Part shown: positions 1 through 64,000 of the stretch, piece by piece | How positions within the stretch are numbered: position 1 is the first letter of the stretch | Layout of the letters: each line of letters starts with the position of its first letter | Assembly: GCA_025356015.1 (NCBI GenBank) | Contig: JANXYO010000040.1 | Span: 1 to 64,000, forward strand | Reading direction: 5' to 3' | Length of the DNA: 64,000 nt | From: Spirochaetaceae bacterium | GTDB lineage: Bacteria > Spirochaetota > Spirochaetia > Treponematales > Rectinemataceae | Notes under the pieces: generated by a model | Seen by the model: only the letters and a program-made list of their open reading frames with translations | Database searches by the model: none | Told to the model about the DNA's origin: nothing | Made by a program: the position numbers and the translations under genes

Positions 1-432
1 GCCCAGCATCCTCGGCCCGAGGCCGAGCCTCACCCGGGCGTAGGCCCGGCCCGAGAGGTCGACGACGGCTCGGGCGAGGGCCTCGTCGAGGGGGGCGAAG
101 GCCGAGGCGAAACGCCTCGGGCTGGCCCCCTTCGCGATAGCCCTGAGGAAGGCCTCGCCGAGGGCAAGACCGCAATCCTCCGCACTGTGGTGGTCGTCCA
201 CCTGGAGGTCTCCCTTGCACGAGAGCCTGAGCTCCCAGCCGGCGTGGGTGGCAAGGCTCGTGGCGAGGTGGTCGAGGAAGCCTATGCCCGTGGCTATGCC
301 GGGACCCGGCATGGAATCCCCTCCCGGCCCCCGGTCGAGGTCGAGGACGATGCTGATCTCGGTCTCCTTGGTTGCGCGCCTGAGGGCCGCGCGACGGCGC
401 TGCCCCTGGCTCCGGCCCTTGTTCTCGTTCAC
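1..432 (-). CDS. hisB: Imidazoleglycerol-phosphate dehydratase (partial, C-terminus beyond left edge)
   Basis: HisB dehydrates imidazole glycerol phosphate to imidazole acetol phosphate, a cytoplasmic step of histidine synthesis. The first 144 codons are present and the rest lies outside the window. Translation shows the family motifs in order: FLDHL near residue 53, the metal-binding DDHHSAEDCG near residue 79, LGEAF, then PLDEALARA. The start is a GTG at 432-430 that overlaps the hisC stop (GTGA), so the two genes are translationally coupled. The N-terminus is Arg/Lys rich for about 20 residues before the conserved ETEI. It appears to be the single-function dehydratase, since no phosphatase domain precedes it. 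Confidence 0.93.
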   Translation of the reverse strand, partial: MNENKGRSQGQRRRAALRRATKETEISIVLDLDRGPGGDSMPGPGIATGIGFLDHLATSLATHAGWELRLSCKGDLQVDDHHSAEDCGLALGEAFLRAIAKGASPRRFASAFAPLDEALARAVVDLSGRAYARVRLGLGPRMLG

Positions 433-1436
433 AGGTATTCCCTCCCATCCCGGAGGGCCCTCACGAGGACGCCAAACTCCTCGCGGCCGACCGGGCAGCT
501 TATTCGGACGAGGTTCTCGCAGCCCGCCCTGCCCGGCCAGCTGCGGATCCTGATTCTCCTCGCGGCGAGGAAGGCAGCGAGCCCCGGCGCATCGCGGACG
601 AAGGCCGCCGCGAAGTTCGCGTTCATCTTCCAGGTCCGGGCCCCGAGACCCGAGAGCAGCGCCAAGAGGGCTTCGCGCTCTTTGCGCACGCGGGAGAGGT
701 TTCGCCCCAGCTCGGCCTCTCCCTCGGAAAGGGCGCGGGCGGCGGCGCTCAGGGAGGTGCCGGCCACAGCGAAGGGCGGCCCCGCGGCCCTGATCGACGC
801 GGCTAGGCCGGGGGCCGCGGCTGCCCAGCCCACGCGCAGCCCTGCGAGGCCCCATGCCTTGGAGAAGCTGCCAACCCTGATGCAGTTGGGAAGCTCCAGG
901 GCCGCGCGGTAGACCTCCTGGTCGTCGGCGAACTCGGAATAGGCGCAGTCGAAGAGGAGGGGCGGGCCACAGGCCGCGACGGACTCGAGCTCCCCGAGGC
1001 TCACGACCCCGCCGCCAGGGTTGTCGGGAGAGGCGAAGATGGTGATGGCGGGCTTGAGCTCGGCGATGGAGGCGAGGATCTGCCGCAGCGGGAAGGGTCC
1101 TTCGGGGGGGCGGGGCACCGCGTGGAAGTGGGCCCTCGAGCGCCGGGCCGCCGCCTCGTATTCGACAAAGGCGGGCTCGGTCGAGAGCACGACCGATGCC
1201 GGCCCGGCGAGGGCTCGCACGGCCCTGTCTATCGAATCGTCCCCTCCGGCGGTCACGACGACCCGCTCGGCATCGATGCCGAGGCGGCGGGCGATGAGGG
1301 CCTCGAGGGGCCGGGCGTCGGGGTAGCGCCGTGAGGTCTCGGGATCGAGGAAGCCCGGATCGAGGGAGGGGAGGGCGGCTGGCCTTCCCTCGTTGGCGTC
1401 AAGACGCAGGGTCATGGGCATCGGATCGTCCCTCAT
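429..1436 (-). CDS. hisC: Histidinol-phosphate aminotransferase
   Basis: A class I/II PLP-dependent aminotransferase of 335 residues, close to the usual HisC length. It transfers an amino group from glutamate to imidazole acetol phosphate. Visible motifs are LDANEG near the N-terminus, SPDNPGG for cofactor and substrate contact, the DCAYSEF segment, and SFSKAWGLAGLRVG with the PLP-binding lysine. The start ATG overlaps the hisG stop by four bases and the stop overlaps the hisB GTG, so hisG-hisC-hisB form a tight operon. Context between hisG and hisB makes the histidine role much more likely than another aminotransferase. Confidence 0.93.
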   Translation of the reverse strand: MRDDPMPMTLRLDANEGRPAALPSLDPGFLDPETSRRYPDARPLEALIARRLGIDAERVVVTAGGDDSIDRAVRALAGPASVVLSTEPAFVEYEAAARRSRAHFHAVPRPPEGPFPLRQILASIAELKPAITIFASPDNPGGGVVSLGELESVAACGPPLLFDCAYSEFADDQEVYRAALELPNCIRVGSFSKAWGLAGLRVGWAAAAPGLAASIRAAGPPFAVAGTSLSAAARALSEGEAELGRNLSRVRKEREALLALLSGLGARTWKMNANFAAAFVRDAPGLAAFLAARRIRIRSWPGRAGCENLVRISCPVGREEFGVLVRALRDGREYL

Positions 1437-2329
1437 GGCACGAGCTGGGAGATCTCGGTCACGACGATGTCAGATCCTCCGAGCCGCTTGATCTCGGGGA
1501 TGAGGTCGGGCAGGGACTCCCGGGGCGCGGCCACACGGACCGCGAAGGCCTCCCCTCCATGAAGCGGCGAGACCGTGGGCGCGCGCAGGCAGGGAAGACC
1601 CGCGGTCAGCGCGGCGAGCTTGCCTGCCCCGACGTTCACCTCGATCATGACCCTCCGCCTCGCCTCGAGGACCGAGGCAACGAGGAGGACGAAGGTCTCG
1701 GCCGCCGCCCTGCGCGCGGGGTCTGCCATGGCCGACCTGGAGGCGTAGAGCCTGGTCGAGCTCTCGAGGAGGAGGTCCACGATGCGCAGTCCGTTCGCGC
1801 GGAGGGTCGAGCCCGTCGCGGTGTTGTCGACGATGACGTCGGCATCCTCGGGGGGGAAGACCTCGGTGGCCCCGTAGGACCTGACGAAGCGGGCACCGGG
1901 CGCGTTGTGCGACATCCATTCCTTCGTCACCGTCTCGTATTCCGAGGCGACGACCAGGGGCCGGCCGCCGGGGCCGCTCGCGGGGAGGGATGATCCCGCG
2001 AGCAGGGCCTCGGGAGCCGCCGCCACGAGCCTCACCCTGTCCATGCCCGTGTCGAGAAGCTCGACAAGGTCGGCTCCGAGCTCCCTCACCCAGTCGGCCC
2101 CCGCGAAGCCGATGTCGCGGCTTCCCGCGTCGAGCATCTCGACTATGTTCTGTGGCTTCAGGATCTTGGCCTCGAAGGCGAGGTCCTTGGACGCGGCCCC
2201 CACGACGGGACGGTAACCCCTCTCGTCGGACCGGACCGGGAGGCCGGAGTTTGCCAGGAGGCGGAAGACCCCCTCCTGCATCCTTCCCTTGGGAAGGCCC
2301 AGGCGCAGGACGACATTCGAATACCGCAT
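1433..2329 (-). CDS. hisG: ATP phosphoribosyltransferase, long form
   Basis: HisG catalyses the first committed step of histidine synthesis, joining ATP and PRPP. The protein has 298 residues, which fits the long form with its own C-terminal regulatory domain rather than the short form that needs HisZ. Seen in order: LGLPKGRM at the N-terminus, DIGFAGADWVRELGAD, the PRPP-loop-like DNTATGSTLRANGLRIVD, then the C-terminal domain from about residue 220 (VMIEVNV...GGSDIVVTEI). The ATG follows AAGGAG with a 5-base spacer. It is the first gene of the operon and lies directly downstream of the attenuator, so it should be controlled by charged tRNA-His as well as by histidine feedback. Confidence 0.94.
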   Translation of the reverse strand: MRYSNVVLRLGLPKGRMQEGVFRLLANSGLPVRSDERGYRPVVGAASKDLAFEAKILKPQNIVEMLDAGSRDIGFAGADWVRELGADLVELLDTGMDRVRLVAAAPEALLAGSSLPASGPGGRPLVVASEYETVTKEWMSHNAPGARFVRSYGATEVFPPEDADVIVDNTATGSTLRANGLRIVDLLLESSTRLYASRSAMADPARRAAAETFVLLVASVLEARRRVMIEVNVGAGKLAALTAGLPCLRAPTVSPLHGGEAFAVRVAAPRESLPDLIPEIKRLGGSDIVVTEISQLVP

Positions 2330-2352
2330 TCTCGCTCCTTGTCAGGAAAGAC

Positions 2353-2385
2353 AAAGCGCCGGCCTCGATGTGCCGGCGCCGCTTT
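2353..2385 (-). terminator. Attenuator terminator hairpin of the his leader
   Basis: Read on the minus strand, an 8-bp GC stem (GCGCCGGC / GCCGGCGC) with an 8-base loop is followed at once by TTTGTCTTT. It lies 23 bases upstream of the hisG start and downstream of the His-rich leader peptide. This is where an intrinsic terminator is expected in a classical attenuator. Confidence 0.75.
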
Positions 2386-2409
2386 CCCGAAAAGGACCCG
2401 TTATAAACG

Positions 2410-2438
2410 GGAGCGCCGGCCTTGCCGGCCGGCGCTCC
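2410..2438 (-). promoter_or_regulatory. Alternative hairpin of the his attenuator
   Basis: A perfect 11-bp stem (GGAGCGCCGGC / GCCGGCGCTCC) with a 7-base loop lies between the leader peptide and the terminator. Its 3' arm, in transcript sense, contains GCCGGCGC, which is exactly complementary to the 5' arm of the terminator (GCGCCGGC). The two structures can therefore exclude each other: freeing this arm would form an antiterminator. The exact pairing partners on the peptide side are inferred. Confidence 0.65.
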
Positions 2439-2461
2439 GAAGGCTGCGCGCTATCGCGCGG

Positions 2462-2545
2462 CTATGCGGCGGCAACCGGCCCGTAGGTATGGCAGTGATG
2501 CCGGTGGTGGATAGCCGTGGTCTCGATGCGCCCGACTGCAGTCAT
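2462..2545 (-). CDS. hisL: His operon leader peptide
   Basis: A 27-residue open frame on the minus strand contains IHHRHHCHT, with five His codons within seven positions, and ends at TAG 24 bases before the first attenuator hairpin. This is the layout of a transcription-attenuation leader: with little charged tRNA-His the ribosome would stall on the His codons and free the antiterminator. A GGGAGGA lies upstream but 12 bases from the ATG, which is long for a ribosome site. A -10-like box ends 8 bases before the ATG, so the message may start almost at the ATG. His codons are sparse in most genes here, so chance is unlikely. hisL is used for its role, not for sequence homology with the enterobacterial peptide. 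Confidence 0.8.
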   Translation of the reverse strand: MTAVGRIETTAIHHRHHCHTYGPVAAA

Positions 2546-2553
2546 GATGTGCA

Positions 2554-2583
2554 AATATCCTCCCGCGGGGTTGTTCCTGTCAA
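2554..2583 (-). promoter_or_regulatory. Probable his operon promoter
   Basis: Minus strand: TTGACA (2583-2578), 18-base spacer, GATATT (2559-2554). The -10 box ends 8 bases before the hisL ATG, predicting a nearly leaderless leader peptide. It lies in the only gap between the bacterioferritin stop and hisL. Confidence 0.6.
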
Positions 2584-2614
2584 TAGTATCGCCCGGGGGA
2601 ATGCCACGGGGCCC

Positions 2615-3079
2615 CTAGACCTGGATCGAGAGGAATACCTGGATGCCCATCTGCTCGATCTGGTCGAGGTGCTCCTCTATCTCGTCGATGTGCCTGTCCT
2701 CGTCGGCTAGGATGTGCTCGAGGACCTCCTTGGTGGCGTTGTCGGCTGCCTCCACGGCGAGGGCTATCGCCTGGTTGTAGGCCGCTATGGCCGTGGCCTC
2801 GGCCTCGTGGTCGTTCTTGAACTGGGCGGGGACCTCGCCTCCGATGTGGATGGGGTTGAGCTTGGACACGATCGGCCTGCCGTCCAGGAAGAGTATCCTG
2901 CCGATCAGCTTCTCGGCGTGCTTCATCTCGTCCCTCGCCCGCTTCTCGAAATGCTCGTGGAGCTTTCCGTAGCCCCAGTTGTCGGCCATCTCGGCGTGGA
3001 CCGAGTACTGGTTGATGGCCGTGAGCTCGTCTGCGAGGAGGGCGTTGAGGGACTCGAGGACTTTCGGGTTGCCTTTCAT
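2615..3079 (-). CDS. bfr: Bacterioferritin
   Basis: A 154-residue four-helix ferritin that stores iron in the cytoplasm by oxidising Fe(II) at a di-iron centre and depositing it in a 24-subunit shell. All ligands fall at the canonical Bfr positions: Glu18, Glu51, His54, Glu94, Glu127 and His130. The haem-binding Met52 is also present (DEMKH), so this is a haem-type bacterioferritin rather than a plain ferritin. The ATG follows AAGGAG. It is a single gene with its own promoter, divergent from the radical SAM gene and just upstream of the his leader on the same strand. No bacterioferritin-associated ferredoxin gene is adjacent. Confidence 0.95.
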   Translation of the reverse strand: MKGNPKVLESLNALLADELTAINQYSVHAEMADNWGYGKLHEHFEKRARDEMKHAEKLIGRILFLDGRPIVSKLNPIHIGGEVPAQFKNDHEAEATAIAAYNQAIALAVEAADNATKEVLEHILADEDRHIDEIEEHLDQIEQMGIQVFLSIQV

Positions 3080-3114
3080 GGCGGTCTCCTTGAAGGGGAA
3101 GTTCTATTAATCGA

Positions 3115-3143
3115 AGTATATGTCCCGGCGGCCCGGGCCGCAA
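3115..3143 (-). promoter_or_regulatory. Promoter for bacterioferritin
   Basis: Minus strand: TTGCGG, 17-base spacer, TATACT (3120-3115). This gives a 5' leader of about 30 bases that carries the AAGGAG ribosome site. No Fur-box-like dyad was evident by eye. Confidence 0.55.
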
Positions 3144-3189
3144 GAAAGGAGCCTCCCATCATGCCCCGGGGGAGGGTCAGGGCCGGAGC

Positions 3190-3217
3190 TTGCAATGATG
3201 GCGCCGCGCCGGATACC
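3190..3217 (+). promoter_or_regulatory. Promoter for the radical SAM gene, leaderless type
   Basis: TTGCAA, 16-base spacer, GATACC. The -10 box ends 8 bases before the ATG at 3226, and no ribosome site stands in front of that ATG. Confidence 0.5.
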
Positions 3218-3225
3218 ATCGTGGA

Positions 3226-4107
3226 ATGAAGGCTCAGGACGGTGCCATCCAGCACAGGCGCGGAGCCGAAGGGCGCGGCCTGGTCTATCCCGTGTTCTCC
3301 CGGCGCTCAGGCGGACTGTCCCTCGGTGTCAACCTCTTTCCCCAGTCCAAGGTCTGCGACTTCGATTGCCCCTACTGCGAGGTACTCCCCACCGAGGGCG
3401 GCCCTCCCTTCTCCCTGGACGACCTGCGCCGGGAACTCGCCGATTTCCTCGATAGAAGCTATCCCCTCTCCTTCGCGGCCGAGCCCATCCGCGACATCTG
3501 CATCTCCGGCAACGGGGAGCCGAGCCTCTATCCCCGGCTTGGCGAGGCGATAGCCCTGTGCGCCGAGGTCAGGCGCAGCCGGCCCGGACTTCTGGGCCAT
3601 GCCTCCCTCGTCCTCATCACGAACTCCTCGGGCTTCCAGGTCGCCGGGACGTCGAAGCTCCTCCACGAGGCTGTCGCCGAAATGGGCCTCGTTGTCTGGG
3701 CCAAGCTCGACGGGGCGGGTCCGCAGTCCTTCCGGCGCATGTCGCGTTCGCGCCTGCCTTTCGAGGACTTCGTCGACGGCATCAGCCGCTTCGCCTCCTT
3801 GAGCCCCATCGTGCTGCAGACCATGCTCTGCGTCATCGACGGGACCGTTCCAGATGAGGCCGAGGCCCTGGCCCTCGCCGGCCTCGTCTCGAAGCTCATC
3901 CAGGGAGGGGCCAGGATAGCGGGCTGGCAGCTGTATACCCAGGCCAGGCCCTCGGCCGGGCCCAGCTCTCCCCTCCCTGATTCCCGCATCGCCGAGCTCG
4001 CCCGCGCCATGCGCGGGCGCCTCGCCAGCACGGGCTCGCCCCTGGTCCCTCGGGTCTACGGGCGCTCCGGCGAGCTTTTCCCATTCAAGGACGGCCAACA
4101 CACTTGA
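3226..4107 (+). CDS. Radical SAM protein, COG0731/TYW1-like
   Basis: A 293-residue radical SAM enzyme with the [4Fe-4S] cluster motif CDFDCPYC near residue 45. The preceding SRRSGGLSLGVNLFP resembles the SRR..G.SLG..L.P lead-in of the COG0731 group, related to the wybutosine enzyme TYW1. ISGNGEPSLYPRL provides the GEP-type SAM contact, and WAKLDGAG and LQTML follow as expected for a TIM-barrel-like fold. The substrate cannot be told from sequence; a tRNA role is only suggested by family. Its stop overlaps the TTG start of the PHP gene, so they are co-translated. The proposed start has no ribosome site but lies right behind a promoter. Confidence 0.8.
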   Translation: MKAQDGAIQHRRGAEGRGLVYPVFSRRSGGLSLGVNLFPQSKVCDFDCPYCEVLPTEGGPPFSLDDLRRELADFLDRSYPLSFAAEPIRDICISGNGEPSLYPRLGEAIALCAEVRRSRPGLLGHASLVLITNSSGFQVAGTSKLLHEAVAEMGLVVWAKLDGAGPQSFRRMSRSRLPFEDFVDGISRFASLSPIVLQTMLCVIDGTVPDEAEALALAGLVSKLIQGGARIAGWQLYTQARPSAGPSSPLPDSRIAELARAMRGRLASTGSPLVPRVYGRSGELFPFKDGQHT

Positions 4108-4952
4108 TCGACCTCCACACCCACTCCTCAGCAAGCGACGGTAGCCTCAGGCCCTCCGCCCTGGTCTCCCTCGCCCTCGAGCGGGGCCTCACGGCCCTCG
4201 CCCTCACGGACCACGACACCGTCGCGGGCCTGGCCGAGGCCGAGGAGGCGGCGGCCGGCACGAGCCTCCGTTTCATCCGCGGGGTCGAGATCGCGATCGC
4301 CTTCGAACCCGGGGAGTTCCATCTCCTGGCCCTGCGCCTCGAACGCGTCGATGGCGAACTCGGGGAGGCCCTGGGCCGCCTGGGCCTCTCCCGGGCCGAG
4401 CGCAATGCCAGGATCCTTGAGAACCTGCGGGCCGCGGGCATACCGGCCACGATGGAGGAGCTCAAGGCCCTCTCGGGCGAGGGCAGCCTGGGTCGGCCCC
4501 ATATCGCCGGCCTCCTTGTCGATCGCAAGGTCGTGAAGACAAAGCAAGAGGCCTTCGACAAGTACCTGGGGAAGGGCAGGCCCTTCTACGAGGCCAAGGA
4601 CTGCCTCGAGCTCTCCGAGGCCTTGCGGCTGGTGAAGGAAGCGGGGGGCCTCGCGATCGCCGCCCATCCCCTCTCCCTCTTCGTGTCCTGGGGCAGGCTG
4701 GCTAACATCATGGACGAGTGGAAGGAGATCGGGATCGACGGCATCGAGGCCTACCATCCGACGGCGAAGATCTCCCACTGCCGCCGCCTCGAGCGCATGG
4801 CCAGGGAGCGCGGCTTCAGGGTCACGGCAGGCTCGGACTACCATGGCTCGATCCGCCCCGAGCGCAAGCTGGGCCGCACGGCGGGTAACCTGGTCATCGG
4901 GGACGAGTACCTGGACGAGATCGGGATCGGCCGGGCCCAGAGCTCCGCCTGA
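4104..4952 (+). CDS. PHP-domain phosphoesterase (RNase AM / TrpH-like)
   Basis: A 282-residue PHP protein. Metal-binding motifs appear in family order: DLHTHSSASDGS at the N-terminus, LTDHDT near residue 40, RGVEI, EFHLLAL, GRPHIAG, KYLGKGRPFYEAK, AAHPLS, GIEAYHP, and the C-terminal AGSDYHG. This pattern matches the YciV/TrpH group, which removes phosphate from 3',5'-bisphosphonucleotides and trims RNA 5' ends. The start is a TTG that overlaps the stop of the radical SAM gene (TTGA). The exact substrate is inferred from family membership. Confidence 0.85.
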   Translation: MIDLHTHSSASDGSLRPSALVSLALERGLTALALTDHDTVAGLAEAEEAAAGTSLRFIRGVEIAIAFEPGEFHLLALRLERVDGELGEALGRLGLSRAERNARILENLRAAGIPATMEELKALSGEGSLGRPHIAGLLVDRKVVKTKQEAFDKYLGKGRPFYEAKDCLELSEALRLVKEAGGLAIAAHPLSLFVSWGRLANIMDEWKEIGIDGIEAYHPTAKISHCRRLERMARERGFRVTAGSDYHGSIRPERKLGRTAGNLVIGDEYLDEIGIGRAQSSA

Positions 4953-5000
4953 ACCACAAGCTGCCCGGGTCCTGGACGGCTGATCGGGACTCCCTCGCGC

Positions 5001-6104
5001 CTATTCGTCCTCGGGATTCTCCGCATCGAGGCCGCGCTCGTAGATCACGTCGTAGAGCTGGACCGAGGTGAAGAAGACGATGAGGATCAGGGGCCCGAGG
5101 ACGACACCGTTGAAGCCGAATACCTCGATGCCTCCGAGGATGGCGAAAAGGATAAGCAGGGGATGCATCTCCAGGCGGTCCTTGAGCAGGAGGGGCCTGA
5201 CGACCGTATCGACGAGGGTGACCACCGATATCCCGATGGCGAGCATGATCACGGCCGGGGCGAGGCCGCTCGAGAGGGCCATGAGCGCGGCGATGGGGAA
5301 GAGTACGAGGCCGGGGCCGGCCACAGGCACAAAGGTGGAGAGGGCGGTCAGGACGCCGAAGAACAGGGCGCCTCGTACCCCGAAGGCGCTGAAAACCCCA
5401 TACATGATCAGGCCGATGATGCCCATGACCAGGGCGTAGCCCCGGGCGAGGTCCCGGGCGGTGCTGCGGAGCTTGCGCACGAAGAGCCTCGTGTACTCCC
5501 TCTCGATGGGAATTGCACCGACAAGGAGACGAAGGAGCTGCTTGCCGTCCATGAGGAGGAAGAAGAGGGTGATGGTCATGAAGACCAGGCCCAACACCAT
5601 TGAGGCCATGCTCCTGAGGAAGACGCCGGAGAGCTGGAAGAGCCGGTTCGCGCTCCTCGGGAAGAGGTTGACGAGCTCTTCCTGGAGCCTGACCTGAGAG
5701 AGGTCGAGCATTCCCCCGGTGAGGCCGAAGAAGAAGCCCCCGATGGGGCTCTGGGGCGAGAGGTCGAGATAGTTCGGGTTCGTGTCGATGGCGTGGCGGA
5801 CAAAGCGGTTGAGCTCGATGATCTGGCTGGCGAGGCTCGCGGCGAGGTAGACGAAGGGAAGGACGACCAGGAGCACCCCTCCCACGGCGAAAATGATCGA
5901 TACGATCCTCCGGGCCGCCGGGGACTGGGGCCCGCCCGGCCACTTGCGAAGGGCTGCCTCGTGGAAGGGCGAGAGCAGGGCGTACAGGAGGCCCGACCAA
6001 ACAAAGATCGTCATGAAGGGGTAGAAGAGCCGGGCCACGAGGACGAGAAGGCAGAGGAAGACGCCGAGGAAGAGATATTTCCGTACGAGGGTGCCTTCCA
6101 TCAT
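5001..6104 (-). CDS. AI-2E family transporter
   Basis: A 367-residue polytopic inner-membrane protein. Hydrophobic helices start at residue 10 (YLFLGVFLCLLVLVARLF) and include a pair near residue 70 and several C-terminal helices. A conserved-looking C-terminal part (MGIIGLIMYGVFSAFGVRG, FVPVAGPGLVLFPIA, GFNGVVLGPLIL) fits PF01594. Members have been linked to autoinducer-2 export or Na+/H+ exchange, and the role here is not decidable. The gene begins 6 bases after the stop of the upstream zinc-ribbon-like gene, with AGGAG before ATGATG, so the two form an operon. Confidence 0.85.
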   Translation of the reverse strand: MMEGTLVRKYLFLGVFLCLLVLVARLFYPFMTIFVWSGLLYALLSPFHEAALRKWPGGPQSPAARRIVSIIFAVGGVLLVVLPFVYLAASLASQIIELNRFVRHAIDTNPNYLDLSPQSPIGGFFFGLTGGMLDLSQVRLQEELVNLFPRSANRLFQLSGVFLRSMASMVLGLVFMTITLFFLLMDGKQLLRLLVGAIPIEREYTRLFVRKLRSTARDLARGYALVMGIIGLIMYGVFSAFGVRGALFFGVLTALSTFVPVAGPGLVLFPIAALMALSSGLAPAVIMLAIGISVVTLVDTVVRPLLLKDRLEMHPLLILFAILGGIEVFGFNGVVLGPLILIVFFTSVQLYDVIYERGLDAENPEDE

Positions 6105-6110
6105 GAGCTC

Positions 6111-6557
6111 CTAGCTTGCCCGTGGCCGGCAGACAGTGCATCCCAGTATGTGCACATGTCTCCTGCCCGGGCGCTCGAAATACCGGGCTATCGCCCATCC
6201 ATCGTCAGGGATCCGTGCGGAGCAGACGGGGCAGTACCGCGCAAGATAGCTCCTGTCGTCGCCGTGCCCCTCCACCCCAGGCCAGCAGTGGGGGCAGCCG
6301 AAGATCCTCATCATCCTGTCGCCCTGTCCCCTCGAAGCTGGGGCACTGCCCCTCGTGATGTCGGATCTGAGCCTCTCCCCGGGAGCGAGGCCCGAACCGC
6401 AGAGGGCGCAGCCACCTGCCGCCCTAGGCCCGGGCGTGGGCCGCGGAGCCCCGCCCTTGTCGACGCGGGCGCTCACCGCGCGGAAGGCTCCCGACACGAA
6501 AAGAAGGGACGCGCCAAGCAGGGCTGCCGCGAGGAACACCGCAAGGACTGTCGCCAC
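6111..6557 (-). CDS. Membrane-anchored four-CxxC protein, unknown function
   Basis: I do not recognise a named family. The 148-residue product begins with a hydrophobic segment (about residues 3-25) and then carries four CxxC pairs: CALC, CPHC, CPVC and CTVC. This suggests one or two zinc ribbons or another metal site on a tethered soluble domain. The start is a GTG that lies 7 bases after a -10 box, with no ribosome site, so the message is predicted to be leaderless. The AI-2E transporter gene follows 6 bases downstream, implying a shared function or at least co-expression. Confidence 0.75.
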   Translation of the reverse strand: MATVLAVFLAAALLGASLLFVSGAFRAVSARVDKGGAPRPTPGPRAAGGCALCGSGLAPGERLRSDITRGSAPASRGQGDRMMRIFGCPHCWPGVEGHGDDRSYLARYCPVCSARIPDDGWAIARYFERPGRRHVHILGCTVCRPRAS

Positions 6558-6564
6558 GGGTGGC

Positions 6565-6592
6565 AGTATACACCGACACCCCGCTCAGGCAA
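6565..6592 (-). promoter_or_regulatory. Promoter for the four-CxxC / AI-2E operon, leaderless type
   Basis: Minus strand: TTGCCT, 16-base spacer, TATACT (6570-6565). The -10 box ends 7 bases before the GTG at 6557. Confidence 0.55.
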
Positions 6593-6616
6593 GGCGGGAT
6601 CGGAGAGCCTCCGCAC

Positions 6617-6645
6617 TTGACCCCCGGCCGAGCCATGGCCATACT
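6617..6645 (+). promoter_or_regulatory. Promoter for rsmI, leaderless type
   Basis: TTGACC, 17-base spacer, CATACT. The -10 box ends 11 bases before the rsmI ATG and no ribosome site lies between. Confidence 0.55.
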
Positions 6646-6656
6646 CGGGCCTAAAC

Positions 6657-7337
6657 ATGGGCAAGCTCCTCCTCGTGGCAACTCCGATCGGCAACCTCGG
6701 CGACATCACCATCAGGGCCCTTGAGGAACTCAAAGGGGCCGACGCGATCGCCTGCGAGGACACAAGGCACACCCTCAAGCTCCTGAGCCACTTCGAGATC
6801 CGCAAGCCCCTGCTCTCCTTCCATGCCAACGACGAGGAGCGGGGCGCGGCCCGGATCATTGGCCTGCTCGCCCAGGGCAAGACAGTCGCCTATTGCAGCG
6901 ACGCCGGGACCCCCGGCCTCTCCGACCCCGGAGCCATGCTTGCCCGGCTCGCCCGCGAGGGGGGGCACCAGGTCTCCCCCCTGCCCGGGGCCTGCGCCTT
7001 CGCGGCCCTGGTGAGCGCGAGTGGCTTCGGGGGAAGGTCCTTCCTCTTCGACGGCTTTCCCTCGCCCAAGTCCGGAAGACGCAAAACCAGGGTGACGGAG
7101 CTCATGGCGAGGGCCGAATCCTTCGTCCTCTACGAATCCCCGCACAGGGTGGCCAGGCTTGTCGCCGACATCGCCTCGGTCGATCCCGAACGTAAAGTCT
7201 GTCTGGGTAGGGAAATGACCAAAATCTACGAGGAATTCATCGTTGGAACCGCGGCCGAGGTCCTCGCCAAGCTCTCGGAGAAAGAGGAGCAGCGGGGGGA
7301 ATTCTCCGTGCTTGTCGCGGGGAGTGAATTGGCGTAA
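6657..7337 (+). CDS. rsmI: 16S rRNA (cytidine-1402-2'-O)-methyltransferase
   Basis: RsmI 2'-O-methylates C1402 of 16S rRNA at the decoding centre. The 226-residue protein has the tetrapyrrole-methylase fold signatures of this family: LLLVATPIGNLGDITIRA at the N-terminus, CEDTRHTLKLL, SDAGTPGLSDPG, PLPGACA, FLFDGFPSPKSGRR, and YESPHRV. It is slightly shorter than the E. coli enzyme, apparently at the C-terminus. Translation appears to start on a leaderless message. The TAA stop overlaps the -35-type element of the flgM sigma-28 promoter. Confidence 0.93.
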   Translation: MGKLLLVATPIGNLGDITIRALEELKGADAIACEDTRHTLKLLSHFEIRKPLLSFHANDEERGAARIIGLLAQGKTVAYCSDAGTPGLSDPGAMLARLAREGGHQVSPLPGACAFAALVSASGFGGRSFLFDGFPSPKSGRRKTRVTELMARAESFVLYESPHRVARLVADIASVDPERKVCLGREMTKIYEEFIVGTAAEVLAKLSEKEEQRGEFSVLVAGSELA

Positions 7338-7362
7338 ACTATTGCTGGACTGCGGCCGATAA
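7335..7362 (+). promoter_or_regulatory. Sigma-28 (FliA)-type promoter of flgM
   Basis: TAAA at 7335-7338 and GCCGATAA at 7355-7362, with a 16-base spacer. GCCGATAA is a full match to the enterobacterial flagellar sigma-28 -10 element and TAAA to the core of the -35. It sits 25 bases before flgM, which encodes the anti-sigma-28 factor, giving an autoregulatory loop. Confidence 0.8.
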
Positions 7363-7387
7363 TTCAGGTGAAAGGCAGGGGAGCGAG

Positions 7388-7678
7388 ATGACGATAGACC
7401 GCCTGAACTCTATGGACCCGATGCGCGATCCCAAGAAGTCCGTCCCCGCCAGCAAGACGGAGCGGCTCGGGAAGAGCGATTCCATCTCGATTTCAACCGA
7501 CGCGTCCCAGAAGGCAGACCTCTACCAGGCGATCGAGATCGCAAAGGCCGCGCCCGACGTCAGGGCCGACAAGGTCGCCGAACTGAAGGCAAAGCTCCAG
7601 GATCCCAGCTATATGAACGACGCCGTGCTCTCGCTCACGGCCGACCGGATCATGGACCAGCTCTTCGGCAACAGCTGA
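7388..7678 (+). CDS. flgM: Anti-sigma-28 factor FlgM
   Basis: FlgM binds the flagellar sigma factor FliA and holds it inactive until the hook is complete, when FlgM is exported. The product has 96 residues, the usual size. The N-terminal half is polar and looks disordered (SVPASKTERLGKSDSISIS). The C-terminal half has the sigma-binding helices (VRADKVAELKAKL...YMNDAVLSLTADRIMDQLF). The ATG follows GGGGAG. A sigma-28 promoter lies upstream and an intrinsic terminator downstream, so it forms its own unit. No flagellar structural genes are in the window. Confidence 0.9.
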   Translation: MTIDRLNSMDPMRDPKKSVPASKTERLGKSDSISISTDASQKADLYQAIEIAKAAPDVRADKVAELKAKLQDPSYMNDAVLSLTADRIMDQLFGNS

Positions 7679-7744
7679 AGGCTGGGATTTCCCCGGGGAC
7701 ATGAAGGAGCGGCCGCCTCACCGGCCGCATAATGCAGCTTGATC

Positions 7745-7777
7745 AAGGCGGGGGCTTCACTGACTTCCGCCTTTTTT
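7745..7777 (+). terminator. Intrinsic terminator after flgM
   Basis: A 7-bp stem AAGGCGG / CCGCCTT is followed by a T run (six T in all from 7772). A second hairpin, GCGGCCG / CGGCCGC at about 7711-7730, stands just before it. Confidence 0.7.
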
Positions 7778-7823
7778 GCGTTCCGACGCGCGGGCGATGG
7801 CCTAGGTCGGGAAAGAGGCGAGT

Positions 7824-8984
7824 GTGCCCGATTTTCAATTCAAGGTCGGTCCGCGCGTCTGGATTGGAAGCGACGCCCTGCTCCGCCTTCCCCTCCTGGC
7901 TGCCGAGATCGCGGGCGCGGACCGTGCGCGCGTCATGCTGGTCGCCGACCCCTTGCTCCATGAGTCCAAGACGATCGACCGCGTCAGAAACCTGCTCGAG
8001 GACCGCAATATCCAGGTCCTCCTTTTCGACGAGATACCTGACCGGGCGACGAGCCGGGCCGCCGATGACGCCCTGCGTCTGGCCCGGGGCTCCAAGTCCC
8101 CCCTAATCGTCGCCCTTGGCGGCATCAAGACCCTCATGATCGCCAGGGCTGCCGCTGCCGCAGCCCCCACCGGCCAGGACATCGACGCCCTCCTTGACGG
8201 AGCCGGGTACCGCGCGAAGGCCCTTCCCCTCATCGAGATACCGACGACCCTGCGACATCCCTTCATGTTCGACGACTGCTTCATGCTGTCGGACGGCCGG
8301 GATAGGAGGGTCAGGCTGGCCAGGATCCCAGGAAGCGCCCCCAATGCCGTCCTTATCGACCACGGCCTCTCGGGCGGCCTCTCCGCGAAGCTCTCCGCCT
8401 CCTGCGTCATCGACGGCCTCCTCGGTGCAGTCGAGGCCTATGTCTCCTCGCGCTCCTCCTTCATGAGCGACCTCGTCCTGGAAAAGGGCGCCAGCATCCT
8501 CGCCCACTCCCTCGACGCCCTCATAGCCCGGCCAGAGGATCCCGCATCCCGGGCCGAAGCGTGGCGGGGCTCCTTCCTCGCCGCCCTCGGGGTTTCCCTG
8601 AGCGGGCCCGGAATAGGGACAGCGGTGGCCCTCGCCATCAACTCGCGCTGGCCTGTGCCCAAGTCGAGCCTCGCCGCCATCCTCCTGCCCTATTCCCTCG
8701 AGATGGCCTCCAAGAGCAGGCTCGAGAAGGTCGCCGCCCTGGCTCCCCTGTTCGGGGAGGATGTCAGCCAGTCCAGCCCCCAGGAAGCCGCCGCAAAGGC
8801 CGTCGAGTGGCTGCGCACGAGGCTTGGCGTCCTCAAGATCCCGAGCCGGCTCAAGGACTTCGACCTTGTCCTCGACCGCCTCGTCGAGGACGCCCGCGAC
8901 GCCAGGGAGCTCGACTTCATGAATTACCTGCCCCGGGCGGTCTCGGTGGACGACGTCTTTGATTTCGTGAAGATGGCCTTCTAG
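7824..8984 (+). CDS. Degenerate iron-containing alcohol dehydrogenase homologue
   Basis: A 386-residue protein with the length and overall layout of the Fe-ADH family (IGSDALLRLP, LIEIPTT, GAVEAYVSSRS, AAILLPYSLEMA). The functional residues are changed. The nucleotide motif GGGSxxD reads GGIKTLMIA, and GTGSE after PTT is lost. The metal-ligand positions (H in D-x-L-x-H, H in GH/AH, and H in V-P-H-G) read Gly, Leu and Lys, as in VPKSS. It therefore probably lacks classical dehydrogenase activity and may be a structural or regulatory paralogue. The start is GTG behind a GGGAAAGAGG stretch. It follows the flgM terminator, so a link to motility is only positional. Confidence 0.75.
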   Translation: MPDFQFKVGPRVWIGSDALLRLPLLAAEIAGADRARVMLVADPLLHESKTIDRVRNLLEDRNIQVLLFDEIPDRATSRAADDALRLARGSKSPLIVALGGIKTLMIARAAAAAAPTGQDIDALLDGAGYRAKALPLIEIPTTLRHPFMFDDCFMLSDGRDRRVRLARIPGSAPNAVLIDHGLSGGLSAKLSASCVIDGLLGAVEAYVSSRSSFMSDLVLEKGASILAHSLDALIARPEDPASRAEAWRGSFLAALGVSLSGPGIGTAVALAINSRWPVPKSSLAAILLPYSLEMASKSRLEKVAALAPLFGEDVSQSSPQEAAAKAVEWLRTRLGVLKIPSRLKDFDLVLDRLVEDARDARELDFMNYLPRAVSVDDVFDFVKMAF

Positions 8985-9010
8985 CACGCCCGGACAGACC
9001 CAGCCCAGCC

Positions 9011-9973
9011 ATGATCCCCATCGAAAAGCTCGCGAAGCTGGCGCCCCGGCACAGGCTCAGGAAGGCAGCCAACGTCCTCACCGAGCTTGAGCGCTTGCTG
9101 CTCGGTTCCGAGCTTGAGCGCTTGCTGCTCGGTTCCGAGCTTGAGCGCTTGCTGCTCGGTTCCGAGCTTGAACGCCTCTTGCCCGGTACCGAGCCCGAGC
9201 CCTCGCTCCCGGGCATCCGGGTCGGAAGCGGTCAGGCGGCTGCGGCGGTCCAGACGGCCGCAGCCTATGCGGCCAGGCTCGCCTCCCTCATCGCGGGTGA
9301 CACCTCGGCCCCCGAGCCTGTTCGGGAGGCGGCGCGGCGCCTTCATCTCATGGCAAGCATGGCGAGTGACACCCAGGGCCGTGCCGGGGGCCAGCCCGGG
9401 GACAGTCGCGCACTGGTCCGATCCGTGGATGCCCTCAGGCACGCCCTCCTGGCCGCGACGGGCCAGGCCCCCGCCGACTGGGACCTGATCAACCCGAGCA
9501 CGGGCAGGCCCGACGCGGCTTCCCGCAGGGTGCATCCGGGTCTGAGGGTCTACCTCGAGGACCTCAGGTCGCCCTTCAACCTGGGCGCGATATTCAGGAC
9601 TGCCGACGCTTTCGGGGTCGAGGAGCTCCTGCTCTCCCCTATGACGGCCGAACCCGGCCACCCGAGGTCTCAGAGGAGCGCCATGGGGGCTGTCGAGCTG
9701 GTGCCATGGAGAAGATCGCCCCTTGCGGAGCTTGACGGCAGCGAGGGCGTCTTCGCCCTCGAGCTCGGGGGACAGTCTATCGGGGACTTCGAGTTCCCCC
9801 GGCGCGGCATCGCCATCATCGGATCGGAGGAGCTTGGGGTATCGGCGGAGGCCCTGTCGAAGTGCTCCCTCGGCGTGGTGTCCATACCCATGTCCGGCGC
9901 CAAGGCTTCGCTCAACGCGGCAGTCGCCTTCGGAATCCTCATGCACGCGTGGACGGGCGCGATCGATAATTGA
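9011..9973 (+). CDS. SpoU/TrmH-family RNA 2'-O-methyltransferase with N-terminal repeat insertion
   Basis: A 320-residue protein. The catalytic SpoU domain covers about residues 180-320, with motif 1 (SPFNLGAIFRTADAFGVEEL), motif 2 (IIGSEELGVS) and motif 3 (IPMSGAKASLNAAVAFGI), which together form the SAM-binding knot. It methylates ribose 2'-OH in tRNA or rRNA; the target is not evident. The N-terminal region contains a 27-base tandem repeat that encodes ELERLLLGS three times, then two diverged copies, then an Ala-rich helical part. The 9-mer GGGACAGTC occurs twice in the gene (9398 and 9768). The ATPase gene downstream has its own promoter. Confidence 0.88.
   Translation: MIPIEKLAKLAPRHRLRKAANVLTELERLLLGSELERLLLGSELERLLLGSELERLLPGTEPEPSLPGIRVGSGQAAAAVQTAAAYAARLASLIAGDTSAPEPVREAARRLHLMASMASDTQGRAGGQPGDSRALVRSVDALRHALLAATGQAPADWDLINPSTGRPDAASRRVHPGLRVYLEDLRSPFNLGAIFRTADAFGVEELLLSPMTAEPGHPRSQRSAMGAVELVPWRRSPLAELDGSEGVFALELGGQSIGDFEFPRRGIAIIGSEELGVSAEALSKCSLGVVSIPMSGAKASLNAAVAFGILMHAWTGAIDN
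9083..9217 (+). repeat. 27-bp coding minisatellite in the SpoU methyltransferase gene
   Basis: Three identical 27-base units (9083-9109, 9110-9136, 9137-9163) are followed by a diverged copy (9164-9190) and a weaker fifth (9191-9217). The unit encodes ELERLLLGS; copies four and five read ELERLLPGT and EPEPSLPGI. The length is a multiple of three, so copy-number change would keep the frame. Confidence 0.95.
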
Positions 9974-9974
9974 T

Positions 9975-10003
9975 TTGACGGGAAGAGAATCCGGGCATAT
10001 ACT
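9975..10003 (+). promoter_or_regulatory. Promoter for the sugar ABC ATPase
   Basis: TTGACG, 17-base spacer, TATACT. It gives a 5' leader of about 34 bases carrying GGGAGG before the ATG at 10044. Confidence 0.7.
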
Positions 10004-10043
10004 TGGCGGCACTAATATAAACCCCGCAATAAGGGAGGTCTCA

Positions 10044-11165
<1,122 letters not shown>

Positions 11166-11185
11166 AAACTTAAGCCGGCCAGACC

Positions 11186-11217
11186 ATGGCGCCCGGGCTC
11201 CCGGGCGCCATTTCTTT
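11186..11217 (+). terminator. Intrinsic terminator after the sugar ATPase
   Basis: An 11-bp perfect stem ATGGCGCCCGG / CCGGGCGCCAT with a 4-base loop, followed by TTCTTT. Confidence 0.8.
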
Positions 11218-11267
11218 GCCCTGTGGCAGCGCAGCGGCGGCCCGGGAAGCGGGGGCGAGGGCCATCC

Positions 11268-11296
11268 TTGCGACCCGACCACGCATGTCGTATAGT
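11268..11296 (+). promoter_or_regulatory. Promoter for the receptor-like gene, leaderless type
   Basis: TTGCGA, 17-base spacer, TATAGT. The -10 box ends 8 bases before the ATG at 11305, with no ribosome site between. Confidence 0.6.
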
Positions 11297-11304
11297 AAGC
11301 GGCA

Positions 11305-13059
11305 ATGCGACTTGACACTGCCGAGCGGATCGTCCAGCTCATGGAAGAGACTGGACGGATAGAACATGAGAGCGAGGAGCTCTACCTCACGCTCGGCCGC
11401 CTCTTTCCCCGGCTCTCCGAGGAGATGGGCAGGAGCGCCAGGAACGCCGAGGCCTCGCTGCACAACTTCGACACGCTGAGCTCGGGCGGGGGCTCGGGCA
11501 GCCTCCGGGCCATGTGCGCCTTCGCCGAGGGCTCGGGCGAGTTCTTCCAGTCGGTGCATTCGCGGGACTCGGCCTTCCTCTCCCAGATCAACGAGAGCAT
11601 CGACCGCCTCGGTTCCCTTGAGGGCATCATCGCCCGCGTCCGGGCCGACTCGGAGGAGATGGAGATAATATCGCTCAACGCGATGACGGTCGCGCTGAAG
11701 TCCGGGGCGGCGGGGAAGGCCTTCTCCGTCATCACCGACGAGCTCAAGCGCCTCTCTGGCAAGACGATCGCCCTGACCGAGGACGTCACCGAGCGCGGCC
11801 GTTCCCTCCTCGAGCAGTTCCACAGGCTCCAAGCCTCGGTGGCCGAGCTCGACAGCTTCCAGGCCGACTTCTTCACGAGCATACAGCTGCAGATGACCGA
11901 GGGCTTCGCGGCCATCGAGAAGAACGTGATCGACGCGGCGACCTTCTTCCGTGGCCTGCTCGGGAAGGCGCGGGGGGTCCGCGAGCCGGTCACCAGGGTG
12001 ATGCAGGAGGTCCAGCTCCAGGACATCGTCCGCCAGTCATTGCAGCACGTCGTCCTCTCCCTCGAGGAGGCGAGGACCGAGCTTGCACCAGGCGGCCAGG
12101 AGCAGATCGGCGGCCTCGTCGTGGAGGTGGAGGAGGATTCCGCCCCCGCGAACCTCGCCTTCGTGGGAGCCGTCGCCGAGCTCTCGGGCAGCCTGCTCGA
12201 GGACATAGTCGGCAAGCTCGACGCGAGTATCCTGTCCTTCGCCGGCGACATGGACTTCGTCCGCGCCGTCGTTGGGGAGTGCGAGCGCGAGCGCTCGGAC
12301 TTCCTCGTCGGCTCCGGGGCATCCTGCGAACCGATGGACGCTGGGGCCTTCACCCAAGGATCGAGCCGCTACCTGACCCTCAAGCGCGGGGTCATCTCGA
12401 TGGCAAGGCGGCTCTCCGACCAGGTGAGGAGCCTCGACGCGAGCTTCAAGGGGCTTGCCCAGGTCCTCTCCCGCTTCCAGACCATCGTCGTCGCCTCAAG
12501 GATCGAGGTGGCCAAGACCCAGGCCCTCGCGGGCGTCGCGACGACCGTTGGCGGCATGATCTCCCTCACCGACAGGATAGGGGTGGATGTAGGCGAGGCG
12601 ATGGGCACCACCAAGGACTTCATAAGGCGGGCGAGCGAGGCTATAGGCAGCTATGCCGCCCACGAGGGCGGGGAGAGCGACGAGCTGACCACCACACTCG
12701 GAAAGGTCGAGGACGACATGAGCTGCCTCGACCAGGCGAGGGTCGCCGTCTGCAGCGCGATTGACAGCTTCTCTCTCTACACAAAGGAATTCATAAGCCT
12801 CGTGCTCGAGGTGAGGAAGTCCCTGGACGGCCTTCGCGCCCTCTCCTCTCGTCTGGGCGTGGCGCGCGCCGAGCTCCTCTCCCTCCTCGAGTACGTGCGC
12901 AGCCTGCCCGGCGGCGTCGCGACAGACACCACCCCGAGCGAGCGCCTCAGGGAGATCGTCCAGCGTTTCACCATCTTCACGCACAAGAAGGCAGCCGGCA
13001 ATATCGGGAGCTTCGACGTGGAAGAGGGCGGGAACGCAGGCGAAGTGACCCTCTTCTAG
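11305..13059 (+). CDS. Soluble methyl-accepting chemotaxis-like protein
   Basis: A 584-residue, mostly helical protein with no signal peptide or membrane helix. Residues about 115-155 (MEIISLNAMTVALKSGAAGKAFSVITDELKRLSGKTI) mirror the receptor signalling tip ([29 protein letters not shown]) in diverged form. A second diverged copy is suggested near residues 395-425 (VVASRIEVAKTQALAGVATTVGGMISL). It is probably a cytoplasmic receptor or a CheA/CheW-contacting scaffold. cheD follows after 19 bases, and CheD deamidates receptors, which supports a chemotaxis role. The message is predicted to be leaderless. Ligand and methylation sites are unknown. Confidence 0.75.
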   Translation: MRLDTAERIVQLMEETGRIEHESEELYLTLGRLFPRLSEEMGRSARNAEASLHNFDTLSSGGGSGSLRAMCAFAEGSGEFFQSVHSRDSAFLSQINESIDRLGSLEGIIARVRADSEEMEIISLNAMTVALKSGAAGKAFSVITDELKRLSGKTIALTEDVTERGRSLLEQFHRLQASVAELDSFQADFFTSIQLQMTEGFAAIEKNVIDAATFFRGLLGKARGVREPVTRVMQEVQLQDIVRQSLQHVVLSLEEARTELAPGGQEQIGGLVVEVEEDSAPANLAFVGAVAELSGSLLEDIVGKLDASILSFAGDMDFVRAVVGECERERSDFLVGSGASCEPMDAGAFTQGSSRYLTLKRGVISMARRLSDQVRSLDASFKGLAQVLSRFQTIVVASRIEVAKTQALAGVATTVGGMISLTDRIGVDVGEAMGTTKDFIRRASEAIGSYAAHEGGESDELTTTLGKVEDDMSCLDQARVAVCSAIDSFSLYTKEFISLVLEVRKSLDGLRALSSRLGVARAELLSLLEYVRSLPGGVATDTTPSERLREIVQRFTIFTHKKAAGNIGSFDVEEGGNAGEVTLF

Positions 13060-13078
13060 GGCGCGGCCCCCCGCCAGA

Positions 13079-13684
13079 ATGTTCCGCCACAAGCTCTCGC
13101 AGTTCGAGCAGGAGGTGGTGACAATCCACCCCGGCGAGTACTTCCTCACCGAGGACGACACGATCATAGCGACCGTCCTGGGCAGCTGCATTGCCGTCGG
13201 AATCTACGATCCCGAGGCCGGGATCGGCGGACTCAACCACTTCATGCTCCCCGGAGAGCTGGCGCGCGCCGACATCGTGAGGAGCCCCAACGCGAAGTAC
13301 GGCATGTACGCGATGGAACTCCTCATCAACGACCTCATGAAGCTCGGCGTGAGGCGAAGCTCCATGAGGGCCAAGGTCTTCGGAGGAGGGGCGGTCTTGA
13401 GGCTGAAGGAAGGGAAGACGAGCATACCGCGGAGCAATATCGAGTTCGCCTTCGAGTACCTGGCGCGCGAGGGGATCCCCATCGTGGCCTCGGACGTCGG
13501 GGGCCGCGAACCGAGGAAGATCTTCTTTTTCGCGAGGACGGGGAAGGTCCTTCTCAAGCGGATCGAGGCAAGGTTGATCGCCCTCGTCGAGAAGGAGGAG
13601 GAGCGGTATCTGGAGAGAATCTCGTCGAAGCCCCCGGAGGGGACGATCACCCTCTTCGGCGACGCGCCGGGAGGGAAGAGCTAA
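13079..13684 (+). CDS. cheD: Chemoreceptor glutamine deamidase CheD
   Basis: CheD converts receptor Gln residues to Glu and, with CheC, tunes adaptation. The 201-residue protein has the catalytic Cys in LGSCIAVGIYD near residue 40 and the catalytic His in GGLNHFMLP about 17 residues later. KVFGGGAVL, IVASDVGGREPRKIFFFARTG and the conserved NIEFAFEYL region also fit. It is about 40 residues longer than the shortest CheD proteins, mainly at the C-terminus. It lies directly behind the soluble receptor-like gene, presumably co-transcribed. No cheC is in the window. Confidence 0.93.
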   Translation: MFRHKLSQFEQEVVTIHPGEYFLTEDDTIIATVLGSCIAVGIYDPEAGIGGLNHFMLPGELARADIVRSPNAKYGMYAMELLINDLMKLGVRRSSMRAKVFGGGAVLRLKEGKTSIPRSNIEFAFEYLAREGIPIVASDVGGREPRKIFFFARTGKVLLKRIEARLIALVEKEEERYLERISSKPPEGTITLFGDAPGGKS

Positions 13685-13745
13685 AAAGCCGGCCGCCCGG
13701 GAAGACGGGTCTCGCCTGCCGGACGGCCGTATCGGGCGAATCGGA

Positions 13746-13862
13746 TCATTCCGCCTCGGAGCCCTTGCTGTCCTTCTTGGCTTTCTTCTCGGCCCTTTTT
13801 TCCTTGAGGGTCTTCACTGGCTTCTTTTTTTCCTCGCCCTTCTGCTTGTCCTGGGATTTCAT
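13746..13862 (-). CDS. Small Lys-rich protein of 38 residues
   Basis: I do not recognise a family. The minus-strand frame encodes 38 residues, about 35% Lys, starting MKSQDKQKGEEKKK and ending KDSKGSEAE before TGA. It has a strong ribosome site (GGGAGGAGAGGTC before the ATG) and a good promoter about 75 bases upstream, so it looks genuine despite its size. The lysines use both AAA and AAG, and A-rich runs depart from the surrounding GC-rich style. It could bind nucleic acid or ribosomes; that is only composition-based inference. It is convergent with cheD. Confidence 0.65.
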   Translation of the reverse strand: MKSQDKQKGEEKKKPVKTLKEKRAEKKAKKDSKGSEAE

Positions 13863-13937
13863 GACCTCTCCTCCCGGCCCTTCTCGAGCTGCCCCCAACG
13901 GGGGGCTTCAAGGCTCTTCGGGCCGCGTACCCTGTCC

Positions 13938-13965
13938 ATTCTACATCGATCTGCGCATTTTTCAA
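13938..13965 (-). promoter_or_regulatory. Promoter for the small Lys-rich protein
   Basis: Minus strand: TTGAAA (13965-13960), 16-base spacer, TAGAAT (13943-13938). It predicts a 5' leader near 70 bases. Confidence 0.6.
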
Positions 13966-13971
13966 GGCGGC

Positions 13972-14883
13972 CTATATGCAGGCCCCCTTGTCGAGGAAGC
14001 GCGCCTCAACGCGGGCGAGGTCGCCCTCGTTTAGGTAGACCCGGGAGTAAGGCGGAACCGAATGCGTGAGCCACACGTTGCCCCCTATCGTCGAGCCCTT
14101 GCCGACGGTGGTGGCCCCACCAAGGATCGTCGCCCCCGCGTAGATGGTCACTTCATCCTCGATGGTCGGGTGCCGCTTCATCTCGCCCTCGTCCTTGCGT
14201 ATCGAGAGGGCTCCGAGGGTGACCCCCTGGTAGAGCTTGACGTCGTCGCCGAGGATGGCCGTCTCCCCGATGACGACAGCGGTGCCGTGGTCGATGAAGA
14301 AGCGCCTGCCGATGCCCGCCCCGGGGTGGATGTCGATGCCAGTCTTGCCGTGGACCGCCTCGCTCATCATGCGCGGGATTAGGGGCAGGCCCGAGAGCCA
14401 GAAGAAGTGGGCGATGCGGTGGACGACGACGGCCTCGAGGCCGGGGTAGGCGAGGATCACCTCCTCGACCGTCTTCGCCGCGGGATCGCCCCGGAAGGCC
14501 GCCGCGACGTCCTCCATGAGGACCTGCCGTATCCCGGGCAGGGCCTCGAAGAGCCCGACGACGAGGTCCCTCGCCTCGAGGTCGCAGGCGGCCGGGCAGC
14601 CCCCGAGCCCCGCGACCCGGTACTTGTACTCGAGGCTGCGGGTGCACTCGCGCACCAGGATCTTCGCGGCCCTGTGGACGAGCTCGCCGGTGACAAAGCC
14701 GAGGCTCAGATCGTCGATGCCCTCCTCGGCGCGGAAGCCGGGGAAGACGAGGGCTTCGAGGTCGGAGAGGGCCCCGGCCACGGCGGCCCGGCTCGGAAGG
14801 TTGGGCCCGGCCGCGTGGTTCACGCCGCCGTCGCGCTCGTAGGACTCAAGGAGGGCCTCGACGGCCCTGTCTAGGACATCCAC
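13972..14883 (-). CDS. cysE: Serine O-acetyltransferase
   Basis: CysE makes O-acetylserine from serine and acetyl-CoA, the entry step to cysteine. The 303-residue protein has an N-terminal helical domain and, from about residue 175, a left-handed beta-helix made of hexapeptide repeats. Conserved stretches are [20 protein letters not shown] (with the catalytic His), [20 protein letters not shown] and [12 protein letters not shown]. The start is GTG preceded by GGGAGGAG. It resembles the longer CysE/EpsC-type proteins. No cysK is adjacent. Confidence 0.9.
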
Positions 14884-14917
14884 CGCAACTCCTCCCTTGT
14901 TTCGCCCATCGTGCTTC

Positions 14918-16213
14918 CTAAAGCACCCGCATCGCCCCCGCCGCCCTGACGGAGACCGGGATCACGCAGCCGGGGCCGAAGTAGCCCTCCATGAGGGCGG
15001 TGTAGGCCGCGAGGCGTTTCGCGGGCACGTAGGCCTGGATCGTCCCGGCGAAGCCCCCGCCCTGGATCCTCCAGGCCCCCTTGCCGCCGAGGAAGGCCGC
15101 GCTCAGGGCGAGGGCGATGGCGATGCCCTGCTCGGCGACGGCTCCGCTCGGGCTGATGTTCTGGAGCAGGCACCAGGACGAGTCGCCGGACTTCCTTACG
15201 AGCTTGAGATAGGCCTTGAGCTCATTGGCCTTGAGGGCCTTCACCATCTCCCCCACGCGCAGGTTCTCGTCGGCGAAGTGGAAGGCACGCAGGAGGGCCC
15301 TGTCGCCGAGGCGCGCGCGGAGCTCGGGCCCACGCTCGGTGAGGAGGGCGGGCTCTACCTCGCGCAGGCAGCTGGCTCCGAAGAAGCCGGCCACCGCCTT
15401 CATCTCCGCTGGGATCGCGGCGTAGTCGGCCGTGAGGTCCTCGTGGCTCCCACCCGTGCCCACGACGACGAGGCGGTAGCCCTCGGCACCGAAGTCGTAC
15501 TCGATCCGCCTCACCTTCGGAGCCTCGGGCTCGGCGAAATCGATCGAGACCACCCCGCCGACGGCGCTGGCCGTCTGGTCCATGAGGCCGCAGGGCTTGC
15601 CGAAATACCTGTTCTCGGCGAACTGGCCGATCTTGGCGATCTCGAGGGGAGGAAGGGAAGATCCGGCGAGGTCGGCCATCAGGGTGCCGAGGAGGACCTC
15701 GATGGCGGCCGAGCTGGAAAGGCCAGAGCCCGGCAGCACTGTCGAGTTGATCCTGGCGGCGAAGCCCACGGGGGACAGTCCACGGTCGGCAAGGCCCCTG
15801 GCAACCCCCCTCACGAGGGCGGCGGTCTTCCCTCTTTCGGCGCCCTGTGGCTCGAGCCGGGCGAGGTCGAGGACGACCGGATCGGCATAGCCGTCGGAGA
15901 CGAGATGGACCTTCGTGCCGGGGAGCCTGGCGGCGCAGGCCACGGCATCGAGGCTCACGGCGGCGCAAAGCACCCGGCCGTTGTTGTGGTCGGTATGGTT
16001 TCCGCCGAGTTCCGTCCTCCCTGGGGCGGAGTAGAAGCAGGGCCTGCCGGCCTCTCCAGCGAGTCCAGCCGAGGCAAGGTCCTCGGCGAGCAGGGAGGAG
16101 AGCCTCGTGTACCGCTCTGCCTGGGCAGCCTTGTCCTTCCCATAGAGGTCGGTCAGGGCCTTGAGCGCGGCCTTGCCGCCGAGGGAGCCTGGAACCTTCG
16201 CTTTCGCGGCCAT
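14918..16213 (-). CDS. galK: GHMP-family sugar kinase, galactokinase-like
   Basis: A 431-residue GHMP kinase that would phosphorylate galactose at C1. Motifs are [13 protein letters not shown] near residue 70, the ATP-binding [11 protein letters not shown] near residue 165, CGLMDQ with the catalytic Asp, and [12 protein letters not shown] near the C-terminus. In the classical enzyme the first motif reads GRVNLIGEHTDYN; here the sugar-contacting Glu is Asn. This divergent GRTE-type branch may prefer another sugar, so the symbol is tentative. There is no galT or galE neighbour. The ATG follows AAGGAG. Confidence 0.82.
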
Positions 16214-16242
16214 GCTGTCTCCTTAGGACGGATCGTCAGGCC

Positions 16243-16269
16243 ATTATTCTAGCTGAAAGGGACAGTCAA
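16243..16269 (-). promoter_or_regulatory. Possible promoter for the galK-like gene
   Basis: Minus strand: TTGACT, 15-base spacer, AATAAT. The TTGACT is part of a GACTGTCCC copy of the dispersed 9-mer, so here the word may double as a -35 element. Confidence 0.4.
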
Positions 16270-16307
16270 GCGAAAGCGCCGCCCCACCCGATCAGGGCGG
16301 GCGTGAT

Positions 16308-16336
16308 TTGACACGATTGGGCCTATGCAATACTCT
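16308..16336 (+). promoter_or_regulatory. Promoter of the ATP synthase transcription unit
   Basis: TTGACA at 16308-16313, 17-base spacer, TACTCT. It stands before the RsbRD-like gene, and no other clear promoter or terminator appears until after atpC. Confidence 0.55.
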
Positions 16337-16367
16337 GGAGCAGAACGATGAAGAATCAGGAGCCGCA

Positions 16368-16877
16368 ATGCTTCTTAAGAGCCTTGAAGACATACTAGCT
16401 GGCACGGCACCCGAGGTCGGCAAACGCTGGCTCTCCAAGATCAGGGCCGCGAGGAACACGCGGGCCCTCGGCCTCATCAAAGACGAGGAGCTGCTCTCCA
16501 TACATGAGGAGGCGATGCGGAAGCTGGGCCGCTGGTTCGACCAGTCGGCCGACAAGAACGAGATCGGCGGCTTCTTCGTGATGGTGGGCAAGGAATACTG
16601 CGCGATGGGCATTCCGGTCTCGGAGCTGACCTTTGCCCTGAACCTCGACAGGAAGGCGGTCACCGAATACCTCATCGAGAGCGAGGAGCTCGAGGGCGCA
16701 CACCGCATGTACGCCCTCATGGACGCGGTGGACCGCGTCGCCGATTTCTACATGCTCAGCGCCTATTACATGACCAAGGGCTATCTCGAGGAAACCTTCG
16801 TCCGCATGAAAAAGGGAGAGAAGCTCCCCGACCAGGCCCTTACCAAGTACTTCAAGGACGATTTCTTTTTCAAGTGA
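16368..16877 (+). CDS. Small helical protein resembling the RsbRD N-terminal domain
   Basis: A 169-residue protein without membrane segments. Its layout (LLKSLEDILAGTAPEVGKRWL, a polar middle, then GRWFDQSADKNEIGGFFVMVGKEYC) resembles the helical sensor domain found at the N-terminus of RsbRD and some histidine kinases, but the output domain is missing. I chose the ATG at 16368 because it follows CAGGAG, although the frame is open further upstream. It opens the transcription unit that continues into the ATP synthase genes, so it could be regulatory, though no function is shown. Confidence 0.55.
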   Translation: MLLKSLEDILAGTAPEVGKRWLSKIRAARNTRALGLIKDEELLSIHEEAMRKLGRWFDQSADKNEIGGFFVMVGKEYCAMGIPVSELTFALNLDRKAVTEYLIESEELEGAHRMYALMDAVDRVADFYMLSAYYMTKGYLEETFVRMKKGEKLPDQALTKYFKDDFFFK

Positions 16878-16888
16878 CGCAAGGGAAT

Positions 16889-17317
16889 ATGGATAAACAG
16901 TACACGACGGTCCCGATCGGGACGGTATTCGCCTCTCTCGCGGGCCTCTATGCGGGACTATGCTTGGCGGCCTTCCTGACCTCGGGGGCCCAGGGCAGCC
17001 TGGCTGGGCAGAGGGCCGCCGCTGTATTCCTCGTCGCCTCCCTCACCCTCGCGCGCTACCAGGCAATTTCAGCCTTCGCCCGATCCCTGGGCTTGGCGGG
17101 ACAGTCAAGGGCCCTCCTTATCGCGGGTTCATGGATCATCTGCCTCCTCGGCCTTGCCGTCGCCCTCGTCTTCATCGCCCGCCGCGCACATGGGGCCCTG
17201 GCCTGGGCCTCGGTCGCGGCCTGCGCCGGCCCCGCGTCAATCGCCCTCGTCTCGGCCTTCCTCGGGGCGAGGGCCATGCTCCGCGGCCGCGGCGGTCCGG
17301 AAAAGGCGGGGTCCTGA
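16889..17317 (+). CDS. Small four-helix membrane protein, AtpI-position gene
   Basis: A 142-residue protein with about four hydrophobic segments (residues 10-30, 45-60, 73-95 and 100-122) and a basic C-terminal tail. It lies immediately upstream of atpB, and its TGA overlaps the atpB ATG (TGATG). That is the place where other operons carry atpI or uncI, which assist c-ring assembly or Mg transport. I see no clear sequence match to AtpI, so the assignment rests on position and topology. The dispersed 9-mer occurs inside it at 17098. Confidence 0.6.
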   Translation: MDKQYTTVPIGTVFASLAGLYAGLCLAAFLTSGAQGSLAGQRAAAVFLVASLTLARYQAISAFARSLGLAGQSRALLIAGSWIICLLGLAVALVFIARRAHGALAWASVAACAGPASIALVSAFLGARAMLRGRGGPEKAGS

Positions 17318-18063
17318 TGGTGGAAGCAGGCGCCCCTGAGGCGATGAGCATAAGCGAGAGGATCACCGAGGCCATATCCATCAAGACGGTGTTCACGATC
17401 AGGGCATTTGGTCTCGCCATCCCGATCTCGGACACGATCCTGGCCAGCTGGATCATCATGGCCGTCCTCTTCCTGGCTTCCTGGCTCCTCACGAGACGGC
17501 TCAAGGAGATCCCGACCAGGGCCCAGACCCTGGTCGAGGGCCTGGTGGGCTTCATCAACGACTTTGCCGAGGAGAACCTCGGTCACCACGGCAAGCATTT
17601 CGCCGCCTTCCTCGGCACGATCTTCATATTCCTGATAGCAGCCAACCTCGCGCCACTCTTCACCCCGGTCGGAGGCTTCGGCTACGAGCCGCCCTTCATC
17701 ATCAGGCCCCTGACCCGGGACATCAACATCACCGCTGGCTTCGCGGTCTGCGTCATCGTCACCGTCTTCGTATCGGGTCTCGTGATCAAGGGGCCCGCGG
17801 GCTTCGCCAAGAGCCTGGTGAGCCCCATGGCCTTCATGCTGCCCTTCAAGCTCATGGAGTACATCATAAAGCCGGTGTCGCTGGCCCTGCGCCTCTTTGG
17901 CAACATCCTGGGCGCCTTCATCATCATGCAGCTCATCGAGGCGGCGATGCCCGTGGTCCTGCCTCCCATCCTCGCCATGTATTTCGACCTTTTCGACGGC
18001 CTCATCCAGGCCGTCGTATTCGCCTTCCTGTCCACGGTCTATGTCGCGGAAGCAATTGAATGA
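17317..18063 (+). CDS. atpB: ATP synthase F0 subunit a
   Basis: Subunit a forms the two half-channels through which ions reach the c-ring. The 248-residue protein has five to six membrane helices. The helix with the essential arginine reads [17 protein letters not shown], the hallmark of the family. An N-terminal extension ([20 protein letters not shown]) precedes the first domain. The reading frame is open upstream, but the overlapping TGATG with the preceding gene and the subunit's usual length favour 17317. It is first in the order a-c-b-delta-alpha-gamma-beta-epsilon. Confidence 0.92.
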
Positions 18064-18073
18064 AGGGGGACAT

Positions 18074-18298
18074 ATGAATCCACAAGCAGCGGCGCTCATC
18101 GGCGCGGCAATCGCGGTAGTCACCGGCCTGGGCGCTGGCATCGGCATCGGCATCGCCACCGGAAAGACCTCAGAGGCCATCGCGCGCCAGCCCGAGGCGA
18201 GCGGCAAGATCCAGGGAGCCTTCCTGATCGGCATCGCCCTGGCCGAGGCCACCGCCATCTACGGCCTCGTCGTCTCCCTCCTCCTGTTGTTCAAATAG
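18074..18298 (+). CDS. atpE: ATP synthase F0 subunit c
   Basis: A 74-residue double-helix hairpin that builds the rotor ring. The polar loop is ARQPEASGK, and the ion-binding Glu sits in the second helix in LAEATAIYG. Compared with the Na+-type signature (Gln in helix 1, Glu-Ser and Tyr in helix 2), the Gln position is Ile and the Ser position is Ala, while Tyr is kept. Proton coupling is therefore more likely. The ATG at 18074 follows GGGGGA. Confidence 0.95.
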
Positions 18299-18329
18299 GC
18301 CGCCCACAAAAAGAGGAAGGTCGCACACG

Positions 18330-18818
18330 ATGCTCCAGTTCGGCGTAAGTTTCCTCATCACGATCATAAACTTCGCTGTCCTCTACCTTGTCCTGCGCAA
18401 GCTCCTTTTCAAGCCCGTCACCGCCTTCATGAGGAAGCGAAGCGACAAGGTTCGCGGCGAGCTGGCCGACGCGGCGATGATGAAGGGCAACGCCGAGGAG
18501 ATGGCGAAGCGCTACGACGCCCTGCTCGCCGACGCGGACTCCGAGGCCGAGCGCCTCATCAAGGAAGGCGAGGAGAGGGCGCGCGAGGAGGCCAAGGCCA
18601 TCCTCGCCTCGGCCCAGACCGAGGCTACGGCCTTGAGGCGCCAGGGCGAGGAAGGGGCCGAGCGCGCCCGGGAGAAGGCGCGAGCCGATCTCCTTGGCGA
18701 GATCGCGGCCCTCGCCGTCGAGACGGCGGCCAGGCTCGTGGCCCGCTCTCCCGAGGCCGAGGACCTCCGCGCCGCCGAGTTCATCGTCAGAGAACTCGAG
18801 GCAGGCCGTGCGCGCTAG
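18330..18818 (+). CDS. atpF: ATP synthase F0 subunit b
   Basis: A 162-residue peripheral-stalk subunit: one N-terminal membrane helix (about residues 5-25, SFLITIINFAVLYLVLRKLLF), then KPVTAFMRKR, then a long charged, Ala-rich coiled coil. FKPV and the basic stretch after it are typical. It probably dimerises. Gene order and spacing fit a single operon. Confidence 0.92.
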   Translation: MLQFGVSFLITIINFAVLYLVLRKLLFKPVTAFMRKRSDKVRGELADAAMMKGNAEEMAKRYDALLADADSEAERLIKEGEERAREEAKAILASAQTEATALRRQGEEGAERAREKARADLLGEIAALAVETAARLVARSPEAEDLRAAEFIVRELEAGRAR

Positions 18819-18838
18819 GCGGCGCCTCTCCACAGCGG

Positions 18839-18880
18839 GGAGGGACAGCCATGGCGTCGGGAGGGACGGACATGGCCGAT
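18839..18880 (+). repeat. Duplicated ribosome site and start codon of atpH
   Basis: GGGGAGGGACAGCCATGGC is followed 21 bases later by CGGGAGGGACGGACATGGC. Both copies offer a ribosome site and an in-frame ATG, so two delta isoforms seven residues apart are possible. Confidence 0.6.
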
Positions 18881-19435
18881 AGAAGGCGGGCATGGGCCAG
18901 GGCCCTCTTCGGCTCGACGACTGTCCCCGAGCGCCGCCGCTCATGGGGCGAAGCCCTCGACGCGCTCGCCCTGGCCTTCGCCGAGGAGAGGCGGATCGGG
19001 GATTTCCTTGGCGACCCTGGGGTCTCCCAGGCGGACAAGGCCTCGCTTCTTTCCTCGGCCCTGACTGTCCCCGACGAAGTCTTCTCGCGCTTCTGCTCCC
19101 TCCTGGTCGAGAAGGACAGGGCCTACCTTCTGCCTGAAATCGCCCTGATCTACCGGGCCGACCTGGACAAGGCCGAGGGGACAGTCAGGCTCGAGGTGGA
19201 GGCCGCCCGAAGCGTCGACCATGCCATCCTCGAACGGATCGGGGCTGCCTGGGCGAGGATGTCCGGCACCACCCGCGCCGAAACGAGACTCCGCCTGAAT
19301 CCCGGCCTTATCGCTGGCTACCGCCTGCGGTCGGGCTCGGTGCGAATCGACTACTCCGTCGCCGGCCGCCTCGAGCGCCTGCGACGGGATCTCTCCGCCC
19401 CGATGGGGCGCAGCCCGCAGGGGAAGGAAAGCTGA
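18851..19435 (+). CDS. atpH: ATP synthase F1 subunit delta
   Basis: A 194-residue protein that joins the peripheral stalk to the F1 head. The N-terminal helical domain ([18 protein letters not shown]) and the C-terminal part ([30 protein letters not shown], resembling the family's G.....G....D.S....L..L) support it. Start choice is uncertain: ATG at 18851 and ATG at 18872 each follow GGGAGGGAC, because a 21-base segment with ribosome site and start is duplicated. Three copies of the dispersed 10-mer lie in this gene (18919, 19063, 19177). Confidence 0.88.
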
Positions 19436-19437
19436 AT

Positions 19438-20949
<1,512 letters not shown>

Positions 20950-20950
20950 A

Positions 20951-21820
20951 GTGGAGACGATGCGCGACATCCGAAACCGGATGCGCTCGGTCCGCCAATC
21001 CCTGCAGATCACTGGTGCGATGAAGCTCATCTCCACCGCGAAGCTGCGCAAGGCGCGCAGACGCCTCGACGAGACCCTGCCCTATTTTCAGGCGATCCGT
21101 GAGACGATGCGCGACATAATAATGCACGCCCAGGCTCCCGGCGAGAAGTGGTTCGACACGCGCAAGGACAAGGCCGAACGCAAGGTCTGCACCCTCGTCA
21201 TCACCGCCGACAAGGGCCTCGCCGGCGGATACAACAACGCCGTGATCCGCTACGCCGAGGCGGCCTGCCCGCCGGGCTCGATCCTGCTGCCCATTGGACA
21301 GGTCGGGAAGCGCTATTTCCTCGAGCGGGACTTCGTCCTCCTCGAGGACTTCGCCGTCTCGCGCAAGGAGCCATCGGTGTCGGAGGCCAAGGACGTCGCC
21401 GCCTTCGCCGCAGACCAGTTCCTCTCCGGCAGGATAGACGAGTTCCGCGTCGTGTTCACGCGGATGCACTCGACCGTAAAGCTCGAGCCCGAGATGATCG
21501 GCCTCCTGCCCCTGGACCAGGGGGCGATCGCCGCCAGGGCCCGGCACTCCCAGGACACTGATGTGTACAGCTACGAGCCGGACGAGGACTCGGTCTTCGA
21601 CGTCCTCGTGCCCCATTACCTCAAGGGGATCATCTACGGCGCCCTCGTCGAGGCCTTCGCGTCCGAGCAGGCGGCTCGCATGACGGCGATGGACTCGGCC
21701 ACCAAGAATGCCGAGGAGATGCTGGGCCGTCTCCGCCTCGTCTACAACCGCGCCCGCCAGGCCGCGATCACGAGCGAAGTCTCTGAGATAGTCGCCGGCG
21801 CAGCCGCGCTCCAGGATTAG
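20951..21820 (+). CDS. atpG: ATP synthase F1 subunit gamma
   Basis: The 289-residue central-stalk rotor subunit. The N-terminus reads MRDIRNRMRSVRQSLQITGAMKLISTAKLRKA, which aligns with the conserved start of gamma, and the C-terminus has MTAMDSATKNAEEMLGRLRLVYNRARQAAIT. The start is GTG at 20951, which gives the usual two to three residues before MRDI; ATG at 20960 is the alternative. The open frame extends upstream through atpA, but that part has no family similarity. The spacing to atpA is a single base. Confidence 0.95.
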   Translation: METMRDIRNRMRSVRQSLQITGAMKLISTAKLRKARRRLDETLPYFQAIRETMRDIIMHAQAPGEKWFDTRKDKAERKVCTLVITADKGLAGGYNNAVIRYAEAACPPGSILLPIGQVGKRYFLERDFVLLEDFAVSRKEPSVSEAKDVAAFAADQFLSGRIDEFRVVFTRMHSTVKLEPEMIGLLPLDQGAIAARARHSQDTDVYSYEPDEDSVFDVLVPHYLKGIIYGALVEAFASEQAARMTAMDSATKNAEEMLGRLRLVYNRARQAAITSEVSEIVAGAAALQD

Positions 21821-23224
<1,404 letters not shown>

Positions 23225-23232
23225 GCGGAGCC

Positions 23233-23667
23233 ATGTCGACGATCCACTGCGAGGTCCTGACCCCCTACCGGCGCTTCTTCTCGGGCGAGGTGGAATCGCT
23301 CCTCTTCGTCACCCATGACGGCGAGATCGAGATCCTCGCCGACCACGAGCCTATTGCCAGCGCCGTGGGAATCGGCATCCTGCGTATCAGGACCGAGGGT
23401 GGCGACAAGCGCGCGGCCCTCTCCGAGGGCTTCGTGCGGGTCAAGACCGGAAGGGTGGACATTTTCGTGGATGCCGCGGAATGGCCCGAGGAGATCGAGG
23501 TCGAGAGGGCCGAGAAGGCCCTCGAGCGGGCCGAAAAGCGCCTCGCCGAGGACACCGAAGCCCAGGCCTGGCAGGTGGCGGCTTCGCGGCGCGCGGCGGC
23601 GCGGGCTCGGAACAGGCTGGCCGCCTCGCGCTGGGCCACAGAGAGCGCGCCCCAGCAGGAAGCCTAG
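23233..23667 (+). CDS. atpC: ATP synthase F1 subunit epsilon
   Basis: A 144-residue subunit of the central stalk that regulates the enzyme. The N-terminal beta-sandwich (IHCEVLTPYRRFFSGEVESLL, GEIEILADHEPIASAVGIGIL, FVRVKTGRVDIFVDAAEW) and the C-terminal helical hairpin (ERAEKALERAEKRL...ARARNRL) are both present, so an inhibitory C-terminal domain is possible. It is the last ATP synthase gene; the next gene is convergent. Confidence 0.93.
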   Translation: MSTIHCEVLTPYRRFFSGEVESLLFVTHDGEIEILADHEPIASAVGIGILRIRTEGGDKRAALSEGFVRVKTGRVDIFVDAAEWPEEIEVERAEKALERAEKRLAEDTEAQAWQVAASRRAAARARNRLAASRWATESAPQQEA

Positions 23668-23698
23668 GGGCCTCTAAAGGCGAGGTGGCCAGGCAATG

Positions 23699-23905
23699 CT
23701 AGGCGGACAGGGCTGCGATGTAGCCTGTGCGCAGGCAGGTGTCAAATAGCTCCTGGCTCATGAAGTCCTCTCTGACATCGTCCCAATCCTCGTGGCGGTG
23801 AACGATGCGCACATAGAAACCGCCCTCGGTCTCTCCGATGAGCTCGAGCACCGAGGAATCCCCGGAAAGTGCAGCGGCCTCTGACTTGATTGCGAACTGT
23901 TTCAT
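23699..23905 (-). CDS. Small hypothetical protein
   Basis: I do not recognise this 68-residue protein. It is acidic and soluble (MKQFAIKSEAAALSGDSS, then VLELIGETEGGFYVRIVHR, and a C-terminal helix EDFMSQELFDTCL). The ATG at 23905 follows AAGGAG at 8 bases, which is better than the ATG three codons upstream. A GATACT -10-like box lies 30 bases upstream. It is convergent with atpC and carries one or two Cys. Confidence 0.6.
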   Translation of the reverse strand: MKQFAIKSEAAALSGDSSVLELIGETEGGFYVRIVHRHEDWDDVREDFMSQELFDTCLRTGYIAALSA

Positions 23906-24006
23906 GCGGATCACTCCTTGCTGATCCTAGTATCGGAACCATCCTCGGGCGGCTGAAGCGGGGATGCTCCCTTCATGGACGCGGCAAGCTCGATCCCCGG
24001 GCGCGG

Positions 24007-25104
24007 CTAGTAGCCGATGCTCCTGACTGTATCCACCATGTGCTCGACTGTCGCCATGGTGACATCAGCCTGGACTATGTGCGCGGGGGCCATGAGGTAG
24101 CCTCCCCTGGCTCCGAGCACCGAGGCGCGCCTCTTGATCTCCTCGGAGATGGCTTTCTTGTCTCCATCGGGCAGGAGGACCTGCTGGTCGATGCCGCCGA
24201 AAAAGCTGATGCGACCTGCGTACTTGCGGGCGAGCTCGCCTGGATCGGAACCAGGCACGTTTGGCTGGACTGGATTGTAGACATCAACGCCCATCTCGAT
24301 GAAGTCGTCAATGAGGGGAGCCACAGCGCCGTCGGAGTGCATGATGACGATGGCCTTTGGATTGGCCTTCTTTATCGCGCGGATGATGCGCGAATGGCGC
24401 GGCTTGTAGCGCTCCCTCCACTGGTCGGGGGAAATTAGTGTGGAGACCTGGCTGCCGAGATCCTCGCCCAGCCAGATGGCGTCAACGCCCTCCTTCACGA
24501 GGGCGAGGGCGAGACCGGTGCTCCAGGCCTCGACCCTCTCGTCGAGGGCATCGACCCAGGGCTCCCCAAGGGCCATGCCCACGAGGTATTTCTCCATTCC
24601 GGTCAGGTGCCATGCGAGCTCGAAGAGGGACAGTTCAACATCGCCGATGACGAAGAAGTCCTTGCCGAAACGGTCGATGTCGCGACGCGCCTTGTCGAAG
24701 CGGCCGGGCGCGTTGGGATCGGGGAAGGCGTAAGCCTCGATCTCCCCCGAGGACTCCACGGCCTCGAGGGGGCACTTGACGACCTCGACATAGAGCCTCG
24801 TCGGCTTCATATGCATCCCGAATTCGTTCCGAGTCGCCCCGCCTCCGGCGTCCTCGGGGATAAAGCCCTTGCGGACCGTGCCTCCGACTACGACGCAATC
24901 GCTGCCTATCCTGGTCCTGATGTCGTTCGCGGATATCCGGTAGGTCAGGTCCTCGTAGTAGGACAGCGCATACTCTGGGACGATGCCAAGCTTCTTTCCG
25001 AAGGCCTCGGTGAGGTCGCGGCAGAGGTCGAACTGGATGGGCATCCTGTCGGGAAGCCCAGCTCCGCGGGCGAAGGCCCTGAGGACGCGCTCCTTGGAAT
25101 TCAT
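24007..25104 (-). CDS. Uroporphyrinogen decarboxylase-fold protein
   Basis: A 365-residue TIM-barrel protein of the URO-D superfamily (MNSKERVLRAFARGAGLPDRMP, WLGEDLGSQVSTLISPDQWRE, AIVIMHSDGAVAPLIDDFIEMGVD, FFGGIDQQVLLPDGDK). True HemE arginine motifs near the N-terminus (PVWxMRQAGRY) are missing, so it is not a haem enzyme. The MtaA/CmuA-type branch includes cobalamin-dependent methyltransferases, and many sugar clusters carry such genes without known function. It is last in a five-gene minus-strand group with the rhamnose mutarotase and starts after GGAGCAATGC. Confidence 0.75.
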   Translation of the reverse strand: MNSKERVLRAFARGAGLPDRMPIQFDLCRDLTEAFGKKLGIVPEYALSYYEDLTYRISANDIRTRIGSDCVVVGGTVRKGFIPEDAGGGATRNEFGMHMKPTRLYVEVVKCPLEAVESSGEIEAYAFPDPNAPGRFDKARRDIDRFGKDFFVIGDVELSLFELAWHLTGMEKYLVGMALGEPWVDALDERVEAWSTGLALALVKEGVDAIWLGEDLGSQVSTLISPDQWRERYKPRHSRIIRAIKKANPKAIVIMHSDGAVAPLIDDFIEMGVDVYNPVQPNVPGSDPGELARKYAGRISFFGGIDQQVLLPDGDKKAISEEIKRRASVLGARGGYLMAPAHIVQADVTMATVEHMVDTVRSIGY

Positions 25105-25118
25105 GCATTGCTCCTTTG

Positions 25119-25433
25119 TCAGTCCAGATGGAACACTTCGGTGAGGGGGATGCTCAGCGGCGACTTGTCCGGATTCGTCTCCATGATGTCAGCCATATAG
25201 TCCCACCACCGCCGGACAAGCTCGGTGCTTCCCAGTTCCTGCGATGAGGATTGGCCCTGCTGCTTCTGGACGGCAAAGAGGCTGTTGGTCTCTTCGTCCA
25301 GGAAGATCGAGTAGTCCGAGATTCCGCTGTCCTTGAGCAGGGCGGAGAGCTGGGGCCATATCTCGTCGTGACGCTTCCTGTACTCGGCCGCGAATCCCGG
25401 CTTGAGCCTCATCTTGAATGCCAGTCGCTTCAT
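25119..25433 (-). CDS. rhaM: L-rhamnose mutarotase
   Basis: RhaM interconverts alpha and beta anomers of L-rhamnose. The 104-residue protein has the family pattern: MKRLAFKMRLKPGFAAEYRKRHDEIWP, SDYSIFLDEETNSLFAVQ, and the C-terminal RWWDYMADIME plus PLSIPLTEVFHL. The catalytic His/Tyr region (RKRHDEIW, DYSIFL) is intact. The segment QKQQGQSSSQEL is a short low-complexity insertion. The ATG overlaps the stop of the upstream TIM-barrel gene. It is the strongest pointer to the sugar handled by this cluster. Confidence 0.88.
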   Translation of the reverse strand: MKRLAFKMRLKPGFAAEYRKRHDEIWPQLSALLKDSGISDYSIFLDEETNSLFAVQKQQGQSSSQELGSTELVRRWWDYMADIMETNPDKSPLSIPLTEVFHLD

Positions 25434-26374
25434 TGCAGGGCCTCCTGTATGTGGACAATCGATTCGCTCAACTGCCGCTCGAGGCGGAAGTCGGACCAGT
25501 CGCGCCCGAGCTTGGGTCCGCCAATCTCAAGATAGCCGACAACGGCTGGCAGGGGCCACTTGTCTGCCTGCGCTCGGGCAAGTCCGAGAAGTCTCGGAAT
25601 CTCCACGATGCCTCGGCTTCTGTCCAGGGCGGAGAAGCCGAAAGTCGACCCAAAGCTCGCATCCGTGTTCTTGATGTGGAACTCGCACATCCAGGGTATG
25701 CAGACCTCGAACAGCTCGTAGTTCCCGTGGAGGGTCCTCTGCTCCCGGTCGGCGAAGCCATGGGAGATATCCCCGCAGAGATAGTAGGGGACAGTCGAGC
25801 TTGCCTGGCTCACGTGGAAGTCAGAAAGCTCCGTCATGAGGGCGCGGATCTCGGCGGGAGTCGAGGGTGGCTCCGCCGAGCAGCTCATCGGCTCGATCGT
25901 CAGGGCCTTGAGGCCGAGGGTCTTGGCGAGCGAAGACAGCTCCTTCATGTGTCCGATGTAGCACTCGAGCCCACGTGCCTTGTCTGCCATCCTGTCGCGG
26001 TAGACCGCGCCAGGATTCGAGCCGACGAAATCGGCGCCAAGCAGGGAGGCGACCTTGATCAGGCGCTCGTAGCTGGAGCGGGCGACCTTCTCCATCTGGC
26101 TGTCCCCGGTGAAGAAGCCCCCGAGCTCCCGATGAGCCGTGAATACGCTCCGGATCCGCACTCCGAAAGACGCGGCGAGCTCGCGGAGGTCCAGGAACCA
26201 TCCGTCCTCGAGATGGTAGATCTCGAAGAAGGAACCGAGCTGGAGGTTGCCCACCCCGAGACCCTGCATCAGGGAAAAGAGCCACCTGAAAGAGTAGCGA
26301 TACTCGATGGGATCGCTCTTGATGCCGAGCTCGATCGATGGAGCGTTCTGAGGGACGTTCTGAGGGACAGTCAT
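25430..26374 (-). CDS. Xylose-isomerase-like TIM-barrel protein
   Basis: A 314-residue protein of the AP-endonuclease-2/sugar epimerase fold (LMQGLGVGNLQLGSFFEIYHLEDGW, SNPGAVYRD, LTIEPMSCSAEPP, CDFHIKNTD-like region, LDRSRGIVEIPRLL). Glu and His residues at strand ends could bind a divalent metal. The sugar and reaction are not evident. The start ATG overlaps the stop of the dehydrogenase upstream (ATGA). A 12-base tandem repeat in the first codons encodes PQNVPQNA, and the dispersed 9-mer overlaps the start codon (26364-26372). Confidence 0.75.
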   Translation of the reverse strand: MTVPQNVPQNAPSIELGIKSDPIEYRYSFRWLFSLMQGLGVGNLQLGSFFEIYHLEDGWFLDLRELAASFGVRIRSVFTAHRELGGFFTGDSQMEKVARSSYERLIKVASLLGADFVGSNPGAVYRDRMADKARGLECYIGHMKELSSLAKTLGLKALTIEPMSCSAEPPSTPAEIRALMTELSDFHVSQASSTVPYYLCGDISHGFADREQRTLHGNYELFEVCIPWMCEFHIKNTDASFGSTFGFSALDRSRGIVEIPRLLGLARAQADKWPLPAVVGYLEIGGPKLGRDWSDFRLERQLSESIVHIQEALQ

Positions 26375-27396
26375 AGAGAGAAGACCACCTTGTTGAACCA
26401 TTCCTTCTTCCCTTCGACCCGGGAGAAGACGCCAGCGCCCTCCTCAAGCCGCGGGCGGTGGCTGACGAGGGACTGCACGTCTATCCCGCGGTCAAGGAAG
26501 CTTAAGACCCGCGTCCACTCGTCCCTGCCCCTTGGCGTCACCCTCGAGTTCCAGGTCCCGCTGATCCGGACCTCGTTGCGCAGGATGCGTGAAAAGTCGT
26601 GCTCCGGAACCGAGAAGGTCCCGCTGATGTTGCCCATGAACACGATCTGGCCGAACCTGCCCGCGGCGTTGAGGGCCTGGAGGAAGGTGGCCGGGAGGCC
26701 GCAGGCCTCGACGACGCAGTCTGCACCGCCTTGCGTCTGGAGCTGCACCGCGGGGTCGAGCTTGCGCGAGTCGATAGGGAGGAAGCCGAGGCGCTCGGCA
26801 AGCTCGAGCTTAGCGGGGTCGACATCGGCGACGAGCACTCGCCCGCAGCCCTTGACTCGCAGCCATTGGGCCACCATGAGACCGATCGGCCCGCCTCCGA
26901 TGACAAGTCCGCACATTCCTGCCTGGATCTGGAGCTTTTCCACGCCGTGGAGGGCGACCGCGCAGGGCTCGGTCATGGATGCCGACAGGAGATCCACTCC
27001 GTCTGGTACCCGGAATAGGTTGGCCACGGGGACAGACACGAACTCCGCGAAGCCTCCATCGCGGCGGGAGCCGAAATAGTCGTATTTCTCGCACTGGGCG
27101 TAGTCTCCTGTCTGACAGGGCGGACAGCCGAGGCAGGGAAGGAGGGGGAACACCACCACGCGATCCCCCGGGGCGTAGGCGGAGCCTGGGGCTGCGCTCC
27201 GCACAAGGCCCGAGAACTCGTGACCCATTATCAGGGGGTAGTGGTAGGCCTTGCCATGGAAGGCACGCGGGATGTCGGACCCGCAGATCCCGGAGAACTT
27301 GACTTCGACAAGGACGTCCCCTCCTGTCACCGGAGTGGGATCCCCGACATCCTGGTACGCTAGATCTCCGTTTCCCCTCAGCACAAGGCCCTTCAT
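26371..27396 (-). CDS. Zinc-dependent alcohol/polyol dehydrogenase
   Basis: A 341-residue MDR enzyme that oxidises a sugar alcohol or sugar with NAD(P). Catalytic zinc ligands are GICGSD and GHEFSG; the structural-zinc loop is present as CLGCPPCQTGDYAQCEKY. The Rossmann motif is GLVIGGGPIGLMVAQWL. It resembles the GatD/sorbitol dehydrogenase branch. It is first of the group that continues with the TIM-barrel, RhaM and URO-D-like genes, and it is divergent from the DeoR gene, with the shared AT-rich control region between them. Confidence 0.85.
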   Translation of the reverse strand: MKGLVLRGNGDLAYQDVGDPTPVTGGDVLVEVKFSGICGSDIPRAFHGKAYHYPLIMGHEFSGLVRSAAPGSAYAPGDRVVVFPLLPCLGCPPCQTGDYAQCEKYDYFGSRRDGGFAEFVSVPVANLFRVPDGVDLLSASMTEPCAVALHGVEKLQIQAGMCGLVIGGGPIGLMVAQWLRVKGCGRVLVADVDPAKLELAERLGFLPIDSRKLDPAVQLQTQGGADCVVEACGLPATFLQALNAAGRFGQIVFMGNISGTFSVPEHDFSRILRNEVRISGTWNSRVTPRGRDEWTRVLSFLDRGIDVQSLVSHRPRLEEGAGVFSRVEGKKEWFNKVVFSL

Positions 27397-27448
27397 CGAC
27401 GCATTCCTCCGTTCTCGCTTCGGTCATGTTGCCACAGGTATCTTGAAA

Positions 27449-27480
27449 AATCAATCAAAGAAGATTGAAAATGATTGATA
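27449..27480. promoter_or_regulatory. AT-rich operator-like site between dehydrogenase and DeoR genes
   Basis: The region holds AATCAATC (27449-27456) and, after a gap, GATTGAAAATGATTGATA (27463-27480), so ATCAATC and GATTGAT form an inverted repeat. It is an AT island in a GC-rich window, in the divergent promoter gap. A related GATTAAAATTGATTAG lies upstream of the ABC operon. Confidence 0.55.
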
Positions 27481-27525
27481 TTCCTCCGAAGTCATGCATA
27501 ATGGCTGATGACGAGGAATGCTGCC

Positions 27526-28293
27526 ATGATTGAGCGTGAACGCAAGGACACAATTCTCCGCCTTCTGGACATCAAGCCCTTCGTGAGTATCCACGAGATC
27601 GTCGAGGCGACGGGAGCCTCGGAGGCGACCATCCGGCGGGACTTCATCGAGATGGAGGAGACAACCGCGCTCCGACGGGTTCGCGGCGGTGTCGAGCTCG
27701 TGAAGCATGGCAAGCAGGAATCGAAGTTCGAGCCCCTGCTGGACAGGCGAATGGCGGTCAACCGCGAAAAGAAGCGGAGAATCGCCAGGAAGGCCTGTTC
27801 CTTCATCGAAACCGACTCGATCGTATTCATCGATGGGGGATCGACGACCTTCCACATGGTCGAAAGCCTTTCGACCCTCACCCTAACCGTCGTGACCAAT
27901 TCCTTCGCAATCGCTGAGCACCTGGTTCGGCATTCGAGGTGCAGCATCATACTGCCCGAGGGGGCGGTCAATCCGAGCTCCCAGCTCATCATCAACAACC
28001 TGAGCTCCGATCCCTTCGCGAACTACAATGCCTCGATAGCCTTCATGGGGATCGAGGGCATAAGCGCCAGTGATTTCTCGAACTCCGACGCCCAGGTGAT
28101 CCAGATGGAGAGGTCCATGATCGCCCACGCCCGCGAGCTGATCATCCTCGCCGACGAGACGAAGTTTGGCCGCATCGGGCACATCACCCTCTGCCCGGTC
28201 GAGAAGGCGACGAGGATCATCACCTCGACCGAGGCCGATCCGGCGATCGTCCAGGCGCTCCGCGACAAAGGGATCGAGGTCGTCCAGGTCTAG
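27526..28293 (+). CDS. DeoR-family transcriptional regulator
   Basis: A 255-residue regulator. The N-terminal winged HTH reads RKDTILRLLDIKPFVSIHEIVEATGASEATIRRDFIEME; the C-terminal sugar-phosphate sensor domain starts near residue 75 with INREKKRRIA-like sequence, DSIVFIDGGSTT, TVVTNSFAIAEHL, and LADETKFGR. The ATG at 27526 follows GAGGAA, although two upstream in-frame ATGs exist. It stands between the two minus-strand halves of the sugar regulon and is the obvious candidate controller. The effector is likely a phosphorylated ketose, by family. Confidence 0.9.
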   Translation: MIERERKDTILRLLDIKPFVSIHEIVEATGASEATIRRDFIEMEETTALRRVRGGVELVKHGKQESKFEPLLDRRMAVNREKKRRIARKACSFIETDSIVFIDGGSTTFHMVESLSTLTLTVVTNSFAIAEHLVRHSRCSIILPEGAVNPSSQLIINNLSSDPFANYNASIAFMGIEGISASDFSNSDAQVIQMERSMIAHARELIILADETKFGRIGHITLCPVEKATRIITSTEADPAIVQALRDKGIEVVQV

Positions 28294-28337
28294 GCTGACT
28301 GTCCCTGTCCTTGGCCCCTCGCCGCCGAGGCTCCGCC

Positions 28338-29441
28338 CTAGCTCCAGTCGACGATCACCTTGAGACTGTCCCTGTCGCCTGCCCGCCTCAAGGCATCCCC
28401 CAGGCGCTGATGTGTGAACCGCTCCGAGAGACCTGTCATCCGTCCCAGAAGGGGCAGCCTTCCCCCCGCAATCATGGCGGCGGCCAGGGCGATGCCGCGC
28501 ATCGACGAGCCGTGGGTGGCCTGATAGCACTGGAGCCTGTAGTGGATATCACGGTTGAGGTCGATCTCATGGGCGATCCGTGGCTTCCCCTGGGCGCCCT
28601 TCACTCCGGCATGGGCATCAAGGACGGTACCGCTGCCCATGAGGCTCGTCGCCAAGCGGTAGGCGGGTTCCGCCGAGGCATTGACCATGATGAAATGGGG
28701 CTCGTTGAAGGGCCTGCATTCGGCAAGGACGCGCCCGACGATGTCGCCTTCCCATCTGAGGCCGACGACCTTCTCGTTCCCGAAGTCCTCGAGCACACGG
28801 CCGAGCCTCTCCTGGCCGCGGTTGACGAGGATGACCTTCCTCGCCCCCAGGGCCAGGGAACTCTGCAGGGCGTAGCAGCTCTGCGAGCCCGCGCCGATAA
28901 GGACGACGACGCGGTTTTCGACGCAGTTGCCGACCCGGGTCATACCCTCCAGGTTGCAGGCCAGGGGCTCGAGATGGCAGGCCTGGTCGGCGCTTGTTCC
29001 GGGTCCGAATTTCACGATGGGTCCGAGCCGAACGAACCAGTCGGGCAGGATCGAGTACATCCGCGCGAAACCCGGGAACTCGTGTCCGGTGGCCTGGGTG
29101 TTTGGGCAGCTAGTCCAGTCTCCGGTCCCATGGTCCCCGCAGTAAATGCAATCGGGATCTCCACAGGGGATGTCGCATCCAAGAGCGACCAGGTCGCCTG
29201 GGGAGAATTTCGTGACGCCGGGGCCAACGGCATCGACCCTGCAGCTCGCCTCATGGAGTATCACCGCCGGCCAGCTGCGTATCCTTGGCAGCCCCTGGGT
29301 GTAGATGACGACATCGGATTGGCAGACGCTGGTCCTGAGGGTCCTGAGCCTTATCTCCCCCGGGCCGGGCTCGCCGATCTCTTCCTCGGTCGGGGTGAAG
29401 CTGCCCATCGGCTTGTCGAGGTAATAGACCAGGTTCTTCAT
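28338..29441 (-). CDS. MDR-family dehydrogenase
   Basis: A 367-residue zinc-type dehydrogenase. VCQSDVVIY replaces the usual CGSD motif but keeps the Cys; HEASCRVDAVGPGV supplies the His-Glu pair. A structural-zinc-like loop is present with spaced Cys (CDIPCGDPDCIYCGDHG, CPN). The Rossmann core is VVLIGAGSQSCYALQSSLALGA. The frame is open further upstream, but the ATG at 29441 overlaps the stop of rhaA (TGATG), which fits the operon. A role in oxidising a rhamnose-derived intermediate is inferred from context. Confidence 0.8.
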   Translation of the reverse strand: MKNLVYYLDKPMGSFTPTEEEIGEPGPGEIRLRTLRTSVCQSDVVIYTQGLPRIRSWPAVILHEASCRVDAVGPGVTKFSPGDLVALGCDIPCGDPDCIYCGDHGTGDWTSCPNTQATGHEFPGFARMYSILPDWFVRLGPIVKFGPGTSADQACHLEPLACNLEGMTRVGNCVENRVVVLIGAGSQSCYALQSSLALGARKVILVNRGQERLGRVLEDFGNEKVVGLRWEGDIVGRVLAECRPFNEPHFIMVNASAEPAYRLATSLMGSGTVLDAHAGVKGAQGKPRIAHEIDLNRDIHYRLQCYQATHGSSMRGIALAAAMIAGGRLPLLGRMTGLSERFTHQRLGDALRRAGDRDSLKVIVDWS

Positions 29442-30712
29442 CACTTCCGCCCGCACTGGACCCTCGACTCGTAGGACCTGAGCTCGCCGAGCCATCCAGT
29501 GCCAAGGGGAACGGCCGACTTCTCGCAGAACCAGTCCCATACTGCCTGCCAGGGCAGGCTCTTTGCCTCCTCAAGCGTGGCGAGACGCCAGGTGTAGTCG
29601 CCCTCGGCCTCATGCTTCTTGAGGGCCGCGGTCGGCTCGAGCCAGGCCCGGAGGAAGGCCTTCTGGACGTTGCGCGCCCCGATCACCCAGGCGGCTATCC
29701 TGTTGATACTCGCGTCGAAGTAGTCGAGCCCGACCCTCACCCGGTCCTCGTAGGCTCCGCGCACGATCTCCAGGGCGAGGTTCTCGACCTCGGGATCGAG
29801 GGCGACGACGTGGTCGCTGTCCCACCTGACCGGCCGGCTGACATGGAGGAGGATCTCCTCGTTGAAAAGCAGGATCGAGCTGATCTTGTCGTAGACCTGC
29901 TCGGTGGGATGGAAATGTCCAAGGTCGAGGCAGACCATCAGACGGTTCTTCTGGGCGTAGCCGAGGTAGAACTCGTGGGAGCCGATGACGCAGCTCTCCG
30001 ACCCAAGCCCGAAGAGCTTGGCCTCGACCGCCTCTTTGTAGAAGCGCGGATCCTTCTTCTCGGAGATGACCTGGTCAAGGGATTCGGCCAGGCGGGCGCG
30101 GTAGTCCGCCCTGCCGACAGGGCTGTCCTTGAATCCGTCGGGAATCCATATGTTGGTGACGCTGGGCTCGCCGAGGAAGCGGCCCATCGCCTCTCCGATG
30201 GTCCGGCAGCGGCGGGCGTGTTCGATCCAAAACTGCCTGACCGAGGGGTCGCCGTGGCTCAAGGTGAAGCCGTCGGCGGCCAGGGGGTGGGAGTAGAAGG
30301 TCGGATTGAAGTCGAGCCCAAGCCGACTCTCCCTCGCCCAGGACATCCAGGCGGCGAAATGCCCCGGTTCGAGCTCGTCGCGCCCTACCTTGCCCTTGGT
30401 CTCGGCGTAGATGGAGTGGAGGTTGACGCGGTGGCGGCCGGGAATCAGGGAAAAGGCAAGAGCGTAGTCCGAGCGCAGCTCGTCGGCATTCCTCGCCCTT
30501 CCTGGATAGTTGCCCGTCGCCATGATGCCTCCACCCTGGGCGGCTCCGGAGTTCTCAAAACCGATGCCGTCGTCCCCCTGCCAACAGGGGAGGGAGAGGT
30601 GGAGGCCCTCGAGGCGGGCAAGCGCGGCCTCGGTGTCAATGCCGAGCTCGGCGTAGCGCTCCTTGGCCAGGCTGTAGGCCTGCTTGCAGCTCGTCGCGGT
30701 GCCGGCTTTCAT
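29441..30712 (-). CDS. rhaA: L-rhamnose isomerase
   Basis: A 423-residue metal-dependent TIM-barrel isomerase that converts L-rhamnose to L-rhamnulose. Seen: LHLSLPCWQGDDGIGFEN at the N-terminus, HRVNLHSIYAE, LDFNPTFYSHPLA, TNIWIPDGFKDSP, ESCVIGSHEFYLGYA, MVCLDLGHFHPTE, and HVSRPVRWDSDHVV, which provide the metal ligands Glu, Asp and His. Members can also act on D-allose and related sugars. Its stop overlaps the dehydrogenase start, and its ATG overlaps the epimerase stop. No rhamnulokinase or aldolase gene is present nearby. Confidence 0.9.
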   Translation of the reverse strand: MKAGTATSCKQAYSLAKERYAELGIDTEAALARLEGLHLSLPCWQGDDGIGFENSGAAQGGGIMATGNYPGRARNADELRSDYALAFSLIPGRHRVNLHSIYAETKGKVGRDELEPGHFAAWMSWARESRLGLDFNPTFYSHPLAADGFTLSHGDPSVRQFWIEHARRCRTIGEAMGRFLGEPSVTNIWIPDGFKDSPVGRADYRARLAESLDQVISEKKDPRFYKEAVEAKLFGLGSESCVIGSHEFYLGYAQKNRLMVCLDLGHFHPTEQVYDKISSILLFNEEILLHVSRPVRWDSDHVVALDPEVENLALEIVRGAYEDRVRVGLDYFDASINRIAAWVIGARNVQKAFLRAWLEPTAALKKHEAEGDYTWRLATLEEAKSLPWQAVWDWFCEKSAVPLGTGWLGELRSYESRVQCGRK

Positions 30713-31413
30713 GCTCTCCCTCCTTCGCGCTCGGCGAATATCCCGTTGATCCTATCAAGAGCATCTTCCAGCGCGAGGCCCTTCTGGAACACCGATGAAG
30801 TGCCGGTGACGAAGATCTCGCCTCCGGCCTCGATCATCCTGGGAAGGTTCTCCCAGGACACGTTGCCGTCCACCTCGATCTCGCAGGTGCTTGACTGTCC
30901 CCCGAGGCTTGACTGTCCCCCAAGGATGCCCCGCAGCTGCCTGATCTTGTCCAGGGTCTGCGGGATCATCTTCTGCCCCGCATAGCCAGGGCTGACCGTC
31001 ATCATGAGGACGAAATCGACGTCGGCCAGCATGGGCTCGATCGCCTGAATGGGCATGGCGGGATCGACGGCGATGCCAGGCTTGCAGCCCGACCGGCGGA
31101 TCAGGTCGATGGTCCGCAAGGGGTGGTAGGTGGCGTCCGGGTGGAAGCTAATGAGGCTTCCGGGGACGGTCGAGAAGGCGGGCACGAAGGCGTCGACATT
31201 CTCGATCATGAGGTGGATGTCGAGAGGGACAGTCGAGTAGGCGGCCAGCCGCGCGCAGAAGTCCGGCCCCAGGGTGAAGTTCGGCACGTAGTGGCCGTCC
31301 ATGATGTCCATGTGCAGGTAGTCCACACCCTTGGCCGCGAAGAGGTCGAGGGAAGCCTTGAGGTTGATGAAGTCGGCGCACATCATGGACACCGAGTTTT
31401 TGAGACGAGCCAA
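30709..31413 (-). CDS. Ribulose-phosphate 3-epimerase-family protein
   Basis: A 234-residue TIM-barrel epimerase. Motifs are SMMCADF, YLHMDIMDGHYVPNFTLGP (catalytic Asp and metal His), LDIHLMIEN, MTVSPGYAGQKMIPQTLDKI, and IEVDGNVSWENLP. In this context it may be an allulose-6-phosphate-type (AlsE) enzyme or an epimerase for a ketose-phosphate derived from the imported sugar. The start is TTG at 31413, nine bases after AAGGAAG, since the upstream frame lacks family similarity. An 18-base tandem duplication inserts LGGQSSLGGQSS before the last catalytic Asp strand. Confidence 0.83.
   Translation of the reverse strand: MARLKNSVSMMCADFINLKASLDLFAAKGVDYLHMDIMDGHYVPNFTLGPDFCARLAAYSTVPLDIHLMIENVDAFVPAFSTVPGSLISFHPDATYHPLRTIDLIRRSGCKPGIAVDPAMPIQAIEPMLADVDFVLMMTVSPGYAGQKMIPQTLDKIRQLRGILGGQSSLGGQSSTCEIEVDGNVSWENLPRMIEAGGEIFVTGTSSVFQKGLALEDALDRINGIFAEREGGRA
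30890..30925 (-). repeat. 18-bp tandem duplication carrying the dispersed 10-mer
   Basis: Two 18-base units on the plus strand, CTTGACTGTCCCCCGAGG and CTTGACTGTCCCCCAAGG, each contain GACTGTCCCC. They encode LGGQSSLGGQSS in a variable loop of the epimerase. Confidence 0.9.
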
Positions 31414-31454
31414 TTCTAAGCTTCCTTCCGGCCCTTGGAGCCGTGCCTCGAGCT

Positions 31455-32444
31455 TTAGCCCTTGAGCCGGCGCTGCGAGGTCCGCTTGCGCTCCTCGAGG
31501 AGGGCGAAGGCGACGAGGGCGATGATGAGGATGACGCCCAGGGTGAAGTTGAAGATGTTCCCGCTGAAGTTGAGCAGGGTGAAGCCTTTCCTCAAGACGC
31601 CGATGATGAGTACGCCGATAAAGGTCCCGGCCACGCTTCCGATGCCTCCCATGATCGAGGTCCCGCCGAGGACGACGGCCGTGATCACCTGGAGGTTGAG
31701 GTCGTTGCCCATGCTCGTGGTCGCCGCGGAGAGCCTTCCGAGGTAGATGAGGGCCCCGAGGCCGCACATGAAGCCGCAGAGGGTGTATATGAAAAGGAGG
31801 CTCCGCTTGGTGTTGATTCCGGAGAAGACAAGGACCTGCTCGTTGAAGCCGATCCCCTTGAGGTTGCGTCCGAGGGTCCCCTTGGAGTAGAAGAGGGCGA
31901 AGGCGAGGAAGAGCACGAGGAAATAGGTGAACTGGATGGGCACGATCCCGAAGAGATTGATCGTGGAGATCTGCTTGAAGCCCTCGGGGAAGCCCGAGTA
32001 GGTCTGGGAGCCGGCGACGATCATCGAGAGTCCCCGGTAGAGGTTCATCGTCGCGAGGGTCGTGACCAGGGGGGGGATCTTCGTCTTGGAAATGATGATT
32101 CCGTTGAGGAAGCCGCAGGCCGTGGCGCAGAGCATCGCGGCGGCGATCGCCTGGGCGAGGCTATGTGACGAGCCGTAGACGGAGCCGAACACGATGGCGC
32201 TCAGCTGGAGTATGTAGCCCACGGACAGGTCTATGCCCCCCGTCGTGATGATGAAGGTCATCGCGAGGGCCATGATCCCGATCTCGCCGATGATGGCGGT
32301 CACGTTGAAGAGCACGTTGGGGTGGAAGAACACGGGTTCGAGGAGGCCGAAGAGGACGATGAGGAAGACCAGCAGGGCGAGGAGGGCGCCCTGGTAGCTC
32401 ATCCCGATCAGGGGCCGCTTCCGCTTCACATTCTGCTTGGCCAT
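31455..32444 (-). CDS. Sugar ABC transporter permease (RhaQ/RbsC-like)
   Basis: A 329-residue inner-membrane permease of the ribose/rhamnose class (CUT2). About nine hydrophobic segments; conserved stretches are ITTGGIDLSVGYILQLSAIV, SKTKIPPLVTTLATMNLYRGL, and the coupling region VVLGGTSIMGGIGSVAGTFIGVLIIGVL. It is the second of two permeases in tandem, 3 bases downstream of the first, and is followed by the epimerase. Confidence 0.88.
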   Translation of the reverse strand: MAKQNVKRKRPLIGMSYQGALLALLVFLIVLFGLLEPVFFHPNVLFNVTAIIGEIGIMALAMTFIITTGGIDLSVGYILQLSAIVFGSVYGSSHSLAQAIAAAMLCATACGFLNGIIISKTKIPPLVTTLATMNLYRGLSMIVAGSQTYSGFPEGFKQISTINLFGIVPIQFTYFLVLFLAFALFYSKGTLGRNLKGIGFNEQVLVFSGINTKRSLLFIYTLCGFMCGLGALIYLGRLSAATTSMGNDLNLQVITAVVLGGTSIMGGIGSVAGTFIGVLIIGVLRKGFTLLNFSGNIFNFTLGVILIIALVAFALLEERKRTSQRRLKG

Positions 32445-32447
32445 ACG

Positions 32448-33428
32448 CTATTTCCCTTCCCGAGCCGCGAAGGCGTGCCGCAAGTTGTGCTTGAGGGCCT
32501 TGAAGTCCGTCACGGTGATGAACACGGCGATCAGGATGATGACGCCCTGGAGGGCGAACTGGTAGTAGTCCTGGAAGCCCATGTAGATCATCGCGGTGCT
32601 CAGCATGTAGACGAGGAGGGCGCCGAACAGGGCTCCGATGAGCTTGCCGCTGCCCCCCATGATGTTCACGCCCCCGACGACGGCCGCGGCGATGAAGGTC
32701 ATCTCCCGGCCCTGGAAGCTGGAGGGGAGGACGTCACTTCGCGTCATGGCCTTGAGGAGGCCGGCGATGCCCAGGAGGAATCCCTCGACGAGGTAGACCT
32801 TGATCACCGTGCGGTCGGGATTGATGCCCGCGTAGATGGCGGCCTGGCGGTTGCCGCCGACCGCGTACAGGGTCTTGCCGAACTTCGAGTAGCGCATGAT
32901 GAAGATGAAGATGGCCGCGACGACGAGGGAGACGATGAAGATGTAGGGGACGAGGTTGAAGAACATGCCCCGCCCGAACCAGGTGAAGTTGTCGCCGAGG
33001 TTCTCGATCCAGCCCGAGTTGCGCAGGAAGGTCGCGTAGAAGCCGAGATGGACCATGTTCATGGCCAGGGTCACGACTATCGATGGCACCCTGAAGGTGA
33101 CCGAGATCCAGCCGTTGAGTCCCGCTATGAGCATTCCGACCACGATCGCCGCCGGCACGAAGAGGACCATGGGCGCGCCCGACATGGCGAGCTCCCCGGC
33201 CGTGTAGCTGACAAAGCCGAGGATGGTGCCCGCCGAAATGTCGATGTTGCCCGTGAAGATGACGAGGGACATCGCGATCGCGCCCACGATCGTCGGGCTC
33301 ACGTCCAGCATCATGCTGAAGAAGCCGTTGCGCGACGCGAAGTTCGTCGTCAGTGACAGGTAGGCCATGAAGGCGAGGACGATCAGCCCCAGTATCGTTT
33401 CCCGAGTGAATATCCGCTTGTGCTTCAT
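32448..33428 (-). CDS. Sugar ABC transporter permease (RhaP/RbsC-like)
   Basis: A 326-residue CUT2 permease, paralogous to the next gene. It has FTGNIDISAGTILGFVSYTAGELA, RVPSIVVTLAMNMVHLGF, and the coupling region AAAVVGGVNIMGGSGKLIGALFGALLVYML. Two different permeases suggest a heterodimeric channel, as in RhaPQ-type importers. It starts 15 bases after the ATPase stop. Confidence 0.88.
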   Translation of the reverse strand: MKHKRIFTRETILGLIVLAFMAYLSLTTNFASRNGFFSMMLDVSPTIVGAIAMSLVIFTGNIDISAGTILGFVSYTAGELAMSGAPMVLFVPAAIVVGMLIAGLNGWISVTFRVPSIVVTLAMNMVHLGFYATFLRNSGWIENLGDNFTWFGRGMFFNLVPYIFIVSLVVAAIFIFIMRYSKFGKTLYAVGGNRQAAIYAGINPDRTVIKVYLVEGFLLGIAGLLKAMTRSDVLPSSFQGREMTFIAAAVVGGVNIMGGSGKLIGALFGALLVYMLSTAMIYMGFQDYYQFALQGVIILIAVFITVTDFKALKHNLRHAFAAREGK

Positions 33429-33443
33429 CTGCTTTTTAGTCCT

Positions 33444-34973
33444 CTAGAGGGCGAGCTCGAGGATCCTTTCCTGGGACAGGGCGTCGCGCATGAGCTCCCC
33501 CATCTTGGATCCGGTCTTCATGACAATCACGCGGTCGCTCATGCCGAGTATCTCCGGCAGGTCTGACGAGATCATGATGATGGATTTCCCGTCCTTCGCC
33601 AGGTTCGAGATGATCCTGTGTATCTCGCTTTTCGCGCCCACGTCGACGCCGCGGGTCGGCTCGTCGAGGACGAGTATCCGGGGCAGTGTGGCGAGGGCCT
33701 TCGCGACCGAGACCTTCTGCTGGTTCCCGCCCGAGAGGTTGTTCACCACGAAGCCCCCGTCCGGCGCCTTGATGGCGAGGCGCTCCATGTAGCTGTCGTT
33801 GATCTCGCGCTCCGCGGCGCGGTCGATGATCCCCATCCCCCTGGATATCTTCGCGAGGAGGGGGAGGGTGATGTTCTCAGATATGCTCATCGGCACGACG
33901 AGTCCGTACTTCTGCCTGTCCTCCGAGATGTACACGATCCCGTTGTCCATAGCCTGGCGGTAGTTGGCGAAGTGCCGCTCCTTGCCGTCGAGGAGGATCC
34001 GGCCCGAGTCGAGCCGTGTGAAGCCGCAGAGGGCCAGGGCCAGCTCGGTGCGTCCGGCGCCGGCGAGGCCCGAGATGCCCAGGATCTCGCCCTTTCTCAG
34101 CTCGAGGTCGATGCCCTTGAGGACCCCTGCCTGCACGATGCCGCGGGCCTCGAAGACCACCTCACCGATCTCGAACTCTTCCTTCGGGTAGAGGTTGGTG
34201 AGGACACGTCCGACCATCCAGGAGACGAGCTCGTCCTTCGTGACCTTTGCGACGTCCTCGGTGTTGATGTGCTCGCCGTCGCGGATGACGGTGACGCGGT
34301 CGGCTATCTGGAAGATCTCGTCGAGGCGGTGGCTTATATACAGCATCGAGACACCGTGGGCCTTGAGCTTGCGGATGGTCTCGAAGAGGGTGTCGACTTC
34401 CTTGTTGGTGAGGGCGGCCGTCGGCTCGTCGAGGATGAGTATCCTCGAGTCGAAGCTCAAGGCCTTGGCTATCTCCACCATCTGCTTGGTCGCGACGCCG
34501 AGGTCGGCGACGCGGGCCTCGAGGTCGACGGCCATCCCGAGGCGGTCGAAGATCTCCTTCGCCTTCCTCCTCATGGCCGGATAGTCGAGGATGCTGATGA
34601 GCCGAGCCGTGCCGGGAAGGGGCTTCTTGAGCTCGTGGCCCATGAAGATGTTCTCGAGGACGGTGAGGTCGGGGAAGAGGCTCGTCTCCTGGAAGATGAT
34701 CGCGATGCCGCGCGAGTAGGCGTCGATCGGGCTGTCGATGTCGAGGCTCTCGCCGTTGAGCTTCATCCAGCCCCGGTCTGGCTTGTAGATCCCGGTGATG
34801 ATCTTCATGAGCGTCGACTTGCCCGCTCCGTTCTCCCCGCAGACGGCGTGGACCTCGGCCGGCCTTAGGTCGATCGTCATGTTCGTGAGGGCGTTGACGC
34901 CGGGGAAGGACTTGTAGATGCCCTCGATCCTGAGGACGAGGTCATCGCTGCGCGCTTCTGTCTTCGTTTCCAT
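33444..34973 (-). CDS. Sugar ABC transporter ATPase (RhaT/RbsA-like), two nucleotide-binding domains
   Basis: A 509-residue fused double ATPase. Domain 1 has VCGENGAGKSTLMKIITGIY (Walker A), the KQMVEIAKAL signature region and ILILDEPTAAL (Walker B). Domain 2 begins near residue 250, has the degenerate P-loop GLAGAGRTELALAL usual in this family, SGGNQQKVSVAKAL, and ILVLDEPTRGVDVGAKSEI. It energises the two permeases that follow. A 10-bp stem-loop separates it from the binding-protein gene. Confidence 0.93.
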   Translation of the reverse strand: METKTEARSDDLVLRIEGIYKSFPGVNALTNMTIDLRPAEVHAVCGENGAGKSTLMKIITGIYKPDRGWMKLNGESLDIDSPIDAYSRGIAIIFQETSLFPDLTVLENIFMGHELKKPLPGTARLISILDYPAMRRKAKEIFDRLGMAVDLEARVADLGVATKQMVEIAKALSFDSRILILDEPTAALTNKEVDTLFETIRKLKAHGVSMLYISHRLDEIFQIADRVTVIRDGEHINTEDVAKVTKDELVSWMVGRVLTNLYPKEEFEIGEVVFEARGIVQAGVLKGIDLELRKGEILGISGLAGAGRTELALALCGFTRLDSGRILLDGKERHFANYRQAMDNGIVYISEDRQKYGLVVPMSISENITLPLLAKISRGMGIIDRAAEREINDSYMERLAIKAPDGGFVVNNLSGGNQQKVSVAKALATLPRILVLDEPTRGVDVGAKSEIHRIISNLAKDGKSIIMISSDLPEILGMSDRVIVMKTGSKMGELMRDALSQERILELAL

Positions 34974-35071
34974 CGGTTCCGTCTGTCCGGGCTGCTACCC
35001 GGCTCGTGTGAGCCGGCGGCCGACCGATGAACGGGTTCATTGCCGGGCGCGGCTTGGGCTGCGATGCGATC

Positions 35072-35123
35072 GGCGGGGAACTAAGAGGGGGGCGCCTTGC
35101 CGCGCCTCCCCTGGTTCCCCGCC
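35072..35123. terminator. Stem-loop between sugar-binding-protein and ATPase genes
   Basis: A 10-bp stem GGCGGGGAAC / GTTCCCCGCC encloses a GC-rich inner hairpin. It lies 27 bases after the binding-protein stop. On the minus strand no T run follows, so it is more likely a transcript stabiliser or partial terminator that keeps binding-protein mRNA in excess. On the plus strand TTTTTCT follows, so it could stop antisense transcripts. Confidence 0.55.
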
Positions 35124-35150
35124 TTTTTCTAGATCAGTGCGTTGCCGGCC

Positions 35151-36275
35151 TTACTTGTTGAACGTGGCCATGCCGCTGTCCGCCTTCGGATAGCCGCGGA
35201 AGCGGTCGATGTTCTTGAGGTTCCAGACGATCGGGTCGCCGAGGATGATGACGTTGTCCGCCATGATCTCGTGGCCGGCGGCCGGGTAGAGGACGGGGGT
35301 CTTGCCGTCGAGGAAGCTGACGGTCATGTTCTTGCCGGAGAGGGGGGACTTGAAGGCCTTGCCGGACGGGGCCTTGCCTTCGAGCACGGCCTTGGCGACG
35401 TAGAGGCTGAGGTAGCCGAGGTCGAAGGGCTGCCAGAGGACGACGGCGGCCATCTTGCCATCGACCATGTCCTTGCGCGAGGACTCGGGGACGCTGACGC
35501 CGACGATGTTGATGGTTTCCTTGATGCCGAGCTGGTCGCGGGCCGAGGAGACGGCGGGGACGGTGTTGGAGGAGAGGGCGATGATTCCCTTGATCGCCTT
35601 GTTGGCGCTCAGGAGGGACTTGATCTTCTCGTCGGCCGTACCGCGGTCGTTTCCGGCGTAGACGATCTGGCTGGGATCGCCCATGAGCTTGATGTGCTTG
35701 TAGTCGGTCTTCATCTTGGAGTTGTACTCGTCGATGATGGCCTTCAGCCATGCGTTCTGGTTGGGTGAGTCGTTGGTCGTGGACACGAGGGCGACGGTCG
35801 CCTGGTTCGCGGCGGTGTAGGAGGCGAGGCTGCCGGCGAGGCCCTTGAGGAGCTGGACGGCGATCTGGTCGCTCTTGGCCTGGTTCACGAAGAAGTCGCG
35901 CGCCGCGACGTTGACGTCGGCGTCCCAGGTGATGACCTTGATTCCCTTGGCGCGCGCGGCCTTGAGGGTGTCGGCGTAGCTCTCGGGATCGAGGGCCGAT
36001 ACGAGGATGGCGTCGTAGCCCTTGTCGATGAAGCTCTGGATGTAGTTCTTCTGGTTGGCGGCAGAGGTCTGCGACATGGTGTCACCGATCCAGTCTACCT
36101 TGATGTTGCCGATTTCCTTCTCGGCCTGGCGGAAGCCGCGCTCGCAGGCGATGAAGTAGTCTTCGGCGATGAACTTCGGGATGACCCCGACTTTGTAGGT
36201 CTTGCTCTGGCCGAAGGCAGGGACGAGGGCCGCAAGCACCATGAGGACGACGAGTACCAAGCTGGACTTTTTCAT
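35151..36275 (-). CDS. Periplasmic sugar-binding protein (RhaS/RbsB-like)
   Basis: A 374-residue secreted protein with a Sec signal peptide (MKKSSLVLVVLMVLAALVPAFGQ, cleavage near AFG-Q). The mature part has the two-lobed PBP1 fold: VGVIPKFIAEDYF, KNYIQSFIDKGYDAILVSALDPESYADTL, IKVITWDADV, and the hinge-region sequences. It resembles rhamnose and AI-2 (LsrB/RhaS) binding proteins. It is the first gene of the seven-gene minus-strand operon and has its own promoter. Confidence 0.88.
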   Translation of the reverse strand: MKKSSLVLVVLMVLAALVPAFGQSKTYKVGVIPKFIAEDYFIACERGFRQAEKEIGNIKVDWIGDTMSQTSAANQKNYIQSFIDKGYDAILVSALDPESYADTLKAARAKGIKVITWDADVNVAARDFFVNQAKSDQIAVQLLKGLAGSLASYTAANQATVALVSTTNDSPNQNAWLKAIIDEYNSKMKTDYKHIKLMGDPSQIVYAGNDRGTADEKIKSLLSANKAIKGIIALSSNTVPAVSSARDQLGIKETINIVGVSVPESSRKDMVDGKMAAVVLWQPFDLGYLSLYVAKAVLEGKAPSGKAFKSPLSGKNMTVSFLDGKTPVLYPAAGHEIMADNVIILGDPIVWNLKNIDRFRGYPKADSGMATFNK

Positions 36276-36326
36276 GGAACCTCCCAGTGACGGATTGGCA
36301 GGACGGAACCTGCTAATGATAGGGGC

Positions 36327-36355
36327 ATTTTCGGGCTTCTTCTTTCAGATGTCAA
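36327..36355 (-). promoter_or_regulatory. Promoter of the sugar ABC operon
   Basis: Minus strand: TTGACA (36355-36350), 17-base spacer, GAAAAT (36332-36327). It predicts a 5' leader near 45 bases before the binding-protein ATG. Confidence 0.65.
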
Positions 36356-36383
36356 GCATAATCGATAGACCAAGCATGGATAT

Positions 36384-36399
36384 GATTAAAATTGATTAG
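36384..36399. promoter_or_regulatory. Second AT-rich operator-like site
   Basis: GATTAAAATTGATTAG lies about 30 bases upstream of the -35 of the ABC operon and resembles GATTGAAAATGATTGATA next to the DeoR gene. The shared core is GATTRAAAWTGATT. The position would suit activation or looping rather than direct promoter blocking. Confidence 0.5.
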
Positions 36400-36469
36400 T
36401 TCCGTGAGTGGACTTGGCCCTCCTTCGGCAGAATTCCATCCCGGCCAGGGGCGCTGGCGCTCGCCGGCA

Positions 36470-37012
36470 TCAGGCCGAATCGAAGGCGAAGTCATCAAGG
36501 GGAGTCGAGCCCTCCTTGGTGCGTTTGGCCAGCAGGGAATAGGCCGAGGCGTGGTCGTGGAGGTTGAGGATCTCCTCGGCCGTGAGCGCGCGTATGACCC
36601 TCGCGGGGCTGCCCAGGATGAGGGAGCGCGGGGGGAACTTCTTGCCCTGGGTGACGCGGGCGCCCGCGCCCACGATGCTCTCGCTCCCGATCTCGGCGCG
36701 GTCGAGGACTATGGCTCCCATCCCGATGAGGGACCAGTCGCCGATGCGCGCTCCGTGGATGATGACCCGGTGGCCAAGGGTGACCCCCTCGCCGAGGACG
36801 GTCGGGACTCCCTTGTCGACGTGGATGACCGAGCCGTCCTGGATGTTGCAGAGCCTTCCCGCGCGGATCGGTGCGACGTCGGCCCTGAGCACAGCGCCAT
36901 ACCAGACGGAAACGCCCTCGCCCAGCTCGACGTCCCCCGCGACCTCGGCGTTCCACGCGACGAAGGCCGACTCATCGATCTTGGGGCTCTTCTCCTCGAA
37001 GCTGTGAATCAT
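36470..37012 (-). CDS. Gamma-carbonic-anhydrase-like protein
   Basis: A 180-residue left-handed beta-helix protein of the YrdA/PaaY/CamH group. Hexapeptide turns run throughout (VAGDVELGEGVSVWYGAVLRADV, IRAGRLCNIQDGSVIHVD, TLGHRVIIHGARIGDWSLIGMGAI), with the three His metal ligands in HVD, GHRVIIHG. It may hydrate CO2 or act as an acyltransferase. The frame is open upstream, but ATG 37012 follows GGAGG. The preceding gene ends in a terminator, so it is a separate unit. Confidence 0.85.
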   Translation of the reverse strand: MIHSFEEKSPKIDESAFVAWNAEVAGDVELGEGVSVWYGAVLRADVAPIRAGRLCNIQDGSVIHVDKGVPTVLGEGVTLGHRVIIHGARIGDWSLIGMGAIVLDRAEIGSESIVGAGARVTQGKKFPPRSLILGSPARVIRALTAEEILNLHDHASAYSLLAKRTKEGSTPLDDFAFDSA

Positions 37013-37034
37013 GACCCTACCTCCGCTCGTGGCC

Positions 37035-37068
37035 AAACAAAAAGGGGCCGTCTCAATTAGACGGCCCC
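37035..37068 (-). terminator. Intrinsic terminator after the FMN-binding gene
   Basis: Minus strand: a 10-bp stem GGGGCCGTCT / AGACGGCCCC with a 5-base loop, followed by TTTTTGTTT. Confidence 0.85.
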
Positions 37069-37110
37069 TCCCTCGTCCGGTCAAGCACCGGACATGGAAA
37101 TCCTGTGTCT

Positions 37111-37932
37111 TTAGCGCGCGGCCTTGAGGGCCTCGACCGAGAGGACGACGGCCGTAGCGTGGATGCTGGCGCCCGAGATGGCGTCTGTGGTGCCGTCCTT
37201 CTTGAGGACTATGGTTGAGGGATCCTGGGCCTTGAGGATGGCTTCCTGGACGGCCGCGGCCTGGAGGTTCCACTCCCCCTTCTTTGCCACCTTGCCCATG
37301 CCGTAGCGCCCGGCGAGGGCCTCGACGAGCTTGGACTTCTTGGTGCTGTCCTTGTAGACGCCATTCCAGAGCACGTCGACGAGGCTGCCGTTGACGACGG
37401 TCAGGAGGACGTTGTCCTTCCAGCCCGAGGCCTTGTCGAACTCTGCCTGCTGGGCGAAGAACCAGCCGTCCTTCTTGTACATGCCCTTGGGCACGGCGGG
37501 GGAGGCGAGGGCCTTGTTGACGAGCTCGAAGAAGTTCTTCACCGTGAGGGAGGCGCCGGAGATCGCGTCGGTCTCGCCCTTGGCGTTGAACTTGCTAAAG
37601 CCGACATCCTGGGTCTTCACGAGCCAGGCCTCGACATTCGCCGCCTCCTGGTCCCACTCGAGGCCGAGCTTGGACGCCTTTTTCATGCCGTAGCCGCCGG
37701 CTGCGGCGACCGTCTTCTTGTCTGCCAGGCCGAGGTTCGATACCCCGTTCCAGACTACCTTCGTGATCTTCCCGCCAGCCACCGTCACGACGACTTCCTC
37801 TTTCCAGCCGCTCTGCGCCGAGAAGGCGTTTTCCTGCGCGAAGTAGACACCGTCCTTCGCCTTGACCTGGGCGCTGACAGTCCCCGCCAGGGCGATCGCG
37901 AGGATGATGGTAACTGCGATGAATCGCTTCAT
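37111..37932 (-). CDS. Exported protein with two FMN-binding domains
   Basis: A 273-residue protein with a signal peptide (MKRFIAVTIILAIALAGTVSA) and two tandem FMN_bind domains, about residues 25-140 and 150-270. Each ends in the flavinylation motif: TDAISGASLTVKNFFELV and TDAISGASIHATAVVL, where the Ser of SGAS would carry FMN attached by ApbE. The two halves are repeats of each other (GWKEEVVVTVAGGKITKVVWNGV; GWKDNVLLTVVNGSLVDVLWNGV), so the gene arose by duplication. It is probably an extracytoplasmic electron carrier. No apbE or redox partner gene is near. Confidence 0.87.
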   Translation of the reverse strand: MKRFIAVTIILAIALAGTVSAQVKAKDGVYFAQENAFSAQSGWKEEVVVTVAGGKITKVVWNGVSNLGLADKKTVAAAGGYGMKKASKLGLEWDQEAANVEAWLVKTQDVGFSKFNAKGETDAISGASLTVKNFFELVNKALASPAVPKGMYKKDGWFFAQQAEFDKASGWKDNVLLTVVNGSLVDVLWNGVYKDSTKKSKLVEALAGRYGMGKVAKKGEWNLQAAAVQEAILKAQDPSTIVLKKDGTTDAISGASIHATAVVLSVEALKAAR

Positions 37933-38106
37933 TTATGTCCTCCCTCAAGCCGAATGCAAATGGTTGACAATCAAAGCAGTGTATAGGCCCTGTGTCAAGG
38001 CTCGGGGGCCCCTGGAACGGCCCGCCGGCGGGCCCTGGAGGCCGGGCCAGCCTTGACAGGCCCGGCGGCAGGCGATTAGGGTGGCTCGATCAGGGGGACA
38101 GACGCA

Positions 38107-39429
38107 ATGAACGCACTCGCAGAGGAACTCAACGCCATCCTTGCCGGCAGCGCGGCCGAGCGCCTGCTTTCCGATATGGGGAAGCGGATGTACTTTCCCA
38201 AGGGCATCCTCTCCCAGGGCGCCGAGGCCGACCAGAAGGCGAAGCGCTTCAACGCGACCATCGGGATGGCCTACGACGGCGGGGCGCCGATGATCCTCGA
38301 CGCGGTCAGGGCCGCGATGCCTTCCTTGAGCCCCGCCGAGGCCGTCGCCTACGCCCCGACAGGGGGCATCGCCGACCTTCGCAAACGCTGGAGGGTCGAG
38401 CTCGACCGCAAGAACCCCTCCTTGAGGGGCAAGACCTGCTCACTTCCCGTCGTCGTCCCCGGCCTCACGGCCGCCGTGTCCTATCTCTGCGACCTCTTCC
38501 TCGATCCGGGCGACAGCGTCGTCCTGAGCGACCTGCACTGGCCCAACTACCGCCTCATCGTGGAGGAGCGCAAGACCGCATCGGGCCTGACCTTCCCGGT
38601 CTTCGCCGGCTTGGGCGCTGCCAGGGGCTACAATGTCGCCGGACTCGAGGCTGGTCTGCGGGAGGCTGCCGCGCGCCGCGTCGCCGCCGGCAAGGCCGCC
38701 AAGGCGGTCTGCGTCCTCAATTTCCCCAACAACCCCACGGGCTACTCGCCGACCCTGCCTGAGGCCGACGCGATCGTGGCGGCTCTCCTCCGCGTCGCCG
38801 AGTCGGGCACCGACCTCCTTGTGATCGCCGATGACGCCTATTTCGGCCTGGCCTACGAGAAGGGCCTCCTCGAGGAGTCCCTCTTCGCCCGCCTCGCCGA
38901 TGCCCATCCGAGGATCCTCGCTTCCAAGGCCGACGGCCCGACCAAGGAGGACTACGTCTGGGGCTTTAGGGTCGGCTTCGTCACCTTCGCTGGCAAGGGC
39001 CTCTTGGAGCCCCAGGCCGAGGCCCTCGTGAAGAAGCTCATGGGAGTCATCCGCTCCTCGGTCTCCAACTCCTCGCGGCCGGCCCAGGCGATCTTCCTCA
39101 AGGCCCTCGAGGCTCCCGGCTACGACGCCCAGAAGCTCCGTTTCCGAGGCATGCTCGAGGACCGCTACAAGCGCTCGCGGGATTTTCTCGCCTCGCACAA
39201 GCTTCCCTCCTGCCTTGTCCCCCTGCCCTTCAACTCTGGCTACTTCATGAGCTTCGAATGCTTCGGGATCTCGGCCGAGGCCCTCAGGCTCAAGCTCCTC
39301 GACGAGCGCGGGATCGGCACCATCTCGATGCAGGACCGCTACCTCCGCGTGGCCTTCTCGAGCGTCGAGGCCGCCCACATCGACGAGGTCTTCGCGGAGA
39401 TCCTCGCGGCCGCCACATCCCTGATGTGA
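38107..39429 (+). CDS. Class I/II aminotransferase
   Basis: A 440-residue PLP enzyme. VAYAPTGGIADLRKRW, VVVPGLTAAVSYLCDLFLDPGDSVVLSD, the LNFPNNPTGYSPT cofactor motif, VIADDAYFGL, and GPTKEDYVWGFRVGFVTF with the likely Schiff-base Lys define the fold. The substrate amino acid is not evident; the RSSVSNSSRPAQ and C-terminal regions fit the aspartate-aminotransferase superfamily branch with long N-termini. It stands alone, with a 14-base-spaced hairpin downstream (39544-39566). Confidence 0.85.
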   Translation: MNALAEELNAILAGSAAERLLSDMGKRMYFPKGILSQGAEADQKAKRFNATIGMAYDGGAPMILDAVRAAMPSLSPAEAVAYAPTGGIADLRKRWRVELDRKNPSLRGKTCSLPVVVPGLTAAVSYLCDLFLDPGDSVVLSDLHWPNYRLIVEERKTASGLTFPVFAGLGAARGYNVAGLEAGLREAAARRVAAGKAAKAVCVLNFPNNPTGYSPTLPEADAIVAALLRVAESGTDLLVIADDAYFGLAYEKGLLEESLFARLADAHPRILASKADGPTKEDYVWGFRVGFVTFAGKGLLEPQAEALVKKLMGVIRSSVSNSSRPAQAIFLKALEAPGYDAQKLRFRGMLEDRYKRSRDFLASHKLPSCLVPLPFNSGYFMSFECFGISAEALRLKLLDERGIGTISMQDRYLRVAFSSVEAAHIDEVFAEILAAATSLM

Positions 39430-39543
39430 AGGGACAGTCGAGGAGGGGCGACCAGGCGAGGAAGCGCTGACCAGGCGGAAGCCACAGGACAGCCTTCCGA
39501 AGTTCGGCCTCCGGAGCGGAATGGCGGAAGCCGATATTGAAGG

Positions 39544-39566
39544 GGCGGGGTCGCCCTGGCCCCGCC
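39544..39566 (+). terminator. Possible terminator after the aminotransferase
   Basis: GGCGGGG / CCCCGCC 7-bp stem with a 9-base loop, followed by TTAG. No clear T run, so it may be a pause site or part of the RlpA leader. The 150 bases before rlpA hold no other obvious feature except a GGGACAGTC copy at 39431. Confidence 0.35.
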
Positions 39567-39579
39567 TTAGCGAGCGAAC

Positions 39580-40266
39580 ATGACACTGCGCGGACTTCTT
39601 CTGATCCTGTCCCTCGTCCTCTGTCTCCCTGCCGCCATCGCGGCCGAGGAGGGGATAGCCAGCTGGTATGGTCCCAACTTCCACGGAAAGAGGACGGCGA
39701 ACGGCGAGATCTATGATCAGGAGAAGCTCACCGCCGCCCACAGGACCCTGCCCTTCAACACCTACCTCCGTGTCCAGAACCTCGACAACGGCGCAAGCGT
39801 CGTGGTGCGGGTGAACGACCGGGGGCCTTTCGCGCGCAACAGGGTGATCGATGTCTCGGCCGCCGCGGCCAGGATCCTCGGCCTCATTCCCACGGGGACG
39901 GCCCGGGTGAGCTTCGAGCCCATTCCCCAGGAGGAGGCACTGGCTTGGAAAGGCGGGCCCCTGGGCGCGGCCACTGCTGGGGCCGCACCCGCCGCGACCG
40001 AGCCCTCGACTGTCCCCGCCCCGCCACTGGCCCAGCGCTTCAGGATCCAGGTCGCCTCCTACCGCGACGAGGCGAACGCCATGGCGACCATCGAGAGGCT
40101 GAGGATGTCAGGACTCTCGGCCAGCCTTGAGCGTTCCTCGGCCTACCTGCGGGTGGTCTTCCCCGACCTGGGGCCCGACGAGGCCCGCTCGGTCTCGGCG
40201 AGGCTCACGGCCCTCGGCTACCGCGGCATCGTGGTGACCGGACGCTCCCTGTCCCCCCGGCCCTGA
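39580..40266 (+). CDS. rlpA: RlpA-family septal-ring lytic transglycosylase-like protein
   Basis: A 228-residue exported protein. A signal peptide spans residues 1-22. The double-psi beta-barrel follows (GIASWYGPNFHGKRTANGEIYD, LTAAHRTLPFNTYLRV, VVVRVNDRGPFARNRVIDVS), carrying the conserved His and Asp residues of the family. After an Ala/Pro-rich linker, a SPOR domain (FRIQVASYRDEANAMATIERL) starts near residue 150 and would target denuded glycan at the division site. The linker contains the dispersed 10-mer as STVPAPP (40008). Confidence 0.9.
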   Translation: MTLRGLLLILSLVLCLPAAIAAEEGIASWYGPNFHGKRTANGEIYDQEKLTAAHRTLPFNTYLRVQNLDNGASVVVRVNDRGPFARNRVIDVSAAAARILGLIPTGTARVSFEPIPQEEALAWKGGPLGAATAGAAPAATEPSTVPAPPLAQRFRIQVASYRDEANAMATIERLRMSGLSASLERSSAYLRVVFPDLGPDEARSVSARLTALGYRGIVVTGRSLSPRP

Positions 40267-40280
40267 GGAGGGAAAATCAA

Positions 40281-40318
40281 GGCGCCCGCGCCCCCTTTCA
40301 AGGAGGAACGCGGGCGCC
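40281..40318. terminator. Hairpin between convergent rlpA and decarboxylase genes
   Basis: A 10-bp stem GGCGCCCGCG / CGCGGGCGCC lies between two convergent stops. It has no T run, but its location fits a bidirectional terminator. Confidence 0.5.
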
Positions 40319-40328
40319 CCGACTAGCC

Positions 40329-41531
40329 CTATTTGATTATGTATGCGTCAAGCGGCGGGAAGCCGTTGAAATAGATGGAAGAATAGCTCTGGGTATAGGC
40401 GCCTGTTGTCAGGATGTAGACGCGGTCGCCGATCTTGGCGCCCTGGGGGCCGGAGGGCATGTTGTAGGTCCACTTCTCGTAGAGGATATCCATCGAGTCG
40501 CAGGTGGGACCCGCGATGATGATCTCCTGGGGCTTGCCCGAGCCCGGGAAATAGATCGGGTACTTTATGGCCTCGTCCAGGGTCTCGATGAGCCCGCCGA
40601 ACTTGCCGATGTCGAGGAAGACCCAGGGGTAGCGGTCGTGCATCGATTTCTTCGCGATGTTGACGATCTCGGAGACGATGATCCCCGAGTCGCCGGTCAT
40701 TGATCGGCCGGGCTCGATGATGATCTCCTCGGGCATGCCGATCCCGCGGAAGCTCGTCTCGAGGAAGCGGTTTATGTCGTCGGCGTACTGGGCGATCGAG
40801 TCGGTGGGCTCGAGGTAGTTCGCGGGGAAGCCACCGCCCATGTTGATCATCTTAAGCTCGACGTGGGCTTCTTCCTTGGCCCAGCGGAAGAGCTGGCTCA
40901 CGCTGGTGAGGGCCGAGGACCAGGAACCGACGTCGCGCTGCTGGGAGCCGGGATGGAAGGAGATGCCGTAGGGCACCACGCCGAGGCGCACCGACATCTT
41001 GATGAGCTGGCGGGCGAGGTCGGGATGGGAGCCGAACTTTTTTGACAGGGGCCAGTCGGCGCCGAGGCCCTCGGTCAGGAGGCGGAAGAAGACCCTGGAG
41101 CCGGGGGCAGCGCGGGCGATCTTGTCCAGGTCGCTCGGGGAGTCTGTGACGAAGAGCCTGACCCCCTTCTCGAAGAAGTAGGCGATGTCCTTCTCTTTCT
41201 TGATCGTGTTGCCGAAGCTCATCCTGTCGGGGGCAACGCCGAGGCGGAGGAGCTGGTCGAGCTCGAAGCGTGTCGCCACGTCGAAGTTCGAGCCGAGATC
41301 ACGGAGGAGGGCGACTACCTCGTCGTTGGGGTTCGCCTTGACCGCGTAGAAGATCTTCGCGAAGGGAAGGTGGGTCCTGAGTTCCTCGTATTTTGCCTTG
41401 ATGACGTTGAGGTCGATGACGAGACAGGGCGTCTCCTTTCCCTCGGCGAATTTCTTCATCCGTTCGAACCTCTCGCTGGTCATGTAGGTTTCGAGCGGAA
41501 AACGGTACTGATCGTCCACGTAGTACCTCAT
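40329..41531 (-). CDS. Fold-III PLP decarboxylase (ornithine/lysine/diaminopimelate type)
   Basis: A 400-residue PLP enzyme with an alanine-racemase-like barrel. PCLVIDLNVIKAKYEEL, KIFYAVKANPNDEVVALL with the PLP Lys, SNFDVATRFELDQLLRLG, GISFHPGSQQRD, INMGGGFPANY, IEPGRSMTGDSG, and GPTCDSMD with the catalytic Cys define the family. It likely decarboxylates ornithine or lysine to polyamine precursors. The ATG at 41531 gives the usual MRYYV-type N-terminus; a further ATG at 41600 exists, and neither has a strong ribosome site. Confidence 0.88.
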   Translation of the reverse strand: MRYYVDDQYRFPLETYMTSERFERMKKFAEGKETPCLVIDLNVIKAKYEELRTHLPFAKIFYAVKANPNDEVVALLRDLGSNFDVATRFELDQLLRLGVAPDRMSFGNTIKKEKDIAYFFEKGVRLFVTDSPSDLDKIARAAPGSRVFFRLLTEGLGADWPLSKKFGSHPDLARQLIKMSVRLGVVPYGISFHPGSQQRDVGSWSSALTSVSQLFRWAKEEAHVELKMINMGGGFPANYLEPTDSIAQYADDINRFLETSFRGIGMPEEIIIEPGRSMTGDSGIIVSEIVNIAKKSMHDRYPWVFLDIGKFGGLIETLDEAIKYPIYFPGSGKPQEIIIAGPTCDSMDILYEKWTYNMPSGPQGAKIGDRVYILTTGAYTQSYSSIYFNGFPPLDAYIIK

Positions 41532-41610
41532 AGGCGGGTGAAGGATAGTCGCCGGCGCCCCGCGCCTCTTTCTTGTGGTCTGCGACTCCGCGCAAAACAT
41601 AGTTAGTCAC

Positions 41611-41639
41611 TTGCCTTCTTGTCAAGGATGCGATATACC
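41611..41639 (+). promoter_or_regulatory. Promoter for the membrane protein, leaderless type
   Basis: TTGCCT, 17-base spacer, TATACC. The -10 box ends 7 bases before the ATG at 41647. Confidence 0.5.
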
Positions 41640-41646
41640 GCAACGT

Positions 41647-42420
41647 ATGATAGGCTTTTTTCTCAAAAAGGCATTCTTTGACGGCTGGGACAATCTTTTT
41701 TCGCTTGTATTCCTGAATATTGCATCGATCGCCATCATTGGCCTTGGAATAGTCCTGCCTGCGGCCCTCGGAGCCCCTGCCTGGCTCGACCTCGTTGCCC
41801 TGGTGCTGGCCCTCTTTGCCCTGGGAGTATGGTTCTCCACCTCGGTCTATGCCATGGTCCCGGTGTCCGATTTTGGGTCATTCCGCGCCCGCGAGACCCC
41901 GGAGGCGCTCCGGGCCGGATTACTGCCCGGCCTCCAGATGGGGGCGGTGGCTGCAGCCTCCTGGCTCCTGCTGTCCATCGGTCTGCCCTTCTACCTGTCG
42001 AGGGGCGGCATAGCGAGCGCCCTGGCGGCGGGGATCCTGTTCTGGTGCGGCCTTGTCCTGGCCCTAGCCCTCCAGTACTACCTGCCCATGCGTGCCCGGC
42101 TCGGCGGAGGCTTCCGCAAGAACCTCCGCAAGAGCTTCATCATGTTCTTCGACAACCCCCTCTTCTCGATCTTCCTGTTCCTGTATTCGGCGGGGACGGT
42201 CGTGGTCTCGGTCTTCCTGGCCTTCCTCATGCCGGGTATCGCCGGAATCGCCCTGGGCCAGGATGTCGCGGTCAAGCTCAGGCTCTACAAGTACGACTGG
42301 CTGGAGGCCACGCCAGGGGCGAACCGCCGCTCGCCCCCGTGGCAGGAGCTCCTCGCCGAGGACCGCGAGCTGGTGGGCAAGCGCAGCTTGAGGGGCCTGA
42401 TCTTTCCCTGGAAGGAGTGA
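41647..42420 (+). CDS. Polytopic membrane protein, unknown function
   Basis: A 257-residue protein with about five hydrophobic segments (residues 18-42, 47-70, 95-115, 120-140 and 170-195) and a polar C-terminal tail. I do not recognise a named family. The N-terminus MIGFFLKKAFFDGWDNLFSLV and the RKNLRKSFIMFFDNPLFSIFL stretch are reminiscent of DUF-type four-helix proteins near lipid or cell-wall genes. The frame starts at the ATG behind a promoter, without a ribosome site. The next gene has its own promoter. Confidence 0.7.
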   Translation: MIGFFLKKAFFDGWDNLFSLVFLNIASIAIIGLGIVLPAALGAPAWLDLVALVLALFALGVWFSTSVYAMVPVSDFGSFRARETPEALRAGLLPGLQMGAVAAASWLLLSIGLPFYLSRGGIASALAAGILFWCGLVLALALQYYLPMRARLGGGFRKNLRKSFIMFFDNPLFSIFLFLYSAGTVVVSVFLAFLMPGIAGIALGQDVAVKLRLYKYDWLEATPGANRRSPPWQELLAEDRELVGKRSLRGLIFPWKE

Positions 42421-42468
42421 GGCGCTGGCCTGTCTCTGTAGTGGGAAACCTCGGGACAGCCAATATTG

Positions 42469-42497
42469 TTGACCAAGGCGCGCACATGCCCTATGAT
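42469..42497 (+). promoter_or_regulatory. Promoter for the PilZ gene, leaderless type
   Basis: TTGACC, 17-base spacer, TATGAT. The -10 box ends 11 bases before the ATG at 42509, and CAACCAAGCCT between them has no ribosome site. Confidence 0.65.
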
Positions 42498-42508
42498 CAA
42501 CCAAGCCT

Positions 42509-43384
42509 ATGTCAATCACAACCAGCCAGCAGATATCAAAATGGTATGATCTCTACAAGACCATCGACATTACATTCACCAAGGAAATAATCAAGACGAC
42601 GGGTCTCGACGTCCGTGGCGTCTTCCTCAAGTGCCTCGGCGAGCAATGGCCCTGCGTCCTCTACACGAGCTCCTTCTCGGGCGCCAAGGTCGTCGCGAGC
42701 TCGAAGGTGAGCCTGATGGACCGCATCAAGAAGGCCAACAACATGGTCTCGCTCCGCTTCAGCTTCAAGCTGGCGGACAAGACCGACCCTTTGAGTTTCT
42801 TCATCGCGGCCAAGGCCTCGGGCTTCGCGCCCTACACGGCCGGAGGCTCTGACCTGCAGTTCGCCAACCTCGTCTACACCCAGCAGCCGCCCGACGATTT
42901 CATAGAGATCATGGGACGCCTCCTCGACGCGAACGTCAACTCGGCGCGGCGCAGGGCAGAGCGCATCAACCTGAATCCCGACTCGATGCGCAAGATCGGA
43001 CTCGTCTCAAAGGATTCCCTGATCTTCGTGCAGGGCGTCCCCCGCAAGTGCATCCTGCGCGACCTCTCCTTCAGTGGGGCCAAGGCGATCATCCTCGGCC
43101 TGGCGAAGTTCCTCGTGGACAAGGAATGCACTCTCAGGATAGAGATGGATGAGCCGACCGAGACGGTCGAGCTCAAGGGAAGGATCGTCCGTTTCGAGAA
43201 CGTGGAGGGACGCAAGGACCTGACCGCGGTGGCCATCGAGTTCGACGAGGCCCAGATCTCCATGAGCTACAAGCTGCATATCAACGCCTTCCTGAGCCAG
43301 ATCCGGCAGAACAGGGGCGAGATCGACGCCTTGCCGGAGCATGCCGGGAATTCCTCCGACAAACGAGGCCCCGGCGGGGCCTAG
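42509..43384 (+). CDS. PilZ-domain protein with an N-terminal extra domain
   Basis: A 291-residue soluble protein. The C-terminal PilZ domain (about residues 165-275) has PRKCILRDLSFSGAKAIIL, with basic residues before the D-x-S-x-x-G motif used to bind c-di-GMP, and ends in LHINAFLSQIR. The N-terminal 150 residues form a separate domain (ISKWYDLYKTIDITFTKEI, CVLYTSSFSGAKVV) that I cannot name but that resembles spirochaete PilZ-linked domains. It probably couples c-di-GMP to motility; the GGDEF-EAL protein at 53-56 kb may supply or remove the signal. Confidence 0.78.
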   Translation: MSITTSQQISKWYDLYKTIDITFTKEIIKTTGLDVRGVFLKCLGEQWPCVLYTSSFSGAKVVASSKVSLMDRIKKANNMVSLRFSFKLADKTDPLSFFIAAKASGFAPYTAGGSDLQFANLVYTQQPPDDFIEIMGRLLDANVNSARRRAERINLNPDSMRKIGLVSKDSLIFVQGVPRKCILRDLSFSGAKAIILGLAKFLVDKECTLRIEMDEPTETVELKGRIVRFENVEGRKDLTAVAIEFDEAQISMSYKLHINAFLSQIRQNRGEIDALPEHAGNSSDKRGPGGA

Positions 43385-43400
43385 ACCAAGGAGACCGCCT

Positions 43401-44561
43401 TTGGAATCCCGCGACCCTGAAGAAGTCGGAGCGACAGCGCTCCGGCGTCTGGTGTTCATCGAGCTGCCCCCTGCCCTCGCCCGCGAGATAGGATCCTTCA
43501 AGCCCGACCCCTCAATCCCCTTGCCGGTCGAGACCGCAGGCCCCGCCTCGGACGAAGAGGGGACAGTCAGCAGATTCGATCCCCGAACCCTCACGGCAGA
43601 GGCCCTCGTCGCCGGCATGCTCAGGCTCCTCGCCTGGCGACCGCGGCACGAGCATGCGGACTACTACCGTTCCTTCATCCTCGCTGTGAAGCCCGACATC
43701 CTGGCAGAGCTCTCCCAGGCGGGAATAGCCAAGGCCCGCAATCGGGACTGGGAAATCGCGGAGGAGATCTTCAGGGCCCTCGCCGGCCTCTTCCCGGTGG
43801 CCCCCGAGCCCCTCCTCGACCTGGCCATCCTCTCGGAGGACAGGGCCGAGGCCTATGCCGAGTCGGGCCGGGAGGCCCTTGCCGACGAGATGGGCGAGCG
43901 GGCATTCGATGCCTACAAGCGCCTGCTTGCCCTCGAGCCTCCTTTCACGCCTGCGTTTTTCAATGCCGGTTTTTTCTTCCTGCGCAGGCGCAATTTCGAG
44001 CGCGCCTCCTCCCTCTTCGGCACCTACGCCGAGATCGGCGACGACGAGGAGAAGAAGGCCCGGGCCAGGGAAATCCGCGACCGCCTCGGCCAGCAGGGCT
44101 ACCTCGACAACCTCTTCAAGGAAGCCTACGACTTTATCCGCCTCGGCGAGGAGGAGAAGGGCCTCGAGAAGGCGAAGGAGTTCATTGCCCGCCATCCCGA
44201 GGTCTGGAACGGCTGGTTCCTGGTCGGCTGGGCCTGCAGGAGGCTCTCTCGCTGGGAAGAGGGCCGTGTCGCCTTCGAGAAGGCCGTCTCCCTGGGCGCA
44301 GAGGGGGTCGATTCACTCAACGAGCTCTCGATATGCCTCCTCGAGCTAGGCAAGGTGATCGAGGCCAGGCGGGCTCTCGAGAAGGCCCTCAGGGCCGAGC
44401 CCGAGAACGTGAAGGTCATCACCAACCTGGGGACAGTCGCGCTCCGCCAGGGACGCCGGACCGAGGCCGCGGGCTTCTTCCGCTCCGCCCTTGCGATCGA
44501 ACCCGAGGATCCCCTGGCGAAGGGCTGGCTTGATCGGCTCGAATCGGAGAGCCAGGCCTAG
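43401..44561 (+). CDS. Tetratricopeptide-repeat protein
   Basis: A 386-residue soluble protein with TPR-like helical repeats from about residue 115 to the end (AKARNRDWEIAEEIFRALAGLFP, GWFLVGWACRRLSRWEEGRVAFEKAVSLG, NLGTVALRQGRRTEAAGFFRSALAIEP). I chose the TTG at 43401 because AAGGAG lies 7 bases before it; the in-frame ATG at 43341 overlaps the PilZ gene and lacks a ribosome site. Partner proteins are unknown. It follows the PilZ gene and precedes the phosphoesterase by 3 bases. The 9-mer occurs at 43559 and 44429, encoding EGTVS and LGTVA. Confidence 0.83.
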   Translation: MESRDPEEVGATALRRLVFIELPPALAREIGSFKPDPSIPLPVETAGPASDEEGTVSRFDPRTLTAEALVAGMLRLLAWRPRHEHADYYRSFILAVKPDILAELSQAGIAKARNRDWEIAEEIFRALAGLFPVAPEPLLDLAILSEDRAEAYAESGREALADEMGERAFDAYKRLLALEPPFTPAFFNAGFFFLRRRNFERASSLFGTYAEIGDDEEKKARAREIRDRLGQQGYLDNLFKEAYDFIRLGEEEKGLEKAKEFIARHPEVWNGWFLVGWACRRLSRWEEGRVAFEKAVSLGAEGVDSLNELSICLLELGKVIEARRALEKALRAEPENVKVITNLGTVALRQGRRTEAAGFFRSALAIEPEDPLAKGWLDRLESESQA

Positions 44562-44564
44562 GCG

Positions 44565-45653
44565 ATGGGTGGGGAGGACGGCAGGTCAGCGCAGACCCCG
44601 GCCAACGCGTCCCGCCGGGCTGCCGAGCTCCTGGCCTTCGCCCGCGAGCTCGCTGAACGCCCCAGGCTGCCCACGAGGGAGGATCTGGCCGCGGCCGTGG
44701 CCCGGGTTCTCGGCATCCTGAGGAGCGAGGGGCCCGAGCTCCGACCCCCGGACTCATCGGGTCTCCCCGGCGGCCTCCTCAGGCTGCCAAGCCATCCCGT
44801 CATCCTCCTTCCCGACATCCACGCCCGACCAGGCCTCCTGGCCAGGGTCCTCGCCTGGCGCCCCGAGCTTGGCGGCGATGCCGGGCGCCACGGGGACAGT
44901 CAACGCCACGGGGACATTCAGAGCGTCGCGGAACTCCTCGCGGCGGGGGAGGGGAGCCTGGTCTGTCTTGGCGACGCCTTCCATTCGGAGGCGGGCGGGG
45001 CGGCGAGGCGCTGGGCGAGGGCCTACCGCGAATACCAGGGGGCTTGGAAGGAACGCAGGGCCATGGACGAGGAAATGGCCCTGACCCTCTCGGCGGTACG
45101 CATCATCCTCGAGGCGAAGGCGGCCTTCCCGCTCTGCTTCCACTATATAAAGGGAAACCACGACAACATCGCCAACTCCGACGAGAGGGGCGACCGCTCC
45201 TTCTACAAATTCGCCGCCGAGGGAGAGATGGTCGAATCCTGGTTCGCCGCCACCTATGGCCGGGCCCTCCTCGACACCTACCGGAGCCTCGAGCTCGAGC
45301 TCCCCCTGGCCGTCGCCGGGGAGCAGTTCGTCGCGAGCCACGGCGAGCCCGCCTTTCCCATGAAGCCCGAGGATATCGTGGAGTACCGCGGGAGGGAGGA
45401 TGTCGTGTACGGCCTCATCTGGACGGGAAACGGCGAGGCCCAGGCCGGTTCCGTCCAGCGCAGCCTCGCGGCGTTTTTCGGTCCGCTCTTCGGGGGCAAG
45501 AGGTGGTTCGGGGGACACAGGCCAGTCCAGGGCCGCTATGCCCTGCGCGCCGGGGGCAGCTACGTGCAGTTCCACGATCCAGATTCCTACCAGGCAGCCC
45601 TTATCCTGCACGGCCGCGAGAGCGATCCCGAGCGTGACATCGTGAGGCTCTAG
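44565..45653 (+). CDS. Calcineurin-like metallophosphoesterase
   Basis: A 362-residue soluble phosphoesterase. Two-metal motifs appear in order: LPDIHARPGL (D-x-H), VCLGDAFHSE (GD), KGNHDN (GNHD), ASHGEP, and GGHRPVQG (GH). The substrate is not evident. About 85 residues precede the first motif. An 18-base tandem duplication (44886-44921) inserts GRHGDSQRHGDIQ between the first and second metal motif. Start and spacing of 3 bases put it in an operon with the TPR gene. Confidence 0.83.
   Translation: MGGEDGRSAQTPANASRRAAELLAFARELAERPRLPTREDLAAAVARVLGILRSEGPELRPPDSSGLPGGLLRLPSHPVILLPDIHARPGLLARVLAWRPELGGDAGRHGDSQRHGDIQSVAELLAAGEGSLVCLGDAFHSEAGGAARRWARAYREYQGAWKERRAMDEEMALTLSAVRIILEAKAAFPLCFHYIKGNHDNIANSDERGDRSFYKFAAEGEMVESWFAATYGRALLDTYRSLELELPLAVAGEQFVASHGEPAFPMKPEDIVEYRGREDVVYGLIWTGNGEAQAGSVQRSLAAFFGPLFGGKRWFGGHRPVQGRYALRAGGSYVQFHDPDSYQAALILHGRESDPERDIVRL
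44886..44921 (+). repeat. 18-bp tandem duplication carrying the dispersed 10-mer
   Basis: CGCCACGGGGACAGTCAA is followed at once by CGCCACGGGGACATTCAG, two 18-base units differing at two positions. The first contains the exact GGGGACAGTC; the second has one mismatch. Confidence 0.9.
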
Positions 45654-45678
45654 AATCCGCGGCGAAAGTCCCTTCATA

Positions 45679-45707
45679 TTGACCTCGTCCGGACCGATCC
45701 CTATCAT
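45679..45707 (+). promoter_or_regulatory. Promoter for the GerMN gene, leaderless type
   Basis: TTGACC, 17-base spacer, TATCAT. The -10 box ends 9 bases before the ATG at 45717. Confidence 0.65.
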
Positions 45708-45716
45708 GTGGCCCGT

Positions 45717-46541
45717 ATGGCGGAACGCAGACGTTCTTCTGGAGCCTCGGGAGGAAACCCGGGCTGCATCCTCTGGCTTGCCGCCTTCGTGGTGGTCCTC
45801 CTCCTGTTTGTCCTCAACTGGGGCAAGATCAAGGGCACCCTCGAGCGCACGAACTTCAACGAGATAGTGCGCACCCAGCGCGGCCTCGACCCGGCCAGGC
45901 CCCGGGAAGTCGCTCCAGTCGCCCCGGCTCCCAAGGTCGATCCCGATCCCGCATTCAAGGCCCCTGGGCCCGGGGCCAAGGCTCCGGCCTCGGCCCTCAC
46001 CGATGTGCCCGCGAATCCGCAGCCGGCGGCAGCGCCCAAGGCGGGGGCCGAGCAGGCTAGCCAGGGACAGCTATCGGGCCAGGGTGCGGCGCCGGCCAAA
46101 CCCGAGGCGGTCCCGGTGAAGTTCCGCCCGGCCTCCCTCTTCTTCGTCCGCATCGACGACGACGGGATCATCGTCAGGCAGGAGGTGAGGCGCAACATCC
46201 CATCCTCGGACTCACCTTTGACGGACGCCCTCGCGGCCCTCCTCAAGGGCCCGACCGAGGACGAGCTGCGCAAGAAGCTCATCAGCCTCCTCCCCCAGGG
46301 GACGAAGCTCCTCGCCGTCCAGGTGAGGGGATCGACCGCCTTCCTCAACTTCAACGAGGCCTTCATGTACAACCACTACGGCATCGAGGGCTACGCCGGC
46401 CAGCTCAAACAGGTCGTGTACACGGCGACCTCCTTTCCCTCTGTCCAGGACGTCCAGATCCTCATCGAGGGGGACAGGCACGACTATCTAGGCGGGGAGG
46501 GCGTGTATATCGGAAAACCTCTCTCGCGAAACAGCTTCTGA
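45717..46541 (+). CDS. Membrane-anchored GerMN-domain protein
   Basis: A 274-residue protein. One N-terminal membrane helix (about residues 16-36, ILWLAAFVVVLLLFVLNW) is followed by a Pro/Ala-rich linker to residue 130 and a GerMN domain (PLTDALAALLKGPTEDELRK, AFLNFNEAFM, QVVYTATSFPSVQDVQILIEG). GerMN is found in spore and cell-envelope proteins and may bind peptidoglycan or ligands; no sporulation is implied. A GTG three codons upstream is possible, but the ATG lies at the predicted transcript start. The last nine residues (GKPLSRNSF) and the stop come from the downstream repeat. Confidence 0.82.
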   Translation: MAERRRSSGASGGNPGCILWLAAFVVVLLLFVLNWGKIKGTLERTNFNEIVRTQRGLDPARPREVAPVAPAPKVDPDPAFKAPGPGAKAPASALTDVPANPQPAAAPKAGAEQASQGQLSGQGAAPAKPEAVPVKFRPASLFFVRIDDDGIIVRQEVRRNIPSSDSPLTDALAALLKGPTEDELRKKLISLLPQGTKLLAVQVRGSTAFLNFNEAFMYNHYGIEGYAGQLKQVVYTATSFPSVQDVQILIEGDRHDYLGGEGVYIGKPLSRNSF

Positions 46542-46746
46542 TCGAGAGAGGTTTTCCGGACCGCAGGGAAATGGTTGGACGTTCTCGCCTTCGGCGAGCT
46601 GCGGTACGGTGGGTATTCTCGCGAAACAGCTTCTGATCGAGAGAGGTTTTCCGGACCGCAGGGATATGGTTGGACGTGCTCGCCTTCGGCGAGCACGCTC
46701 GCCGAAGGCGGTCTGCGGCCTGTCCGCCAGTCCCGCGAAACAGCTT
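46512..46746. repeat. Intergenic repeat array with palindromes
   Basis: A 78-base unit (46522-46599) is repeated 95 bases later (46617-46694) with two mismatches; a third fragment, CGCGAAACAGCTT, recurs at 46734-46746. A 15-bp inverted repeat GGAAAACCTCTCTCG / CGAGAGAGGTTTTCC (46512-46557) and a 14-bp near-perfect palindrome CGCCTTCGGCGAGC / GCTCGCCGAAGGCG (46681-46710) are embedded. The first unit supplies the end of the GerMN gene. The segment 46542-46911 has no gene; the minus-strand frames in it are just the repeat read through. Confidence 0.9.
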
Positions 46747-46849
46747 GCAGGCGCGACTTTTGCGCCACATCCCTCGGCACCGAGTCCCCGCTGAGCCCTC
46801 ATGCAGGGCTCTGTCCGTTTCACTCCTTGATCCCGGCGTTTCGTATCCC

Positions 46850-46878
46850 TTGCCACCCCTGATATATCATGTTAGATT
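46850..46878 (+). promoter_or_regulatory. Promoter of the glycine cleavage operon
   Basis: TTGCCA, 17-base spacer, TAGATT. It gives a leader of about 27 bases with AAGGAGG. There is no room for a glycine riboswitch, so expression is not riboswitch-controlled here. Confidence 0.6.
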
Positions 46879-46911
46879 AAGCCGCACTCGCACAGGCAGA
46901 AGGAGGACACT

Positions 46912-48024
46912 CTGAACGCGACCCGTCTCCACGACTGGCACGTCGCGAACGGCGCAAAGATGGCGCCTTTCGCAGGCTATGACATGCCCATCTCCTATCC
47001 CACCGGCGCGGTCGAGGAGCACCTCATCACCCGCCGTTCCGCGGGACTCTTCGATATCGACCACATGGGGCAGATCGAGATCTCCGGCCCCGGCGCCGAC
47101 GAGTTCGTCTCACACGCCGTGAGCTCCAAGGTCATCGACATGAAGGACGGGGACGCGCGCTATTCTCTCCTCCTCGACGAGGCCGGTCTCGTCCTCGACG
47201 ACCTCTTCGTCTACAAGCTCCCCGGCCGCTGGTGGATCGTCGTCAACGCCTCGAACCGCGAGGCCGACTTCGCCTGGTTCAAGAAGCTCGCGGGCAAGAC
47301 AGGCACTCCGGCCCTGAAGATCATCGACCATTCCGAGGCCACCTACATGATCGCCGTCCAGGGTCCCCGGGCCATCGAACTCATGGACCTCGTCTCCGGC
47401 AAAGCCGTGTCGGTCCTGCCCCGCTTCACCTCGGGCGAGCTCAAGATTGGCGGCATTCCCGTCCTCTTCGGACGCACGGGCTACACGGGCGAGGATGGAG
47501 GCGAGCTCTTCTTCCCCGCCGAGCGGGCGGTGGAGCTCTGGGAGCTCCTGCTCGCGACCGGGGCCAAGCACGGCATAGAGACCAAGGCCATTGGCCTCGC
47601 CGCCCGCGACTCCCTGCGCTTCGAGGCGGGCATGCCGCTGCACGGCCACGAGATCAGCCCCTCCATCAATCCCCTCGAGGCGGGCTTCAAGTGGGCCTGC
47701 GATTTCGAGAAGGACTTCGTCGGAAAGGCCGCCCTTGAGAGGATCCAGGCCGAGGGCCTTAAGCGCAAGCTTGCCGGCATCGAGGTCTCGGGCGGGGTCC
47801 CACGCGAGGGCTACGAGGTCGTCGCCGCCGACGGCTCGCTCAAGCTGATCGGCTCCTGCGTCGCCGGCATGTTCTGCCCGACGGCGAAGAAGTACGCCGC
47901 GAATGTCTTCGTTCCGCCTGAGTTCGCGAAGGTCGGTACCAAGGTCCAGGTTCTCATACACGGCAAGCCCAAGGACGCCGTCGTCATAAAGCGGCCGCTG
48001 TACATCCCGGCCTATCGCAGATGA
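46912..48024 (+). CDS. gcvT: Glycine cleavage system T protein (aminomethyltransferase)
   Basis: GcvT transfers the methylene group from H protein to tetrahydrofolate, releasing ammonia. The family N-terminus (LHDWHVANGAKMAPFAGYDMP) extends 16 codons before the first ATG (46960). The only start-like codon ahead of it with a ribosome site is CTG at 46912, five bases after AAGGAGG, giving 370 residues. CTG starts are rare, so this is flagged. RYSLLLDEAGLVLDDLFVY, GRTGYTGEDGGELF, GLAARDSLRFEAGMPLHGHEI, and the C-terminal domain are all present. It leads gcvT-gcvH-gcvPA-gcvPB. Confidence 0.93.
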   Translation: MNATRLHDWHVANGAKMAPFAGYDMPISYPTGAVEEHLITRRSAGLFDIDHMGQIEISGPGADEFVSHAVSSKVIDMKDGDARYSLLLDEAGLVLDDLFVYKLPGRWWIVVNASNREADFAWFKKLAGKTGTPALKIIDHSEATYMIAVQGPRAIELMDLVSGKAVSVLPRFTSGELKIGGIPVLFGRTGYTGEDGGELFFPAERAVELWELLLATGAKHGIETKAIGLAARDSLRFEAGMPLHGHEISPSINPLEAGFKWACDFEKDFVGKAALERIQAEGLKRKLAGIEVSGGVPREGYEVVAADGSLKLIGSCVAGMFCPTAKKYAANVFVPPEFAKVGTKVQVLIHGKPKDAVVIKRPLYIPAYRR

Positions 48025-48037
48025 GGAGGAATCGACC

Positions 48038-48421
48038 ATGAACATCGACAAGAACGCTCGGTATCGCACATCGCACGAGTATGCCCGCAAGGAGGGCGCC
48101 GAGGTCGTGGCCGGCATCTCCGACCACGCCCAGGATTCCCTGGGCGACATCGTCTTCGTCGAGCTCCCCGAGCTCGGCAAGAGCTTCAAGCAGGGCGAGG
48201 CCTTCGGCGTTGTCGAGTCGGTCAAGGCCGCGAGCGACCTGTACATGCCCATGTCCGGCAAGATCACCGCTGTCAACGGAGATCTGCAGGGCGACCCCTC
48301 CCTCGTCAACAAGGACTGCTACGGCAAGGGCTGGATGATCCGGTTTTCCCCGACAAACGCAGGCGAGTGGGATGGCCTCATGGACGCCGCCGCCTACGAG
48401 AAGGAAGCCGGTAAGGAGTAA
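48038..48421 (+). CDS. gcvH: Glycine cleavage system H protein
   Basis: The 127-residue lipoyl carrier of the complex. The lipoylation site is in GVVESVKAASDLYMP near residue 62, and the surrounding ISDHAQDSLGDIVFVELPELG is typical. It shuttles the aminomethyl group between P and T. AGGAGG lies before the ATG, and the spacing to gcvT is 13 bases. Lipoate ligase genes are not in the window. Confidence 0.96.
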   Translation: MNIDKNARYRTSHEYARKEGAEVVAGISDHAQDSLGDIVFVELPELGKSFKQGEAFGVVESVKAASDLYMPMSGKITAVNGDLQGDPSLVNKDCYGKGWMIRFSPTNAGEWDGLMDAAAYEKEAGKE

Positions 48422-48424
48422 TAC

Positions 48425-49744
48425 GTGCCATTCATCGCGAACTCCGACGCCGACCGCCGGGCAATGCTCGAGCGGATCGGTGTCGGCAGCATAGAGGAGC
48501 TCTTCGCCGACATTCCCGCGAAGCGCCGTTTCCCCTCCTTGAACATTGGCGAGCCCCTCTCCGAGCTCGAGGTCATGCGCGAGATCGAGTCGATGGCGGC
48601 CAAGAACGTCACCGCCTCGACCTGCGCCTGGTTTCTCGGTGCCGGGGCCTACAACCATTTCGTCCCCGCCGTCGTGGGAGCCATCGCCTCCCGCGGGGAG
48701 TTCCTCACCGCCTACACGCCCTACCAGCCCGAGGTGTCCCAGGGCACCCTGCAGGCGATCTTCGAGTACCAGAGCATGGCCGCCGCCCTCCTCGGCATGG
48801 AGGTCGTCAACGCCTCCCACTACGACGGGGCGACTGCCCTCGCCGAGGCAGTGCTCATGGCCTACAACAACTCCTCGGGGAGGCACCGCGTCCTCCTCCC
48901 GGCAGCCCTCCACCCCGAGTACAAGGAAGTCATAGCGACCTACTTCGCCGCCTTCGAGGTGGACATCGCCGAGTACTCAGGCGAGCCCCAGGCCGCGGGC
49001 GCCGACGCGTCAACCTGTTGCGTCGTGGCCTCCTACCCCGACTTCGACGGCGAGATCCGGGACCTGAAGGCCGGGGCCGACGCGGCCCACGCCGCCGGAG
49101 CCCTCTTCGTCGTCCACGCCGACCCAATCATGTGCGCCCTGCTCAAGAGCCCCGGCGAGCTCGGCGCCGACATCGTGGCGGCCGAGGGCCAGAGCCTCGG
49201 CAACGCCATGAACTTCGGCGGGCCCTTCCTGGGCATGCTCGGAGCGACCTCGAAGCTCGTGCGCAAGATGCCCGGCCGTATCGTCGGCCAGGCCAAGGAC
49301 GCCCAGGGCAGGCGCGGCTTCGTCCTCACCCTCTCGGCCCGCGAGCAGCACATACGCCGCGAGAAGGCCGTGTCCAACATCTGCTCGAACCAGGGCCTCG
49401 TCATGCTCCAGACCTGCGTCTATCTCGCCCTCATGGGCAAGACGGGCCTTAAGACCGTGGCTGAGCTCTGCTGGAACAAGTCCCACTATGCCGCGTCGCG
49501 CATCGCGACGGTGCCGGGCTTCGCCGTGAGGACAAAGAGCTTCTTCAAGGAGTTCACCGTCGCGACGCCCATCCCCGCCGCGGAGATCTGCGCCAAGCTC
49601 ACGAAACGCTGCATCGTGCCAGGCCTGCCGATGTCGCGCTACGACCCGAAGCGCAGCCACGAGCTCCTCGTCTGCGTCACCGAGACCTGCACCAAGGGCC
49701 AGATCGACCTCCTCGTCGAGTCCCTCAAGGAGGCCGCGAAATGA
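48425..49744 (+). CDS. gcvPA: Glycine decarboxylase P protein, subunit 1
   Basis: The N-terminal half of split P protein, 439 residues. With the second subunit it decarboxylates glycine with PLP. Seen: FIANSDADRRAMLERIGVGSIEELF, RFPSLNIGEPLSELEVMREI, FLGAGAYNHFVPAVV, FLTAYTPYQPEVSQGTLQAIFEYQ, and a C-terminal SRYDPKRSHELLVCVTE. The start is GTG. It overlaps gcvPB by four bases (ATGA). Confidence 0.96.
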   Translation: MPFIANSDADRRAMLERIGVGSIEELFADIPAKRRFPSLNIGEPLSELEVMREIESMAAKNVTASTCAWFLGAGAYNHFVPAVVGAIASRGEFLTAYTPYQPEVSQGTLQAIFEYQSMAAALLGMEVVNASHYDGATALAEAVLMAYNNSSGRHRVLLPAALHPEYKEVIATYFAAFEVDIAEYSGEPQAAGADASTCCVVASYPDFDGEIRDLKAGADAAHAAGALFVVHADPIMCALLKSPGELGADIVAAEGQSLGNAMNFGGPFLGMLGATSKLVRKMPGRIVGQAKDAQGRRGFVLTLSAREQHIRREKAVSNICSNQGLVMLQTCVYLALMGKTGLKTVAELCWNKSHYAASRIATVPGFAVRTKSFFKEFTVATPIPAAEICAKLTKRCIVPGLPMSRYDPKRSHELLVCVTETCTKGQIDLLVESLKEAAK

Positions 49745-51174
49745 ACCTCGCTCCCGAGGCCCTCATCTACGAACTCTCCTCGCCCGGAAGACAGGGCGCG
49801 GCCCTGCCCGTCTGCGACGTGCCCGCCACGCCGGTGCCCGCCGGCCTCGCCCGGATCGAGCTCGGCCTCCCCGAGGTCGACGAGCTGAGCGTGGTGCGCC
49901 ACTTCACAAGGCTCTCCCAGAAGAACTACTCGATCGACACCCACTTCTACCCCCTGGGCTCCTGCACCATGAAGTACAACCCCAAGGTCAACGAGGTCGC
50001 CGCGGGCCTCCACGGCTGGCGCGACACCCACCCCCTCGTGGGCGAGGACTTCAGCCAGGGCGCAATCGAGCTCATCTGGAAGCTCCAGGAAGCCCTGCGG
50101 GAGATCGGCGGCTTCAAGGCCGTGAGCCTCCAGCCAGCGGCGGGCGCCCACGGCGAGCTCGCCGGGGTCTTCATGATCCGCGCCTGGCACCTCTCCCGCG
50201 GCGACTCGGGCCGCACCAAGATCCTCATCCCCGACTCGGCCCACGGCACCAACCCGGCCTCTTGCACCATGGCCGGCCTCACCGCCCTGACCATCCCCTC
50301 GGACGCCGAGGGAGGCGTCGACATGGCCGCCCTCAAGGCCGCCCTGGACAAGAGCGTCGCCGGCATCATGATCACGAACCCGAACACCCTCGGCCTCTTC
50401 GACAGGAACATCGAGGAGATCGCCCGCCTCGTCCACGAGGCAGGCGGCCTGGTCTACGGCGACGGCGCGAACATGAACGCCCTCACCGGGATCTTCAAGC
50501 CCGGCGAGGCCGGCATCGACGTCATGCACTTCAACCTTCACAAGACCTTCTCGACGCCCCACGGCGGCGGAGGCCCGGGGGCTGGCATGGTCGGCTGCTC
50601 CGCCGAGCTCGCCGACTTCCTGCCCGGACCGGTGGCCGTCATGAGGGGCAGCAAGTACGGCCTGGCAACGCCAGCGAAGACCATAGGGAGGATGAAGTCC
50701 TTCTACGGCAACTTCGGGGTCCTCGTGCGCGCCTACACCTACGTGCGCATGCTTGGCGCCTCGGGCATGCGCCGCCTCGCCGAGAACGCCGTGCTCAACG
50801 CGAACTACCTCAAGGTCCTCGTGGAGAAGGCCTACAAGGTGAAGTACCCCCGCCGCTGCATGCACGAATTCGTCGCGATGGGCGACATCGCAGAGGGCGT
50901 CCACACCCTGGACGTCGCCAAGCGCCTCATCGACTACGGCTTCCACCCGCCGACAATCTACTTCCCCCTCATCGTCCCCGAGGCCCTGATGATCGAGCCC
51001 ACGGAGACCGAGGACAAGGACACCCTGGATGGCTTCGCCGAGGTCCTCCTCAAGATAGCCGAGGAGGCCCGCACGAATGCGCAGCTCCTCCACGACGCGC
51101 CGACGACGACGCCCGTGGGAAGGCTCGACGAGGTGGGCGCGGCGAGGAATCCGGTGCTCTGCTACAGGGGATAG
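49741..51174 (+). CDS. gcvPB: Glycine decarboxylase P protein, subunit 2
   Basis: The C-terminal half of split P protein, 477 residues, containing the PLP lysine in MHFNLHKTFSTPHGGGGPG near residue 265. YSIDTHFYPLGSCTMKYNP, PAAGAHGELAGVFMIR, PDSAHGTNPAS, and the C-terminal FHPPTIYFPLIVPEALMIEPTE are all present. The operon lacks the L protein (lipoamide dehydrogenase), which must be encoded elsewhere. Confidence 0.97.
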   Translation: MNLAPEALIYELSSPGRQGAALPVCDVPATPVPAGLARIELGLPEVDELSVVRHFTRLSQKNYSIDTHFYPLGSCTMKYNPKVNEVAAGLHGWRDTHPLVGEDFSQGAIELIWKLQEALREIGGFKAVSLQPAAGAHGELAGVFMIRAWHLSRGDSGRTKILIPDSAHGTNPASCTMAGLTALTIPSDAEGGVDMAALKAALDKSVAGIMITNPNTLGLFDRNIEEIARLVHEAGGLVYGDGANMNALTGIFKPGEAGIDVMHFNLHKTFSTPHGGGGPGAGMVGCSAELADFLPGPVAVMRGSKYGLATPAKTIGRMKSFYGNFGVLVRAYTYVRMLGASGMRRLAENAVLNANYLKVLVEKAYKVKYPRRCMHEFVAMGDIAEGVHTLDVAKRLIDYGFHPPTIYFPLIVPEALMIEPTETEDKDTLDGFAEVLLKIAEEARTNAQLLHDAPTTTPVGRLDEVGAARNPVLCYRG

Positions 51175-51224
51175 CGAATCCTGCCCGGATACGGGCAGAA
51201 CGCGGAATTGCGCAATTGTGAAGG

Positions 51225-51254
51225 ATGGCCGCTCCTCCAGAGGGGGGCGGCCAT
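51225..51254 (+). terminator. Terminator after the gcv operon
   Basis: ATGGCCGC / GCGGCCAT 8-bp stem, followed by TCATTATT. An additional small hairpin CTGCCCG / CGGGCAG lies at about 51181-51197. The T tail is weak, but the place fits. Confidence 0.55.
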
Positions 51255-51261
51255 TCATTAT

Positions 51262-51291
51262 TGGACAGGACGGGAAGGTGGAGCTTATACT
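51262..51291 (+). promoter_or_regulatory. Promoter for the transmembrane chemoreceptor
   Basis: TGGACA, 18-base spacer, TATACT. It is a housekeeping-type promoter; I found no GCCGATAA-like sigma-28 element here. Confidence 0.45.
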
Positions 51292-51336
51292 GGCCGCTGT
51301 GACCCCATCCAGGGGGAACGTCCGGAGGTCTTCCAG

Positions 51337-53427
51337 ATGAAGCGCCGCATATCCATAACCACCCGCATCGCGGTCGTGATGAGTCTGTTCGTGGCCGTCC
51401 TGCTCAGCGTCACGATGGCCATCATCGCGACCCGCGTCAATTCCTCCGTGCACCAGGTCGAAAACGGCGGATTCTCCCAGATCGCCGCTGCTCGCGCGGG
51501 GGAGCTCGGCGCCCACCTGGACAAGCTCGCGTGGGAACTGCGGATGATCGCTGCCCTCGGGTCCTTCGGCTCTCCGGACCGGCGGGTAGTGGAGCTGGGT
51601 ATCGACGCGCTCCAGGGCAAGCTCTCCTCGGAGACCGTTGGGGCATTTTTCGCATGGCCCGACGGAAGCTACTACTCAACCGCGAGGGCGAACGGAAGCA
51701 TCGCTGACAGGGACTATTTCAAGGCGATCGCCGAGGGCAAGGCCAGCTCCGTCGTATCGGGGGCTGTCATCTCCAAATCGCTTGGAATCCCGATCGTGGT
51801 CCTGGCCTGCGCCGTCAGGGCCCCAGACGGTTCCTTGCGCGGGGTGGCGGCCCTCCAGGTGACCCTCAAGAGCCTGTCGAACATCGGCGCCGCGCTCAAG
51901 GTGGGCAGGGCCGGATATGGCTGGATCGTGGACGCCACGGGCCTCATCATCGCCCACCCCGTGGCCGACATGGTGATGAAGGTCTCGGTCACGGCGGCAG
52001 ACAAGGAAGGGAACTCGGGCCTCAGCGCCCTGGGATCAAGGATGCTCGCCGAGGATTCTGGCACGGGCGACTGGAAGGACAAGACCGCTCTCGCGACAAC
52101 CACATATTTCGCCAAGGTTCCGAACTCGGGCGGTTGGGTCCTTGCCCTAAACCTGCCCACGAGCGAGGTCGATGAGACCTCGAGGGCCCTCCTCCTCCTG
52201 CTTTCCATACAGCTGGCGGCGATGATCGTGGTCGTGGGCCTCGTGTCTGCCCGCCTCTCGCGCTCCATCGCCGCACCGATTGGGCGCGCCGCCCGGGAAT
52301 TCAAGGCCCTGGCAGCCGGCGAGGCCGACCTCACGAAGCGGGTCGAGGTGCTGCGCAACGACGAGATCGGCGACATGGTGGGCGACTTCAACGCCTTTGT
52401 CCAGAAGCTCCGTGAGGTCATCGTCACCATCAAGACCGCCCAGGCCGACCTCGGCGGCATCGGAGACGAGCTTGTCGGCAACGTCAGGGGCACCGAGAGG
52501 GAGGTCCTCAAGATCGGCTCGAGCATCGCCCTCATACGGGGCAAGACCGAGGAGCAGTCCACGAGCGTCGAGCAGTCCTCGAGCGCCGTGGCCCAGATCG
52601 CCAGGAACATAGAGTCCCTCGAGGGCGTCATCATGGAGCAGTCCTCGAGCGTCAACGAGGCCTCGGCCTCGATCGAGGAGATGGTGGCGAACATCGCGTC
52701 AATGACGGCCTCGATCGAGCGCATGGCCGGCCAGTTCGCCTCGCTGTCGAGCGCCTCCGAGACGGGCAAGTCCACCCAGCAGACGGCTGCCGATCGGATC
52801 GCCCAGATCGCGGAGAGGTCCCGTGACCTCCTCGAGGCGAACGAGGTCATCGCGGGCATAGCCTCGCAGACGAACCTCCTCGCCATGAACGCCGCCATCG
52901 AGGCGGCCCATGCGGGGGAGGCGGGGAAGGGTTTCTCCGTGGTCGCCGACGAGATCAGGCGGCTCTCCGAGACAGCCTCCACCCAGTCGGCCACGATCGG
53001 CGGGGACCTCATGAGGGTTCAGGAGGCAATCCGCGAGGTCGTCGAGTCCTCGAGGGAATCAGAATCCTCCTTCGCCCTTGTCGCCTCCAGGATCGCCGAG
53101 ACCGAGAACCTGGTGCGCGAGGTGAGGGCGGCGATGATCGAGCAGCGCGAGGGTTCCAGCCAGGTCCTCGAGGCACTCAGGTCCATGAACGACATCACCT
53201 CCCAGGTTAGGGACGGGGCCGCCGAGATGGGCTCTGGCAACAAGACCATCCTCGAGGAGATGGAGAGGCTGAGGCAGCTTTCCTCGGAGATACTGCAGAT
53301 GGTGGACGAGATGGCGAGGGGAGCGGGCGGCATAGAGCTCAACGTGGGCAGGGGAGCCGAGCTTGCCGACGGCATGCGTTCGGCGATAGGCCACATGGAG
53401 GCTGCGATCGGTCGCTTCAAGGTCTAG
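51337..53427 (+). CDS. Transmembrane methyl-accepting chemotaxis protein with Cache sensor
   Basis: A 696-residue receptor. Membrane helix 1 is at residues 8-29; a periplasmic dCache-type sensor runs to about 285 ([47 protein letters not shown]); helix 2 is [21 protein letters not shown] near residue 290; HAMP follows. The signalling tip is [39 protein letters not shown], near residue 510, almost consensus. The frame opens 43 codons upstream, but ATG 51337 follows GGAGG and starts the membrane helix. Ligand unknown; Cache domains often bind small organic acids or amino acids. Confidence 0.93.
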
Positions 53428-53455
53428 GCGGCTCCCGGAGTCAGGCGCCGCGAGC

Positions 53456-53484
53456 TTGCGGATGCTCGCCGCCTACATTATAAG
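53456..53484 (+). promoter_or_regulatory. Promoter for the GGDEF-EAL gene, leaderless type
   Basis: TTGCGG, 17-base spacer, TATAAG. The -10 box ends 6 bases before the ATG at 53491, so the transcript would begin at or next to the start codon. Confidence 0.65.
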
Positions 53485-53490
53485 AATTAT

Positions 53491-56040
53491 ATGGGATTCG
53501 CTCAAGTATCGGTGATCGCGACCCTCGCCGTCTCCTCACTTCTGGCAAGTGTCCTCTGCCTCTACCTCCTCGAGCGGAGGCAGGAATCCCCGGCGGCCCT
53601 CTACATGGGCCTCCTCATGGCCGCTGTCGCCTGGTGGTCGGGCCTCAACGCCTTCGAATACATGGTCGGAAGCCTCAGGGCCAAGATCTTCGTAGCCAAC
53701 CTCGAGTACCTTGCGATCGCCTGCATACCCATCCTGTGGTTCGCCTTCGGCAGCTCCCTGGCGAGCGAGGAGAGATCGGGGAGGGGCAGCGACCCGAAGA
53801 TGGCGATCTGGATTGTCCCTGCCCTGACGGCCATCCTCGTCTGGCTTGATCCCCTGCTCGGCCTGGTGCGGAGCTCCTTCCGTCTCGAGGTCCAGGGCGG
53901 CTTCACGACAATTGGCAAGGAATTCGGTCCCTGGTTCTGGCTGCACTCGGCCTACTCCTACCTGTGGATCCTGGTCGGCACCGCGATGGTCCTGCGCAGC
54001 AGCGGAAGCAAGCGGGGTTCGGGGCGGATGCAGGCGCCCATGCTGGTCGTCGGGGCCCTCCTGCCCGTCGCGGCGAACCTGTTCTACGTCTCGGGATACT
54101 TCCCCTTTAGCGCTGTCGATCCCACGCCCCTCGCCTTCTCCTTCACCGGCCTCCTGCTCTTCATCAACCTCGCCCGCTTCCGCTTCCTGGCACTCCTCAC
54201 TTCGGCACGGGCCTCGGCCATCGAGCACCTCAGGGACCCCGTCATGGTCCTCGACCGCCGGGGCCGCCTCGTCTACGCGAACGCGGCTGCCCGCTCTGTC
54301 TTCGCCGCCGACGCTCTCAAGCGCTGGGAGAGCCGGGGCGAGCCGCCCCTGCCATTCCCCGCCGCTGACGAGACAGGAGAGGACCATGCCGACTTCCCCT
54401 TCGAGGGCCGACGCTACGAGTCCCGCTCGGCCGAGCTCAGGGCCAGGGGCCGGCTTGTTGGCCGGTTGGTGACACTCTACGACGTGACCCGCAGGGCCGT
54501 CGCCGAGGATTCGCTCAAGGAAGTGAATCGCGACCTCGAGGCCAAGATCGCCCAACGCACCAAGGACCTCGAGGAGACCGCGAGCCGGCTTTCGCTGGAG
54601 CTCGAGTACCGGACGAAGAACGAGCGCCGCCTCTTCCACGACGCCATGCACGATCCCCTCACGGGACTCGCGAACCGAAGCCTCCTCACGAGCAGGATCG
54701 ACCTGGCGGTGAGCCGCTCTCGCCGGGATCCGACCGCGCTCTACGGGATCCTGTACATCGACTTCGACGGCTTCAAGGCCGTCAACGACAGCTTCGGCCA
54801 CGACGCGGGCGACTACTTCCTGCGCGAGATCGGGCGGCGCCTCCTTAGGGCTGTCAGGGATGTCGACACCGTCGCGAGGCTGGGAGGGGATGAGTTCGTA
54901 GTCCTCCTCGACGGCATCAAGGGCCCAGGCGAGCTCGACGAGATCGCCGACCGGATCAACGACGGGCTCTCCGTCCCCCTGCTTATCGGCGCCGACCACG
55001 TCGTCCCCTCGGCGAGCGTGGGGGTCCTCATCGGCGAAAGCGGCTACGAGGAGTCCGAGGAGATCCTGCGCGACGCCGACATCGCGATGTACTCGGCCAA
55101 GGCCGCCGGAAAGAACCGCCGCGAGGTCTTCAGGCCCGAGATGCGCTCGGACCGCGCGACGAGGAACCGCCTCACGAACGACCTTCGCAGCGCCATCGCC
55201 TCGGGAGGGATAAGCCTCGCCTTCCAGCCCATCGTCCGCATGGACGGGGTCCTCGCGGGCTGCGAGGTCCTCGCCCGCTGGCTCCATCCCGAGTTCGGCA
55301 ACGTGGGCCCTGACCGCTTCATCCCCATAGCCGAGGCCTCGGGCCTCATCGTGCCCCTCGGGACCTATGTTCTCATCGAGGCCCTCAAGACGGCGGCGGC
55401 ATTACGGGACGCCGGCCTCTTCGCGCACTGGGTCGCCCAGGATCCATTCTTCTTCGCGGTCAATATCTCGGCGATCCAGCTCGATCAGCCCGACTTCCCC
55501 GAGGTGGTTCTCAATTCCATCGAGCGCTTCGGCCTGCCCCGCTCATGGCTCCACCTTGAGATCACCGAGTCGGCGATCATGGAGAGCCGCCATTCCTCCC
55601 TGGGCGCCGTCGAGCGCATCGCCGCCGCGGGCATATCCATCAAGCTCGACGACTTCGGCACGGGCTATTCCTCCCTCGGCCACCTCCACGTGATCCCCGT
55701 GGACTCGGTGAAGATAGACCGCGGCTTCATACAGCGCATGGGCGAGTGGTCAGACCTGGGTTCCTCTCCGGCCGGCATGGTCCGCGGCATCATCACCCTG
55801 GTCCACGAGCTGAGCAAGGTCGTGGTCGCCGAGGGCGTGGAGACCGAGGCCCAGGCCGAGCAGCTGCGGCGCTTTGGCTGCGATTTCGGCCAGGGCTACC
55901 TCTTCGGCAAGCCCATGGATTCGGGCGCCCTCGCCCTCCTCCTGGGTGGAGCCGTGACGAGGATCAGCCTCGAGGGCGTGATCTCGGAGGAGGGGGGAGC
56001 TCGGGCCGACAGGAGCGGGCCCGTTGGCGAAATAGTTTGA
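53491..56040 (+). CDS. Membrane GGDEF-EAL protein (c-di-GMP synthesis and breakdown)
   Basis: An 849-residue protein. The N-terminal part has seven hydrophobic segments (residues 5-235), resembling the 7TM histidine-kinase sensor region. A PAS-like domain (HLRDPVMVLDRRGRLVYANAAARSVF) and a coiled coil precede GGDEF (DPLTGLANRSLL, RLGGDEFVVLLDG), which is intact and carries an RDVD inhibitory I-site five residues before it. The EAL domain keeps its catalytic set: CEVLARW, NISAIQL, EITES, DDFGTGYSSLG, VKIDRGFI, VAEGVET, QGYLFGKPM. It could both make and degrade c-di-GMP. The 3' end overlaps the GntR gene's promoter. Confidence 0.93.
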   Translation: MGFAQVSVIATLAVSSLLASVLCLYLLERRQESPAALYMGLLMAAVAWWSGLNAFEYMVGSLRAKIFVANLEYLAIACIPILWFAFGSSLASEERSGRGSDPKMAIWIVPALTAILVWLDPLLGLVRSSFRLEVQGGFTTIGKEFGPWFWLHSAYSYLWILVGTAMVLRSSGSKRGSGRMQAPMLVVGALLPVAANLFYVSGYFPFSAVDPTPLAFSFTGLLLFINLARFRFLALLTSARASAIEHLRDPVMVLDRRGRLVYANAAARSVFAADALKRWESRGEPPLPFPAADETGEDHADFPFEGRRYESRSAELRARGRLVGRLVTLYDVTRRAVAEDSLKEVNRDLEAKIAQRTKDLEETASRLSLELEYRTKNERRLFHDAMHDPLTGLANRSLLTSRIDLAVSRSRRDPTALYGILYIDFDGFKAVNDSFGHDAGDYFLREIGRRLLRAVRDVDTVARLGGDEFVVLLDGIKGPGELDEIADRINDGLSVPLLIGADHVVPSASVGVLIGESGYEESEEILRDADIAMYSAKAAGKNRREVFRPEMRSDRATRNRLTNDLRSAIASGGISLAFQPIVRMDGVLAGCEVLARWLHPEFGNVGPDRFIPIAEASGLIVPLGTYVLIEALKTAAALRDAGLFAHWVAQDPFFFAVNISAIQLDQPDFPEVVLNSIERFGLPRSWLHLEITESAIMESRHSSLGAVERIAAAGISIKLDDFGTGYSSLGHLHVIPVDSVKIDRGFIQRMGEWSDLGSSPAGMVRGIITLVHELSKVVVAEGVETEAQAEQLRRFGCDFGQGYLFGKPMDSGALALLLGGAVTRISLEGVISEEGGARADRSGPVGEIV

Positions 56041-56065
56041 CAGATCGGCAAAACGGCCGGATACT
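56037..56065 (+). promoter_or_regulatory. Promoter of the GntR-controlled cluster
   Basis: TTGACA (overlapping the TGA stop of the preceding gene), 17-base spacer, GATACT. The predicted start lies at about 56072, directly before the tandem operator-like repeat. Confidence 0.7.
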
Positions 56066-56072
56066 CAGGTCC

Positions 56073-56100
56073 ATCTGGTTAATCAGATCTGGTTAATCAG
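56073..56100. promoter_or_regulatory. Tandem operator-like 14-bp repeats
   Basis: ATCTGGTTAATCAG occurs twice, back to back (56073-56086, 56087-56100). Each contains the near-palindrome CTGGTTAATCAG. The pair covers the predicted transcript start of the GntR gene, so autorepression by blocking transcription is the natural reading. Confidence 0.7.
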
Positions 56101-56128
56101 TTGGGAGCGCTATCCGGATGTTCGACAA

Positions 56129-56857
56129 ATGAGCCCCCTGGCCGAGCCCCCCGAGGACCCCACGTCCAATTCCGAGATGACGGTGATCACCTTCATCAGG
56201 GACCAGATCGTCTCAGACGACCTCAAGCCGGGGGACAAGCTGCCCTCAGAGCGCGAGCTCTGCGAGCGGCTGAAGGTGAGCCGGGGCTATATCCGCAAGG
56301 CCCTCGTGAAGCTCAACCACATCGGCCTCATCGAGACCCTCCCGCAGAGGGGCACCATCGTGGCCGGCTTCAGCAGCAAGGCCATCTCCGGGCTGCTCTC
56401 CAGCATCGGGAACTTCGACGGCAGCTTCGAGCCCTTCGACCTCTTCGAGATCCGCACCAACCTCGAGACCTTCTCTGCCCGCCAGGCTGCACGGAGGGCG
56501 GGCAAGGCCGAGCGCGAGGCGATAGTGAGCTGGCACGCCGCCCTGAAAGCCAAGGTCGATCTGGGCATACGGGCCCTCGAGGAGGACCACCTCTTCCACC
56601 TCGCCATCGCGAAAGCCAGCTGCAACGCCGTCTGCTTCGCCCTCATCTGCTACATCACGCCCCAGATCCTGTCCCTCTCGGCCAAACCCGAGGCAAGCTC
56701 GGGGAAGGACAGGCTGGTCCATACCTACGAGGAGCACGACAGGATAGTCGCCTGTATCCTCGCCGGCGATCCCGATGGCGCCGAGGCCGCCATGCGGGAG
56801 CACATGGAGAAGGCCTGGAAGCGCAGATCGCCGGGTTCGGCCTCGAGGTGGGGATAG
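56129..56857 (+). CDS. GntR/FadR-family transcriptional regulator
   Basis: A 242-residue regulator. The winged HTH is at residues 17-85 (DLKPGDKLPSERELCERLKVSRGYIRKALVKL, GLIETLPQRGTIVAGF); the C-terminal FCD-type ligand domain has LFEIRTNLETFSARQAARRA and EEDHLFHLAIAKAS, with spaced acidic and His residues that can bind a metal. The effector is probably a sugar acid or related metabolite, by family. It precedes the sugar import genes by 96 bases and overlooks a tandem operator-like repeat. Confidence 0.9.
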   Translation: MSPLAEPPEDPTSNSEMTVITFIRDQIVSDDLKPGDKLPSERELCERLKVSRGYIRKALVKLNHIGLIETLPQRGTIVAGFSSKAISGLLSSIGNFDGSFEPFDLFEIRTNLETFSARQAARRAGKAEREAIVSWHAALKAKVDLGIRALEEDHLFHLAIAKASCNAVCFALICYITPQILSLSAKPEASSGKDRLVHTYEEHDRIVACILAGDPDGAEAAMREHMEKAWKRRSPGSASRWG

Positions 56858-56953
56858 GAGTCCTTTCCACGATCCATCGCATTTGCCCCCCGCCTCGCGC
56901 GTGAGGGGCTCACAGAGTCTCAAAGCATTTCGCTTTCCAAGGAGGTTCGGGCA

Positions 56954-58177
56954 ATGAAAAAGATCATGGCTTTCGCCCTCGTTCTCGCCGCGTCGCTGAC
57001 CATGTCGGCATTCGCGGCGCCCGTGACGATCACCCACTGGTACTGGGCCGATTCGCCGGCCTTTTCCCAGACGATGCAGAAGATGGCCGCCGACTTCAAC
57101 GCTTCCAACGGCAAGGGCATCACGGTCGTCGCCCAGGAATATCCCTGGGACGGCGGTGGCTACAGCGAGATGCTGTTCAGGACGGCGATGGGCGGAGGCG
57201 GACCCGACACAAGCTCGGCCAAGCTCACCTCGACGCCCCTCTTCACCGCGAACAACATCTGGGTGAACCTCGAGAGCTACATCAACGGCTGGAAGGACAA
57301 GGCCCTGATCAACACGAGCCTCTATGACACGATCAAGGGAGCCTCGGGCGGCAAGGGCATCTTCCTCATGCCCTGGAACACCCAGGTCCTCTACGTGTAC
57401 TACAGGCCCTCGATGTTCAAGGCAGCCGGAATCTCGGTGCCCAAGACCTACGCCGAGTTCCTCGAGGCCTGCAAGAAGCTCACCCGCGACACCAACGGGG
57501 ACGGCAAGACCGACGTCTACGGCTTTGGCATGCGCGGGGCGAAGGGCGGACAGGAACCCTGGGGCAGCTTCATCTACGCCCGCGGCGGCAACTTCGCCGA
57601 CCTCTCGGGCGCCAAGGCCGTCCAGGGCATGCAGGACTACATCGACCTGTACAAGAACGGCTATGTCCCTCCCACCGCTCCGGCCGACGGCTTCAACGAG
57701 ATCATCGCCAACTTCAAGTCAGGCAAGACCGCGATGACCGTCCACCACATCGGCTCCTCCAACGACATGGTCAAGACCTTCGGTGACGACGTCGACGCCT
57801 TCCCCTTCCCCGGAGACCTGGGCAGGTGGACCTCGATGGGCGACACCGAGAACGTCATGCTGAGCAGCACCAAGAACAAGGAAGCCGCCTTCGAGTGGCT
57901 CTCCTACCTCGCGACCGGCAAGGGCCAGGAGACCTGGTGCACCGTGACAGGCAACGTCCCGGTGAGCAAGGTCGTCCAGCAGCTTCCCTCCTTCCAGAAC
58001 AGCAAGTTCATGAAGGTGTCCATCGAGGGAGCTCCCTTCGCAGGCATCCTCCCCATACTGCCGACCACCACGGAGTGGATCAGCAACGTCTGGCCGAACA
58101 CTATCGGCGCCGCCCTCCTGGGCAAGGTCACCGCGGCCGACGCGATGAAGCAGCTCCAGAAGGCCCTCTACCAGTAA
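56954..58177 (+). CDS. CUT1 sugar-binding protein
   Basis: A 407-residue extracellular solute-binding protein of family 1. A signal peptide (MKKIMAFALVLAASLTMSAFA) is followed by VTITHWYWADSPAFSQTMQKMAADFNA, FLMPWNTQVLYVYYRPSMFKAAGI, TRDTNGDGKTDVYGFGMRG, and a C-terminal helical part (AAFEWLSYLATGKGQETW). DTNGDGKTD looks like a calcium-binding loop. The ATG follows AAGGAGG. It delivers a sugar or sugar acid to the two permeases that follow. Confidence 0.9.
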   Translation: MKKIMAFALVLAASLTMSAFAAPVTITHWYWADSPAFSQTMQKMAADFNASNGKGITVVAQEYPWDGGGYSEMLFRTAMGGGGPDTSSAKLTSTPLFTANNIWVNLESYINGWKDKALINTSLYDTIKGASGGKGIFLMPWNTQVLYVYYRPSMFKAAGISVPKTYAEFLEACKKLTRDTNGDGKTDVYGFGMRGAKGGQEPWGSFIYARGGNFADLSGAKAVQGMQDYIDLYKNGYVPPTAPADGFNEIIANFKSGKTAMTVHHIGSSNDMVKTFGDDVDAFPFPGDLGRWTSMGDTENVMLSSTKNKEAAFEWLSYLATGKGQETWCTVTGNVPVSKVVQQLPSFQNSKFMKVSIEGAPFAGILPILPTTTEWISNVWPNTIGAALLGKVTAADAMKQLQKALYQ

Positions 58178-58230
58178 GAAGACCCAGGTGCTCCGGAGAT
58201 GGCGGCCCCCCAAAAAGGGGCGCCTTCCCG

Positions 58231-58270
58231 GGGGCCGGCCGCCGCCCTTTGAGCGAAGGCGGCCGGCCCC
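58231..58270. repeat. 13-bp perfect stem-loop between binding protein and permease
   Basis: GGGGCCGGCCGCC / GGCGGCCGGCCCC with a 14-base loop, in the gap between the binding protein and permease genes. A smaller CCCC...GGGG hairpin precedes it. It lacks a T run, so it is likely an mRNA stabiliser or a REP-type element. Confidence 0.75.
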
Positions 58271-58310
58271 TGAAGGGGCGGGGGATCCACCAAAAGGACC
58301 GGAAGCATCG

Positions 58311-59192
58311 ATGCAACGAAAGACAAGCCCCTGGCCCTATGTCCTCCTGGCACCCGCCCTCCTCATCGTCGTGCTCGTGGTGCTTGTGCCGGTCGTGAAC
58401 GCCATCCTCATGAGCTTCCAGAGCTACGACCTGCGCCGCCCCGCGGCCATCAGGTTCGTGGGCCTCAGGAACTATTTCGCGGTGCTGGCCGACCCCCTCT
58501 TCCTCCAGGCGGTATGGAAGACCTTGCTCTGGGTCCTGGTCGGCGTGGGCCTGCAGTTCGTCTTTGGCTTCATCCTCGCCCTGCTGCTTAACAGGAAGTT
58601 CTTCGGCCGGGGCCTCGTGCGCTCGCTTAGCCTCATCCCCTGGGTCACGCCGGGAGTCCTCATAGGCCTCATGTGGCGCTGGATCTACGACGGCAACTAC
58701 GGGGTGCTCAACGACCTGCTCCTCCGGCTCGGCCTGATCCACGACAAGATCCCCTTCCTCGCCCTCGAGCAGACAGCCTTCCCCCTGGTGATACTCACCA
58801 TCGTCTGGCAGGGCATCCCCTTCTTCGCGATCATGCTGCTGGCCGGCCTCCAGGGCATCCCCGACGAGCTCTACGACGCCGCCGACGTCGACGGGGCGAG
58901 CGGCCTGCAGAAGCTCTTCCGCATCACCATTCCCTCCCTTAGGAACGTCATCTACGTCACCACCCTCCTGCGCGTGATCTGGGTGGCGAACTCCGTCGAC
59001 GTCATCTTCAACCTGACCGAGGGCGGGCCCGCGTACTCGACCCAGACACTGAGCGTGTATGTCTTCAACAAGGGCAACTCGCTCAACTTAAGCTACGCCT
59101 CGACCCTCGCGATAATGCTCGCCCTGGGTCTGTCGCTCATCGCGGCGGCCTACTTGCGGAACATATTCCAGAGCCAGGGGAGCAAGGCATGA
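58311..59192 (+). CDS. CUT1 sugar ABC permease, first
   Basis: A 293-residue permease with six membrane helices (first helix PYVLLAPALLIVVLVVLVPVV). The EAA loop that docks the ATPase reads LYDAADVDGASGLQKLFRITIP near residue 190. It is MalF/UgpA-like. I chose the ATG at 58311 over an upstream start inside the hairpin region; it gives the usual N-terminus. It overlaps the next permease gene by four bases. Confidence 0.92.
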   Translation: MQRKTSPWPYVLLAPALLIVVLVVLVPVVNAILMSFQSYDLRRPAAIRFVGLRNYFAVLADPLFLQAVWKTLLWVLVGVGLQFVFGFILALLLNRKFFGRGLVRSLSLIPWVTPGVLIGLMWRWIYDGNYGVLNDLLLRLGLIHDKIPFLALEQTAFPLVILTIVWQGIPFFAIMLLAGLQGIPDELYDAADVDGASGLQKLFRITIPSLRNVIYVTTLLRVIWVANSVDVIFNLTEGGPAYSTQTLSVYVFNKGNSLNLSYASTLAIMLALGLSLIAAAYLRNIFQSQGSKA

Positions 59193-60022
59193 GAAAGAAG
59201 CAGAGCCTCCTCGCCGCCCTGCCCGGCTACCTGGTGCTGGCCCTGCTGCTGGCGTTTCTCCTCTTTCCCTTCTACTGGACCTTTGTCACCTCGATAAAGA
59301 GCGATGGCGAGCTTTACGGCAGCTCGGTGAGCTACTGGCCAAAGAGGCCGAACTTCGACTCCTACCGCAAGCTCTTCAGCGACTTCAACTTCCTCCGGCC
59401 CATGGCCAACAGCCTCATCGTCGCCGCCTCCACGACCCTCGTGTCCCTTGTGGTGTCCCTGCTGGCCGCCTACAGCTTCTCCCGGTTCCGGTTCAAGGGG
59501 CGCAAGATCCTCATGACCCTGTTCCTCACCAACAACATGTTCCCCACCGTCCTCCTCCTGATCCCCCTGTACGCGATCATGCGAAAGCTCGGGATGCTCT
59601 ACACCCCCGGCTCGCTCATCCTGTCCTACACGACCTTCACGATCCCCTTCTCGATCTGGCTCCTCAACGGCTACCTCGACGACCTGCCGTCCTCCCTCGA
59701 GGAGGCCGCGATGGTGGACGGGGCCAACAGGGCCCAGGCCTTCCTCCAGATAATCCTCCCCATCCTCATGCCATGCGTCGTCGCCACCGGGGCCTACGTC
59801 TTCATGACCTCCTGGAACGAGTACACCTTCGCCGTCATGTTCACGAACGAGGCCTCGAGGACCATCCCCGTGGCCCTGCGGAACCTCGTGGGCCTCCTCG
59901 GGGTCCAGTGGGGGATGATGACGGCGGGGGGCATACTCACGATCATACCGGTCTGCATCATGTTCTTCTTCGCGCAAAAAAGGCTGATCGCGGGCCTCAC
60001 CGCAGGTGCCGAGAAAGGCTGA
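59189..60022 (+). CDS. CUT1 sugar ABC permease, second
   Basis: A 277-residue MalG/UgpE-like permease. The first helix is YLVLALLLAFLLFPFYWTFVTSI; the EAA loop is LEEAAMVDGANRAQAFLQIILP near residue 170. With the preceding permease it forms the channel. No ATPase gene follows, which points to a shared ATPase such as that at 10 kb. Confidence 0.92.
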   Translation: MRKKQSLLAALPGYLVLALLLAFLLFPFYWTFVTSIKSDGELYGSSVSYWPKRPNFDSYRKLFSDFNFLRPMANSLIVAASTTLVSLVVSLLAAYSFSRFRFKGRKILMTLFLTNNMFPTVLLLIPLYAIMRKLGMLYTPGSLILSYTTFTIPFSIWLLNGYLDDLPSSLEEAAMVDGANRAQAFLQIILPILMPCVVATGAYVFMTSWNEYTFAVMFTNEASRTIPVALRNLVGLLGVQWGMMTAGGILTIIPVCIMFFFAQKRLIAGLTAGAEKG

Positions 60023-60042
60023 TGAATAAGGAGCCGTTTCAC

Positions 60043-60861
60043 ATGGACAATGCTTCTCTCACGCAAAAGGCAAGGCAGCTGCGCCGGGACATCCTCAAGA
60101 TGCTCTACCTCTGCCAGTCAGGCCACCCGGGCGGCTCGCTCTCGAGCCTCGAGATCCTGATGGCCCTCTACTACAAGGTCGCGAAGACCGACTCCCGGAA
60201 GCCGCGCTGGGAAGACAGGGACAGGATAGTGCTCAGCAAGGGACACGCCTGCCCGGCCCTCTACGCCGTCCTCGCCGACAGGGGCTTCTTCCCCCGCGAG
60301 GATCTCTGGCGCCTGCGGCAGATAGACAGCCACCTCCAGGGCCATCCCGACATGAACAAGACCCCCGGCATCGATGCCAGCACGGGTTCCCTCGGCCAGG
60401 GCATTTCGATCGCTGTCGGCATGGCCCTCGCCGCGAAGACCCGGAAGGCCGGCTACAGGGTCTTCTGCGTCATAGGAGACGGCGAGGCCCAGGAGGGCCT
60501 GGTGTGGGAGGCGGCGATGGCCGCGGCCCACTACAAGCTGGACAATCTCGTGGTGCTCATGGACCACAACGGCCTGCAGATCGACGGGCCCAACGACCAG
60601 GTGATGGGCCTGGGAGACATCGCCGCGAAGTTCGCGGCCTTTGGCCTTGAGACCCGCAGGGCGGACGGCCACGACATTGATTCGATCGCGGGCGCCTTGG
60701 GCTCTGGTCATGCGGGCAAGCCCCTGTTCGTCCAGTGCGAGACCGTGAAGGGCAAGGGCGTCTCCTTCATGGAGGACAACCCCGGCTGGCACGGCAAGCC
60801 GATGAACGACAAGGAATACGCTGCCGCGATCGCGCAGCTGGGAGGAACAGTCGATGCCTGA
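60043..60861 (+). CDS. Transketolase, N-terminal subunit
   Basis: A 272-residue thiamine-diphosphate-binding half of a split transketolase. CQSGHPGGSLSSLEILMALYY, STGSLGQGISIAVGMALAAK, and the ThDP/Mg motif GDGEAQEGLVWEAAMAA...N are present. Transketolases move two-carbon units between sugar phosphates. I chose ATG 60043, nine bases after AAGGAG; ATG 60022 overlapping the permease stop is possible. It overlaps its partner gene by eight bases. In this sugar cluster it may be specialised rather than the pentose-phosphate housekeeping enzyme. Confidence 0.92.
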   Translation: MDNASLTQKARQLRRDILKMLYLCQSGHPGGSLSSLEILMALYYKVAKTDSRKPRWEDRDRIVLSKGHACPALYAVLADRGFFPREDLWRLRQIDSHLQGHPDMNKTPGIDASTGSLGQGISIAVGMALAAKTRKAGYRVFCVIGDGEAQEGLVWEAAMAAAHYKLDNLVVLMDHNGLQIDGPNDQVMGLGDIAAKFAAFGLETRRADGHDIDSIAGALGSGHAGKPLFVQCETVKGKGVSFMEDNPGWHGKPMNDKEYAAAIAQLGGTVDA

Positions 60862-61798
60862 GCCCAAGTCCCTGAGGGTCGCCTACGGCGAGGCGCTGGT
60901 GGAGCTCGGAGCCACGAACGGGAAGATGGTCGTCCTCGACGCCGACCTGGCCCACGCCACCATGACCTCGATGTTCGAGGCAAAATACCCCGAGCGCTTC
61001 TTCAACTTCGGCCTGGCCGAGGCGAACATGATGTGCGCCGCGGCCGGCTTCGCCCACTCCGGCTTCGTCCCCTTCGCGAGCACCTTCGCCCTCTTCGGCA
61101 CGGGCCGGGCCTACGAGCAGATCCGGAATTCGATAAGCTACGTGAACGCCAACGTGAAATTCGGGCTCTCGCACTCCGGGCTCTCGGTCGGAGAGGACGG
61201 GGGAAGCCATCAGAGCATCGAGGACATAGCCCTCATGCGCGTGCTTCCCGGCATGACGATCCTCGTCCCCTGCGACCCCATCGAGACGAGGAAGGCCGTC
61301 TTCGCCGCGGCGGCCATCGACGGACCCGTCTACATACGCGTCGCCCGGCCAATAGTCGAGAACATCACCACAGAGTCGACGCCCTTCGTGCCCGGCGAGG
61401 CATGCGTCCTTCGCGAAGGAGGCGACATCTGCATCGCCGCCACCGGCCTCATGGTGAAGGAGGCCCTCAAGGCGGCCGAGCTCCTCGCCGCCCTTGGCAT
61501 CAAGGCGGCAGTCGTGAACTTCCACACGATCAAGCCCTTCGACTCGAAGCGCGTCCTCGACATGGCCAAAGGCTGCGGGGCCATCGTCACGGTCGAGGAG
61601 CACTCGGTCATCGGTGGCCTGGGCTCGGCGGTGGCCGAGGTCCTCGCCGGAAACTCAAGTGCGAAGTTCGAGAGGATAGGCATCCAGGACAGGTTCGGGA
61701 AGTCGGGGAAGCCCGCCGATCTCTTCGCGGAATACGGCCTGACCGCGGCGAACATCTGTTCGCGCTGCGAGGCCCTCCTGGGGCGAGGTGTCGGATGA
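60854..61798 (+). CDS. Transketolase, C-terminal subunit
   Basis: A 314-residue partner with the pyrimidine-binding and C-terminal domains. FNFGLAEANMMCAAAGFAHSG has the catalytic Glu that activates ThDP, and LSHSGLSVGEDGGSHQSIEDIALMRVLPGM plus VYIRVARP and GIKAAVVNFHTIKPFDSKRV follow as in DXS/transketolase C halves. The stop overlaps the cupin ATG. Confidence 0.92.
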   Translation: MPEPKSLRVAYGEALVELGATNGKMVVLDADLAHATMTSMFEAKYPERFFNFGLAEANMMCAAAGFAHSGFVPFASTFALFGTGRAYEQIRNSISYVNANVKFGLSHSGLSVGEDGGSHQSIEDIALMRVLPGMTILVPCDPIETRKAVFAAAAIDGPVYIRVARPIVENITTESTPFVPGEACVLREGGDICIAATGLMVKEALKAAELLAALGIKAAVVNFHTIKPFDSKRVLDMAKGCGAIVTVEEHSVIGGLGSAVAEVLAGNSSAKFERIGIQDRFGKSGKPADLFAEYGLTAANICSRCEALLGRGVG

Positions 61799-62196
61799 TG
61801 AGGATCGAGGAGCATTCCCACCAGGACTCGGGCCTGGTGCGCGTCTACGAGAACGCGAAATGGATGGTGGGCATCAAGAACTGGAAGAGCGCCAACGACA
61901 TAGCCAACATCGACTGCCTCGAGCGCCACAACGGCACGGACGAGCTCTTCGTCCTCTTGGATGGGACCTGCACCCTCCTGTTCGCCAACGAGGCGGAGGG
62001 AAGCCTCGTGATGGAGGCGGTGAGGATGGAGCCGCTCAAGGTCTACAACATCCCCCGGACCCTCTGGCACAACACGGTGACGACCAAGTCCACGAAGCTC
62101 GTCCTGATCGAGGACTCGTCGACCTCGGGAGCGAACAGCGATGTCCTGATGCTCACCGACGCACAGAGGGCCGAGGCGAGGAAGCTGGCCGGCTAG
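61795..62196 (+). CDS. Cupin-like protein
   Basis: A 133-residue protein of predicted beta-barrel (cupin) type: ECLERHNGTDELFVLLDGTCTLLF, then EPLKVYNIPRTLWHNTVTTKSTKLVLIED. The two blocks are spaced like cupin motifs 1 and 2, with one His kept in the second; motif 1 lacks the usual HxH. It may bind a sugar or metal, or act as an isomerase or epimerase. Start is one of two adjacent ATGs (61795 or 61798). I do not recognise a specific family. Confidence 0.65.
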   Translation: MMRIEEHSHQDSGLVRVYENAKWMVGIKNWKSANDIANIDCLERHNGTDELFVLLDGTCTLLFANEAEGSLVMEAVRMEPLKVYNIPRTLWHNTVTTKSTKLVLIEDSSTSGANSDVLMLTDAQRAEARKLAG

Positions 62197-62232
62197 GGGA
62201 CGGGAGGCCGGGGCCCGCAGGGAGGCTGGAGA

Positions 62233-63174
62233 ATGAGGATCTGCGAGACATTCGAAGCGCGGAGATCGCGCATCGTGGACATGGCCTGGGAGGGAGCCCT
62301 CCCCGGCGAGGTCGCTGTCAGGGTCCTCGCCTGCGGCGTCTGCGGATCAGAGTTCCCCTCCTGGGCTAAGGCCGGCGGGGCCCCCCTCTACCTCGGCCAC
62401 GAGGTGGCGGGGGAGGTCGTCTCCGTCGGCCCCGGGGTGAGGGGCTTCGCGCCCGGCGACATGGTCACCGGCCTCTTTCGTCGGGGATTCGCCGAGATGG
62501 CGGCCGTCGATGCCGCCGCCGTCATGCAATGCCCTGCGGGCCTCAAAAGCGAGATCGCTGCCCTGGGCGAGCCGATCGCCTGCGTCGTGAGCGGTGCACT
62601 CCGGACCGAGCTGGGCCTCGGCAAGACCGTGGCGGTGATCGGGCTCGGCTTCATGGGGACCATGGCCCTCCAGCTCATGAGGCTAAAAGGGGCCTGCCGC
62701 CTCGTCGCGGTCGACGAGCGAGCCGATCTCGCCGCCAGGGCCGCCCGATACGGGGCCGACGAATTCTACCTGCCCTCGGAGCTGCCCGAGCGATACCTCC
62801 TTCGGGAGAGCGGCGGCCCGGGCGGCGTGGATGTGGTCCTTGAATGCACGGGCAGGGCGGGGGCCCTCGATCTCGCCGTCTCCATGCTCAAGCCCCATGC
62901 GATCCTCTCTGTAGTCGGCTACCACCAGGGCGGGCCGCGGTGCGTGGATTTCCAGATGCTTGGCTGGAAGGCGGCCGAGATCATCAACGCCCACGAGAAA
63001 AGAATCGACTTCAAGATGAAATGCATGGACATAGGCTTTAGGCTGGTGGAGGCGGGGCAGCTCGAGGTTGGGGAGCTCGTCACCCACCGCTATGGCCTTT
63101 ATGAGCTCGACAGGGCCTTCGAGGACTTCGAGGCCAAGAGCGAGGGCTACATAAAGGGGATCGTGGGGATATGA
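62233..63174 (+). CDS. MDR-family dehydrogenase, short form
   Basis: A 313-residue zinc-type dehydrogenase: LACGVCGSEFPSW, LGHEVAGEVVSVGPGV (catalytic zinc region), and the Rossmann motif TVAVIGLGFMGTMALQLM. The structural-zinc Cys loop is absent, which shortens it by about 30 residues. It probably oxidises a polyol or sugar. The next gene overlaps its stop (ATGA). A purine-rich GGAGGCTGGAG lies before the ATG. Confidence 0.83.
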   Translation: MRICETFEARRSRIVDMAWEGALPGEVAVRVLACGVCGSEFPSWAKAGGAPLYLGHEVAGEVVSVGPGVRGFAPGDMVTGLFRRGFAEMAAVDAAAVMQCPAGLKSEIAALGEPIACVVSGALRTELGLGKTVAVIGLGFMGTMALQLMRLKGACRLVAVDERADLAARAARYGADEFYLPSELPERYLLRESGGPGGVDVVLECTGRAGALDLAVSMLKPHAILSVVGYHQGGPRCVDFQMLGWKAAEIINAHEKRIDFKMKCMDIGFRLVEAGQLEVGELVTHRYGLYELDRAFEDFEAKSEGYIKGIVGI

Positions 63175-64000
63175 AGCACATAGGCGTGGGGATCATCGGC
63201 ATCGGGAACATCGGGCGTGCCCACCTCGAGGCCGTGCGGCGCCTCGGCTATGCGGAGATACGGGGCATCTCGGTGCGCGACGAGTCGAGGGGACGGGCGA
63301 TCTGCGAGGACTTCGCCATTGCGCGCCTCCACACAGACTACCGCGGGCTCCTGGCCGATCCTTCCATCGAGGTTGTCCACAACTGCACGCCCAATCCCGA
63401 GCATTTCAGGATCAACCGCGACATCATGGCCGCGGGCAAGCACATCATCTCCGAAAAGCCCCTCACCCTGGACTCATCGCAATCCCTGGTCCTGCGCGAC
63501 CTCGCGAACGCAAGCGGCCTCGTTCATGCCGTCAACTTCGTCTACCGCCACCACGCCCTCGTCCAGCACCTGCGCGGCATGATCGAGGCCGGCGAGCTGG
63601 GCGCGATCCACTCGGTGAGCGGGTCCTACCTCCAGGACTGGCTGCTCTACGAGGGCGACTACAACTGGCGTATCGAGGCCGGGCTCGGGGGACCCTCGCG
63701 CGCGATGGCCGACATAGGCTCGCACTGGATCGACCTCGCCCAGTTCCTCCTGGGGCGGAATGTGGCCGAGGTCTGCGCCGATTTCGCGACCATCCATCCC
63801 AGGCGGGCGCGTCCCGCCTCCGGGCAAGGGGCCAAGGCGGCCATGATCGAGGTTGACACCGAGGACTACGCCGCTGTCCTCCTGAGGTTCGAGGGCGGGG
63901 CGAGGGGGAGCCTCGCCGTCTCCCAGGTGAGCGCGGGCAACAAGCTGGGCCTCTGGATTCAGGTGGACGGGAGCAAGGCCTCGGCGCGCTGGGAGCAGGA
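63171..64000 (+). CDS. Gfo/Idh/MocA-family oxidoreductase (partial, C-terminus beyond right edge)
   Basis: The first 276 codons of an NAD(P)-dependent sugar oxidoreductase. VGIIGIGNIGRAHLEAV is the Rossmann motif; ISEKPLTLDSSQS holds the EKP catalytic-type Lys; VNFVYRHHALVQHLRGMI and GGPSRAMADIGSHWIDLAQFLLG, with the conserved D-x-G-S-H-x-x-D, follow. It belongs to the inositol/sugar dehydrogenase group. It overlaps the preceding dehydrogenase and is the last gene seen of the cluster; the end is cut by the window. Confidence 0.9.
   Translation, partial: MKHIGVGIIGIGNIGRAHLEAVRRLGYAEIRGISVRDESRGRAICEDFAIARLHTDYRGLLADPSIEVVHNCTPNPEHFRINRDIMAAGKHIISEKPLTLDSSQSLVLRDLANASGLVHAVNFVYRHHALVQHLRGMIEAGELGAIHSVSGSYLQDWLLYEGDYNWRIEAGLGGPSRAMADIGSHWIDLAQFLLGRNVAEVCADFATIHPRRARPASGQGAKAAMIEVDTEDYAAVLLRFEGGARGSLAVSQVSAGNKLGLWIQVDGSKASARWEQ

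Follow-up and report, generated by a model that had tools for sequence, protein, structure and literature searches.

A predicted histidine attenuator, probably leaderless, before hisGCB in Rectinemataceae and its counterparts in other phyla

Can the histidine-synthesis genes of a spirochaete be governed by translation of a short His-rich peptide? The question is raised by a stretch of 64,000 nucleotides (the window) from a genome of the Rectinemataceae, a family of the Treponematales (Spirochaetota) that includes Rectinema subterraneum. A sequence-only reading had described a complete and classical histidine attenuator ahead of hisGCB. Control of hisGCB by a ribosome-mediated transcription attenuator is highly probable, and the switch would most likely let the cell turn on its histidine-synthesis genes only when histidine is short. 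A peptide-based his attenuator before hisG in a spirochaete (Rectinemataceae, Treponematales) is supported, its relatives having kept both the His codons and the hairpins. The mechanism is of a known kind; its leaderless form, its range and its tie to one HisG lineage appear not to have been described.

Leader peptide, promoter and hairpins in the window

The genes hisG, hisC and hisB lie downstream of the leader, as had been read. hisB is truncated at window base 1, where the contig ends, and the remainder of the operon is not visible. The features are as follows.

3079–2618, end at 2615, minus strand: gene of the ferritin family, immediately upstream of the his promoter
2583–2554, minus strand: sigma-70 promoter predicted by a promoter scan (–35 TTGACA, 2583–2578; 18-nt spacer; –10 GATATT, 2559–2554)
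2545–2462, minus strand: leader peptide ORF of 27 codons, MTAVGRIETTAIHHRHHCHTYGPVAAA (ATG at 2545, TAG at 2464–2462)
2509–2489, minus strand: control codons CAC CAC CGG CAT CAC TGC CAT (HHRHHCH), a His run conserved in 24/24 Rectinemataceae
2504–2490, minus strand: strand A, within the control-codon run
2481–2465, minus strand: strand B, GGCCGGTTGCCGCCGCA, in the last leader codons, partner of A or, as antiterminator, of C
2438–2427, minus strand: strand C, GGAGCGCCGGCC, which B targets and which provides the 5′ arm of the conserved terminator
2421–2410, minus strand: strand D, GGCCGGCGCTCC, which provides the 3′ arm of that terminator
2409–2401, minus strand: CGTTTATAA, the U-tract that follows the first terminator hairpin; weak in the window
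2388–2344, minus strand: second hairpin E:F, terminator-like (E, 2388–2372; F, 2363–2344)
2340–2335, minus strand: Shine-Dalgarno sequence AAGGAG of hisG
2329–1433, minus strand: hisG, for a long-form ATP phosphoribosyltransferase with a HisG_C domain
1436–429, minus strand: hisC, histidinol-phosphate aminotransferase family (TIGR01141 is the best match, below its curated cut-off)
432–1, minus strand: hisB, imidazoleglycerol-phosphate dehydratase, partial, cut by the contig end

An ORF rich in the end-product amino acid precedes hisGCB, and the leader of 27 codons with five His codons in seven positions is confirmed on the minus strand. About 130 nt separate it from the hisG start at 2329. In the whole window it is the sole short ORF (10–60 aa) with five His in nine codons; Markov-resampled windows yield on average 0.05 ORFs of such His density. 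The interruption of its His run (HHRHHCH) may weaken ribosome stalling.

The predicted –10 box of the window ends 8 nt upstream of the leader ATG, which leaves almost no 5′ UTR. In a simple promoter scan, the –10 box ended 6–12 nt 5′ of an in-frame leader start codon in 56 of 58 Treponematales loci; in non-spirochaete loci it lay 6–10 nt 5′ of the leader start codon in 24 of 28. Because the box sits so close to the start codon in those 56 loci, a leaderless mRNA is probable for the leader peptide. A start about 7 nt past the –10 box would coincide with the start codon or lie only a few bases from it, with no room for a Shine-Dalgarno sequence. In the window, judging from where the predicted promoter lies, the most likely transcription start is the leader ATG itself (2545) or a position no more than ∼3 nt from it, and initiation would be leaderless.

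The region 2335–2480 folds far better than shuffled sequence (z –5.6), and the RNA of 2330–2583, whose folding the earlier reading had suggested, is also more stable than its shuffles (z –3.4). Tandem terminator-like hairpins with mutually complementary arms (D:E) occupy 2344–2438, in agreement with that reading; the pairing energies are –28.6 (C:D), –27.1 (E:F) and –19.7 kcal/mol (D:E), and native D:E pairing beats that of swapped partners overall (7/5000). The U-tract of the first terminator is poor in the window, while relatives often have a long T-run, and the T-tract of E:F, TTTGTCTTT, is imperfect. Strand B imitates strand D. The antiterminator helix B:C (2481–2465 with 2438–2427) shares arm C with the terminator C:D and excludes it. 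Two points of the earlier reading need revision: the terminator had been placed in the hairpin adjoining hisG, whereas the conserved one is the first hairpin (2438–2410), the second being present only in some relatives; and the attenuator called complete did have its leader and hairpins, but its antiterminator strand B (2481–2465) had been missed.

Alternative helices and translation-dependent folding

All 59 leader loci examined have, 3′ of the leader stop, a stable hairpin with T-rich sequence after it, which places an intrinsic terminator between the leader and the first gene. Both helices that compete for arm C covary. In the Rectinemataceae alignment, C:D is 98.8% paired, with a covariation of 0.373 against 0.205 in shuffled alignments (0/500), and B:C is 86.8% paired, with 0.270 against 0.157 (0/500). 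Covariation of C:D likewise exceeds that of its slid controls; those of B:C all stay at ≤0.125. The sister family f5 follows the same logic in other bases (GAGUCC..GGACUC..GAGUCC), its B:C helix (GAGUCC/GGACUC) being 97.6% paired (5/500 shuffles). When partners are swapped among loci, native B:C pairing is superior overall (0/5000) and within the Rectinemataceae, family f1 (0/5000), less strongly so within f5 (198/5000) and not significantly within f3 and f4. Single-sequence shuffles of B:C were underpowered, with badly cut terminator arms, and were superseded by partner swapping and covariation. The covariation of B:C in the Rectinemataceae and f5, together with folding that depends on the position of the ribosome, points to a mutually exclusive antiterminator that uses an arm of the terminator. 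Helix A:B is 73.5% paired in the Rectinemataceae alignment and its covariation does not exceed that of shuffles, partly owing to a shift of the window's His run in that alignment. Pairing energies computed sequence by sequence do favour the native A:B partners in f1 (43/5000), and A:B is energetically strong in the window.

The second hairpin is less constant. It carries a clear T-run in 6 of 24 Rectinemataceae, and most relatives lack E:F or have a different hairpin. At a few loci (L025, L029, L042, L044, L051 and L053) the terminator picker took this second hairpin. Its outer helix can pair in the window with the AAGGAG before hisG, as would be expected if translation of the leader acted on a hairpin masking the Shine-Dalgarno sequence of hisG and not on a transcription terminator. 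Such translational attenuation is improbable, since E:F varies among the very relatives in which C:D and a T-run are found at all 59 leader loci, and C:D lies some distance upstream of hisG.

How the helices would exchange during transcription was followed by folding the nascent transcript with the bases under the ribosome footprint kept open. With a ribosome stalled on the His codons, B:C is formed (∼10.8 pairs) until much of D has been made. With a ribosome at the stop codon, B:C is reduced to 0 and C:D forms. With no ribosome, A:B forms, B:C stays at 0–0.2 before the terminator is complete, and C:D follows. Imposing B:C leads D to pair with E before F is made. At equilibrium, the C:D helix, once complete, outcompetes B:C even when the ribosome is stalled, and therefore the switch must be kinetic. 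A kinetic decision is the general assumption for attenuators.

Comparison of the sequences shows the leader and its conservation, the terminator, its competitor B:C and where the promoter lies; from this arrangement we infer the following course of regulation by transcription attenuation. A ribosome would load on the leaderless mRNA and translate the His-rich peptide behind the RNA polymerase. When His-tRNA is ample, it would reach the stop codon (2462) and cover B, so that C:D forms and transcription ends after 2410. When His-tRNA is scarce, it would stall at 2509–2489 and cover A, and the freed strand B would pair with C while D is still to be transcribed; D may then pair with E, neither terminator would form in time and hisGCB would be transcribed. 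By its energy, D:E pairing would also delay the second hairpin. In an untranslated leader, A would pair with B and the terminator would form.

Range among spirochaetes and other phyla

The earlier reading had suggested a search of relatives for a conserved His-rich peptide before hisG. Among 25 Rectinemataceae genomes with hisG, 24 have readable upstream DNA, and all 24, that of the window included, have a His-rich ORF ahead of hisG that ends 105–176 nt before the HisG match. In the sister families of the Treponematales, the leader is present in 13/13 (f4), 14/21 (f5) and 9/26 (f3) loci. By these counts the leader is the rule in two families and frequent in a third, with a patchy occurrence in f3. 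Comparable leaders were found in none of 50 hisG upstream regions from other spirochaete orders and classes, where the covariance model described below reaches at most 5.8 bits. In f3, 16 of the 26 hisG loci are without a His leader, besides one doubtful ORF (L082); the loci concerned are L080–L082, L085–L088, L239–L248 except L243, and L251. Members of f3 with hisG but no leader suggest that the attenuator was lost or replaced there. Three f5 loci (L055, L056 and L059) have an extra GC-rich hairpin segment between terminator and hisG, and their leader is pushed to about –340.

A covariance model, R1, was trained solely on Rectinemataceae leaders. It matches the leader before hisG in 13/13 f4 loci and, at E ≤ 0.001, finds matches before hisG in 26 of 54 sampled loci of other phyla (Acidobacteriota, Gemmatimonadota, Planctomycetota, Myxococcota and Pseudomonadota). 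Matched loci include a 6.0 Mb Acidobacteriota record (CP011806.1) and a Longimicrobiales chromosome (OX639991.1), and therefore mis-binning of short contigs cannot account for every case in other phyla. In the genome of the window there is a single strong match, before hisG, and every strong full-length match in the Rectinemataceae precedes hisG. Weak matches elsewhere (E about 1e-7 to 1e-3) are on the opposite strand, cover the terminator only or, among the six inspected, resemble gene ends or coding sequence.

A same-strand ferritin-family gene ends at 2615 and the hairpins look like terminators, so they could be the ordinary terminators of that gene, the His-rich ORF being due to chance or encoding an unrelated peptide. 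This is very improbable given a predicted promoter that adjoins the leader in 56 of 58 loci, a leader conserved over four families and other phyla, the expectation of ∼0.05 equally dense His runs per 64 kb by chance, and a covarying antiterminator B:C.

Rectinemataceae HisG is 58–71% identical to HisG of the Phycisphaerales, Myxococcota, Acidobacteriota and Gemmatimonadota and of its own family, as against mostly about 25–37% for other spirochaete orders. In the HisG tree, the Rectinemataceae and f4 group with the sequences of other phyla (SH-aLRT 100), f3 and f5 branch just outside them, and the remaining spirochaetes make up a group of their own (95; rest 97). The tree alone is no proof of transfer, because the set from other phyla was picked by similarity to the Rectinemataceae. 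Spirochaetota have at least two distant HisG lineages (L089–L138, L236–L258): the Treponematales have a HisG similar to those of Planctomycetota, Myxococcota and others, whereas other orders have a different one without the leader.

There may, with the balance about level, be one RNA family of leaderless His attenuators, tied to a single long-form hisG lineage, which spread with hisG between phyla, including into an ancestor of the Treponematales. With the same even weighting, it would comprise members in Spirochaetota (only Treponematales), Planctomycetota, Acidobacteriota, Gemmatimonadota, Myxococcota and Pseudomonadota. Rfam lacks a family for this element. One model recovers a His attenuator ahead of related hisG genes in six phyla, where Rfam searches miss it, and the attenuator is distributed with the hisG gene rather than with the species. 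The wider range that the earlier reading foresaw for peptide-based his attenuation is borne out and is linked to one HisG lineage in several phyla. A 2013 survey with Rfam models suggested that amino-acid attenuators may stem from gammaproteobacteria, with few transfers (PMC3766115). If the proposed family is real, His attenuation is not chiefly a gammaproteobacterial invention.

Relation to known leaders

The enteric his leader, as in E. coli hisL, combines A:B, C:D and E:F against B:C and D:E, and the same logic is found here. Common to both are a peptide with a His run before hisG, alternative hairpins and an intrinsic terminator. The E. coli his leader has a 5′ UTR, whereas here the –10 box lies directly before the leader ATG; a further difference is that the conserved terminator is here the first hairpin after the leader. 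Neither RF00514 (His_leader) nor the T-box (RF00230) matches at gathering score in the window or at any of 20 related loci, and no other Rfam family reaches threshold there. As a control, RF00514 matches E. coli hisL at 131.6 bits; R1 matches it weakly (11.9 bits, E = 0.12). The term classical, in the enteric sense, is therefore not retained, RF00514 being without a match and the leader mRNA being predicted to be leaderless.

T-boxes and HisR are reported to control his genes in Gram-positive bacteria (PMC9413887), but regulation of hisG by a histidine-specific T-box or protein-binding leader, with an incidental peptide, is barely credible in view of the lack of Rfam matches in the window and the 20 related loci and of room for an aptamer before the leader, the predicted 5′ end falling at the ATG.

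That peptide-based his attenuation is best known from enteric bacteria was a fair statement, but His attenuators have already been predicted in three Firmicutes lineages, the Bacillus cereus group, Peptostreptococcaceae and Erysipelotrichales (PMC9413887). As described there, they resemble the present leaders in the His-rich peptide, the terminator, the antiterminator and the absence of an RF00514 match. They belong to another phylum and have other sequences, and the position of the leader 5′ end is not among the features given in the section consulted. In a survey of actinobacteria, no attenuator was found for histidine (PMC1262725). The open-access papers found on spirochaetes and the other phyla contained no description of a His leader, which does not establish priority.

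Leaderless attenuators are already known for other amino acids. The trpL peptide of Sinorhizobium meliloti is a documented case (PMC7298713), and in Streptomyces lividans leuL, trpL, ilvL and thrL are leaderless, with no His leader among eight (PMC8079986). In all of these, as predicted here, the transcript starts at the ATG of an ORF rich in the regulated amino acid, although the amino acids and operons are others. The predicted leaderless start would make the his leaders well suited to testing whether the fast ribosome–polymerase coupling required by attenuation can be sustained on leaderless mRNAs.
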